Shown piece by piece: positions 1 through 46,311 of a stretch of DNA of 46,311 nucleotides (position 1 is the stretch's first letter; every line of letters starts with the position of its first letter). The stretch is from Flavobacteriales bacterium. Its GTDB lineage: Bacteria; Bacteroidota; Bacteroidia; Flavobacteriales_F; PHOS-HE28. The DNA is taken from positions 1-46,311 of the forward strand of contig JAGNUG010000018.1 of NCBI GenBank assembly GCA_017987115.1, written 5' to 3'. The notes beneath the pieces are model-generated. The model did not search any database. It worked only from the letters and a program-made list of their open reading frames with translations, and had not been told where the DNA came from. The position numbers and the translations under genes were made by a program.

Positions 1-1
1 A

Positions 2-979
2 TTCACGGCCTATCAAGGTGCAGGCAGGAACAACCTGGCTCGCGTGAATCTGAATGGTGTGTTGTACCCCGGCTTCGATGTAGGTTTCGGGGTCGATGGT
101 AATGCAGTATACATCAGCGCATTGGCAAGGCAGCCCGATGGTAAGATCCTGGTCATTGGGGATTTCGAATCCTTCAACGGAACTGAGCGGATCGACGTGT
201 TGAGGTTGATGCCTAGTGCAAGCTATGTTGATTGTTTGGGAACTCTGAGTGGCCCTGCCTTGCCGGGATCACCCTGCGATGACCTTGATGAGGGCACCGT
301 GAATGATACATGGACTGCGGACTGCGAATGTTTAGGTATACCACTTGTTCCCGATTGTGTGGGCGACTTGGGTGGAACGGCACTACCCGGTACACCGTGT
401 GATGATGAGGATAACACAACAACTGACGACACATGGACCAACGATTGTGAATGTGAAGGCACTCCACCCGTTGTGGATTGTATGGGTGTTCTTGGTGGAC
501 CCAACACTCCCGGCGCTCCTTGTGATGATGGCATCCTATTCACCACCAACGACACGTGGACCTTTGCCTGCGAATGTGAAGGATTTGACTGCGCAGGACA
601 ACAAGGTGGTTTAGGCCTACCAGGCACACCGTGTGATGATGGGGTATCATGGACCTATCAAGATACCTGGTCCGCAGATTGCGAATGTATGGGTGTCGGC
701 ATGGTCGGCATCGCAGATCAGATCGAAGGCAAAACGCATTTCCAACTATGGCCAAACCCAACCCAACCGGGCGAGGGATTTTGGATACAGACAAGTTATG
801 TAGGTTCAGTACAACTTGAAGTGATCGACCCACTTGGTCGCACCCAACGTACGATCACGTATTATGCCGTGTCCAACAAGCCTATTCATCTTTCCACCCA
901 AGGCTTGCAAGCAGGATCGTACCTGTTGCACATCCAGAACGGAGTTGAACGTGAAGTGCATCGAATCGTGATCCGCTGA
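2..979 (+). CDS. T9SS-sorted delta-60/CDD-repeat protein, 3' part
   Basis: The reading frame is open from the left edge, so the true start lies outside the window; the first visible residues (FTAYQGAGRNNLARVNLNG) are the tail of a delta-60 type repeat. A second delta-60 unit with the QPDGKILVIGDF motif follows. From about nt 229 there are four Cys-rich units of about 40 residues, each of the form DC..GG..PG.PCDD...NDTW...CEC.G. The last 85 or so residues form a T9SS type A sorting domain: a WPNPTQPG motif, a beta-sandwich with DPLGRTQ, an AGSYLLHIQ strand and a terminal HRIVIR. The protein is expected to cross the outer membrane by T9SS and be anchored or released there. The same Cys-rich unit occurs 11 times in the protein at 39068-43366. 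Ligand and function are unknown. Confidence 0.9.
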   Translation, partial: FTAYQGAGRNNLARVNLNGVLYPGFDVGFGVDGNAVYISALARQPDGKILVIGDFESFNGTERIDVLRLMPSASYVDCLGTLSGPALPGSPCDDLDEGTVNDTWTADCECLGIPLVPDCVGDLGGTALPGTPCDDEDNTTTDDTWTNDCECEGTPPVVDCMGVLGGPNTPGAPCDDGILFTTNDTWTFACECEGFDCAGQQGGLGLPGTPCDDGVSWTYQDTWSADCECMGVGMVGIADQIEGKTHFQLWPNPTQPGEGFWIQTSYVGSVQLEVIDPLGRTQRTITYYAVSNKPIHLSTQGLQAGSYLLHIQNGVEREVHRIVIR

Positions 980-1141
980 CCTAAGACCTTCGAATGGAAT
1001 GTGGTCGAACCCCATCTTTCCACCACCCTCTCAATGAAGTGGCCCATTCGCTCAATGGCGCTTTTCAAACCATTGCCGCTTTCGGAATTTTGGTCTCAAC
1101 GGAGCGGCATTGTGCCGCCTCGTAACGAAACCCAAACTACC

Positions 1142-1402
1142 ATGAGCACTGCGAACACAGTTCAACGAACGATCTTGATCAAACAAAAGAGCACCGGAAT
1201 TGCCCTCCTACTCTCCTTCCTCTTCGGCCCGTTGGGCATGCTTTACGCCACGGTCTCCGGCGGTGTGATCATGTTCTTACTTTCAATTCCGATCGTCCTA
1301 TTCACGGGTGGGCTTGGGCTTCTCCTGACCATCCCGCTTGGTATGGTTTGGAGTGCATCTTCCGTAAATAGTTACAACGCCCGTACGCTAAGAGCGGCGT
1401 GA
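1142..1402 (+). CDS. small two-helix membrane protein
   Basis: This 86-residue protein starts at the ATG at 1142; the frame is open further upstream, but that extension (from 1001) has no hydrophobic or domain-like content. It has a short polar N-terminus and two hydrophobic segments, about residues 18-40 and 42-72, separated by a VSGG turn, then a polar tail. The segments contain GP and GGLG motifs typical of small TM2-like or superinfection-immunity-like membrane proteins, but I cannot assign a family with certainty. A short GCGGCA-TTG-TGCCGC hairpin lies at 1104-1118, just upstream. A strong terminator follows at 1426-1448, so it is probably a single-gene transcript. Confidence 0.65.
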   Translation: MSTANTVQRTILIKQKSTGIALLLSFLFGPLGMLYATVSGGVIMFLLSIPIVLFTGGLGLLLTIPLGMVWSASSVNSYNARTLRAA

Positions 1403-1425
1403 ACCACAGAGGTCTTTGTGCAAGG

Positions 1426-1448
1426 CGCCCGTGGAAGTCCCACGGGCG
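1426..1448 (+). terminator. rho-independent terminator
   Basis: A perfect 9-bp GC-rich stem, CGCCCGTGG (1426-1434) and CCACGGGCG (1440-1448), closes a 5-nt loop and is followed by TTCTTGTT. It lies 24 nt after the stop codon of the small membrane protein gene. Confidence 0.8.
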
Positions 1449-1599
1449 TTCTTGTTCCCATCTCTCTCATCATCACCATGTCCTTCCAGGCTTCGTTCCG
1501 CAAGCTTTCTGAACGGAACAACCACCCACGCGCCCATTTCCGCCATCGGCTCATCCATGCTTTTTCCAGCCTCGTTCGGTCCTTCTCTTTGGTCCTATC

Positions 1600-2151
1600 A
1601 TGGCGAGCGATATACTGATCCACCTTTTCATCCTGCTGCTATCGGTGGCTGGTGCGTTCTACGCACTGTGGCCTTCTAGCAGGGCAACAGTGATCCTAGT
1701 TGGGAAGGTGGAAGTAGCTCCATTTGCGATCACCCAGCCGCACTTGGTCATCCAGCAAGGACATTCACGTAAAGAAGTGTGGCTTGGGCCAACGGGATCC
1801 TTTCGCGTTCGCATGGATCGTAGTGGTTCCATGCGCATTCATTTAGTTGAAGGCCAGATCACCAAGCAGACCTATCATATCTCACATCATCCCGAACAGT
1901 TGGCACTGTCATCGAAGGCTGTTGCTGTTTTCGATCTGGGTCTGATCGGCACACCCGAAAACCTGAATGATGATCGGGTCTGCCAGGTGCAATGCGGTCC
2001 GGGGGGTACGTTGGTAGTTCGTGCAGTACATGCATTGGACGAACGCGTGCCCCGGGATCGGCGGTTGCTCGATCATTCGGCCCGAATGCTCAGCCGACCC
2101 AACCTGCATTGCAACGAATCGTTGACGATAGCTTCCAAAGCAATAAATTGA
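1600..2151 (+). CDS. membrane-anchored protein of unknown function
   Basis: This is a 183-residue protein. The start is the ATG at 1600, immediately followed by a hydrophobic helix (residues 5-23, rich in L, I and A) that is probably an uncleaved anchor. The rest is soluble. Residues 30-110 look like a beta-rich region (alternating V/I strands around KVEVAP and HLVIQQG), and the tail is basic and Arg-rich. I recognise no family. The next gene begins only 18 nt downstream, so it is probably co-transcribed with the head-repeat fibre gene and the LytTR regulator. That would suggest a role in export, anchoring or sensing of the fibre, but this is inference from context only. Confidence 0.6.
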   Translation: MASDILIHLFILLLSVAGAFYALWPSSRATVILVGKVEVAPFAITQPHLVIQQGHSRKEVWLGPTGSFRVRMDRSGSMRIHLVEGQITKQTYHISHHPEQLALSSKAVAVFDLGLIGTPENLNDDRVCQVQCGPGGTLVVRAVHALDERVPRDRRLLDHSARMLSRPNLHCNESLTIASKAIN

Positions 2152-2169
2152 GCCACCTAACCCCTCTCC

Positions 2170-4545
2170 ATGGCACCTATTTTCACATCCCGAACGATCT
2201 TAACGATCCTGATCTTCTTCACAGGTTTCTGGGCCCAAGCTCAGAATGTAGGGATCAACACCACAGGCTCTGCGCCAAATGCGTATGCGTTGTTCGATGC
2301 GGATAACAACGGGTTGTTGCTGGGTGCTTTATTGCCACGACTCTCAACTACTTCTCGTCTCGCCATGGCAGGACTCAGTGGAACGGAAGATGGATTGGTG
2401 GTGTACGACACTACGACCAAGTCCTTTTGGTATTGGGATGGAACGCAGTGGGTGGAAGTTGGAGCGGGAGGCGGTGGCGGTGGATGGTCGCTGACCGGCG
2501 ATGCGGGCACGGACGATGCCGTTAATTTACTTGGCACCACCGACGACAAACCGCTGGTGTTTAGAACAGATGGTACGCCTCGGGTGCGGATCACAAATAA
2601 GGGGCAGATAGAAACGTTGAATACGGGTGAGAGCGTATTCATAGGCGAGGGAGCTGGAGCCACAAGCGACATTTTAGCACCTCTCGAGAATGTGTTCATT
2701 GGTTATAGTTCCGGAAATCAGAACACAACTGGATTCGGTAACACGGCAATTGGCTGCCGCACTCTTGAACTCAACACAACCAGCTGGCAGAACACCGCCA
2801 TTGGTCACAGGTCAATGAACTCGAATATCAGCGGCTCAGGGAATACAGCCGTTGGTGCGCTGTCGTTGAACGCGAACACGACCGGGGCTGAAAATACAGC
2901 TGTCGGTCTCCAGGCCATGCCATTGAATACAACAGGTATCGCCAACGTGGCAATAGGGTCGTTTTGCATGAATGAGAACAACTCCGGTAATTTCAATACA
3001 GCAGCAGGAAGATTTGCGATGGAACGGAATACCTCAGGTGGCGCGAATACGGCGTTCGGTGAACAAGCCTTGAATGAGAATTCCATCGGCAACTTCAATA
3101 CGGCAATAGGTAGAGGGGCCCTCTTGCACAACACGGGATCAAACAATACCGGAATCGGAAATGGCGCCATTGCCGCCTGCACCGTTGGTGAAAATAACAC
3201 CGCTGTTGGAGCCTCTTCAATGGCTAACGGTACCACGGGGTATTCCAATACGTCGCTTGGGACAAATTCCCTGCAACAGAACACCACAGCCGGAGAAAAT
3301 ACGGCGATCGGCTCCTATGCGATGCGGTCCAATCTTACAGCGAGTGAGAATACAGCGGTTGGAGCCTTTGCCCTCTACTCGAACACGATCTCCGAAGGAA
3401 ACACTGCGCTAGGTTATCGTGCACTTTACACAAACGATGGAATTGGACCCTTCAGTGGAACGGACAATACAGCACTGGGATACCGAGCGATGGAATCCAA
3501 TACAACCGGTGCCGTAAACACTGCCATTGGAAGTAGATGTATGAGCAGCAATTCGACTGGTTCATATAATCTCGCGATGGGCTGGTTAGCCCTGGACATG
3601 AACACGAGCGGTTCGTGGAACACAGCCATCGGATCAATCGCACTCGCCATCAATACAACCGGAGGGGACAATACCGGTGTTGGATTGCAAGCATTGTTTC
3701 AAAATACGACGGGGAGCTACAACTCAGCAATTGGGTCGCAATCCTTGAGTGGTAATGGCACCGGCTCTTCCAATACTGCCCTGGGCTATGAGGCTTTGAG
3801 TGTGAATACGTCGGGAGAAGCGAATGTTGGAGTTGGTCGGAATACCAATCGTTGGAACTATACTGGATCCAACAATACTATTGTCGGCAGCTATGCCGGT
3901 GACGGAGGGGTTCCGCATTCGAAAAGTGGTTGCGTGTTCTTGGGTCACCGGGCCGGCTACTTTGAACTTGTCAGCAATAGACTCTATATCGATAACACCG
4001 ACACACCAACTCCTCTTATCTACGGCGAGTTCGATAACGACTTCGTAACTATCAATCAGAACCTCGGAATCGGAATTCGTGAATTCGGTGGTGGCAGCCG
4101 GATCCTGTCAATTGGAATAGCTACGCCCCCGGCAGCACCCATTACGGGCGGAGGCATGCTCTTCGCACAGGATATTGGAGGCACCGCTGAATTGCGCGTT
4201 ATGGATGGAGCAGGAAACGTAACCACAATATCTCCCCATAACTTTAGTCTCGTCCCAAAATCCGAACCCATGGCTTGGGCCTTCTATTCAGAGAACGCTA
4301 GCCTTGGGCAACGCGTCAATGTCGACATGATGCGCGTGGTGCGGCTGGTGGAACACATGAGCGGCGAACCCCTTGTCAATTTGACCGATCTTCGTGGCGA
4401 ACCGGTCGAGTCGCCCTTGATCCATGAACCAAGCTTAGAAGGTCGCATAAGCCAACTTGAAGTTGCACTAGAAGGAGCATTGGCAAGGATCGAGAAACTT
4501 CAACAGCTTGTTGCTACGCAAGAAACCCTTCAAACAAAACCATGA
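2170..4545 (+). CDS. YadA-like head-repeat surface fibre protein
   Basis: This 791-residue secreted protein has a signal peptide at residues 1-25 ending in FWAQAQ. Residues 30-110 resemble the N-terminal module common in Bacteroidota fibre proteins (VGINTTGSAPN, a YDTTTKSFWYWDGTQW strand pair, then a Gly-rich linker). Residues 173-575 carry about 23 repeats of NTA[IV]G spaced 13-25 residues apart with N-T-T/S-G turns. This is the signature of the left-handed beta-roll of trimeric autotransporter heads. The C-terminus ends in a heptad-like coiled coil (about residues 755-785, SQLEVALEGALARIEKLQQL). No YadA membrane anchor and no T9SS sorting domain are visible, so the mode of surface attachment is unclear. 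The stop codon overlaps the start of the LytTR regulator gene (ATGA), implying coupled translation. Adhesion or matrix function is inferred. Confidence 0.85.
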   Translation: MAPIFTSRTILTILIFFTGFWAQAQNVGINTTGSAPNAYALFDADNNGLLLGALLPRLSTTSRLAMAGLSGTEDGLVVYDTTTKSFWYWDGTQWVEVGAGGGGGGWSLTGDAGTDDAVNLLGTTDDKPLVFRTDGTPRVRITNKGQIETLNTGESVFIGEGAGATSDILAPLENVFIGYSSGNQNTTGFGNTAIGCRTLELNTTSWQNTAIGHRSMNSNISGSGNTAVGALSLNANTTGAENTAVGLQAMPLNTTGIANVAIGSFCMNENNSGNFNTAAGRFAMERNTSGGANTAFGEQALNENSIGNFNTAIGRGALLHNTGSNNTGIGNGAIAACTVGENNTAVGASSMANGTTGYSNTSLGTNSLQQNTTAGENTAIGSYAMRSNLTASENTAVGAFALYSNTISEGNTALGYRALYTNDGIGPFSGTDNTALGYRAMESNTTGAVNTAIGSRCMSSNSTGSYNLAMGWLALDMNTSGSWNTAIGSIALAINTTGGDNTGVGLQALFQNTTGSYNSAIGSQSLSGNGTGSSNTALGYEALSVNTSGEANVGVGRNTNRWNYTGSNNTIVGSYAGDGGVPHSKSGCVFLGHRAGYFELVSNRLYIDNTDTPTPLIYGEFDNDFVTINQNLGIGIREFGGGSRILSIGIATPPAAPITGGGMLFAQDIGGTAELRVMDGAGNVTTISPHNFSLVPKSEPMAWAFYSENASLGQRVNVDMMRVVRLVEHMSGEPLVNLTDLRGEPVESPLIHEPSLEGRISQLEVALEGALARIEKLQQLVATQETLQTKP

Positions 4546-5294
4546 CCCACCTCACTGCCGTTATCGTAGATGATGAAGAACAGCAACGTAAAGGGCTTTC
4601 GGCCTTGTTGCAACGTCGCCATCCGAGCATCAACCTGCTCGGCACGGCGGAAGATGTCCCCAGCGGTATTGCACTGATCAAGGAATGTGCGCCACAACTT
4701 CTCTTTTTGGATATCGAGCTCAAGAACTTGACGGGGTTCGATCTGCTAAAGGGCTTGGGCGATAACCGGCCACACGTTATTTTCACCACAGCCCATGAGA
4801 GCTATGCCGTAAAGGCGATCCGCTTCAGTGCCCTCGATTACTTGCTGAAACCCATCGACCCAGTGGAGCTTTCCGAGGCGATCGGAAAAGCGGAGAAAGC
4901 AATTGTCGGAACGGAGCGCGCACCAATGGTGGATATGCTGTTGAAGAATATCGACCGCTCAACCGGTGATCGAACCATCGCGCTGCCTGTAAGCGATGGT
5001 TTGGAGTTGGTGCATGTGAACGAGATCGTAAGTTGCGAATCGGATTCGAACTACACCACCCTCCATTTACGGGACAAGAAGAAGCTTGTGATCTCGCGCA
5101 CCCTAAAGGAATTCGAGGACATCCTTACGGAAGACCACTTCATCCGGATCCATAACAGCTTTTTGGTGAACACCAAGCACATCAAGAAATACATCCGCGG
5201 AGACGGTGGCGAGGTGGTCCTTTCGAACGATCAGAACATTCCTGTTGCCCGCCGAAAGAAGCAGGAGCTGCTGGATTCGTTGAATATGCTTTAA
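4542..5294 (+). CDS. LytTR-family response regulator
   Basis: This 250-residue protein has an N-terminal receiver domain (residues 4-120): acidic pair D10-D11, phospho-acceptor D57 in LFLDIEL, T83, and K103 in LLKP. The C-terminal LytTR DNA-binding domain (about 145-245) shows the expected order: VNEIVSCESDSNYTTLHL, a SRTLKEFE helix, FIRIHNSFLVN and a basic ARRKKQELL end. Length and layout match the AlgR/LytR/YehT type. The gene overlaps the fibre gene upstream by 4 nt, so both are probably made from one message. No LytS-type kinase is adjacent, so the cognate kinase must be elsewhere. A shared terminator follows at 5438-5469. Confidence 0.95.
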   Translation: MTHLTAVIVDDEEQQRKGLSALLQRRHPSINLLGTAEDVPSGIALIKECAPQLLFLDIELKNLTGFDLLKGLGDNRPHVIFTTAHESYAVKAIRFSALDYLLKPIDPVELSEAIGKAEKAIVGTERAPMVDMLLKNIDRSTGDRTIALPVSDGLELVHVNEIVSCESDSNYTTLHLRDKKKLVISRTLKEFEDILTEDHFIRIHNSFLVNTKHIKKYIRGDGGEVVLSNDQNIPVARRKKQELLDSLNML

Positions 5295-5437
5295 GCCGGG
5301 GATAAAGGGCACCTTTAAAACGTTTCTTCGGCACCATGAAGAATGCGCGTTGCCCTTCGGCTAATGACTGATATTGATCATGTACTTCCCGGCATAGATC
5401 GGCTATTATGATCAGATCCAAACGCGATCCGGCAACA

Positions 5438-5469
5438 AAAAACCCCGATCAATTCCGACCGGGGTTTTT
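5438..5469. terminator. bidirectional terminator between convergent units
   Basis: AAAAACCCC (5438-5446) pairs with GGGGTTTTT (5461-5469), giving a stem with an A-run on one side and a T-run on the other. It can therefore stop transcripts in both directions. It lies between the LytTR gene (+, ends 5294) and the RND pump gene (-, ends 5492). Confidence 0.85.
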
Positions 5470-5491
5470 CAATTTGACAAAGCGAATTCTT

Positions 5492-8400
5492 CTAGGACTT
5501 CCTGCCTGCGCTTTCAAAACCGCTGATGTCCATTGGCCCCTCACCCCGTTTCCATGCTCGGCGGTGCTTGATCTTTTGTACGATCAACAACATCACCGGG
5601 ACCATGATCAGCGTTAGAAAGGTCGCGAAGATCAATCCGTAGATGACGGCCCAACTGAGCGGGCCCCAGAAGATGACGTTGTCGCCACCCATGTGGATGT
5701 GCGGATCCAATTCGCTGAACAAGCTGAAGAAGTTGAAGTTGAGACCGATGGCCAATGGCAATAGTCCAAGTACCGCGGTGATCGCCGTGAGCAACACCGG
5801 ACGTAAACGCGTACGACCGGCAATGATCAATGCTTCCTTGCTCTCATCATTCGGGATAACGTCCTCTGTGCCCAATCCCAATTTACGTTGTGCACGAGCG
5901 AATAGTAATCGAGCAAAGTCCATAAGAACGATCGCGTTGTTCACGACCACACCGATCAGAGAGATGATGCCAAGCATGGTCATAAGAATGATGAAATCCA
6001 TACGGAAGACCACCAAGCCCAAGAACACACCAATGGTACTGAAGATCACCGTGCTCATCACGATCATCGGATAACTGATGCTGTTGAACTGCGCTACGAT
6101 GATCAGGAACACCACGAAGATCGCAACTACGAATGCCATCAACAGAAAGTTCATGTCCTTTGCTTGATCCTCTTGTTCGCCCGTGAATCGCAAGCTGTTC
6201 ATTGGGCTTACGGTGTACCCTGCAGCCATCTCATCCTTGATCTGCTGCACCACTTCATTATTGTTGTAACCCGCGATCACGTTACTGCTAACAGTGATCA
6301 CCCGGTCCAGATCCTTGCGTTTGATCGCGCTGAACGTGCTGGCATACTCCGCGGTTGCCACAGCACTGATCGGCACTTGGCGGATCTGTCCGGTAAGCAT
6401 GTCACGGAACGTGATGCGCATGTCCAACAACTGTTGCGCATCGTAACGGTACTCATCCTTCAAGCGCACGTTGATCTCGTAATCATCATCATCGCCTTCA
6501 ATGCGGAAGGTGCTTACTTCCTTGCCGAACAACGCCGTGCGAATGGCATCCGCAACAGCGTAAGTGCTAACGTTCAGGCGGCGCGCTTTTTCGCGATCGA
6601 TCACGATCGGCATCTCTGGTTTCGCACGATCAATGTCGATCCGAAGTGCTTCTACTCCAGGTACGTTCTTTGCATCAATGAATGCTTTTACTTTCTCCGC
6701 TTCGTCCAACAAGCCATCGATCTCCTTGCCGCGTATCTCAATGTTCACCGGTTTACCAACAGGTGGGCCATCGGCATTCTTCGCAACGGTGACAACAACA
6801 CCGGGGTAACCGGTTACGCCGTTCTGCAACGCTTCCAATACGTCGTTCGTGTTGATCCCTTTACGATCGGCGAATTTCACGAAACTGATCTGCACGCGCC
6901 CTTTGTTCGGCGTGGCTCCCAATTCCACCTGCCCGGTACCAGGATCGCTGGTGCCCTTCCCAACTTGTGCGATCACCGAATTCACAAGGAAGTTCACGGT
7001 ATCCTTACCGATCACATTTCCTTCCTCATCCTTTATTTCGCGCACTTCGCTGTACTGCGGATCGTTCACCACCTTCATTACCTGAGCTTCCACTACACGG
7101 GTAATGCTGTCGGTCTTGAGTATGTCCGTACCGATCGGTGCTTCAATGAATGCGTTGATGAACTGTGGTTGGTTACTCGGGAAGAACAACGTCTTCGGCG
7201 GGAATACGGCCAACAGAACAAATGCCAGGATCAACAATCCAAATGTGCCGAACAGGAATGTACGTGGATGATGTTTGCTCAAGGCATAGCGCAAAAAGCC
7301 CTCGTACTTGTGCTCCAACTTCGGCAACCAATTGTTCTGGAACAAATTTGTAAGCGGTTCAAAGATCTTGTTGTTGGCAATGCCCATAAGACCGAAGAAC
7401 GCAGCCAGCGTACCGATGGTGAAGACGAACGTGCTGTGCGCAATTCCGCCGATCATCGCCAACACGACACCGATCGCAATGAGAATTCCCGAAACACGCC
7501 ACATCTTCTTGGTGGGCATGTGATCGTTCTCCACCTTCATGAACTTCGATGCCAACGCAGGATTCACGACCAACGCAACGAATAATGAACTACCCAACGC
7601 GATCATGAAAGTGATCGGCATAAGGCTCATGAACTCACCCATGATACCGGGCCAGAACAACAGCGGAGCGAACACCATTACCGTTGCCGTTGTGGCAGCA
7701 ATGATCGGCATGGTCACCTCACCTACCGCGAGGCCCGTGGCCTTCATGGCCGGTTCGCCATTGCTCATGTGGCGGTAAATGTTCTCTACGATCACGATAC
7801 CATCATCCACCAATCGACCCAATGCAAGGATCAATGCGAACAGTACCATCATGTTCAATGAAATGCCGAACAGGTTGAGCAAGGTGAAGGAGATGAACAT
7901 GCTCATCGGGATCGCAAGTCCAACGAACATCGCGTTGCGCAGACCGAGGAACAACATCAGTACACCGATCACCAGAACAACACCCAATACGATGTGGTTC
8001 ATCAACTCATCCACACTTACGCGTGTTTGTTCGCTCTGGTCGCCGGTGATGGTGATGGTAAGGTCAGCTGGTAACTCTCTACCGATATCTTCTATCAGGA
8101 TCTCATTGATCTTGTCACTTGCATCCAACAGGTTCTCGCCGGCACGTTTGATCACGTCCAACATCACCACGCTCTTACCATACTCGCGCGCAAAGCTTTC
8201 CGGCTCTTTGTACCCGAAGGTCACATCCGCAATATCCTTGAGACGAACTTCACGTTGACCTTCATTCTTTACTACGATGTCCTTGATCTGTGAAACGTCC
8301 TTGAACTCTCCGATGATCCGCACGCTTCTCCGCTGATCAATGGTGAGGATATCACCACCGCTCATGGTGAGGTTCTCACTGCGCAATGCATTTCCGATAT

Positions 8401-9061
8401 CATCGAAGTTCAGCTGGAGCGCTTCCATCTGATACAGGTCAACACTCACCTTCACTTCGCGTTCCGGAACACCGCGGATCTCCACTTTGTTGATCTCGGC
8501 AAGATCCTCAATGCGGTCCTCCAAATGCTTCGCGTATTCATGGAGTTGTTCCATCGGATAATCACCACTCAAGTTGATGTTCATCACGGGAACAAGCTCA
8601 CTGAAATTCATCTCGAAAATGCTCGGTTCCGAGGGCAGGTCCGTTGGGAAATTCGCATCACCACGCGCTTTATCAACCGCATCCTTCACCTTGCGCAAGG
8701 CTTCTGTTGGCGTTACGTCGTACGTGAATTTCACATCGATGGAACTGAAGTTCGGAACACTGGTGCTGGTGATCTGATCAACTCCGGTAATGGTGTTCAG
8801 TTCTTTCTCGATCGGCTTGGTGATCAGCTTTTCAATGTCGACCACGGAGCTGCTGTTGTATGGAGTTGCAATAAAGATCTCCGGCGTGACCACCTCAGGG
8901 AAACTCACCTTCGGCATTACGATGTAGGAGTAGATCCCCATTACGCAGATCAGGACCGTCAGCACGATCACGGTAGTACGGTTGTTCACCGCCCATGTGG
9001 TGATGGCGAACCGACGCTCCGGACCATGCAGGTCCTTCTCAATATCCTCGTTGCTGTGCAT
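5492..9061 (-). CDS. RND efflux pump, inner-membrane permease (HAE1/AcrB-like)
   Basis: This 1189-residue proton-driven RND transporter spans the inner membrane and docks to an adaptor and a TolC-type channel. After a 30-residue cytoplasmic start comes TM1 (RTTVIVLTVLICVMGIYSY) and porter motifs. Proton-relay Asp residues D419-D420 lie in TM4 (GRLVDDGIVIVENIYRH), and AIPMSMF is followed by SLNMMVLFALILALG as in AcrB. The C-terminal half repeats the pattern (GVVVNNAIVLMDF, then RLRPVLLTAITAVLGLLP). At 1189 residues it is longer than typical AcrB. Part of the excess is an extra hydrophobic insertion at about residues 517-585, between the two halves. It is the last gene of the TetR-TolC-adaptor-RND operon, 33 nt after the adaptor gene. 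Substrates cannot be read from sequence; an HAE1-type drug or hydrophobic-compound pump is more likely than a metal pump. Confidence 0.95.
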   Translation of the reverse strand: MHSNEDIEKDLHGPERRFAITTWAVNNRTTVIVLTVLICVMGIYSYIVMPKVSFPEVVTPEIFIATPYNSSSVVDIEKLITKPIEKELNTITGVDQITSTSVPNFSSIDVKFTYDVTPTEALRKVKDAVDKARGDANFPTDLPSEPSIFEMNFSELVPVMNINLSGDYPMEQLHEYAKHLEDRIEDLAEINKVEIRGVPEREVKVSVDLYQMEALQLNFDDIGNALRSENLTMSGGDILTIDQRRSVRIIGEFKDVSQIKDIVVKNEGQREVRLKDIADVTFGYKEPESFAREYGKSVVMLDVIKRAGENLLDASDKINEILIEDIGRELPADLTITITGDQSEQTRVSVDELMNHIVLGVVLVIGVLMLFLGLRNAMFVGLAIPMSMFISFTLLNLFGISLNMMVLFALILALGRLVDDGIVIVENIYRHMSNGEPAMKATGLAVGEVTMPIIAATTATVMVFAPLLFWPGIMGEFMSLMPITFMIALGSSLFVALVVNPALASKFMKVENDHMPTKKMWRVSGILIAIGVVLAMIGGIAHSTFVFTIGTLAAFFGLMGIANNKIFEPLTNLFQNNWLPKLEHKYEGFLRYALSKHHPRTFLFGTFGLLILAFVLLAVFPPKTLFFPSNQPQFINAFIEAPIGTDILKTDSITRVVEAQVMKVVNDPQYSEVREIKDEEGNVIGKDTVNFLVNSVIAQVGKGTSDPGTGQVELGATPNKGRVQISFVKFADRKGINTNDVLEALQNGVTGYPGVVVTVAKNADGPPVGKPVNIEIRGKEIDGLLDEAEKVKAFIDAKNVPGVEALRIDIDRAKPEMPIVIDREKARRLNVSTYAVADAIRTALFGKEVSTFRIEGDDDDYEINVRLKDEYRYDAQQLLDMRITFRDMLTGQIRQVPISAVATAEYASTFSAIKRKDLDRVITVSSNVIAGYNNNEVVQQIKDEMAAGYTVSPMNSLRFTGEQEDQAKDMNFLLMAFVVAIFVVFLIIVAQFNSISYPMIVMSTVIFSTIGVFLGLVVFRMDFIILMTMLGIISLIGVVVNNAIVLMDFARLLFARAQRKLGLGTEDVIPNDESKEALIIAGRTRLRPVLLTAITAVLGLLPLAIGLNFNFFSLFSELDPHIHMGGDNVIFWGPLSWAVIYGLIFATFLTLIMVPVMLLIVQKIKHRRAWKRGEGPMDISGFESAGRKS

Positions 9062-9094
9062 AGTTGTTCTGCTTTGGACTGCTGTGGATAGGTC

Positions 9095-10282
9095 TTATTT
9101 CACAACCATTTGCAATGGCTCAGCAACACGTACCGTTGCACCCTCGCTCACGTTCTTCGCACCCTCATCGATGATCAGTTCACCACCACGCAATGCGCCC
9201 GGTTCAGAAGGCGCAATGCTTAAATTGCCTTTGTATTGGCTCAGGCGGTCCACCATCACTTTACGGGCCACGGCTTCATCATCACGCGTCTTATCCAGAA
9301 TGAAGATGTAGTTGTTGCCTTCCACATCCTGCAACACCGCACGCGACGGCACCACCAAGGCGCTGTCGTTCTTTCCGTCCTGAATGCTGATGTCGCTCAG
9401 CAGGTTCGGACGCATGTATTGCTCACCTTTGGGAACACGCACGGTTACTTTGAATGTGCGGTTCATCGGGTCGATGAACTGACTAACATGTGCCAATTCT
9501 CCATCGAAGGTTTCATCCAGACTCGGGAACGAAACCTTTACAGGAGCCCCCGCTTTCACTGTTCTCAGATAGCTCTCCGGTATCTCCGCCTCCAATTGCA
9601 CACCGCTCAAATTCACCACGCGTGCTACAGGTTGCATAGGGCTGGCCATGTCGCCTACGCGCAACATGATCTCATCCACTTGACCGTTGAATGGTGCCGT
9701 GATGTTCGTCAATCGCTGTTGCTCGCGCATTGCTGCCAGGCCTGCTTCAGCCTGCTCCATTTGTGACTTGGCCTGTAGGTATTGCATTTCACTGCCGATC
9801 TGCTGATCCCACAATTGCTTCTGCTTGTTGAATGCAGTGCGCGCCAATTCCGCACTTGTTTCCGCTTGATCGATCTGCTTCGCGAAAATGTCATTGTCAA
9901 TACTAATGAGCAATTGCCCCGTACTTACCCTATCCCCGGCCTTCACCAGAATACGACGTACCCGACCACCTTGCTGTGCGAAAAGCGCTGCGGACTCATC
10001 CGCCTTTACCACGCCGTGCACATCCACATAATGCGTGTAGGTCCCTGCCTGAACTTGCGCCGATGTTACGGTGTTCAAGTTGCGGCGCACCGTGCTATCG
10101 TTCTCAGCCAACCAGGTCTCAATGTCCTTGATCTTCGTTCCCAGTTCGGCGTACTTCACCTTCAGTGAATCACGCTCAGCGCGCTTCTGGCCAAGGCTGC
10201 TTGTATCAGGCGCTGCACCGCAGGAGGCCAAAAGGATCGTCAGTGCGACAATGATCGCTGTGGTAATGATCGGATGTTTCAT
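9095..10282 (-). CDS. RND periplasmic adaptor lipoprotein (MFP family)
   Basis: This 395-residue adaptor starts at the ATG at 10282, because it gives a lipoprotein signal (MKHPIITT..., hydrophobic stretch, lipobox LASC with the acylated Cys at residue 21). The longer frame back to 10351 would bury that signal. The order is as in AcrA/MexA: first lipoyl half (ALFAQQGGRVRRILVKAGDRVSTGQLL), an alpha-hairpin rich in Q/E/A, the second lipoyl half (ITAPFNGQVDEIMLRVGDMA), a beta-barrel (VQLEAEIPESYLRTVKAG) and a membrane-proximal domain. A coiled region (about 27-60, AERDSLKVKYAELGTKIKDIE) precedes the first lipoyl half. The gene sits between the TolC-like and RND genes. Confidence 0.94.
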   Translation of the reverse strand: MKHPIITTAIIVALTILLASCGAAPDTSSLGQKRAERDSLKVKYAELGTKIKDIETWLAENDSTVRRNLNTVTSAQVQAGTYTHYVDVHGVVKADESAALFAQQGGRVRRILVKAGDRVSTGQLLISIDNDIFAKQIDQAETSAELARTAFNKQKQLWDQQIGSEMQYLQAKSQMEQAEAGLAAMREQQRLTNITAPFNGQVDEIMLRVGDMASPMQPVARVVNLSGVQLEAEIPESYLRTVKAGAPVKVSFPSLDETFDGELAHVSQFIDPMNRTFKVTVRVPKGEQYMRPNLLSDISIQDGKNDSALVVPSRAVLQDVEGNNYIFILDKTRDDEAVARKVMVDRLSQYKGNLSIAPSEPGALRGGELIIDEGAKNVSEGATVRVAEPLQMVVK

Positions 10283-10347
10283 AGTGTGTTCGGGAAAATC
10301 GATTGCGGGAGTATGATGGTCTGACCTTAATGGTTCAGGTTGTCGGT

Positions 10348-11694
10348 TCAATAGAGGTCCAATGCTTTGCGTAGGTCTGCGCGTGCCATTAACAACTCGA
10401 CCATGCGTTGGATGTACATCTGCTGCGCCATCAGGTAGTTGCCTTGTTCCTGTGTGTACTCGAAACTGGTGGCACTGCCGGTGTTGAATTTGATGGTGGT
10501 ACGGTCCATGATCTTCTTGCTCAACTCCATACTCTTTTCCTCCGTCAACAGATTGTCCAAAGCCGTGCGCGTTTGAGACCTGCTTTGTTCGGCCATGGCG
10601 ATAAGCCGTTGCTCAGTGGCTGTTTGGTTCACTTTGGCCTGCTCGATCGCGATCTTGGTCTGCTTGGCTTTTTGGATACGGCTACCACTGCTGAAGATGG
10701 GCACGTTCAATTGCAGGCCCCAAAGCGTTGTGGGATAGAACGGATACTGACCACCTGGATCAAATGAAGGTCCGTTCCATACTTGCTGGTGCTGAAAGAA
10801 CCCACCCAAGGATGGCAGTGCTTTTACACGATCGTTCTTGTGTTCCATGACACTTAGGTCGACGATCGTATTCGCTGCCTGTAGTTCGATGTGCGATGAT
10901 GCATTCAATTCCTGCTCGCTCAAACTGATCTCGTTCGGGTCCTTCAGAATGTTCTCCAATTCGTCCGTAAGTGTCAACGGTGTTCCCTGTGGCACACCCA
11001 TCGTAAGCGCCAATAACATCCGCGCTACATTGGCTTGTTGTTCAAAATCCCGCTGTTGTGCAAGCGCTTGTTCCAATTGAATACTTATCCGGTCCACGTC
11101 GGTCTGCTCCAGAAAACCAGCGTCGAATGTCGCTGTCACCTCGTTCAAACTTTTCCTCAGTAGCGGTATGCTTTCACCGATCAATCGCGATCCTTCTTCA
11201 GCTGCAAGTACACCGAAGTACGCCTTGGCGGTCTGGTTCCGCGCATCCGCTTGTGCTTTCTGCAATTCTTGTAGACTTTGAACACGCAGTCCCTTTGCGG
11301 CTTTCAATCCTACCAAGTAGGATCCGTCAAAGATCAATTGGTTCAGTGTGACCCCTGCATTCGCGCTCCACGGCAATGAGAATTGTGCAGGAAAGTATTC
11401 CGGCGCTCCGGGGGCGACAGGACCAAAGAAATTCGGGATCAGCTGCGTAGGTACATCAATGAAATTCTGGAGCTGTGCGGAACCACTGATCTGCGGCAGA
11501 CCAATTGCGGCGATCTCTTTGCTACGATGGTAGGTCTTGTCGGCTTCCATGACGCTCGCTTGCACCGAGTAGCTCTGTTTTGCTGCAAGGTCCAACGCTT
11601 GCTGAAGGCTCAGGCTCATGGGGCCTTGCGCTTTCGCGCTTAGACTCGTCAGGGCCAAAAGGCCAAGGGTTAACAATGCTCGGTGCGTCATCAT
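10348..11694 (-). CDS. TolC-family outer-membrane efflux channel
   Basis: This 448-residue outer-membrane factor has a signal peptide (residues 1-22, ending SAKAQ), then the typical LSLQQALDLAAKQS start. Long Ala/Gln/Glu-rich helices follow in two repeats (FGVLAAEEGSRLIGES and the EQRLIAMAEQSRSQTRTALDNL region), with strand pairs such as AGVTLNQLIFDGSYLVGLKAA. Length fits the family. It would form the exit duct for the adjacent adaptor and RND pump. The gene lies 2 nt from the end of the TetR gene (11697) and 65 nt ahead of the adaptor start, consistent with one transcript. Confidence 0.95.
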   Translation of the reverse strand: MMTHRALLTLGLLALTSLSAKAQGPMSLSLQQALDLAAKQSYSVQASVMEADKTYHRSKEIAAIGLPQISGSAQLQNFIDVPTQLIPNFFGPVAPGAPEYFPAQFSLPWSANAGVTLNQLIFDGSYLVGLKAAKGLRVQSLQELQKAQADARNQTAKAYFGVLAAEEGSRLIGESIPLLRKSLNEVTATFDAGFLEQTDVDRISIQLEQALAQQRDFEQQANVARMLLALTMGVPQGTPLTLTDELENILKDPNEISLSEQELNASSHIELQAANTIVDLSVMEHKNDRVKALPSLGGFFQHQQVWNGPSFDPGGQYPFYPTTLWGLQLNVPIFSSGSRIQKAKQTKIAIEQAKVNQTATEQRLIAMAEQSRSQTRTALDNLLTEEKSMELSKKIMDRTTIKFNTGSATSFEYTQEQGNYLMAQQMYIQRMVELLMARADLRKALDLY

Positions 11695-11696
11695 CT

Positions 11697-12371
11697 TTAT
11701 GCCTTTTTGCTCTGGGAAGGAGCGTGCTCCTTCTTTACTTTCCTGCTCAAATATTTTAGTCCTTTATCACTGGCCATGCCGCGCACATGGTAGCGGAACA
11801 ATTCCCAGATCACATCCTCGAACCGATAGTTCTCCTTCGGAAACAGTTCGCCATCAAACACGGCATCGAACCGGGAGATGTAAATGCGTGCGATCACATC
11901 AATGTTCAGGTCATCACGGTACAAGCCCTCTTTCACGCCTTTCCGCATGTTACTGGTAACACACTTGTAAATGTCCTCCCGTTCGTTGCGTTGTAACAGC
12001 GCCCAAGCCTCCGGATGGTATTTCTCCAGATCGAAGTGAATGCTCGGATGCATCTCCCCTATTTGGGCAGCAACGAACCGGGTGATCTCGAAATTCTCAT
12101 CGATCGCATTATGGCCTTTCTCACAGATGCCGTTTATGCTAGTGTTGTGATGCGAACAGATATGGCCGACCACTCGCGATACCAATTCGTTCTTGTCCTT
12201 CACGAACTGGTACAGGGTCTTCTTGCTGATCCGCAGATGTTGCGCAATATCATCCATGTTCACGCTACGGATCCCCAAGCGCATGAACACTTTGGATGAT
12301 TGGTCGATGATCTGTAGTTCTTTCTCGTCCATTTCGGAATCGGGGGCAAATGTAGGAAACGAAATTGACAT
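11697..12371 (-). CDS. TetR-family transcriptional regulator of the efflux operon
   Basis: This is a 224-residue TetR protein when started at the ATG at 12371 (MSISFPTF); the frame is open further upstream to 12425, and an internal Met (MDEKELQ) is an alternative. Residues 15-60 hold the helix-turn-helix: SSKVFMRLGIRSVNMDDIAQ, then HLRISKKTLYQFVKDKNEL. The rest is the all-helical ligand domain, with His-rich HICSHHNTS at the start. It is the first gene of the efflux operon, so it most likely represses its own transcript and is released by a pump substrate. A perfect 12-bp palindrome directly at the start codon is a candidate operator. Confidence 0.92.
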   Translation of the reverse strand: MSISFPTFAPDSEMDEKELQIIDQSSKVFMRLGIRSVNMDDIAQHLRISKKTLYQFVKDKNELVSRVVGHICSHHNTSINGICEKGHNAIDENFEITRFVAAQIGEMHPSIHFDLEKYHPEAWALLQRNEREDIYKCVTSNMRKGVKEGLYRDDLNIDVIARIYISRFDAVFDGELFPKENYRFEDVIWELFRYHVRGMASDKGLKYLSRKVKKEHAPSQSKKA

Positions 12372-12383
12372 GGAAACGTTTCC
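12372..12383. promoter_or_regulatory. palindromic candidate operator of the TetR/efflux operon
   Basis: GGAAACGTTTCC is a perfect 12-bp palindrome abutting the TetR start codon. On the minus strand GGTCGAAAC (12397-12405) and GGTCGGAAAC (12377-12386) form a spaced direct repeat, and another GGAAACG lies at 12354-12360. A weak Bacteroidota-like promoter, TTTG at 12412-12415 and TATTTG ending at 12387, surrounds it. Placement fits autorepression, but binding is inference. Confidence 0.45.
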
Positions 12384-12505
12384 GACCAAATAATGTTTCG
12401 ACCGTTTATCACAAATATGTACCATTCGTCCACGCCGTGCCCGGAGAATATCCGCTTTCGATCGTTCGCGCGCCTATTCGGGATTCCTGCACAATAACAC
12501 ATACG

Positions 12506-12628
12506 ACCAAAAAAGAGGCACTCATCAATGCAGCACTCACGGACACCGCTGTAACCGTATCCTGTTGGGTACGCACCTTCCGCAACGACCGCTTCATTGC
12601 ATTGAACGATGGGTGTATTCTCCCATGA
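12506..12628 (+). pseudogene. asnS 5' fragment (degraded)
   Basis: A 40-residue stretch (KKEALINAAL then VTVSCWVRTFRNDRFIALND) matches the N-terminal anticodon-binding part of the intact asnS at 23645 (KKVLHNESLIG then VTVAGWIRTFRNDRFIALND). The match starts near the same codon and is co-linear without gaps until a GCIL stretch, after which the frame ends at TGA 12626. Nothing of the remaining aminoacyl-tRNA synthetase is present. The fragment lies directly beside, and opposite in strand to, a dead response-regulator gene. It is a duplicated remnant, not a gene. Confidence 0.85.
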
Positions 12629-12650
12629 TCCTCTATTACCCGTTAGTGTA

Positions 12651-13248
12651 ACATTTACGTATTGCTTCCTTGCGTGAACCTGCTCGTAATTTAGATCTTG
12701 CGCACATGAACCTGGACCGTTTCCATATTGATCTCCACCTTCGCCACGACCTCCTTGTACATCATACCCGCAGCTAACCCATCGAGGTCCAACTCTTCTA
12801 CTTCTGTGAGAAGTTCGTCGGTGATGCGTAGCCGGCTTTCTTTTTGAAACTCCTCGCCACCATTCTTGCAATTGTGCTCTTCATCGGTGAACCCCCTTGG
12901 TTAACATCCCAGGTCGATGCTTCCAACTTCTCACTCGGCATAGTCTTCAGAAAATAACCAGTAGCTCCGGTATTAAGTGATCGAAAAATGTAGGCTGGAT
13001 CCTCGAAGATGGTGATCATCAGGCAGTGAGCCTCCTGGCTGGTGTTCTTTGCCGTGTATTCTACATCGATGTCATTGGAAACCCGGCATATTGATATCCA
13101 TGTGCACCACATTCACTTACTGGTCTGCAAGAGCCGCAAGAAAATTATCTCCGGACACGAATGTCCGTTCCAATTTCATACCCACCGCACGTTCTGTGCG
13201 CCGACGAAATAGCTCCGTTCCAAAGTCGTCTTTAACAATTATGCGCAC
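12651..13248 (-). pseudogene. NarL/LuxR-type response regulator, degraded
   Basis: Read on the minus strand, the pieces line up over the whole length of the intact regulator at 17652. A receiver start (VRIIVKDDFGTELF) is followed by an in-frame TAA at 13117-13119. Then comes the phospho-acceptor region HMDINMPG (intact copy: VMDIGLPG), next a frameshifted segment EDPAYIFRSLNTGATGYF (intact: ENPAYIFQALCAGATGYL), and GGSPMKSTIARMV (intact: GGSPMSASIARLV). An HTH remnant AAGMMYKEVVAKVEINMETV lies further on, followed by another stop. At least two frameshifts and two stops separate the pieces, so no functional product is possible. Boundaries are approximate. Confidence 0.82.
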
Positions 13249-13448
13249 AGGGCCCTTTCCGATGGCAGCAGTTTACAGCATAGGTCCAATTCAATGTTAA
13301 GGCCAACCGGATCTTGGCGCCTCGCTCACGTCCCCTTCGTAGTCTGTTGTGCGCTCTTACGCTTGTGCTCGTGTACTTTCCAATTTATACCAATTTGCGC
13401 CTCCGACGAACTTGAACGTGACGGCAAAATTTTTGAAATGGGTCAAAC

Positions 13449-13482
13449 GGATGAAGGCCACTCTTTAGAGCAGCCTTCATCC
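13449..13482 (-). terminator. hairpin terminator of the fibre/T9SS operon
   Basis: GGATGAAGGC (13449-13458) and GCCTTCATCC (13473-13482) form a perfect 10-bp stem with a 14-nt loop, 17 nt past the stop of the fibre gene. On the minus strand it is followed within 15 nt by TTTCAAAAATTTT. Confidence 0.6.
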
Positions 13483-13498
13483 ATCAGTCATTTCATTT

Positions 13499-16189
13499 TC
13501 AACGACCTTGTTCCAATCGTTGGATCCGCTCTTGCAATTGCTCGATCACTGCTTGTTGCGATTCGATCATGGCTTGTTGTTCTTGCATGCCCTTTACTAG
13601 TGGCACAACGAACTCGGAATACCGCAAGGCGTACATGTCGTTCTCGTCTACAGGTTTTACGACGGCACTGAAATCATAGCCCAGTTCATCTGCGGCTTTC
13701 TCCACTTCCTGAGCAAGGAAACCAGTGAATCGGATCGCGGCTTTTTGATCACGAGCTGCGATCATATCCGGGTGCGGGGTTTGAAGAACGGCGTTACCGT
13801 TCTCGTCATAACGTACGTCCTCCTTCAGGAATGCTGCCATCTGATGTGCATTGAATGTATAGGTAACGGGCCGCAGTTTCATGATCAAGTCGATACCATG
13901 GACATCTTCTTGAATGTTCTGCTTAAAACGTGCATCACTGGCTGGAGCAAATGCTACAGCACCTACAATGGTCGATACCGAGCTATTCCCAACACGCACT
14001 TGGTTGCCTGCGGTACAACTTGCGAGGTAGCCCAGAGCAGTGGTGTTACTTCTGGTTGCGGCATTCGGTCCTGCACTAACACCAAGAGCAGAATTACCTG
14101 TGCCAGAAGAGTTTTGGTCAAGCGCATATGCTCCAACCCCGGTATTGCTGGAACCAGCGGTGTTGGCGTACAGTGCAGCGGTCCCCAAAGCGGTGTTGGA
14201 AGAACCGGTGCTTGTAAAATTGGCGGCTAGGCTGCCGACGGCTGTATTGTCGGAACTCAAATTCGTAATGAGCGCATGGTATCCGATCGCAGTGACGTTA
14301 AGTCCGCTAACATTTGAGTAAGCTGCTTTGCTACCCACGGCGGTATTATAGTAACCATACGCAATGGGGATCTTGCCAGCAGGCGGTGAAAGGCCATCTG
14401 CGTTGTTGTACAAAGCACTGTCCCCGATCGCGACCAGGTTGCTTCTGTTGAGGCTCTTACGCAATGCGTTCATACCCACCGCCACATTGCTGAACCCCGT
14501 TGTGTTCGTATAAAGCGCCCTATAGCCCAGCGCTGTATTGTTGGAGGCAGTTGTACTGAAATTCAGAGCAGCCTGTCCTAAGGCCACATTACTACTACCT
14601 GTAGTATTCGCAAAGAAGCATTGGTCACCAACGGCCACGTTGCTACTTCCGGTGGTGTTGGTCTGCATGGTATTGCGCCCAATGGCCACGTTAGCAATAC
14701 CCGGGAAAACAGCATTGCGCAAGGTGTTCGAGCCGATCGATACATTTCCTTGGGTGGTGCCATGACCCGCGCGTTGCGATTGGTAACCAAGCGCTACGTT
14801 GGAATTGTCCGGTATTATGCATCCGGAGAACGCGCCGTTCACCTTGAAGATCAGTGGCTCTGCATCGGTGGTGCCAATGAAGTTGGTGGTTGTATCGGTC
14901 CCTGCGTTTCCCAGCAAGGCCCATCCACTGCCGCCACCGCCAGGCCCTTGTGGCCCTACCAAAGAAACGCCTGCTCCCCATGCTCCAGCTGTCTTCGGTC
15001 CATACAAGAAGTTCGTGGCCGTATTGATGTAGAAATCACCATTCGCTCCTGTTCCCGCCGCCGGGTTCATAGTACCATTGAGCACGGTTCTTCCATCCAG
15101 GCCATCGTCGCCATCCGTTCCATTAGTGCCCGGCGTTCCTGGAGGGCCAGCTGTGCCTTGCGGGCCCGTTGCCCCGGTGGCGCCATTCGCACCTGGGGTG
15201 CCTTCCGGTCCAGTTAGACCGATGGGGCCCTGTGGACCCGTAGCGCCTGTAGCACCCATGACGCCCGGTGTTCCTTGCGGACCCGGTGTCCCAGCAGGGC
15301 CTGTTGAGCCCTGCGGGCCTACAGGGCCCATCGGCCCTGTTGGACCTGCACTACCTGTTGCACCAGTAGTACCCGTAGCTCCTATCGGACCAATGGGTCC
15401 TTGTGGTCCGGCAGGACCTGTAGGACCCGGAGATCCTTGGGGTCCGGTTGCTCCAATGGCTCCGTTATTCCCTTGTGGTCCAACTGCACCTTGCGGACCC
15501 GTCGCACCAGTTGCGCCAGCGGGGCCCGCAGGACCCTGTATGGAACCCACATTTTGCCAACTGTTCGTGTTGCTGCTCCATACGAAAAGGTCGCCGTTCA
15601 CCAACCATGCATCACCAACACCGCCCGTTGCGGGCAATTGGTTGATGTTAGTGAATGACCCTAAGATCGTTACGCCAGTACCATCGGCACCAGCCGTACC
15701 CTGAAGACCTTGTGGTCCAGCGGGACCCGCTGGGCCTTGTGCGCCGGTTGCGCCAGGTGCGCCTGCCGGACCTTGTGGGCCGGTTGGTCCAGCCGGACCT
15801 GGTGTACCGCCGTTCTCAGCATATAACGCATAAGGCACACTCAGCAATTCTGCAGTACCCATTGCGGTACCATTCAACGATGTACTCACGAAGTATGGAC
15901 CGGCGCTCCAATCGATATTCGCGAAGTTGCCGGTGATCACTGTGCCGCCACCAAGTGCAACTTGCGCAAGGCCAATAGTTGTTGTTGTTATGTTATGCAC
16001 TTCACTGTACACCACAGGACCTGTTGAACTGTTCTGCCGAACTTCCAATCCAAGTGTGCCAGTGGTATTTGCTTGTGGTACGCCGCTCGCATCGCGCAAT
16101 ACGGCTTGGTAATTCATGCGCTGTGGCGCTTGCCCGAACAACGTTGCTGCGAGTACGAAACCCGCTAAGGTGAGGAAGAGGTTTTTCAT
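13499..16189 (-). CDS. collagen-like/head-repeat fibre with S74 self-cleaving chaperone domain
   Basis: This 896-residue secreted protein has a signal peptide (residues 1-19, ending LFGQ). Residues 22-125 form the N-terminal module frequent in Bacteroidota fibre proteins ([37 protein letters not shown]). Two blocks of Gly-X-Y collagen-like triplets follow (about 130-175 and 222-365), interrupted by about 45 non-collagenous residues ([13 protein letters not shown]); a second non-collagenous segment contains [14 protein letters not shown]. Residues 455-745 carry NTALG/NVAVG head repeats like those in the fibre at 2170. The C-terminal 145 residues are a peptidase S74 intramolecular chaperone: SDARFKQNI with the Ser-Lys pair, [17 protein letters not shown], then [14 protein letters not shown] and a coiled coil. 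In known S74 proteins this domain trimerises the fibre and is cut off by itself. It lies 4 nt after the T9SS protein gene. Confidence 0.9.
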
Positions 16190-16193
16190 GAGT

Positions 16194-16661
16194 TCAGAGC
16201 GTTATGATGATGCGAAATGATTGTCTGCTGAGGTCGATAATATCGTCTATGATCAGGTTGTAGTTGCCACTTTTCAGGTCGGCAACATCGAGTGTGGTTA
16301 GGCTATTGGTCAGGTTGCCACGCAGTATGAGTTTCCCTGCTGCATCGTAGACCGTGTAATTGTGGTGTGCGTTGTTCGGCAAGTGAATGTTCAGGTCTTG
16401 GCTGGTAGGGTTCGGATATACACTTATCGCTGCTTCGGGAGCAGCGGTGCTGATACCGACTTCGACATCGGCCCAAGGTTGTTCGAAACCTTGTGTGAGT
16501 GTATTCGAGCCTGCATCAACGGTTCCCACGACAGGTTCCCCGATGTTGTACTCGATGCGGTTGTTGGCGCTGTTGAGTTCTCCGCCTGCAGTACCTATGG
16601 TCATTTGGCCAAAGGCAAAGCAAGGTGCGAACAAGAAAAGCAGAAGGGGCGGCTTGATCAT
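16194..16661 (-). CDS. small T9SS-sorted secreted protein
   Basis: This 155-residue protein has a signal peptide (residues 1-19, ending CFAFGQ). Residues 20-70 form a short N-terminal module ([17 protein letters not shown]..., [10 protein letters not shown]) seen ahead of sorting domains in Bacteroidota. Residues 75-155 are a T9SS type A sorting domain: [14 protein letters not shown], a VYDAAGKLI strand, [10 protein letters not shown] and a hydrophobic end. There is almost no cargo domain. It is the first gene of a two-gene unit with the collagen-like fibre, 4 nt apart, so it may be a surface partner or anchor of that fibre; that role is inferred. Confidence 0.85.
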
Positions 16662-16671
16662 ATTATTCGAG

Positions 16672-16857
16672 TTATAGTGAGCGGTAGAGGATGTTACTCT
16701 TTGACAGCACGAAGTAACTCATATCCGTAAGGTTGTACAATAACACATTGGTAGTATGCCTCGCTCCTTGGGCCGCCTTTTCAAACCCGTTAATGGACAT
16801 GAATGAACGTGCATAAAATGCACACGCGTTGCGAGCTTCGGTTACTTGGACCCCCAT
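16672..16857 (-). other. possible small ORF upstream of the T9SS gene
   Basis: A 61-codon reading frame (starting MGVQVTEARNACAFYAR, ending SKSNILYRSL) ends 10 nt before the T9SS gene in the same direction. It has a protein-like composition but no recognisable family, signal or membrane segment, and it sits in a region full of remnants. It could be the 3' end of a lost gene or chance. Confidence 0.2.
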
Positions 16858-17059
16858 CAGCAAACTGCGGTTACTAAACCGCAGATAAACTCGATATACA
16901 CAGATAAATGCCCTCGCGTTCCTCAATCTGCGGGATGAACTTCGGACTGCTTGGGCACCTCGCCTCACCCTATCCACCAGTTCCTTGCCTTGCCCAGACT
17001 GGAGAAGGTAAAGGTCCTTCCGTGATGTGGGACCATGCAGAGGGTGTTCACATAGAGCA

Positions 17060-17345
17060 GGATCGCATATCGATTACGATCATGAAAAAGCCCTGTGTTA
17101 TCAAGTACAGCTACCAAGCCGTCATTCAAAGTGTGGTCCGAACACCTGGAAGGCAGGGATTCTCCCTTTCGGTCAAAGACAATGGACAAGGATCCGACCC
17201 GTTGAACTTTGAAGCTGGGAATGGGTTGCGCAACGTAAAAAATCGATGTACGCGGTTGCTATGTCGTCAAGTCATTCACACTTCTCCTGGCGAAGGTTGC
17301 CTTGTTGAAATTGAAGGGTTGTGGTCGGATGCCGAGAACAGGTCA
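17060..17345 (+). pseudogene. histidine kinase ATPase-domain remnant
   Basis: The frame contains, in correct order and spacing, remnants of a HATPase_c domain like those of the two kinases at 18977 and 20985. VIKYSYQAVIQSVV corresponds to NAIKYSSAQHISVSF after the N box, SLSVKDNGQG to LEVRDDGLGF (G1 box) and GNGLRNVKNR to GRGLMNMRER (G2 box). The end, HTSPGEGCLVEIEGL, corresponds to QSLPGKGTSIIFAL. The phospho-acceptor helix, membrane part and TPR part are absent and the N box itself (HREALNN) is lost. It lies about 300 nt upstream of the intact response regulator. Boundaries are approximate. Confidence 0.68.
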
Positions 17346-17651
17346 GTTCGGGTCGAACAGAGAGTTTGAAAAGAGTCATTCAGCTAGGCTGCTGGCCCCA
17401 ATACGGTTAAGTCCAGAGAGCCCTGCTAATTTTGGGATCAAGTTGGTCATAGCCTAGTTCCAGCACTCATCTTGCTCCGGTTGACCCCTCAATGAACGTT
17501 GACTTCAGGAACCTTCCCGGAAACCGCTATAAGTACTCCGCTAGGACCAAGGCCCGAACCGTTGATCACAGCTGTTAAGTAGGTTGTTCGGGCACTTTCA
17601 CTTAGATCACCTACTTTGGGCGTGGATACCGTTTTCCTCTGGTCAGGATAC

Positions 17652-18293
17652 ATGAGCCACGAACCTATTCGCATCGCCTTGGTCGAGGATGACGCGGAAT
17701 TACGCAGATTGATCCATAGCGCTTTGGAGCGTGATCCCGGTTTTCGTGTTGTCGGTGTTTTCAGTGATGCTGAATCCTTTCTTGAAAAACATGTGGAACT
17801 CGCGCTTGATGTGGTCGTGATGGACATTGGATTGCCTGGCTTGAGCGGGATCGAATGCGTTGCAAAAGCCAAAGTGGAGCACCCGGCTACGCAGTACCTG
17901 ATGAGCAGTGTGTTCGAGAACCCGGCATACATTTTCCAAGCCTTATGCGCAGGTGCAACCGGGTATTTGGTGAAGAATGCAGGTGAAGATAGAATGGGTG
18001 AGGCCATCCGTGAACTGCATAACGGCGGTTCACCAATGTCCGCAAGCATTGCTCGATTAGTAGTTGACTCGTTCCAGGGTAGTACGAAAGTGGCGATCCA
18101 GGACCATACGCTGACCGATCGAGAGAAAGGGGTGTTGGACCAACTTGCCAACGGCCTCATGTACAAAGAGATCGCGGCGAAGGCAAACATCAGCACTGAG
18201 ACCGTGCGCAAACATGTGCGCAATATTTACAACAAATTACAAGTTAGCTCGCGGATGGAGGCGATACGGAAGGTGTATCCCGGTAGGAATTGA
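17652..18293 (+). CDS. NarL/LuxR-type response regulator
   Basis: This is a 213-residue regulator from the ATG at 17652; the longer frame from 17616 adds 12 unconserved residues. The receiver domain (residues 5-120) has the acidic pair E12-D13-D14, phospho-acceptor D58 (VVVMDIGLPG), S96 in the MSSV strand and a Lys in YLVKN. The GerE/LuxR helix-turn-helix occupies about 148-210 (LTDREKGVLDQLANGLMYKEIA, then STETVRKHVRNIYNKLQV). It is followed in the same direction by two HisKA_3-type kinases of the class that normally pairs with NarL-type regulators. The 683-nt gap to them means separate promoters are likely. Confidence 0.95.
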   Translation: MSHEPIRIALVEDDAELRRLIHSALERDPGFRVVGVFSDAESFLEKHVELALDVVVMDIGLPGLSGIECVAKAKVEHPATQYLMSSVFENPAYIFQALCAGATGYLVKNAGEDRMGEAIRELHNGGSPMSASIARLVVDSFQGSTKVAIQDHTLTDREKGVLDQLANGLMYKEIAAKANISTETVRKHVRNIYNKLQVSSRMEAIRKVYPGRN

Positions 18294-18976
18294 CCAACCC
18301 GATCAATAGCGGCCCGGAAATGACCAGCTATCCTTTTGGCACTCTTCTCACTTCCCGATATCAAATTGGACACTAAGCTAAGTTCACACGCTAAACCATG
18401 TGAGCAATGCCTGGACCGTGAAAGGTTCTAAGTAACTCCTGTAGTGGCTCTGTTGTGCTCGAAACCAGATCATACTACTCTCGTGGTATTGTGAAACGTC
18501 ACTGGCAACGTGTACTTCGCATTGTCAGCATCACCATTCAACATGCTGTGATGAACTGCCGTTAATGTTGATCATTTCAATTTCCAGTAAGCCAAGCAAC
18601 AACAACAAGACCAGACAACACACTTCGAAACCAGATTGATCTGCTAAAAGCACAAGTACACGTTCTAATGGGTCATTGACTCATCCTGATCTCCCCGAAC
18701 GGATATCGGCTTATAACCCATTGCGAGAAGCTGTTACCTGATCGCACTTTCGAAGGAAACCAATTTTGAAACTATCCAAGGAACATAAAAGAGATTCCAT
18801 TCGCAGATGCGAATTTGCGCAGGACCACGGATCGTTCTTACATAAATGATATACGCCCCAAACGAGCTTTGGTACCATTTAAGGTGGCGATCTGCTTTCA
18901 TGAAGTCTCCATACCGATATTCGGGTCCGCGAACGCTTTCATCCGAAGAGATCATTGATCATTCACTCCTTTCAAA
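18294..18976 (+). other. 683-bp intergenic region
   Basis: I see no credible gene here on either strand. It is comparatively A/T-rich. It holds a small hairpin, ATTCGC-AGAT-GCGAAT at 18799-18814, about 160 nt ahead of the first kinase gene. The promoter of the kinase pair presumably lies in it. Confidence 0.4.
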
Positions 18977-20992
18977 ATGCCCTGTGTCCTCCGACCCATC
19001 TTGTTGTTCGCAGCGGTCTTCTCTTGGTACATCAACGGCGCTTTCGCTCAGGAAAACCCGGCGCGCCTTGATTCGGTGATCAAACAGTTGGACCGCCATG
19101 TCGAGGACACCATCCAGCTCGCACTCTTGATCTCGGCGTGCGAATCCTGGTATACCTCCAACAACGCATTTCCGTACATGCAGCGCTTGGACACGCTGTC
19201 GACCAAGTTGCTGAACAGCGATGATGCTGCGGTTCGCAAACGCGCTATCCATGCGCGAGGTGCATTCCACTTCTTCACCGGCTACCACGCTAAGTTCGCG
19301 CGCAACATTCCATTGGGTTTACGTTCGTTCAACGCTGCGATAGATGATTTCGGATCCATCGGGGCGCAAGGCGCTCTGGCCGAAACGTACGATGCATTGG
19401 GCATCCTCTTTCGTGCTGTTGGAGATAACGACCAAGCGTTCGCTGCTTTCCTCGAAGAGCGACGGATCGCTGTTGCACTTCAACGCCCACACATCAATAC
19501 CCAAGCCTTGGTACACTTGGCTGCATGTACTGCGGACCGAGGAGACTTCCGGACCGCCGCACTCTATCTCGATTCGTGCCACGCAGATAGCCCAGCGGAC
19601 AGTTCTGCCGTGTTGAACGAGCGCGCGCGCATTGCCATGCTCAATGGGGACAAGGATTCAGCCATAAAGCTCTTGCATGAAAGTCTGGACCGTGCAAAAC
19701 GTTCCACGAACCCATGGGACCAATTGCCCGTGCTTGCGCCGCTGGCCCGTGCCCACTACGCCAATGGGGAAGATGCCGCTGGCCTGTTGATCGCTATGGA
19801 ATGCAAACGGATCGGCAATGAGGTTGGCGACCAGACCGCTTTTTGCACTTGCATGGTGCTCGTTGGAGAAGGGGAACGACGTGCAGGTCAACCCAAAGTT
19901 GCCGAACGTGAATGGCTCAAAGCCCTACAACTCGCCCGCACGATCGGGAACGCCGGAAGTGCACGCGAATTAGGCGATGAAGGTTCGGTGCTGTACATCA
20001 CGGATCTCCTTGGAAAACTATACCGAGAACAAGGGCGCGTGGCCGAAGCACTATCCATGTCCGACGAATGGGTGCTTGCTCAAGAACAATTACTAGGCAT
20101 GTCCGGAAGGGACGAATTGCTGTTGCTCGCCTTTCGCAAAGAGCAATTGATCGATAGTCTAGCACATGTGAATGACTTGGAACGAGAAACGCTATTGCAC
20201 CGATCGAACCTCCAAAGCGAAAAGAACAGGTCCATCATTATTATAGCCCTAGCGGCTTTGCTCGCCATCATTGCTCTAGGGATCTGGAGCCGTTCGCGAC
20301 TATTGGCACGTACCAACGCCACCATCCTCGCAGCGCAACAGCAGTTGGTGGACAGCGAGAAAGCCCACGAGGCGGATGTAGTACGAACACGTATAGCACG
20401 CGATATTCATGATCAACTGGGAAGCGACCTTACCAAATTGGTGATGCTCAGCGATGAGGTGAACGCCAGCAAAACGAATGGTGGAGCGAACTTGGAAACG
20501 ACCACCGCGATCAAACGAGTAGCACGTGATGCTACTCGTGCACTCAGCGATATTGTTTGGGCGGTTGATCCACTTCAGGACGATCTCTCAAGCTTGGTGG
20601 AACGGATCCGTTCGCATAGTATGCACATGTTGCAAGGAACCGCGTTCGAGCACACGATCGATTGTGTCCACACGGGTGGTCATCAACGGATAGACCCATC
20701 CATGAAAAGGGACATTCAACTGATCCATCGCGAAGCGCTCAACAACGCTATCAAGTATTCCTCGGCGCAGCACATTTCCGTAAGCTTCCATACCAACGAA
20801 TATGATGTACGCTTGGAGGTTAGGGATGACGGTCTTGGCTTTCAAACCACTGCAAGCCTCAAGGGACGCGGACTGATGAATATGCGGGAGCGGGCGGAAC
20901 GGACTGGAGGCCATTTGCACATTCAGAGTCTGCCGGGTAAGGGCACATCGATCATCTTTGCGTTACAACCACAAATGCCTTTGAATGACTGA
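18977..20992 (+). CDS. TPR-containing sensor histidine kinase (HisKA_3 type)
   Basis: This 671-residue membrane kinase has a signal peptide at 1-24 (ending GAFAQ). About 375 residues of periplasmic helical TPR-like repeats follow (for example YDALGILFRAVGDNDQAFAAF and ALVHLAACTADRGDFRTAALYL). One transmembrane helix lies at about 418-437 (SIIIIALAALLAIIALGIW), then a short coiled coil. The HisKA_3 dimerisation helix carries phospho-acceptor H478 in ARDIHDQLGSDLTKL. The ATPase domain shows HREALNNAIKYS (N box), DDGLGF (G1) and GRGLMNMRERA (G2). It should phosphorylate a NarL-type regulator, most plausibly the one at 17652. Its stop overlaps the next kinase's start by 8 nt. The kinase half is nearly the same as that of its neighbour; the TPR half is not. 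Confidence 0.93.
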   Translation: MPCVLRPILLFAAVFSWYINGAFAQENPARLDSVIKQLDRHVEDTIQLALLISACESWYTSNNAFPYMQRLDTLSTKLLNSDDAAVRKRAIHARGAFHFFTGYHAKFARNIPLGLRSFNAAIDDFGSIGAQGALAETYDALGILFRAVGDNDQAFAAFLEERRIAVALQRPHINTQALVHLAACTADRGDFRTAALYLDSCHADSPADSSAVLNERARIAMLNGDKDSAIKLLHESLDRAKRSTNPWDQLPVLAPLARAHYANGEDAAGLLIAMECKRIGNEVGDQTAFCTCMVLVGEGERRAGQPKVAEREWLKALQLARTIGNAGSARELGDEGSVLYITDLLGKLYREQGRVAEALSMSDEWVLAQEQLLGMSGRDELLLLAFRKEQLIDSLAHVNDLERETLLHRSNLQSEKNRSIIIIALAALLAIIALGIWSRSRLLARTNATILAAQQQLVDSEKAHEADVVRTRIARDIHDQLGSDLTKLVMLSDEVNASKTNGGANLETTTAIKRVARDATRALSDIVWAVDPLQDDLSSLVERIRSHSMHMLQGTAFEHTIDCVHTGGHQRIDPSMKRDIQLIHREALNNAIKYSSAQHISVSFHTNEYDVRLEVRDDGLGFQTTASLKGRGLMNMRERAERTGGHLHIQSLPGKGTSIIFALQPQMPLND

Positions 20993-23078
20993 TCCGCAGT
21001 ATCCCCACAAGCGCTTTCCACTTTTGCTTGCTGCGTTCGCCATATGCACTGCTTCGTTGGCACAGGTGAATGTCGATTCCTTACGCGCCGTTGCGAACGA
21101 CATGAACAGACCGGACAGCATCCGGTTCACCGCTTGGTACGATATGGTATGGGATGGGTATCTCTTCAACGCCCCGGACACGGCCTTCGAGCTTGGCACC
21201 GCGCTACAACGCGAGGCACGCGAACGCGGCAGCAAGACGTTCATTGCCAGAAGCAGCGAACTCTTGGCGGCCTCTTGGTATGTGCGCGGCGACCTGAAGA
21301 CCGCATTGCTGCATTACGACACGGCCTTGGCCATGCACCGCACGGCGAACGACAAGGATGGCATGGCCGACGTACTCACGAACATGGCCAGCATGCGATC
21401 CTTCCTTGGGGAACGCGACCTGGCCCTCAAACTCTACGAGCAAGGGCTGAGCATCCACGAAGAGATCCATGATAGCGTCGGTATCGCCAACGACCTAAAT
21501 GCCATAGGCGTAGTGCATAGGGCGCGCGGCGATCATGCCAGAGCGGTTGAGCTTTTCAACCGCGCACTCCGCATGCTAGAGGTCCTGCGGAATGACCCTG
21601 GGATCTCCATCGGTCATGCGAATCTCGGTGCCACACTTACTGAACAGGGCGACCATAGCAATGCTTTGGTCCATTTCAAGGAAGCCCTTCGGATCGCTGA
21701 GCGACTCAATGATCAGCACCTGGTAGGCAAGGACCTCGAGGAGGTCGGATCATGCCTGGAAGCACTGAATGACACGACCGCCGCGATGGATCATTATTCG
21801 CGAAGCCTAAGCGTTCGCGAAGCCCTGAATGATCACCATGGGATCGTGAACGTGAACAACCGCATCGCCGACCTTCTCCTTGCGCAAGGTCGATCGGACC
21901 AAGCGCTGACGCTGTTCGAGAAAAGTGCAGCCCTAGCGCGTCAGGAGGAACTGCCCTGGGGTCTAGGAAATGCGCTGGTGGGCGTGAGCAAATGCATGTT
22001 GGCCAATGGCCGGAACACCGAAGCCCTCGCCGCTGCCCGCGAGGCAATGAGCGCCGCTGAAGAAAGCGAAGACCTGTCCCGTCAAAGGGATGCCGCCGAG
22101 GTCACCCAGCGGTCTCTGCGGGCCTTGGGGCGTTGGAAGGAAGCGCTCGATGCCTACACCACAATGGTCGCGCTGAGCGACAGCGTAATGCGCGAAGAGA
22201 ATCAACGCGCAGTGCTCCACAACGAATACGCATACGCCTATGAAAAACAAGCCTATGCGGATAGTGTCGGCCACGCTCTGGACAAGCAGGAAGCACGTCT
22301 GGAAAGTGACGAGCGTGAATCGAGCGAACGTTTCCGTCGCAATGTCGCTATTGCCATCGGTACCCTTTTAGCTATCCTCGTATTCGTCTTTTGGCAACGG
22401 GCCCGGATCCTGAAGCGGACCAACACGTCCATCCTCAATGTCCAGAACAAATTGTTGGAAAGTGAACGGGCCCGCGAAGCCGATGCGGTGCGCACCAGCA
22501 TAGCACGCGATATTCATGATCAACTCGGAAGTGACCTAACCAAACTGGTGATGCTAAGCGATGAGGTGACCGCGATGGTGAATGACGGGTCGACCTTGGA
22601 AACGACCACAGCGATCAAACGAGTAGCGCGTGATGCGACCCGCTCTCTTAGCGATATCGTTTGGGCCGTTGATCCGGAGCAGGACGACCTTTCTAGTTTG
22701 GTCGAACGCATCCGTTTGCATAGCCTGCACATGCTGGGCGGATCTTCGATCGAACACACGATCGACTGTGTGCATACCGGGGAACGTCAACACATAGACC
22801 CTTCCACCAAACGGGCCATTCAACTGATCCATCGCGAAGCGCTTAACAATGCCATCAAACACGCGAAGGCAACACGCATGGATATCCTCTTCCACTCCAA
22901 CTCAGATCGGATAACGATGCATATTTCCGACAATGGTGTTGGCTTGAGCGGACCAGTTGGAATGAATGGGAACGGAATTCAAAATATGCAACGTCGTGCC
23001 GAGCGAATTGGTGGCATGCTGGAGCTGGACCAAACCACGAAAGGGACCAGCCTGCACTTCATGCTAAGAACACATTGA
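20985..23078 (+). CDS. TPR-containing sensor histidine kinase, paralogue
   Basis: This 697-residue protein has the same plan as the preceding kinase: signal peptide 1-27 (ending TASLAQ), then roughly eight clearer TPR units in residues 90-400 (NDLNAIGVVHRARGDHARAVELFNRAL and GHANLGATLTEQGDHSNALVHFKEAL are good examples). A transmembrane helix lies at about 451-471, H511 in the HisKA_3 motif ARDIHDQLGSDLTKL, the N box HREALNNAIKHA, G1 DNGVGL and G2 GNGIQNMQRRA. The ATG at 20985 overlaps the previous gene by 8 nt, so translation is probably coupled. The gene is more GC-rich than the first kinase in its TPR half. Twin kinases may give two inputs to one regulator; this is inference. Confidence 0.93.
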   Translation: MTDPQYPHKRFPLLLAAFAICTASLAQVNVDSLRAVANDMNRPDSIRFTAWYDMVWDGYLFNAPDTAFELGTALQREARERGSKTFIARSSELLAASWYVRGDLKTALLHYDTALAMHRTANDKDGMADVLTNMASMRSFLGERDLALKLYEQGLSIHEEIHDSVGIANDLNAIGVVHRARGDHARAVELFNRALRMLEVLRNDPGISIGHANLGATLTEQGDHSNALVHFKEALRIAERLNDQHLVGKDLEEVGSCLEALNDTTAAMDHYSRSLSVREALNDHHGIVNVNNRIADLLLAQGRSDQALTLFEKSAALARQEELPWGLGNALVGVSKCMLANGRNTEALAAAREAMSAAEESEDLSRQRDAAEVTQRSLRALGRWKEALDAYTTMVALSDSVMREENQRAVLHNEYAYAYEKQAYADSVGHALDKQEARLESDERESSERFRRNVAIAIGTLLAILVFVFWQRARILKRTNTSILNVQNKLLESERAREADAVRTSIARDIHDQLGSDLTKLVMLSDEVTAMVNDGSTLETTTAIKRVARDATRSLSDIVWAVDPEQDDLSSLVERIRLHSLHMLGGSSIEHTIDCVHTGERQHIDPSTKRAIQLIHREALNNAIKHAKATRMDILFHSNSDRITMHISDNGVGLSGPVGMNGNGIQNMQRRAERIGGMLELDQTTKGTSLHFMLRTH

Positions 23079-23237
23079 CGCTTCAGCGCAATAAGAACTT
23101 GCTTCTACCGGCCCTTGCCCTGTGCAAACTGGCACTACACTCCGCCTACAGTTCGTTCGCGTCATGGAGGGCATACTTCCAACGTGGTATTTCTTTTTGA
23201 TCGCGGATCCCATTCCTTTTGTCCATATTCTCCGATC

Positions 23238-23567
23238 ATGATCAGGCCATTCCGGCCGTTCCCGATAGCCATCACCCTGGCTCTTACATGCGTTGGCCAC
23301 CTATCCCAAGGCTGCGAACAACACACCCTTCGCGGTTACCGCGAACGAAGCCGTACTGCATGTCATGGGTACCTCAATAGCTTATAATAGCGCCAACACC
23401 CTGGATCGATACTGACGGATGCGACCGGTCGTGTTTTGATCAATGCGCGGGTCGAGAGTATCATGCATCAGCTTGATCTCCAGCGTTTGGCTACTGGCAG
23501 CTATCTGCTTCAGTTACTCGATGATGGTGGTGTCTTGATCAGTGCGGCGCAAGTGGTAAAAGGATAG
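23238..23567 (+). pseudogene. T9SS cargo gene remnant, internally deleted and frameshifted
   Basis: Three pieces of one secreted protein lie in three frames. A signal peptide (MIRPFRPFPIAITLALTCVG, from ATG 23238) comes first. Then, shifted, there is a short mature segment (NNTPFAVTANEAVLHVMGTS). Finally, in another frame from about 23403, there is a T9SS sorting domain end (TDATGRVLINARVESIMHQ, LATGSYLLQLLDDGG, AAQVVKG, stop at 23565). Nearly all of the cargo region is gone. It lies between the kinase pair and asnS. Confidence 0.72.
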
Positions 23568-23644
23568 TCCGAAATGGAACTGTGGTCTGCTTTCTGCATG
23601 TGAACCACAGGCTTTACATCTTTGCGGTCCCTTTCGGTAACACC

Positions 23645-25114
23645 ATGCCGGAAGAAATGAACATGTATTCCATCAAAAAAGTACTTCACAACGAATCCCT
23701 GATAGGTAAGACCGTAACCGTAGCAGGCTGGATCCGCACCTTCCGAAACGACCGCTTCATAGCGCTGAACGACGGAAGCACGATCCTCAATTTGCAATGC
23801 GTGATCGATCAAGAGCAAGTCGATGCGGCAACACGCGCACGTTTTACCACAAGTGCCGCTGTTAAGTGTACCGGTGAACTCATCGCGTCGCAAGGCAGCG
23901 GCCAGCGCATGGAAATGAAAGTGATCTCGGTTGAAGTTCTTGGTGATAGCGATGCCGCCAAGTATCCGATCCAGCCGAAAAAGCACAGCTTGGAATTCTT
24001 GCGCGAGAATGCACATTTGCGTTTCCGTACCAATACGTACAGCGCGATCTTCCGTATGCGCCACCAAGTGAGTTTTGGGATACACGAGTATTTCGATCGC
24101 GAGGGATACAACTATTTCCACAGTCCGATCATTACTGCTAGTGATGCGGAAGGTGCCGGGGAAATGTTCCGTGTAAGTGTGCTTGATCCGAAGACACCTC
24201 CCTTGAACGATGATGGAAACGTGAATTTCAAAGAAGACTTCTTCGGTGCTGAAAGTCGACTCACGGTCAGCGGTCAATTGCAGGCCGAACTTGCCGCTCT
24301 AGCATTAGGCAAAGTCTACACCTTCGGGCCCACATTCCGTGCAGAGAACAGCAACACTACGCGCCACCTGGCAGAGTTCTGGATGATAGAGCCGGAAGCT
24401 GCGTTCATGGACCTGGTCGGCGATATGGATCTTGCGGAAGGGTTGTGCAAATATTTGATCGCCCGCGTGCTGAAGAACAGCACGGATGATCTGCAATTCC
24501 TGGATGCGCGCTTGAAAGAAGAGGAAGTGACCAAGCCGCAAGCGCAACGCAGCGAGATGGGTTTGATCGAACGTTTGCAATTCGTACTGGAAAATCCGTT
24601 CGAACGGATCACCTACGACGATGCGATCAACATACTTCTCCGCAGCAAGCCCTATCAGAAAAAGCAATTCCAATTCCCAGTGGAATGGGGCATCGATCTG
24701 CAAAGTGAACACGAGCGTTACTTGGTGGAAAAGCACTTCAAGAAACCAGTGATCGTCACCGGATACCCAGCGAAGATCAAAGCGTTCTACATGCGCACCA
24801 ACGCACCCGGCGATTTCGGCTACAGCGAAAATGGCAAAACCGTAGCAGCGATGGATGTGCTCTTCCCCGGTATCGGAGAGATCATTGGTGGCAGCCAACG
24901 TGAAGAACGACTGGACGTGTTGGAAGCGCGCATGAAGGACATGAACGTACCTGCCGAAGAACTCGATTGGTATTTGGATACCCGCAGATTTGGCACGGTG
25001 CCGCACGCTGGTTTCGGGCTTGGTCTTGAACGGTTCGTTCTCTTCGTTACGGGTATGGGGAATATTCGGGATGTGATCCCCTTCCCGCGGACGCCGGGGA
25101 GTGCGGAGTTTTAA
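23645..25114 (+). CDS. asnS: asparagine--tRNA ligase
   Basis: This 489-residue class IIb synthetase charges tRNA-Asn with asparagine in the cytoplasm. The N-terminal OB-fold anticodon-binding domain is clear (VTVAGWIRTFRNDRFIALND, residues 20-40). The catalytic core has motif 2 (FRAENSNTTRHLAEFWMIEPE) and motif 3 ([12 protein letters not shown]), and the protein ends as usual just after the IRDVIPFPR motif. The start is uncertain: ATG 23645 is used; ATG 23657 and 23663 are also in frame, and GGAAGAA just upstream of 23657 would suit 23663. Length is normal for Bacteroidota. Two partial duplicates exist in the window, a 5' fragment at 12506 and the last 420 nt at 30259. Confidence 0.96.
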   Translation: MPEEMNMYSIKKVLHNESLIGKTVTVAGWIRTFRNDRFIALNDGSTILNLQCVIDQEQVDAATRARFTTSAAVKCTGELIASQGSGQRMEMKVISVEVLGDSDAAKYPIQPKKHSLEFLRENAHLRFRTNTYSAIFRMRHQVSFGIHEYFDREGYNYFHSPIITASDAEGAGEMFRVSVLDPKTPPLNDDGNVNFKEDFFGAESRLTVSGQLQAELAALALGKVYTFGPTFRAENSNTTRHLAEFWMIEPEAAFMDLVGDMDLAEGLCKYLIARVLKNSTDDLQFLDARLKEEEVTKPQAQRSEMGLIERLQFVLENPFERITYDDAINILLRSKPYQKKQFQFPVEWGIDLQSEHERYLVEKHFKKPVIVTGYPAKIKAFYMRTNAPGDFGYSENGKTVAAMDVLFPGIGEIIGGSQREERLDVLEARMKDMNVPAEELDWYLDTRRFGTVPHAGFGLGLERFVLFVTGMGNIRDVIPFPRTPGSAEF

Positions 25115-25122
25115 ATTACTCG

Positions 25123-25154
25123 TTGATCCGCGAACAGAACCAAGGGTAGCTTTG
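25123..25154 (+). promoter_or_regulatory. Bacteroidota-type promoter of the arsC-like gene
   Basis: TTG at 25123-25125 and TAGCTTTG at 25147-25154 fit the -33 (TTG) and -7 (TAnnTTTG) elements of Bacteroidota primary sigma factors, with a 21-nt spacer. The predicted start of transcription would leave only a few nucleotides before the ATG at 25167. Confidence 0.55.
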
Positions 25155-25166
25155 TTATAAGTCATC

Positions 25167-25514
25167 ATGAAGATCTACCACCTAGCTAATTGTGGCACCT
25201 GTAAACGCATTATCGCGGAGATCCCGAAACTGAAGCGCTTCGAGCTCCAAGAGATCAAAACACAGCCCATTACCGGGAACCAATTGGACGAATTGAGATC
25301 CATGGCGGGAAGCTATGAGGCACTGATCAGTAAGATCGCCATGAAGTACCGGAGCATGGGACTCAATGAGAAGAAGCTAACTGAGAAGGACTTCCGCAAG
25401 TACATCCTGGAAGAATACACCTTTTTGAAACGCCCAGTGATCGTTATCGGAAACGAGCTCTTCGTTGGCAGTGCGCCGAAGACGGTGAAGGCAATGATGG
25501 AGGCGGCGAAGTAG
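25167..25514 (+). CDS. ArsC/Spx-family thioredoxin-fold protein
   Basis: This 115-residue single-domain protein of the ArsC/Spx/YffB superfamily starts MKIYHLANCGTCKR, with a CxxC pair C9-C12 at the N-terminus of the first helix. The remainder follows the family plan: an EIKTQPIT strand, a helical insertion (TEKDFRKYILEEYTFLKRP) and a RPVIVIGNELFVG strand-turn. Family members are glutathione- or thioredoxin-linked reductases or redox regulators; which one cannot be decided here, and no arsenic genes are nearby. It lies 52 nt after asnS but has its own promoter-like element. A 54-residue N-terminal counterpart is fused to an asnS fragment at 30101. Confidence 0.88.
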   Translation: MKIYHLANCGTCKRIIAEIPKLKRFELQEIKTQPITGNQLDELRSMAGSYEALISKIAMKYRSMGLNEKKLTEKDFRKYILEEYTFLKRPVIVIGNELFVGSAPKTVKAMMEAAK

Positions 25515-25980
25515 AGGACGGCACTGTCCAATTCCACCATTTCAGACCTGTTGTAGTTCTGTTGAATAGCATGGTGGGCAACTTCCGGAATTCGAGTGGC
25601 TGGCGACCTAGCATACCTTGATCATTGCGAATGAAGCACGATCAGTCATTCAAACATCCGTCAATATCAGTTGATGGTTCATGGTGCAGTCCATCCAAAA
25701 GTGCGTTAGCATAAAGAGCGATCAGGACCAACGCGGTGACCTGCTCAACGAATACGGAATTGAGAACACCAAACACGCACGTGCTGACGGCTTGAGTTCA
25801 ATGCGTTCCAAGCCAATCACTAGTAAGACTTCTAGAACAGAAGGTGATCCATACCCGTTTTGACAGGTTAAGATCCAATACCCATTAATGGGTATTGTAC
25901 AGTGCAGCAGAAGGTCGTCCATTTGTGTTTGCGGAAAGGGTTGAGCAATTTCTTATGGACCAAGCACCCACCAACCGAAG
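25515..25980 (+). other. 466-bp intergenic region upstream of the cyclase gene
   Basis: I find no convincing gene; a 60-codon frame at 25681-25863 has no protein-like features. The region contains the 22-bp perfect palindrome at 25876-25897 and presumably the cyclase promoter. Confidence 0.4.
25876..25897. promoter_or_regulatory. 22-bp perfect palindrome upstream of the cyclase gene
   Basis: CAATACCCATT (25876-25886) and AATGGGTATTG (25887-25897) are exact reverse complements with no loop. The site lies 84 nt ahead of the cyclase start and away from any stop codon. That position favours a dimeric regulator's operator over a terminator. No regulator is identified. Confidence 0.5.
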
Positions 25981-27990
25981 ATGACCCACCTTTCAATGAA
26001 CAACCGTCAACAGCATGGGGCCAAGCTTCTGCGGCATTTGGTATTCACGTGTGTCCTGGTGCAGATGGCATTGTTCTCCTGGACCGTTCAAGCCCAAACC
26101 AATGGGTTGGACAGCTTGAAGTATGCAGCATCGAACACAATGGCACCCGACACATTGCGTGCTCAGGCTTTGGGAGACCTTGCAAAGGGGTTCGCCGGAA
26201 TGGGTATGGAAGACAGTGCGTTGGTAACTGCCCGTGAACTTGTTCGCTTTTGCACGCGGATCAAAGCGACCGAACGCATTATGCTAGCCAAAGGAATGCT
26301 TGGAAAATTGCATGGCATGGTCGGAGCATATGATAGCGCGCGTTACTATTTGGAGGCAGTACGTGACCACCATCATACACTCAAGAATACGACTCAAGAA
26401 TCCGAAGCCGAGCTTTCCATAGGGTTGAGCTACCACCTTCAGGGTTATTACCCACAAGCTATTACCCATTGCATGAAAGGGATACAACTTGCGGAGGATA
26501 TATTGGATACAGCAACTCTTGCGCACGGCTATGTTAACCTCTCCGCCATCTATGTTGATGTGCAGCAACCGGATCAAGCGATCATTCCATTGGAAAAGGC
26601 CATAGTCCTGATGCGTGCAACGCGAAACCCTCGCATTCGCAATGCGTTGGGACAAATGGGTATAATCCATAATATGAAAGGGGACCATGTGATCGCGCTT
26701 CAATTCTTGGAAGAATCCCTTGCGTTGTGCTTGGAGGACGGTGACATGCAATCGGCCTCCAGAATACTCAATGACATGGGCCACACACAGCGCGAATTGC
26801 GTCGCTACCCCGAGGCTCTCGCCAGCTACTCCCAGGCCGCAGCGCTCACCCGATCATCCTACACCCTCATCCAGAATAAGATCGGCGAAGGGGCCACCCA
26901 CATCGCGATGGGCAATGCAAATAAGGCCATCCCATTGCTGAAAGAAGCAGCGGAAATGGCCAAGGTGGACGATGACCTTGCGGATGAGGCGGCTGCGTAT
27001 AAGGAGCTGAGCATGGCATACACGGACTTAGGGAATACCGAGAAGGCTTTTCTGGTCTTCAAACAACACATCGAACTGCGCGATTCGCTCATAAGCAAAG
27101 AGAACACGCGCGAGATGACCCGCGTAGAAATGAACTACTCGTTCGAAAAGACAAAACTCGCTGACAGCTTGTCCAATGAAGCCGAAAAAGAACAAGCCCG
27201 ATCGGAGAACCTAAGGATCCTGACCAAAGAAAAGAACCGTAGAGATCTATTGTTACTTTCAGGTCTCGGCTTGCTGGTATTCGCAGGAGCCCTCGGACAT
27301 AGGCTTCGCGAAACACGAAGATCGCGCACTGCTATCCAAAAGGAAAAAGACATCAGCGAAGGACTTTTGCTGAACATCCTGCCCGCCGAAGTGGCCGCAG
27401 AACTCAAGGCCAAAGGCGAGGCCGCTGCCGTGCAGATCGATCTGGTCACCGTGCTCTTCACCGACTTCAAAGGCTTTACCGCGCTCAGCGAATTGCTCAG
27501 TCCACGCGAATTGGTAAACGACCTTAATGAATGCTTCAGCGGTTTTGATCGTATAACCGGAGAATACGGCATTGAGAAGATAAAGACCTTCGGTGATGCC
27601 TATATGGCCGCCGGAGGATTGCCCACCCCCAACGCCACCCACGCTAGGGATGTGGTACAAGCTGCTTTGGAAATGCGCGACTTCGTGGCCAAGGAAAAGG
27701 CACGCAAGATCGCGGCAGGGCTGCCCTTTTTCGAGGTCCGTATCGGTATTCACACCGGCCCTGTGGTAGCAGGTATCGTGGGCGTGAAGAAGTTCCAATA
27801 CGACATCTGGGGCGATACGGTGAACACGGCAAGCCGCATGGAATCATCCGGGGAAGTTGGGCAAGTGAACATTAGTGAAGCGACCCATGAATTGGTGAAG
27901 GACGAGCCGGGTCTCTCATTCACTTCCCGTGGAAAAGTGCATACCAAGGGGAAGGGAGAAATGGAGATGTACTTTGTGAAAAGGATCTGA
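25981..27990 (+). CDS. TPR-transmembrane class III adenylate cyclase
   Basis: This 669-residue protein has a signal peptide (about residues 10-38, ending TVQAQ). A periplasmic TPR array covers roughly 60-370 (AHGYVNLSAIYVDVQQPDQAIIPLEKAI, ILNDMGHTQRELRRYPEALASYSQAA). A transmembrane helix lies at 421-440, then a coiled linker. The class III cyclase domain (about 470-665) is complete: metal ligands D495 (VLFTDFKGFT) and D539 (KTFGDAYMA), adenine-selecting K535 and D608 (YDIWGDTVN), and transition-state residues N615 and R619. These residues predict ATP as substrate and cAMP as product, with catalysis in the cytoplasm. The plan matches the two TPR kinases nearby, with cyclase as output. The start could also be the second Met (MNNRQQ). 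Confidence 0.93.
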   Translation: MTHLSMNNRQQHGAKLLRHLVFTCVLVQMALFSWTVQAQTNGLDSLKYAASNTMAPDTLRAQALGDLAKGFAGMGMEDSALVTARELVRFCTRIKATERIMLAKGMLGKLHGMVGAYDSARYYLEAVRDHHHTLKNTTQESEAELSIGLSYHLQGYYPQAITHCMKGIQLAEDILDTATLAHGYVNLSAIYVDVQQPDQAIIPLEKAIVLMRATRNPRIRNALGQMGIIHNMKGDHVIALQFLEESLALCLEDGDMQSASRILNDMGHTQRELRRYPEALASYSQAAALTRSSYTLIQNKIGEGATHIAMGNANKAIPLLKEAAEMAKVDDDLADEAAAYKELSMAYTDLGNTEKAFLVFKQHIELRDSLISKENTREMTRVEMNYSFEKTKLADSLSNEAEKEQARSENLRILTKEKNRRDLLLLSGLGLLVFAGALGHRLRETRRSRTAIQKEKDISEGLLLNILPAEVAAELKAKGEAAAVQIDLVTVLFTDFKGFTALSELLSPRELVNDLNECFSGFDRITGEYGIEKIKTFGDAYMAAGGLPTPNATHARDVVQAALEMRDFVAKEKARKIAAGLPFFEVRIGIHTGPVVAGIVGVKKFQYDIWGDTVNTASRMESSGEVGQVNISEATHELVKDEPGLSFTSRGKVHTKGKGEMEMYFVKRI

Positions 27991-28453
27991 ATTCAAGGTA
28001 GGCAGCATTTGTGGGTCAAAGCGCAGAGGACACTGATAGTTAAATGAAATCTCACAGTCGCAACCACAGGAACCCACGAAAGATCGTGAGAAGTATTATC
28101 CCATTTGGCAGCAATTTCATCGGAATGATATTTCGGTGCCCTAGAGCATGCGCTGTTCCCAAGATCAACTCGACCTACTCAGTTCGTGTTGTTTCGGATG
28201 CGCAGCACGACAGGTCATCACATGTCTTTAGACGCAGCCACAGAAAGGGTTTTGTGGACAAAAAGATTGAAAGCGAAGACGTTCGATCCTTACCGATGAA
28301 TCCTTTCGCATATTCTCGTTGGCGTACTACTAAAGTGCTATTGTACCAGGTCATTGATCGACAGTACTTCGCAAACGAAAAAATAACTCGCTACCTGAAG
28401 TCCATAGATTACTTTCGATACGAAAAGCAACCATGCTAACTCAATTGCCCACC
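27991..28453 (+). other. 463-bp intergenic region with a doubtful 131-codon ORF
   Basis: An open frame at 28044-28439 is longer than most chance frames here (starts MKSHSRNHRNPRKIV, Arg/Ser/Lys-rich, no domain). Its codon pattern does not look like its neighbours', and it ends just inside the preferred start region of the next gene. I do not call it a gene. The remaining sequence should carry the promoter of the delta-60 protein. Confidence 0.3.
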
Positions 28454-30034
28454 ATGAAACAAATGCTCTCCCTACTTATTCTTTGCGCCAGTTATTCAAC
28501 TGTATTTGCCCAGCCCGGCTACTTGGATATAAACTTTGGCGACGGCGGTACTGTGGTGGTGCCACATTTGGCCAGCGGGTTGGATGACCGAGCGACTTGT
28601 GCCTTAGTGCAGCCGGACCAGACGATCTTAGTGGCTGCACGATCTTTTAGTGGCACTACTTGGGACCTCGCTCTTCTTCGTTTCAATGCCGATGGTACAA
28701 CAGACCCAAGCTTCGGAAACAACGGCGCGATCATACACAGTTTTGCCGACGGTAACGAGATCGCTTCTTCAATTGCATTGGATGTTCAAGGCAGGATCCT
28801 GGTTTGTGGAACGGCGTATAGCGATGTGGCGAACACCACTTCGGACATATTCATCGCTCGATTTTTGGCCAATGGAAACTTGGATGTTTCATTCAATGAT
28901 GGTTTCGGATTTCTTATCCGAAGCGTGCACCAAACAGAAGATGGTGAGCGGGGCCATGTTGTGATCGCACAGCCAGATGGAAAGATCATGATGGTAGGAC
29001 AAACCGGCCCGAGCCTTTATCCTGAGATCCTTCACGAACGCTATCTGGAAGACGGCACAATGGATATTACACTGCAAGGCGACGGTTCTTCCTTGCCATA
29101 CACAGGTACCAGCGGAGCACATGCACTTGCTGGCATAGTGGACGGCAACGGCAACCTGTTGCTCGCTGGATATGCAAGGCCGGTCGGTGGCTCAAACGAA
29201 TCGACACTACTGTTCTCGATAGATCCCAATGGTGATATAACGAACGGATTCGGTGAAAGCAACGGAGTTACGTTGAACACCGCGACAAGCCCTAGCCAAG
29301 CCAACGCGATCGCGATAGCACCAAATGGAATGGTGCTTACTGGGGGCATACACCAGGTCACGAGCATCCAACAAATGATCTCGCGCTACACAGCAGACGG
29401 CCTTGTCGATAACTCATTCGGCACTGATGGTAGTGTTTACCTTCATACCGCGTCAACCTATAGCGACGTTGTCAATGACATTCTTGTGGACAGCGATGGT
29501 AAGATCCTGGTGGCCGGTTCATTCGGCAATGCCATGCAAGGCAGGAACTGGGTAGTGTCGCGATTGAATGCCGATGGCAGCTATGATCTAACGTTCAATA
29601 ACACCGGATCGAATGTGGATGAGACCGATGATGGAGATGCGGATTGCGTTCAGCTAGCACTGTTCAGCAACGGTAAGATCCTTGGTGCAGGTTGGGCAAG
29701 AGTGGATGGAAATAACCACATCGTGTTGCGCAAATACATGAAGGATCTGAGTACATCCGTGGAAAACGTTCAAGGTCGTTCATTGCTTAGTGCTTTTCCG
29801 AACCCAACAACCCAGAACATCATGATCACCTTCACCTTACAACAAGAGGACAAGATCACGCTTAGTCTGTTGGACGCACAGGGTCGAGTCGTGCAAGAAA
29901 ACATTTCGAGCGGATCATTAGCTGAAGGCGAGCATCGCATCAGCGTGGACATTCAGCAACTTCCTGAAGGTCTTTATGAACTCGATCTGCGTGGTACCGA
30001 ACATCGTTGGACGACTCGTATCGTAAAGAATTAA
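28454..30034 (+). CDS. T9SS-sorted delta-60 repeat protein
   Basis: This 526-residue protein starts at ATG 28454, giving a clean signal peptide (MKQMLSLLILCASYSTVFAQ); a start at 28433 adds seven residues. Residues 25-430 are about eight delta-60 repeats, recognisable by F.nDGt.D.sFG..G units (RFNADGTTDPSFGNNG, RFLANGNLDVSFNDG, RYTADGLVDNSFGTDG, RLNADGSYDLTFN) alternating with QPDGKI[ML]..G strands. These probably form a beta-propeller-like fold. The last 80 residues are a T9SS type A sorting domain (LSAFPNPTTQNIMITF, LLDAQGRVVQ, LPEGLYELDL, RIVKN). It is cell-surface or secreted; the substrate is unknown. Confidence 0.92.
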   Translation: MKQMLSLLILCASYSTVFAQPGYLDINFGDGGTVVVPHLASGLDDRATCALVQPDQTILVAARSFSGTTWDLALLRFNADGTTDPSFGNNGAIIHSFADGNEIASSIALDVQGRILVCGTAYSDVANTTSDIFIARFLANGNLDVSFNDGFGFLIRSVHQTEDGERGHVVIAQPDGKIMMVGQTGPSLYPEILHERYLEDGTMDITLQGDGSSLPYTGTSGAHALAGIVDGNGNLLLAGYARPVGGSNESTLLFSIDPNGDITNGFGESNGVTLNTATSPSQANAIAIAPNGMVLTGGIHQVTSIQQMISRYTADGLVDNSFGTDGSVYLHTASTYSDVVNDILVDSDGKILVAGSFGNAMQGRNWVVSRLNADGSYDLTFNNTGSNVDETDDGDADCVQLALFSNGKILGAGWARVDGNNHIVLRKYMKDLSTSVENVQGRSLLSAFPNPTTQNIMITFTLQQEDKITLSLLDAQGRVVQENISSGSLAEGEHRISVDIQQLPEGLYELDLRGTEHRWTTRIVKN

Positions 30035-30100
30035 ATGTCTTCGGTCTGATAATGCACGTATCGGACGATCATCTGATCTTCTCATCATCTGATCTCCACT

Positions 30101-30678
30101 GTGCACATCCAACACCTATCCACCTGCTCTACTTGCCAACGTATCCTGAACGTGATACCGGACCTGAAGCACTTTGCGTTGCAGGACATTAAGACCAAAC
30201 CGATCACCGCCAAACAGTTGGAGGAATTGAAGAAAACGGTTGGTAGTTATGAAGCGTTGACCTGCAAAGCGAGCACGAACGTTACTTGGTGGAAAAGCAT
30301 TTTAAAAAGCCTGTGATCGTTACCGGATACCCTGCTACGATCAAAGCATTCTACATGCGCAACAACGGTCCCGGCGACCTTGGCTACAGTGAAAAAGGTA
30401 AGACCGTCGCGGCCATGGACGTGTTGTTCCCCGGCATCGGAGATCTCTTCGGGGGTAGCCAACGCGAAGAACACCTCGACGTTCTCGAAGCACGCATGAA
30501 GGACATGAACGTACCCGTTGAAGAACTCGATTGGTATTTGGATACGCGCCGTTTCGGCACCGTACCTCACGCTGGTTTTGGACTTGGTCTGGAACGTTTT
30601 GTGCTGTTCGCTACCGGCATGGGGAATATTCGGGATGTTATTCCGTTCCCGCGGTTCCCGGGTGGGGCGGAGTTTTGA
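30101..30678 (+). pseudogene. recombinant pseudogene: arsC-like 5' part joined to asnS 3' part
   Basis: Nucleotides 30101-30262 align without gaps to the first 162 nt of the arsC-like gene at 25167 ([29 protein letters not shown]), starting from a GTG. Nucleotides 30259-30678 align without gaps to the last 420 nt of asnS (24695-25114), including motif 3 ([10 protein letters not shown]) and the stop position. The two parts share only GACC (30259-30262), matching GATC at 25325-25328 in the arsC-like gene and GATC at 24695-24698 in asnS. The asnS part is out of frame with the arsC part, so the joined ORF ends at 30314-30316. The asnS part has no internal stops and could at most start at ATG 30340 or GTG 30286, but it lacks motifs 1 and 2. 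Confidence 0.9.
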
Positions 30679-30909
30679 TCCGCTTATCGGATCGGAAAAT
30701 GGTCACCAGTTAAAGCACGTAGCATTGGCTCGTGTTCCCATTTTCGGTTCCTTATCTTGCTGGAATACCACCTTCTAGGAGCTGACCACCTCCATTCAAC
30801 GAGCGCTTTGAAGCGTCCGACCGCCGAGTGTAAAGCGTTGTCGAACTTTGGGTGTATTCCTTTCGAAGTCGAATTCCAGTGGTCAACTTTGTATTAGTAA
30901 ACACTGTTG

Positions 30910-31344
30910 ATGTCTGATATCCTATCCATCGATCTGATCAAGAGTTTGCGCAAGCAGGAACGTCGCCTGAAGCGGCGATCCGGCATTCGTGTGATCGTGC
31001 AGAAAGTGACCGCGAATGGTGTGAATATGTTGTGCAACGCTTGGCGACCTGGTCTTCCGTTCTTGCAAGGTCATCTGGAAGAGCACGAGATCGTATCCCT
31101 TGCGCACGAAGCACTTCGGCCACTAACAAAATTAGGATTGCGGCCCTTGATCAGTGTGGTCAATAGGCGGTCAATGCGGGATGCTGCAAAGCGAACGAAG
31201 CGCGACCCGTTCCATTTCCTTGCGGCCATGCACAATGCGGGTCTTGATTCGATCGGTCCAACTGCCCCGGAGAACATATCCAAGGAGGAAGTTGAACGAC
31301 GCATCGCATTGTTGAACGCGAACAGCGGTACACGCGTTTCTTGA
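30910..31344 (+). CDS. conserved-looking small basic protein, unknown function
   Basis: This 144-residue protein starts at ATG 30910 (MSDILSIDLIKSLRKQ). It is soluble and basic, with no signal peptide. Two regions stand out: a basic N-terminus (KQERRLKRRSG) and a C-terminal part with KRTKRDPFHFLAAMHNAGL and a helical EEVERRIALLNA end. I do not recognise the family. Its 3' three quarters recur at 33253-33638, after the GT-C-like gene, 97% identical over 386 bp. An imperfect promoter-like CAACTTTG lies about 20 nt upstream of the start. Confidence 0.7.
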   Translation: MSDILSIDLIKSLRKQERRLKRRSGIRVIVQKVTANGVNMLCNAWRPGLPFLQGHLEEHEIVSLAHEALRPLTKLGLRPLISVVNRRSMRDAAKRTKRDPFHFLAAMHNAGLDSIGPTAPENISKEEVERRIALLNANSGTRVS

Positions 31345-31403
31345 TCGGATCTCTACACCGTACCAGACAGATGGTCGTGAATATGCCGGCGGCGCGGTGA
31401 TCA
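31018..31403 (+). repeat. 386-bp direct repeat, copy 1
   Basis: This copy runs from within the small unknown gene through its stop and 59 nt beyond, to GGTGATCA. It matches 33253-33638 with equal length and about 11 mismatches by eye. The outer flanks are unrelated. The two copies bracket the GT-C-like gene. Confidence 0.9.
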
Positions 31404-31527
31404 CGTGTTCGTTGGGAGTTCCAAGGTTGTTGTTGTGGTGGTGGAGGTGGCGAAGTGATCCTCTTCCCGGTTTGATGTCTGCAGCGATGTACTCAAGTGT
31501 GTTGCGCTACATTCGGTCGCCGTAGCA

Positions 31528-33153
31528 ATGACCTTGAAGCTGAACTCACTTGTTGTCCGTGCACTTTTTTTGGTGGTTCCTTTACTGTTGTTCGGGTTAT
31601 CGCGTAAGGTGCATAATGCGAGCGGTGACTTCTCGATCACTTACATCGACCCGGAATATCTTCACTTGTACAACGGCATTGCGATCGCCGATGGACAACT
31701 TGATGTTGGTTATACAGCGCACCCGGGAACACCGCTGCAGTATGTGATAGCCGTTGCGGCGCGCATTCATTTTGCGTTCGCTGATGCATCTTCTTTTGTT
31801 GATCATTTTATCGATCATCCACAGGAATACATTACTTCCGCGAACGTGTTGTTGAACTTGATATTGTCGGTTTGCTTGTTCTATTTAGGGCTGCTAACGT
31901 TTCGATATAGTGGCTCCATCGCGATCGCACTGGCGGTGCAATTGTGTGTGTTCGGCCACTATGCCATCGTGTTCCTGACCGGACGATTATTTCCCGAAGG
32001 CCTTATGCTAATACCGTTGCTGGTGGTGATCTTACTCGTGATCCGGAACATTTATACTGACCCACGAATAACGCGAAAAGAGTTGCTATTTTTTGCTCTT
32101 CCTATAGGGTTCGGTATCGCGTGTAAACTCACTTTCGCACCGTTACTTTTTATTCCGTTGATCCTATTACGGACCAACATTCGGCAGAAGGTCGAACTGG
32201 TCACTTATTCCTTGGTAGCCTTTTTGCTTTTCGCATACCCAGTTGTTCTGCACTTCCACGATTTCTACGAATGGACAGGAGGCATGGCGGTACATAGTGG
32301 CAAATATGGCGGTGGTTCCAAGGGTTTTATCGATCTTGAACAAGCAGCGTTGAACTTGAAGGAACTGTTTACGTTTGATCCAAGATTCTTTTTTGTCACG
32401 CTCTGTGCATGTGGTATTGCAATTGTCAGTTCGTTCGTTCCATCGTCTGCACTAAACTTAACCTTCGGGAGGATCCGCCGGGCGATCCTGGCTGTTTCCA
32501 CCGCACTTTTCGTAGCTGTTCTGTTGACGATCAAACACTTCGCTCTGCACTATTTTACTCCGTTCTATTGTTTCAACGTTCTACTGATCGTACTTGCTGG
32601 CATCTTACTTATTCGCACTGGTCGTAACGCAACGTTCACCGCAAGGCGGATGTGGATCCCGTTTGCCATGACACTTCCGCTTGTGCTTTTTGGTTGCAAA
32701 CAAACACTTGAAGCACTCTTCTATCAACAGAACATTACCACCGAAAAAACGGTTGCGGCCATGGAGGTGAATGCTATGATCACGGCCCAAATTCCCATTG
32801 TCATTCTTGCACCGTATTCCGGATCCCCATTCGTCGCTTATGCGCACATGAATGGATTAAAAATGAGTTACAACGCCAAGAGCAGATTCAAAGATCGGTT
32901 GATCGAACGCTTCCCCATGTCTTACCATTATGTTCAATGGTCGCCGGATCTTTATTTCTTTGAAGAAGAGCGCTCGTGGAAGGAAGTTGCCGCGCAAGGT
33001 ATAGGACGGTTCTACTTGTATGTTGGTAACGAAGTCTCGCCCGGACTGGATGAAGTAAAAGCGCGAATGTCTGCCGCGTTTGGTGTATACTCCATCAATC
33101 AACTGCGCATCACTGAGCAAGGTGTTCTGTGGTTGGTCAAGTTGGAACAATAG
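31528..33153 (+). CDS. polytopic membrane protein, GT-C glycosyltransferase-like
   Basis: This 541-residue protein has about ten hydrophobic segments in the first 370 residues and a soluble C-terminal part of about 160 residues. TM1 (residues 9-24) is followed by an acidic extracytoplasmic loop (IDPEYLHLYNG..., then GYTAHPGTPLQYVIA). This is the arrangement of GT-C glycosyltransferases of the PMT/ArnT type, where an early loop acid is catalytic and lipid-phosphate sugar is the donor. The similarity is in architecture and loop motifs, not a firm family match. The gene sits alone between two copies of a 386-bp repeat, so it appears to have come in with the rearrangement. It could act on glycans or lipids of the cell surface; a polysaccharide deacetylase gene lies just beyond. 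Confidence 0.6.
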   Translation: MTLKLNSLVVRALFLVVPLLLFGLSRKVHNASGDFSITYIDPEYLHLYNGIAIADGQLDVGYTAHPGTPLQYVIAVAARIHFAFADASSFVDHFIDHPQEYITSANVLLNLILSVCLFYLGLLTFRYSGSIAIALAVQLCVFGHYAIVFLTGRLFPEGLMLIPLLVVILLVIRNIYTDPRITRKELLFFALPIGFGIACKLTFAPLLFIPLILLRTNIRQKVELVTYSLVAFLLFAYPVVLHFHDFYEWTGGMAVHSGKYGGGSKGFIDLEQAALNLKELFTFDPRFFFVTLCACGIAIVSSFVPSSALNLTFGRIRRAILAVSTALFVAVLLTIKHFALHYFTPFYCFNVLLIVLAGILLIRTGRNATFTARRMWIPFAMTLPLVLFGCKQTLEALFYQQNITTEKTVAAMEVNAMITAQIPIVILAPYSGSPFVAYAHMNGLKMSYNAKSRFKDRLIERFPMSYHYVQWSPDLYFFEEERSWKEVAAQGIGRFYLYVGNEVSPGLDEVKARMSAAFGVYSINQLRITEQGVLWLVKLEQ

Positions 33154-33252
33154 CCTGAATTACGCTGCGTGTGATAGCTTCTCCTTAGCGTCTGAATTCT
33201 ATTGAAAACGGCAACTTAGCAACCGCATCAAATTCTCAATACCCCCACGTGC

Positions 33253-33638
33253 GGTGTGAATATGTTGTGCAACGCTTGGCGACCTGGTCTTCCGTTCTTG
33301 CAAGGTCATCTGGAAGAGCACGAGATCGAATCCCTTGCGCACGAAGCACTTCGGCCACTAACAAAATTAGGATTGCGGCCCCTGGTCAGTGTGGTCAATA
33401 GGCGATCAATGCGCGATGCTGCAAAGCGAACGAAGCGCGACCCGTTCTATTTCCTTGCGGCCATGCACAATGCGGGTCTTGATCCGATCGGTCCAACTAC
33501 CCCGGAGAACATATCAAAGCAGGAAGTTGAACGACGCATCGCATTGTTGAACGCGAACAGCGGCACACGCGTTTCTTGATCGGATCTCTACACCGTACCA
33601 GACAGATGGTCGTGAATATGCCGGCGGCGCGGTGATCA
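33253..33638 (+). repeat. 386-bp direct repeat, copy 2
   Basis: This is the second copy of 31018-31403. It begins abruptly at GGTGTGAATATG and ends at GGTGATCA, 2 nt short of the polysaccharide deacetylase stop codon. Confidence 0.9.
33256..33579 (+). pseudogene. 5'-truncated second copy of the small unknown gene
   Basis: The reading frame (107 residues from GTG, or 105 from ATG 33262) matches residues 38-144 of the protein at 30910. The first 37 codons and the upstream region are missing. At least six amino-acid changes (for example V to E, H to Y, A to T, E to Q) among about 11 base changes suggest no constraint on one of the copies. Confidence 0.8.
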
Positions 33639-33640
33639 TC

Positions 33641-34561
33641 CTACTTCGGTAACGCGTCAAATTCACGTTGGATGTATTCGTCCAAAGGCTCTCGTTGCAA
33701 GAACCGTTTGCGGCTATCAGCATCCGATATATTCCTGTACACCCAAGAAATGCCCCACTTCTTATAATAGGTATCCTCTTGGTCGTAGAACGGATCGTTC
33801 AATGCTTCTTCGATCGAAATGAACTGGTATTCTCTTTCTGCCAAGGCGATGGTCAACCGTGCCAGATGATCTGCATTCAAGCGATTATCGTGGCACAAGT
33901 AGATGTGGTCCACGGTGCGGCCAGCGGTCCGCATTAGCACCGAGTCCGAGAAGGCGAACAACCGCAACGTATAAGTAATGTACTTTTCTGCAACGCGATC
34001 AGCATCTTCGATCAAGCCTTGCTGCAGTTTGTATTCATAAACAGCATTGTAGATGTAGTCTGAACTTTCCACCGTATAAGGTGATATACGATAGCCCTTG
34101 GACGCAAGGTGTTGACGAAAAGCCTGTTGCTGTAGAGAGTCTGCACCCAGGTCGTTGTAAGGAAATCGAAAATGGTGCAGTGGCTTGTTGGACAGCGCAG
34201 CCAAAATGCGGGTATGAGCTTCCCCTCTTTCTACCTCCGATGCAAAGGAGTCGACCGACAATTCTGAACACCTTGCATGGGTGTATGTATGGTTGCCCAA
34301 CGTACTGTTCCTGTGTGCTACCCAACGCTCCAATAAGCGCTTGTTGCTCGCTAATGAGTCGCCATGTTCCAGTTTGCCTTCATTGATGAAAATGGCTACC
34401 GGAATATCCAATGTGGTCAGCGTATCCAACAGACGTGACCGATACTGATCTTTTGCGAAGTAGCGCGTATTCGGAACATCATCAATTGTGATGGAGACCC
34501 TGCCTTGCCCGCTCACCACCACGGTCATCAACGCAAGAAACCCGATCAATACGTACTTCAT
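33641..34561 (-). CDS. polysaccharide deacetylase family protein (CE4-like)
   Basis: This 306-residue secreted protein starts at ATG 34561 (MKYVLIGFLALMTVVVSGQG signal peptide); an upstream extension to 34615 is unlikely. The NodB-type fold is indicated by ITIDDVP (D27-D28, catalytic and metal-binding acids) and by NHTYTH, the metal-binding H-x3-H motif. A later HHFRFPYNDLG region fits motif 3 of the family (RxPY). Members remove acetyl groups from chitin, peptidoglycan or other polysaccharides. The distal part has additional helices and a Tyr-rich end. It follows the S9 peptidase gene by 26 nt, so the two may be co-transcribed. Confidence 0.85.
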   Translation of the reverse strand: MKYVLIGFLALMTVVVSGQGRVSITIDDVPNTRYFAKDQYRSRLLDTLTTLDIPVAIFINEGKLEHGDSLASNKRLLERWVAHRNSTLGNHTYTHARCSELSVDSFASEVERGEAHTRILAALSNKPLHHFRFPYNDLGADSLQQQAFRQHLASKGYRISPYTVESSDYIYNAVYEYKLQQGLIEDADRVAEKYITYTLRLFAFSDSVLMRTAGRTVDHIYLCHDNRLNADHLARLTIALAEREYQFISIEEALNDPFYDQEDTYYKKWGISWVYRNISDADSRKRFLQREPLDEYIQREFDALPK

Positions 34562-34587
34562 CTTTTCACTTCGGTTCCCGATGAGGT

Positions 34588-36660
34588 TCACCGTTCCAAA
34601 TGCGCATCCAACCAATCAAAAACGGTCTTGTGCCACTGCATGCTATTCTGTGGTTTCAGCACCCAGTGGTTCTCATCCGGGAAACGTAGAAATTGCGATT
34701 CGACATTCTTGGCCTGTAAGGCTGAGAAAACGCCGATGCCTTGCGCCAAAGGGATGCGATAGTCCTTGTCCGAGTGGATCACCAACATGGGTACAGACCA
34801 TTTATTGACGTGGAATGCAGGATTGAATTCGTCGTACTTCGCAGGATCCGCATACACATCAGCACCGCCGGATTCCCATTGCGAGAACCAGAATTCTTCC
34901 GTGGTATAGGCCATTGAACGTGTGTCGAAAACACCATTGTGCGTTATCAAACACTTCCAAGGTTCGTTCCAGTTACCTGCGATCCAATTCACCATGAAGC
35001 CGCCGTATGATGCACCCAACGCCCCAGCACGATCACCATCCAAATACGGATAGGCCTTCAATGCATGCGCCCACCCTTTTTGCAGATCCTCCAACGGGCG
35101 GTCGCCCCAATGATCGGATATCGCATCGGTGAACGCTTGACCATAACCCGTGGATCCGTGGAAGTCGATCATGACCACCGCATAACCTGCACCAGCGTAC
35201 GTCTGTGGGTTCCAACGGTAACTCCATCCGTCACCGAAACTGCCCTGCGGACCACCGTGGATCAAGAACGCAACAGGGTACTTCTTGCCTTCGACATAAC
35301 CTACTGGTTTGATCACATAGCCGTACACTGTTTCATCATTCCAACCTTTGAAGTTGAATTGCTCGAAGGCTCCGAATTCCTTGTCCTTCAAACTTGCATT
35401 CACGTTCGTTAGTGTAGTTGCACCTTCGTCGATCATTTTTGCTTTGGCCGCTGCCGCATAGATCTGCGTAGGTCCGTTCAAACCGCTCTTCTGGAAAACG
35501 GATCCGGTCGGTGTCTGGTGCAGTGCATCAAAATGGCCACCCGTGGTGAGCGGTGCAGCAGCACCCGTTCTCACATCGACCCTGAACAAGCGTGTTGTGC
35601 CGATATCGCCTGCTGTTACATAAAGGCTTTTTCCATCGCGGCTCCATTGGATCGACCCTGCGCTTCGATCCCAATCAGCAGCAAGCGGTGTTACTTTTCC
35701 TGTGGCAATATCAAGTAATTGTATTTCGAAACGATCAGCTTCAAAACCGGGACGCTTCATGGCCGTATAGGCCAACGTCTTGCCATCCGGAGATACGACC
35801 GGCGAAGCATCCCACGCTTTGTTCGCTGCTGTCAAGTTCGTACGCTTTCCGCCACTGATCGGTACACTGAAGATATCGAAGTTGGTGCTCCATGGCTCCG
35901 TTGTTCCAGCAACGCGCGCAGCGAAATAGACCGTCCTCGAATCAGGCGAAATGAAAAAGTCCTCCGCTCCACCCCATGGTTTGGATGGTACATCGCCATC
36001 GAAACCGGGCATCAGCGCAACGGGTGGTGTACTGCCATCCATTGGTACGTAGTACAAGTGGTTGCGTGTTCCATCCGCCCAGGTATCCCAATGCCGCACG
36101 AACAGTTTCGTGTATACCATTCCGGTGGACTTATCCGCAGCACGTGCCACGTTCTTGGCAACGGTGCAAGTGATCGCATCGTCCTTGCATGCTTCATTGA
36201 TCGCCAATGAAACAACGAACCCTTTGCCATCCGGCGTGATCCGATAAGCACCAATATCCAACGGCAGTCGTGTGATCTGTTCGGCCTTGTCTCCTGCAAC
36301 ATCGGTCTTCCATACCTGCGTTGTTCCACCCTCTCCACGAGCAGATAAAAAGAAAATATTCTTTCCGTCGGGCGACCATGTTGCATCGAACGCACCACCT
36401 TCGCTCACGCCCAATTTCACTTCGGGTATGCTTGGTTTCGTAAGGTCCTTCAGCCAAAACGTTGAGACCCCTTTGTTCATTTCCAAGTCCGTGGCGCGCA
36501 CGTTGAACACCGCGTAATGCCCTGTTAGGTCCACCGAAACACCACTGATGCGATCGAGCATGAGCATGTCCGAGTAAGTGAAAGGTGTGATCTGTGCGTT
36601 GGTGGTGAGCAGGACACTAGCTAAGCACACAACGGTAAAAAAGCGAAGTACGGGTTTCAT
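34588..36660 (-). CDS. S9-family prolyl oligopeptidase-like serine peptidase
   Basis: This 690-residue exported peptidase starts at ATG 36660 (MKPVLRFF signal peptide ending TTNAQ); the frame extends to 36759 but adds an unlikely leader. Residues 30-400 form the beta-propeller with WD-like SPDGKN.FF.SAR and SPDSRTVYFAAR repeats. The alpha/beta-hydrolase domain (about 440-690) has the full triad: S551 in GASYGGF, D633 in HSDKDYRIPLAQG and H665 in ENHWVLKP. These are hallmarks of dipeptidyl-peptidase or acylaminoacyl-peptidase types. It is likely periplasmic and degrades short peptides; exact specificity is unclear. Confidence 0.94.
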   Translation of the reverse strand: MKPVLRFFTVVCLASVLLTTNAQITPFTYSDMLMLDRISGVSVDLTGHYAVFNVRATDLEMNKGVSTFWLKDLTKPSIPEVKLGVSEGGAFDATWSPDGKNIFFLSARGEGGTTQVWKTDVAGDKAEQITRLPLDIGAYRITPDGKGFVVSLAINEACKDDAITCTVAKNVARAADKSTGMVYTKLFVRHWDTWADGTRNHLYYVPMDGSTPPVALMPGFDGDVPSKPWGGAEDFFISPDSRTVYFAARVAGTTEPWSTNFDIFSVPISGGKRTNLTAANKAWDASPVVSPDGKTLAYTAMKRPGFEADRFEIQLLDIATGKVTPLAADWDRSAGSIQWSRDGKSLYVTAGDIGTTRLFRVDVRTGAAAPLTTGGHFDALHQTPTGSVFQKSGLNGPTQIYAAAAKAKMIDEGATTLTNVNASLKDKEFGAFEQFNFKGWNDETVYGYVIKPVGYVEGKKYPVAFLIHGGPQGSFGDGWSYRWNPQTYAGAGYAVVMIDFHGSTGYGQAFTDAISDHWGDRPLEDLQKGWAHALKAYPYLDGDRAGALGASYGGFMVNWIAGNWNEPWKCLITHNGVFDTRSMAYTTEEFWFSQWESGGADVYADPAKYDEFNPAFHVNKWSVPMLVIHSDKDYRIPLAQGIGVFSALQAKNVESQFLRFPDENHWVLKPQNSMQWHKTVFDWLDAHLER

Positions 36661-36763
36661 CTGTTGCAATTTATTCGACCGCAAGAACGTTCGATGTTCA
36701 AGCAGTGATGAGCGCCAAGATACGAGCGGCTCGACACGGAACAACTGGACTACTCCCAATACA

Positions 36764-36804
36764 AAAGCCCCACCCAGCGGAAGAGTTTCCGGAGGTGGGG
36801 CTTT
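36764..36804 (-). terminator. terminator of the small secreted protein gene
   Basis: AAAGCCCCACC (36764-36774) pairs with GGTGGGGCTTT (36794-36804), with a further inner CGGAA/TTCCG pairing. Read on the minus strand the stem is followed by TTTGT. It lies 100 nt after the stop at 36905. Confidence 0.75.
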
Positions 36805-36904
36805 GCATTCTGATATTCGATCAAGTGCACCTTATTGGATGCTTCACCCTCGTTGCTTGAAAGAATACCTGTGAACTTCTTCAGGCATTAAGCCCGATAA
36901 GATC

Positions 36905-37354
36905 TTACTTGCGCATGGTCGTCATCACCGTATAGATCTCATCGCTATGATGGGGGTTGCTGAAGCTGCCGAGTTTCTTCATGAATGCCTTGCGCGCAGC
37001 TTCATCCGGCCAAGCGGTTTTCGCCAACGTTTCGAATTCGTCATTGAACTTACCGAGGTCTTCCCAGTTGTCGAATTCCATGGTGGTGACATAAGATCCA
37101 CCTTTTGAACCCCATGCATGTATGTACATGGCGTAGTGCTTTACCAACGTGCTTTTCGCAATGACCTTGTCGTAAAACTCTTGGTAGGTCTTTTGCATTT
37201 CTTCTCGTGTAACATCATCGTGCATCACGAATTCACTCGTGGTCTGTGCAATGTATTTAGTAGCAGGCTCGTCCTGAGCTTGTGCTGTTGTGCTACTGGA
37301 GAAACTTAGTGCGAGCATTGCGCTCGATAAAAATAACGTCTTCAACTTCTTCAT
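36905..37354 (-). CDS. small secreted protein of unknown function
   Basis: This 149-residue protein has a clear signal peptide (residues 1-26, ending TTAQAQ). The mature part of about 120 residues has alternating strands and helices (TTSEFVMHDDV, TYQEFYDKVIAKS, HAWGSKGGSYVTTMEFDNWEDL). This hints at a ferredoxin-like fold of the dimeric alpha/beta-barrel kind, but I do not recognise a family. It is monocistronic, with a terminator at 36764-36804. An inverted repeat resembling one upstream of the giant T9SS gene lies 93 nt upstream of its start. Confidence 0.72.
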   Translation of the reverse strand: MKKLKTLFLSSAMLALSFSSSTTAQAQDEPATKYIAQTTSEFVMHDDVTREEMQKTYQEFYDKVIAKSTLVKHYAMYIHAWGSKGGSYVTTMEFDNWEDLGKFNDEFETLAKTAWPDEAARKAFMKKLGSFSNPHHSDEIYTVMTTMRK

Positions 37355-37446
37355 CTGTTCTGGGGTTTTGAGAGTAAATGGACTTCGTTTCAGGGAGAGG
37401 GTGTGTATCCCTGGCCGTAAATGTCGGCAGGTTAATGGTACGCACT

Positions 37447-37464
37447 ACTGGTATAAATACCTGT
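37447..37464. promoter_or_regulatory. inverted repeat ACTGGTA-N4-TACCTGT
   Basis: An imperfect 7-4-7 dyad lies 93 nt upstream of the small secreted protein gene. It matches the dyad at 43426-43443 at 16 of 18 positions. Confidence 0.4.
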
Positions 37465-37529
37465 TTTCTGACCAATTCAGATCTGGCCAAATTCTCTTCT
37501 CAGACGTATATCAAGTAAACCCGTTCACC

Positions 37530-38879
37530 TCAACGCGGCACCAATGGCCCCCCAAGATCAGGTGGCAAAGTCGCCAAATGGTCCTCTTCCAAGCGATCCA
37601 ATGACCGTTGATGAGCAATGAACTGGAACGCTTGTACGGTAACTAATGCCAATGCCATGAACAATGCATATACCATGAACGTACCCGGCCAGTCGAAGTG
37701 CTCGCGCGTGGGACCAAGCAGTGATGAACCTACCGCTCTGCCCATGTTACCGATGGCCATGTATAACGTGAATTGTGTTGCCGCTACGCGTTTCCAACAT
37801 AGGTTCATCGCAGTGGCCAAGTATGCCACCATGATGAATGTGTAGATCGTCATATAGCCAACTATCAGCCACACCCCAAAACCAGGTACCATCCAGTGGC
37901 TCCGCGTAAGTGCGACCGTGATCGGTATCGCAAGCATAAGAATGAAATAAATATTCAATATGCGCACCTTACCTATCCGATCCACCAACCACCCTGCGAC
38001 CGCCATGGCCAAAAAAGCACCGACCGTACTCACGGATGCCAGCACATTCGAATAGGCATCATTCGTCCATCCCAATTCCTGTATGGTGTAGATCGGCAGC
38101 AACGCATCCATGAATCCGATACCGATACAGAACACAAAACCCATAACGGCCAATGCTAAACTGGTACGCAGAATGAACACGTTCTTCAACGTGAACAGGA
38201 TCTCGCCCCAACTTTCCACCTTCATTGCCAGTGCTTCTCTGGAAGGCTCACCACGTTGCCAGGGAAAACGCTTCTCACCCGTGCGTTCACGCAAGAACAA
38301 CGGAAGCATCATGATCAGAAAAATAGTGATCGACAGCGCGCTCACCGCATACTGGAAGCCCATGTTGTTGATCAACCATGTGCCTGATGCCAACGAAGCA
38401 GAAGTACCTAACACCTTCGCGCCCCACATGAGCCCATTGGCTTTGGCCTGTTGCTCAGCTGGTATGATATCGACCGCCATACCGTCCGTGGCAACGTCCT
38501 GGAACGCTCCGAAAAAACTCACGGTGAAGCCCATGACGGAGAGCATGGTGATGTTGTTCAACGGATCCGGGATCAACACCATCGAGAGGAAACTGAGCAT
38601 CAATCCCAATTGCCCGAAGAGCACCCAAGGCCTTCGCTTTCCCATGGGCAGGTAACTGAAACGATCCATTAACGGACCTGCGAATAATTTGAAACTCCAC
38701 GGTAATACGATGATCGCGAGGTAACCACCGATAGGACCAGCACTTAACCCGTTCATGGCCAACCATGCCGGAATTGCGAAGAACGTAAGACCTTCAGGAA
38801 CACCTTGCGCCACATACAACGCAGCGAACGTCAGGTAACGTAAGGGCGCACTTTCACTGAGTGCCACAGTGCTTTTCAT
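37530..38879 (-). CDS. MFS transporter, AmpG-like
   Basis: This 449-residue protein has 12 predicted helices and no signal peptide. The start is typical of the AmpG/acetyl-CoA transporter group: LRYLTFAALYVAQGVPEGLTFFAIPAWL. The loop after TM2 has GPLMDRFSYLPMGKRRPWV, matching the family's LxDR...GRRR[PS]W signature, and DVATDGMAVDI lies in TM4, as in AmpG. AmpG imports anhydromuropeptides for cell-wall recycling, but Bacteroidota have many divergent members, so the substrate is open. The minus-strand upstream region carries a TTTG and a TACATTGG about 20 nt apart that could be the promoter. Confidence 0.85.
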   Translation of the reverse strand: MKSTVALSESAPLRYLTFAALYVAQGVPEGLTFFAIPAWLAMNGLSAGPIGGYLAIIVLPWSFKLFAGPLMDRFSYLPMGKRRPWVLFGQLGLMLSFLSMVLIPDPLNNITMLSVMGFTVSFFGAFQDVATDGMAVDIIPAEQQAKANGLMWGAKVLGTSASLASGTWLINNMGFQYAVSALSITIFLIMMLPLFLRERTGEKRFPWQRGEPSREALAMKVESWGEILFTLKNVFILRTSLALAVMGFVFCIGIGFMDALLPIYTIQELGWTNDAYSNVLASVSTVGAFLAMAVAGWLVDRIGKVRILNIYFILMLAIPITVALTRSHWMVPGFGVWLIVGYMTIYTFIMVAYLATAMNLCWKRVAATQFTLYMAIGNMGRAVGSSLLGPTREHFDWPGTFMVYALFMALALVTVQAFQFIAHQRSLDRLEEDHLATLPPDLGGPLVPR

Positions 38880-39016
38880 CCTTGTTCGTTCTGTTCGTTT
38901 CCAGCATAATTCTCAAAATCAGGTGCTGTCCAATGTAACATAGTGACCGCTGCTCAAATCATCTCAGAGTTGTTGTACTTCCCGTAATTCGCAAAAGAAA
39001 TTGGTTGAATGACCAA

Positions 39017-39050
39017 ATGCGCAGCCCTGATCAATTTCAGAACTGCGCAT
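39017..39050 (-). terminator. putative terminator of the giant T9SS gene
   Basis: ATGCGCAG (39017-39024) and CTGCGCAT (39043-39050) form an 8-bp stem with an inner TCAG/CTGA pairing, 17 nt past the stop at 39068. The T-run after it on the minus strand is weak. Confidence 0.5.
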
Positions 39051-39067
39051 CGATCATCTTTATCCTT

Positions 39068-42000
39068 CTATCGTTGTACCATGATGTTCACTACGCGTTG
39101 TTGTCCTTCGCGTTGAGCAAATACATAGTACGATCCCGGTGCAACATCGGCCATATCGATCATGACCGCGCTCTTTCCTACTACGAGGAATGGTGCTTTC
39201 ACTACGCGACCTGTTCCATCATATACCGTGATGTTCATGGCGGCATTCTCGTCCGCGGGTACTAATTGGAACACACCGTTGGAAGGGTTGGGTTGGACGG
39301 TGAACCAGCTCTCAATACCTGAGCCCACTTCGGAAATTCCGTTAGGATCCAACAATTGAACGCTTATGCAATTGCTTACCGTGCAGCCGCCAACGATCGC
39401 ATCAACACACACATCCACTGTGCCAATTGTTGTGCCTGCTGTTGCAACTAAAACGAAATCATTCGTATTCGTGCTGCTCCAACCGGAAGGTAGGGTCCAC
39501 GTGTAGTTCGTAGCACCAGCGATAGGTGTGATGTAGTACGTAACCGTCGAGCCAGCATCGGCCATCGCGGGTCCGTTAATGGTTCCGATCGCCACTGCTG
39601 TTCCTGCACATTCGCAATTCGCACTCCATTGGTCGTTGGCGGTGCATGGGTCATTGTCGTTGCACATAGAACCCGGCAATGCCGTTCCTCCGATCGCTCC
39701 GGTACAATCAATTATCAGACCCGCACATTCGCAATCCGTGTTGTACACGTCATTGCCTGTGTTCGCATCACCATCATCACACGGAGAGCCGGGTTGTGCC
39801 GTTCCACCCGGAACACCTGCACAATCCGTGGCCAACGCTCCTGCGCAGTTACAATTCGCGGTGTACACGTCATTTGTTGTATTCGCGTTACCATCATCGC
39901 ATGGAGTGCCTACCGTATTGGTTCCCCCTGCCACGCCTTCACAGTCGATCAACAGTCCGGCACATTGGCAGTTCGCGTCTATGAGATCATTGCCCGTAAG
40001 TGGATCATTGTCATTGCAAGGCACACCCGGGAGAGCGGATCCACCTGTAACTCCATTGCAATCGATCACTTGACCTACACATTCGCAGTTTGCATCGTAG
40101 GTATCATTTCCTGTTGTTGCCAACCCATCATCACACGTTGAACCGGGCTGCGCTGTACCACCTGGTACACCCGCACAATCCGTCGCCAACGTTCCAGCAC
40201 ATTGGCAATTCGCGTTGAACATATCGTTCGTGGTATTCGCGTTCCCGTCGTTGCATGGTGTGCCCGGAAGTTGTGTACCACCGGCAGTTCCTGTACAATC
40301 AAATGAAAGACCCGCACAGATACAATTCGTGCCATAGGTATCATTGCCCGTGGTAGCATTGTTGTCATTGCACGGTGTTCCAGGTTGTGCTGGTCCGCCA
40401 ACAACTCCCATGCAATCCGTAGTAACCGTACCAACGCATTGGCAATTCACATTGTAGGCATCATCGCCGCTCAACGGGTTGCCATCATCACAGGGTGAAC
40501 CGGGTAGCGTAGTACCACCTGCAACACCGAGGCAATCGATCAATTGACCTGCGCACGTACAATTCGACGTGTACACATCGTTGGTCGTATTCGGGTTGTT
40601 GTCATTGCAAGGTGAACCGACCAAAGCGGTACCGCCGATGGTTCCTGTGCAATCGATCAACTGACCAACACAAACGCAATCGGCACCGTACACATCATTA
40701 CCGGTAACCGCATTGCCATCATCGCATGGTGTACCTGCCACTGCCGTGCCGCCGGGCGTACCAGCACAATCCAACACTTGCCCAACGCACGTGCAATTCG
40801 CTGTCCAGCTATCGTTGCCGGTATTCACATTACCATCATCGCAAGGCGTTCCCGGGAGTGCTGTTCCGTTTGAAACTCCTGCACAATCCTGTGGTGGGTC
40901 ATTATTCACCACAACGGCATAATCTTCGGTCTCGCCCAGGTTGTAGTTGAAACAAGCGCCCAACACCGCAGGTTCGCCACCTTGTACGTTCACCGCACGC
41001 ACACGCATGATGGTAGAACCTAAAGCCGCAGTTGCCGGAACCGTGAACGAAATATCCTGCACCTGCCCCATTGCCGTACTGTTGAATGCACCGAGTTTTT
41101 CACTCTCTTCGAAGGTGCCGCTGTGGTCATAATCGATCCATGCCGCATACCTGCTACCCACACGTGAACCGGTTGTAATTGTTACTACACGTTGTGCTGT
41201 GCGAGAGAGCGGTGTGCTGAATGTTCCGCTGTAATCCGTATACGATGGAGCGGTGATCCCGCCCGTTCCTGTGTTGTTGATGTTGCCCAATTGCACCCCT
41301 GCGATGTAGTCGCCTTCGGCTGTGCCAATGGTACTTACCGGTGTGCAATAGTTACCGAAGTTGCCGGTTCCGAAATGCGCGGAGATCGTCGCGTAGGAAC
41401 GGATGTACGGTGGGTACTCTTCCTCGCACAACGAATAGAGATAGAGGTTGATGTTATCGAAATCCAACACACCCGCGCTCGGTTGCGTTAGCGTAAGATT
41501 GGTATTCACGCACTGGCCACCCAATAGCTCAATGGGAATGCCATCGTCGTTCGAGTTCAACGTGTTCCCGAATGCTTGCATCACCGCACCCTGCGCATTG
41601 GATACCGCACTGAAACGTAGGAAGTAGGTGCGTGTTGTATCGCTGTTGTTGCAGAGGATCAACGGATAATTCACTTGTGTACCGATCGCGGCTTCGTTCA
41701 CATTCATGCTAGTGTTACCGATAGTTCCAATGGACAGTTGTGGTTGGTCCAACCGGTAACCCCCTTCATACTTACAACTGGTACGTGAGTTGAGCGTGTC
41801 CAAGAAAAAGACATAGCTGCCGAACACTTCATCCTTGTGCACTTTTACAGCGTGGCTATCGAATACATCGCCATCTTCCAAATGATAGGACATGGAGTTG
41901 GTATTCGCGTTGGATGCATTTATACCACTTCCGTATTCACTGCGCATCTTCATGGAGCTGCCGAAGCCCACACCGGAACCACCGAAGTACGCACCGAATT

Positions 42001-43366
42001 CGAAACTCAGTCCTTCTTCCAACGCGACCGTATAATCGATGGCGCGTGTTTGATTTGTGGTGCTTGTCTGCGAAAAGGTTTGTCCTGCTCCGCCTCCGCT
42101 GAACGCACGGTTAATGGCAAATGGCGCAGCGGCTTTGATCGAATCATTGAGCGCGAGTGTCTGGTTCCAGACGTTCAATTGGCTGGTCTTTGACTCGTGT
42201 TCGGTGGTTCCTGGTGTAAGCACCGCGATCTGTGCGGTCAATTGTGGTATCACTGTATTCCGGATATGGCTTTCCGTATGGTGGTAGCTTTCAATGACCG
42301 ACACCGCTTCCGAGGCGAAGTTCGCGTCCGTAGTTATGGTCCCGCATGAAGGACGCTCGACAGTGAACTGCATGCCATACGCATAGCGGATCGCGCTTCC
42401 TATGAACATATCATCCGGCGTACCGCTTGCCGATGTGGTGAATTCCGATGCTGCTTCGAAACAGGTCTCGTACTCCAAGTTGCTGGTCTCTGATTGCTCC
42501 GCTGTTATATCCGTACCGATCTCAGCATACACTTCGAATGGGAGATCCACGATCCAACCGATGGAACCAGCAATGCCGATCTTCCCTTTGAACCAGACGT
42601 TCTCTTCGGTACTTGTCGAGGCCGATTGGGAGAATCCGGAACAAGTGGTACTTCCTTGGGACATGCTCGCATAACTTTCATCACCCGGTGGGTCACGCAG
42701 AATGAAATAGGGTAATGCAGGAGCATTGTAATACCCCAACAAGTCCGAATAGGTCTTCCCGACCATAACGGCTTTAAAGCGGATCTCCGAACCCGTTGCA
42801 GAGGTTACATTGGGAGGCGCCCCCAACCCAGGGGCCAAACCGAATTCATGCACACCTGTAGGCCATGCATTACTCACCGAATGCCTCACTTTGATCCGCA
42901 CCTCGTTGTAAGAACCACCGAAGCCATAATCAATTGCAACATCCGTGGCAATAACCTGTGCGGTGCAACTGGTGCAGACCTGCCCATCTACGCGAACTAC
43001 CCAGTTAGGGGTATTGTACGCTCTGATAACAGAATTATAATGCACCCGCACGACGAACTCTTGAATACCGGTGCCTGCCGGAACGCTAAAATAGGTTTCT
43101 ACGCCACCATAGTCTTGACCCCATGACTCATTGGTGAGAACAGTCTGACAATTTACATTACAACCACTGGGGCCACCGTGGTTGCCGTATACCCCAAAGC
43201 CGGTAGTAGAGAGGTAGGGTGAATAGGATGGTTGGGTAGGGCACCACTGTTCGGGGACTTGGGCCATAGCGGTGATCGCTGTTGATCCTAATAGTAGGAC
43301 CAATGCGGTTCTGAAGGCCATGGTAAAATGGCGCAGTCGGTTGGATAAGCGTTCGGGTTTGATCAT
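39068..43366 (-). CDS. giant T9SS protein with GEVED domain and 11 Cys-rich CDD repeats
   Basis: This 1432-residue protein starts at ATG 43366 or possibly 43321 (MAFRTALVLLLGS); both give a signal peptide ending TAMAQ. Residues 35-690 are a large unknown domain, mainly beta, with an internal helical stretch (NTVIPQLTAQIAVL). A GEVED domain of about 150 residues follows (ITTGSRVGSRYAAWIDYDHSGTFE, NLGETEDYAVVV). Then come 11 tandem units of about 39 residues, each with four Cys (DC, PC, NC, C) and a CDDGN.nT.ND loop. After these are a PKD-like beta domain (GATNYTWTLPSGW) and a T9SS type A sorting domain (FTVQPNPSNGVFQL, VYDGTGRVVKA, APGSYYVFAQ, VNIMVQR). It is certainly exported to the surface; a role in adhesion or calcium binding is inferred. 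The same repeat occurs in the protein at the left edge. Confidence 0.92.
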   Translation of the reverse strand: MIKPERLSNRLRHFTMAFRTALVLLLGSTAITAMAQVPEQWCPTQPSYSPYLSTTGFGVYGNHGGPSGCNVNCQTVLTNESWGQDYGGVETYFSVPAGTGIQEFVVRVHYNSVIRAYNTPNWVVRVDGQVCTSCTAQVIATDVAIDYGFGGSYNEVRIKVRHSVSNAWPTGVHEFGLAPGLGAPPNVTSATGSEIRFKAVMVGKTYSDLLGYYNAPALPYFILRDPPGDESYASMSQGSTTCSGFSQSASTSTEENVWFKGKIGIAGSIGWIVDLPFEVYAEIGTDITAEQSETSNLEYETCFEAASEFTTSASGTPDDMFIGSAIRYAYGMQFTVERPSCGTITTDANFASEAVSVIESYHHTESHIRNTVIPQLTAQIAVLTPGTTEHESKTSQLNVWNQTLALNDSIKAAAPFAINRAFSGGGAGQTFSQTSTTNQTRAIDYTVALEEGLSFEFGAYFGGSGVGFGSSMKMRSEYGSGINASNANTNSMSYHLEDGDVFDSHAVKVHKDEVFGSYVFFLDTLNSRTSCKYEGGYRLDQPQLSIGTIGNTSMNVNEAAIGTQVNYPLILCNNSDTTRTYFLRFSAVSNAQGAVMQAFGNTLNSNDDGIPIELLGGQCVNTNLTLTQPSAGVLDFDNINLYLYSLCEEEYPPYIRSYATISAHFGTGNFGNYCTPVSTIGTAEGDYIAGVQLGNINNTGTGGITAPSYTDYSGTFSTPLSRTAQRVVTITTGSRVGSRYAAWIDYDHSGTFEESEKLGAFNSTAMGQVQDISFTVPATAALGSTIMRVRAVNVQGGEPAVLGACFNYNLGETEDYAVVVNNDPPQDCAGVSNGTALPGTPCDDGNVNTGNDSWTANCTCVGQVLDCAGTPGGTAVAGTPCDDGNAVTGNDVYGADCVCVGQLIDCTGTIGGTALVGSPCNDNNPNTTNDVYTSNCTCAGQLIDCLGVAGGTTLPGSPCDDGNPLSGDDAYNVNCQCVGTVTTDCMGVVGGPAQPGTPCNDNNATTGNDTYGTNCICAGLSFDCTGTAGGTQLPGTPCNDGNANTTNDMFNANCQCAGTLATDCAGVPGGTAQPGSTCDDGLATTGNDTYDANCECVGQVIDCNGVTGGSALPGVPCNDNDPLTGNDLIDANCQCAGLLIDCEGVAGGTNTVGTPCDDGNANTTNDVYTANCNCAGALATDCAGVPGGTAQPGSPCDDGDANTGNDVYNTDCECAGLIIDCTGAIGGTALPGSMCNDNDPCTANDQWSANCECAGTAVAIGTINGPAMADAGSTVTYYITPIAGATNYTWTLPSGWSSTNTNDFVLVATAGTTIGTVDVCVDAIVGGCTVSNCISVQLLDPNGISEVGSGIESWFTVQPNPSNGVFQLVPADENAAMNITVYDGTGRVVKAPFLVVGKSAVMIDMADVAPGSYYVFAQREGQQRVVNIMVQR

Positions 43367-43425
43367 TCTAAGAGGGCTGTTGGTTTTTGAACGTTCCAAA
43401 GGTTCCTTATGGATGTGATCGATCT

Positions 43426-43443
43426 ACTGGTAGAAATACCAGT
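43426..43443. promoter_or_regulatory. inverted repeat ACTGGTA-GAAA-TACCAGT
   Basis: A perfect 7-4-7 dyad lies 60 nt upstream of the giant T9SS gene start. Outside it GTTCCAA (43393-43399) and TTGGAAC (43447-43453) form another dyad. A related copy lies at 37447-37464. Confidence 0.45.
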
Positions 43444-43542
43444 TTATTGGAACTGATTATCAGGCCATCAGAAAATGAAAAACACCGAGAGCTCGTGTAA
43501 ATGCCTGCGAAGCGGCTCTTATACCATCACTGATCCACCGTC

Positions 43543-46311
43543 TTACTTAGCCACTTTCCTGATCGCCTCCACCAACTCCTCTTGCTTAAAAGGCTTCGGG
43601 ATGAACCCGTCCATGCCTGCATCCTTGCATTGTTGCACTTCGGCCTGCATGACGTTGGCGGTCATGGCCAGGATCGGGATCCGCGACTTTTCTCCGTTGA
43701 GTTTTCGGATTGCGCGTGTGGCTTCGTAACCGTCCATGATGGGCATTTGTACATCCATCAGGATCACATCATACATATTCACTTTCAAGAGGTCCAATGC
43801 GTGTTGGCCGTTCGTTGCAACATCAATGTGTACTGCTGTGAAAGCGCTCTCCAATTCTACACGCGCTACCATTACGTTGAGCTTGTTGTCCTCTACAAGT
43901 AGGATGCGGAGGTTGTTAAGTGGTGTTGTGTTAATGGTTGTTGGGGGCCGATGATCATCGGCCCGTACACCATCCTTATTCGCATCCGTGATCGCATAAG
44001 GAATGGTGAATGTGAAGGTGCTTCCCTTACCCACTTCACTTTCCGCAGCGATCGTTCCGCCTTGCATTTCCACCAAGCGTTTGCAGATCGTTAGCCCAAG
44101 TCCCGTTCCACCGAAGCGACGCGTATGATCGCTTTCGGCCTGTGTGAATTCATCGAAGACCCGTGCCAGACGTTCCTGAGAGATGCCGATCCCGGTATCG
44201 ATGATCGCACAGCGCAACATGATCGCATCTTTCAATTTCTCATTTACTTCAACACGCACTTGTACCGATCCCTGCTCCGTGAACTTGATCGCATTGCCCA
44301 ACAGATTCATCAGTACTTGTTGGAACCGTGTAGCATCGCCGATCACCTGTACAGGTACATTCTCTGCGATATCAGTGCCCAACTTCAACCCCTTTTCCTC
44401 TGCACGGTGCCGCATCACATCCACGACGTTCTTTACTATGGCGCGCGGTGACATGCGCACTTTTTCCAATTCCAATCGCCCGGCCTCGATCTTGCTCAGG
44501 TCCAATATCTCATTCACGATACCCAGGAGGTTCTCGCTGCTTTGTGCAATGGCGTCCACATAGTTCTGGCGCGTTGCCGGGTCGGTAGGTGCATCTCTGC
44601 GCAGGGCATTGCTCATGCCTACGATCGCATTCATCGGCGTACGGATCTCATGGCTCATGTTGGCCAGGAATTGTTGCTTCACGCGTTCACTTTGCTCCGC
44701 GCGTTCCTTCGCTGCGCTTAATTGCGATGTGCGTTCCATGACCGTGCTTTCAAGATAACTCCGTTGCTTCTGTTGCATGCGCAAGTAACCGAGCACAGCA
44801 CCTCCGAGTGCAAGTGCGCACAACGCATAGAACCACCACGTTCTCCACCAGGGCGGTAATACATTCAACCGGAACGAAGCACCCTGTTCATCCCATATCC
44901 CATCGCGATTATCTCCCCGCACCTGAAAGGTGTACGTGCCGGGATCGAGGTTGGTGTAGATCGCACTGCGGTCCGTGCCGGCCATGATCCAATCCGCATC
45001 GAACCCTTGTAGTTTATACTGGTAGCGATGGTTCGCAGGTGCGCTGTATTCCATGGTCGCGAACTCGAAGGTTACCATGTTCGTGTTGTACGGTATGCTC
45101 AGTTCATTGCTCAAGTAGATGGGCTTTGTGAGCATTGCATCCGGGTCATGATGATCGATACGGCGGTTGATCAACTTGATACCAGTTATGTGGATCCCGC
45201 TCGCCGTACTATCCACTTCCAGATCACGCGGATGGAAATAATTGAAGCCCTTGACCCCACCGAACACGAGCGTTCCATCCGCCAATCTGCAATACGCATT
45301 CCGGTTGAACTCATCGCCTTGCAGTCCGTCGCTGGCTTCGAAATTTCGGAACGTGCCTGCTACGGGATCGAACTTGGAAATGCCTTTGTTCGTGCTCATC
45401 CATAACGACCCAGCACCGTCGGCCAGCACGCTGTACACCACATTGTTCGGCAAGCCGTCCTTGGTGGAATAGCGCACCACTTCCCCTGTTCGTACATCGA
45501 ACTTGTTCAGGCCACCGCCATCGATACCGAGCCATAGCACATCGCTGGAGCGCGGGTCCGGCTCGATGGAGAGCACCGAATTGCCGGATAGTGACCCGGC
45601 GTTCTGCGGGTCGTGCGCGAACAATTTCCACTGCTCCGCTTTTTGATCGAAACGGATCAACCCATTGGTGGTCCCGATCCAGAAGACCCCATGTTCATCA
45701 CGGTGGATGACGGTCGCAAAATAACCGGACGGATCGGTCGTGATGAGCGGACATTGATAATAGGTATATGTGGAATTGCGACGATCATAGCGGCCGAATG
45801 CACGATCACCGCCGAACCAGATCAGTGAGTCGCCATCCACGTACAGTGGCAAGGTGTTCACCTCACCCGGAACAACTTGGGACCTGGCCGGACGATGAGA
45901 TACCGGGCCACTATTGCCTTGCTTGTAACTAACAAGACCCGCATAGTTCATCCAGTAGGTGCCGGACGCATCCTGCACCGTATGCATTCCCCAATCACTG
46001 GCGAAGAACATGGCCGGATGATCGAAATAGCGCTTGCCATCGATGGCCAACGCATAGTTACGCTCCTTGGTGTCGTACACTTCCAGGAATGCGCCGTTGC
46101 GTGCAATGACCACCGTTCCGTTATTGCCCGGCGATAGTGATCCGACACTCGGACCCGGTACTGTATGGAACCGGTCGATGCGAGGATCGTAGGTCAACAA
46201 CCCATAGCCTTTCGTGCATACCCAGATCAACCCATTGCGATCCTGGTACAGGTTCCCGCCTTGTTCAGACACACCGCGTTGATCATGTGCAACGGATGTG
46301 ATCTTTTTCAT
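43543..46311 (-). CDS. hybrid two-component sensor kinase with propeller domain, 5' end missing
   Basis: The 922 visible residues are open to the right edge; the Met at the edge is probably internal, since the propeller seems to begin earlier. Residues 1-385 contain two-component-regulator propeller blades (ENLYQDRNGLIWV-like, VFWIGTTNGLIRFD, SLWMSTNKGISKFDP). A Y_Y_Y domain (about 400-485; NHRYQYKLQGFDADW, PGTYTFQVRG) precedes the transmembrane helix (about 497-517). The kinase core has H554 in NMSHEIRTPMN, an N box (NLLGNAIKFTE), G1 (DTGIGIS) and G2 (GGTGLGL). A C-terminal receiver carries D853 (VILMDVQMPIMDG). The family senses extracellular or periplasmic ligands, often glycans. The HTH_AraC output seen in Bacteroides HTCS proteins is absent. 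Protein ends at 43543. Confidence 0.95.
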   Translation of the reverse strand: MKKITSVAHDQRGVSEQGGNLYQDRNGLIWVCTKGYGLLTYDPRIDRFHTVPGPSVGSLSPGNNGTVVIARNGAFLEVYDTKERNYALAIDGKRYFDHPAMFFASDWGMHTVQDASGTYWMNYAGLVSYKQGNSGPVSHRPARSQVVPGEVNTLPLYVDGDSLIWFGGDRAFGRYDRRNSTYTYYQCPLITTDPSGYFATVIHRDEHGVFWIGTTNGLIRFDQKAEQWKLFAHDPQNAGSLSGNSVLSIEPDPRSSDVLWLGIDGGGLNKFDVRTGEVVRYSTKDGLPNNVVYSVLADGAGSLWMSTNKGISKFDPVAGTFRNFEASDGLQGDEFNRNAYCRLADGTLVFGGVKGFNYFHPRDLEVDSTASGIHITGIKLINRRIDHHDPDAMLTKPIYLSNELSIPYNTNMVTFEFATMEYSAPANHRYQYKLQGFDADWIMAGTDRSAIYTNLDPGTYTFQVRGDNRDGIWDEQGASFRLNVLPPWWRTWWFYALCALALGGAVLGYLRMQQKQRSYLESTVMERTSQLSAAKERAEQSERVKQQFLANMSHEIRTPMNAIVGMSNALRRDAPTDPATRQNYVDAIAQSSENLLGIVNEILDLSKIEAGRLELEKVRMSPRAIVKNVVDVMRHRAEEKGLKLGTDIAENVPVQVIGDATRFQQVLMNLLGNAIKFTEQGSVQVRVEVNEKLKDAIMLRCAIIDTGIGISQERLARVFDEFTQAESDHTRRFGGTGLGLTICKRLVEMQGGTIAAESEVGKGSTFTFTIPYAITDANKDGVRADDHRPPTTINTTPLNNLRILLVEDNKLNVMVARVELESAFTAVHIDVATNGQHALDLLKVNMYDVILMDVQMPIMDGYEATRAIRKLNGEKSRIPILAMTANVMQAEVQQCKDAGMDGFIPKPFKQEELVEAIRKVAK

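Follow-up and report, generated by a model that had tools for sequence, protein, structure and literature searches.

The window, by which we mean the whole stretch of 46,311 nucleotides analysed here, contains a pair of direct repeats on its forward strand: copy 1 at 31018..31403 and copy 2 at 33253..33638. Both are 386 nt long, and they align without gaps, with 375 of the 386 positions identical (97.15%), 11 substitutions, and a spacing of 2,235 nt from one copy to the other. The BLAST score of one repeat against the other, 647 bits, is well above chance level, and across the 3.73-Mb genome the 386-nt repeat occurs at just these two sites. When 300 nt are compared each way, the outer flanks share only short chance words, and all four sides are unrelated. 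The initial annotation, which described two repeats of equal length, about 97% identical and with unrelated outer flanks, is thus borne out, as is its remark that the second repeat stops 2 nt short of the stop codon of a deacetylase gene: copy 2 ends at 33638, and the stop occupies positions 33641-33643. This gene, at 33641..34615 on the reverse strand, encodes a polysaccharide deacetylase (PF01522, E 1.6e-13).

Copy 1 lies in a small intact gene, an open reading frame of 144 amino acids on the forward strand (30910..31344, with the ATG at 30910 and the stop at 31344): the repeat covers codons 37-144, the 3' three-quarters of the gene, and 59 nt downstream. Copy 2 is a 5'-truncated version of the same gene, followed by the corresponding 59 nt: the first 36 codons are missing, and what remains (33256..33579, forward strand) is still open over 107 amino acids, with no in-frame stops. 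All 11 substitutions fall in the coding part, 5 of them synonymous and 6 non-synonymous, for a dS of 0.065, a dN of 0.025 and a ratio of 0.38; their clustering in the middle of the repeat is marginal (p about 0.03), and the longest identical runs common to both copies measure 76 and 74 nt. By eye, two family-conserved sites differ between the copies, as V/E and I/V, and since copy 1 retains the family-like residue at both, copy 2 looks like a relaxed copy.

A possible source of such a pair is the assembly itself, if two strain variants of one segment were placed in the same draft contig. The assembly is indeed a draft, in 202 contigs, and an identity of 97% is at the level of strain variation. 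However, it is exactly the 5' end that is missing from copy 2, the left flank of which is distinct and its own, and the longer of the two exact runs is resolved by the usual assembly word sizes. We hold an artefact of this sort to be very unlikely.

The small protein has no Pfam, NCBIfam or PHROGs match in profile scans, and its single-sequence structure model, with a pLDDT of 40, is too poor for use. A phage or plasmid gene was considered and rejected, the gene being unmatched in phage and plasmid records, in viral contigs and in PHROGs. A profile search finds distant relatives in 8 of the 44 other congeners, and the genome itself has a paralogue on another contig (G000:C145); in the congeners where both could be placed, the relative and the asparaginyl-tRNA synthetase gene asnS are on different contigs. 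Close relatives are absent from the wider genome contigs, and no genome searched has an orthologue, so that an empty site for comparison is lacking. In one congener (L076, G015:C42) a DUF3846 gene (PF12957) comes immediately after the relative, and another case (L073, in G005) has the same look by eye.

The sole gene of the insert, at 31528..33153 on the forward strand, encodes a membrane protein of 541 amino acids with homologues in other families. We call it GT-C-like, a reading suggested by its motifs and by its homologues, which match PMT_2 (1.5e-4) and GT87 (5.5e-4) weakly. As in the GT-C glycosyltransferases (PMT_2, PF13231; GT87, PF09594), the protein is polytopic, with an acidic motif in its first loop, DPEY, and an HPGTP motif; unlike them, it matches no profile itself. 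Its single-sequence structure model has a pLDDT of 41, a confidence too low for use.

A sequence search of 34 congeners returns a single, marginal match to this gene (G022, E 8.5e-4), and clear matches, with E from 1e-28 to 1e-36, come from three further families of the class. With a profile, relatives appear in 29 of the 395 class genomes sampled, none of them in another member of the genus, and there are no close relatives in the wider genome contigs. Because the 34 congeners hold no strong match and the relatives belong to other families of the class, the gene was very probably acquired from outside. The comparison of base composition between insert and flanks, proposed in the initial annotation, turns out to be a weak test: with a GC content of 0.473, the insert is the lowest among equal-sized segments here (against 0.515, SD 0.019), but membrane genes tend towards higher AT, and the trinucleotide signature of the insert is ordinary, at the 57th percentile. 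As for the prediction that recombination between the repeats would neatly remove the membrane gene, such an exchange, computed at four crossover points, would take out 2,235 bp and leave the small gene open and intact.

The borders of the surrounding interval are conserved in the genus. On the left stands an intact asnS, named from its sequence (23582..25114, forward strand), with congener proteins 84-92% identical, and on the right a gene for an S9-type peptidase, its family also named from sequence (34588..36759, reverse strand), which adjoins asnS in genomes G059, G021 and G016. These convergent neighbours are separated by 15 bp in G059 and by about 2 kb in G016 and G021; in the genome of the window, the distance is 9.5 kb. 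Beside asnS is an intact gene of the ArsC/Spx family (25167..25514, forward strand), with matches to TIGR01617 and to the arsC family that fall below the cut-offs; relatives of this gene are found downstream of asnS in many congeners. Judging by these arrangements, the repeat locus sits in a gene-turnover hot spot of the genus, between asnS and the S9 peptidase gene, and no gene recognisable as that of a plasmid, a phage or a recombinase was seen within that interval.

This interval resembles the recombination hot spots without mobile elements of Oliveira et al. 2017 (PMC5635113) in three respects: it is a variable interval between core genes, here asnS and the S9 peptidase gene, it has no integrase, and it contains a piece of a core gene that looks foreign. 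In the model of these authors, a double crossover in both border genes leaves no repeats; in contrast, duplicated gene ends remain here, which is more like single crossovers. We consider the asnS hot spot to be the more interesting part of this locus, ahead of the 386-bp repeat scar.

The interval holds a second duplication with the same topology as the 386-bp one: an intact asnS, an insert of 5.1 kb, and the 3' end of asnS, in its last 418 bp. The displaced 3' fragment (30253..30678, forward strand) is 82% identical to the intact gene over these 418 bp, and is joined to a 56-codon piece from the 5' end of another, divergent ArsC/Spx gene (30101..30268, forward strand), 57% identical to the intact one. 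Compared with the intact asnS, the fragment has a dS of 1.17, a dN of 0.063 and a dN/dS of 0.054. Because the differences are mostly synonymous, a long-decayed pseudogene can be ruled out: by its substitution pattern, the fragment stems from another asnS that was functional until recently, and the copies would have diverged while both were functional. In a tree of asnS 3' ends, the fragment is sister to the resident asnS; the donor may have belonged to a close lineage outside the sample, or a second copy of long standing may have been truncated late, and either would be acceptable. Alignment also reveals a short displaced 5' fragment of asnS at 12512..12619, forward strand, 11 kb upstream of the gene. 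Short asnS 5' ends are also present about 26 kb upstream of asnS in two other genomes (G010:C1:3222557-3222709 and G058:C189:26675-26827), and in all three cases they are on the same strand as asnS.

Displaced 3' ends of asnS are found 0.5-9 kb downstream of the gene in G004, G066, G023, G033, G067 and G017, and on a separate contig in G009, for a total of seven other congeners. These copies correspond to the last 40-420 bp of the gene (loci L053, L065, L069, L057, L088, L089 and L090), and their right edges are at the stop codon in G004, G066, G033 and G017. In the tree, the fragment of G004 groups with G032, apart from the asnS of G004 itself; judging by their flanks, the displaced ends of G017 and G023 would represent one common event. 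In several lineages, the stretch downstream of asnS repeats a conserved core some 65-75 bp long, and the short displaced copies have a common core around GGCATGGGnAAyATCCGnGAyGTGATCCC. It is tempting to conjecture that the genus has a recurrent, integrase-free mode of gene insertion that leaves gene 3' ends behind, with the 3' end of asnS as a preferred entry and the 386-bp repeat as one of its products, at another gene, but we regard so general a statement as a long shot. In two congeners (L091 in G060:C72, and L092 in G028:C10), AsnS carries about 150-170 additional amino acids, in frame and at the same place in both; by eye, no intein features were seen in them.

A single gene between direct repeats of the same orientation can also suggest site-specific recombination, in which the membrane gene would be the cassette, and the small gene would offer, in its 3' end, an attachment site or cassette site; elsewhere in the genome (G000:C17), there is a cassette-like array with attC-like repeats. 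However, the 386-nt repeat is mostly coding DNA, unlike the repeats of that array, it has neither a terminal pair of attC motifs nor a strong dyad, its longest exact inverted repeat being 8 nt, and the contig carries no integrase. This explanation seems to us very improbable. Two specific candidates were rejected: an integron cassette, for which box matches are only scattered, with no attC and no likeness to the repeats of the array, and an integrative element with a tyrosine integrase, there being no integrase gene beside the site on the window contig. That contig has no PF00589 match; the genome has two, on contigs C92 and C122, both to Xer-sized recombinases. Among the matches listed for 45 genomes, no tyrosine integrase is near asnS, and in none of the 45 genomes is there an integron integrase above the curated cut-off. 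The locus is like integrative elements at gene 3' ends in that a displaced gene 3' end, of the small gene or of asnS, marks the far edge of the insert, but it differs from them by the lack of an integrase on the contig, and by repeats of 386 and 418 bp, mostly coding, that far exceed the usual core site. The array itself (L121, G000:C17:1-20000) consists of many short genes, mostly on the same strand, with six copies of an attC-like repeat of about 115 bp and about nine copies of a repeat of about 500 bp.

An intact gene, an insert and a 5'-truncated second copy have the geometry of insertion-duplication by one crossover, and this is why we take the repeats to be the footprint of such an event: it is the best account, not proven, and in our estimation about evenly balanced between true and false. 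In the state that preceded it, some 60 nt would have separated the end of the small gene from the stop of the convergent deacetylase gene. The foreign DNA would have brought in the GT-C-like gene together with the 3' end of the small gene in a 5'-truncated copy, and was probably circular, at about 2.2 kb or at a larger size reduced by later trimming. Donor and resident gene would then have recombined through their common stretch by one RecA-type crossover, which would leave the resident gene full-length at the left, the common stretch again at the right, and the membrane gene between. What we observe is how the repeats are arranged, with one copy intact and the other truncated, that 34 congeners hold no strong match to the insert, and that the locus lies in a gene-turnover hot spot; what we infer is the involvement of a circle and of a crossover, the sequence in which things happened, and a lasting ability of the duplication to collapse and lose the gene.

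Several observations fit this account. Direct repeats bracket the insert, the flanks are unrelated, and one copy is intact while the other is truncated; the absence of the first 36 codons from copy 2 would mark the limit of donor homology, as expected of a single crossover. The size of the surrounding interval differs among congeners, from 15 bp to many kb, and a duplication of the same topology exists at asnS in the same interval. Partial duplications of 109-950 bp arose experimentally in E. coli from single crossovers in which the circles were partly degraded (PMC3240628). On the other side, neither an empty site in a relative nor a circular form was found, the oligonucleotide signature of the insert is not foreign, the 3% divergence between the copies could as well have accumulated after a rearrangement that was purely internal, and neither the genes recognised in the interval nor the phage and plasmid records searched tie the locus to a mobile element. 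The insertion has no direct proof, since the site is seen empty in no genome searched.

The scar belongs to an already known kind of event. As in Campbell-type insertion-duplication, direct repeats bracket an insert, one copy is whole, the other is truncated, and the event is reversible by recombination between the repeats. Unlike it, no vector, replicon or donor molecule is recognised here: the event is a natural one, its 3% divergence reflects either age or a donor that was itself 3% divergent, and the empty site was not found.

The initial annotation had left a choice between integration of a circle and tandem duplication with later loss. The first fits the geometry and has the E. coli precedent, whereas simple tandem duplication alone misfits, because the right flanks of the two copies differ and a second step is needed. 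In its fuller form, this history begins with a tandem duplication inside the genome that takes in the 3' end of the small gene and perhaps the membrane gene as well; the DNA to the right of copy 2 would then have been deleted or replaced, which brought the deacetylase gene up against that copy. The DNA of one genome suffices for this, a relaxed-looking copy 2 is what one expects of a leftover, and local duplications are common in the genome, as in the tandem paralogues of loci L109 and L143. However, the plain version predicts the same right flank for both copies, and these flanks differ at once: the second event would thus have to end exactly 2 nt before the deacetylase stop, and copy 2 is not followed by any duplicated piece of the membrane gene. 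We judge this history unlikely, though deserving of serious attention.

In homology-facilitated illegitimate recombination, a linear piece of foreign DNA recombines by homology at one end, and its other end is end-joined upstream of the crossover, yielding a duplication. This would account for one end of each repeat lying within a gene, and the interval does contain gene fragments set end to end, the arsC 5' and asnS 3' pieces at 30101-30678. However, this route usually gives a deletion, with 3-10 bp of junction microhomology, and not a duplication (PMC3240628), and we consider it rather improbable here.

Returning to the single crossover, scars that still show both copies reveal the entry of single foreign genes into chromosomes without a mobile element. 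With two scars of the same topology and the displaced asnS ends of congeners, a possible feeding of hot spots by single crossovers becomes testable by comparative genomics.

A survey of local direct repeats in 786 kb of the same genome found others: the tandem paralogues already mentioned, the cassette-like array, and a multi-part duplication (L159). Because of these, the local repeat itself is unremarkable in this genome; its partial-gene topology is less common. The multi-part duplication (G000:C55:10417-14738), with identities of 83-98%, brackets a gene of 511 amino acids and runs to the end of its contig, and it lies near genes that, by eye, resemble a toxin-antitoxin pair.
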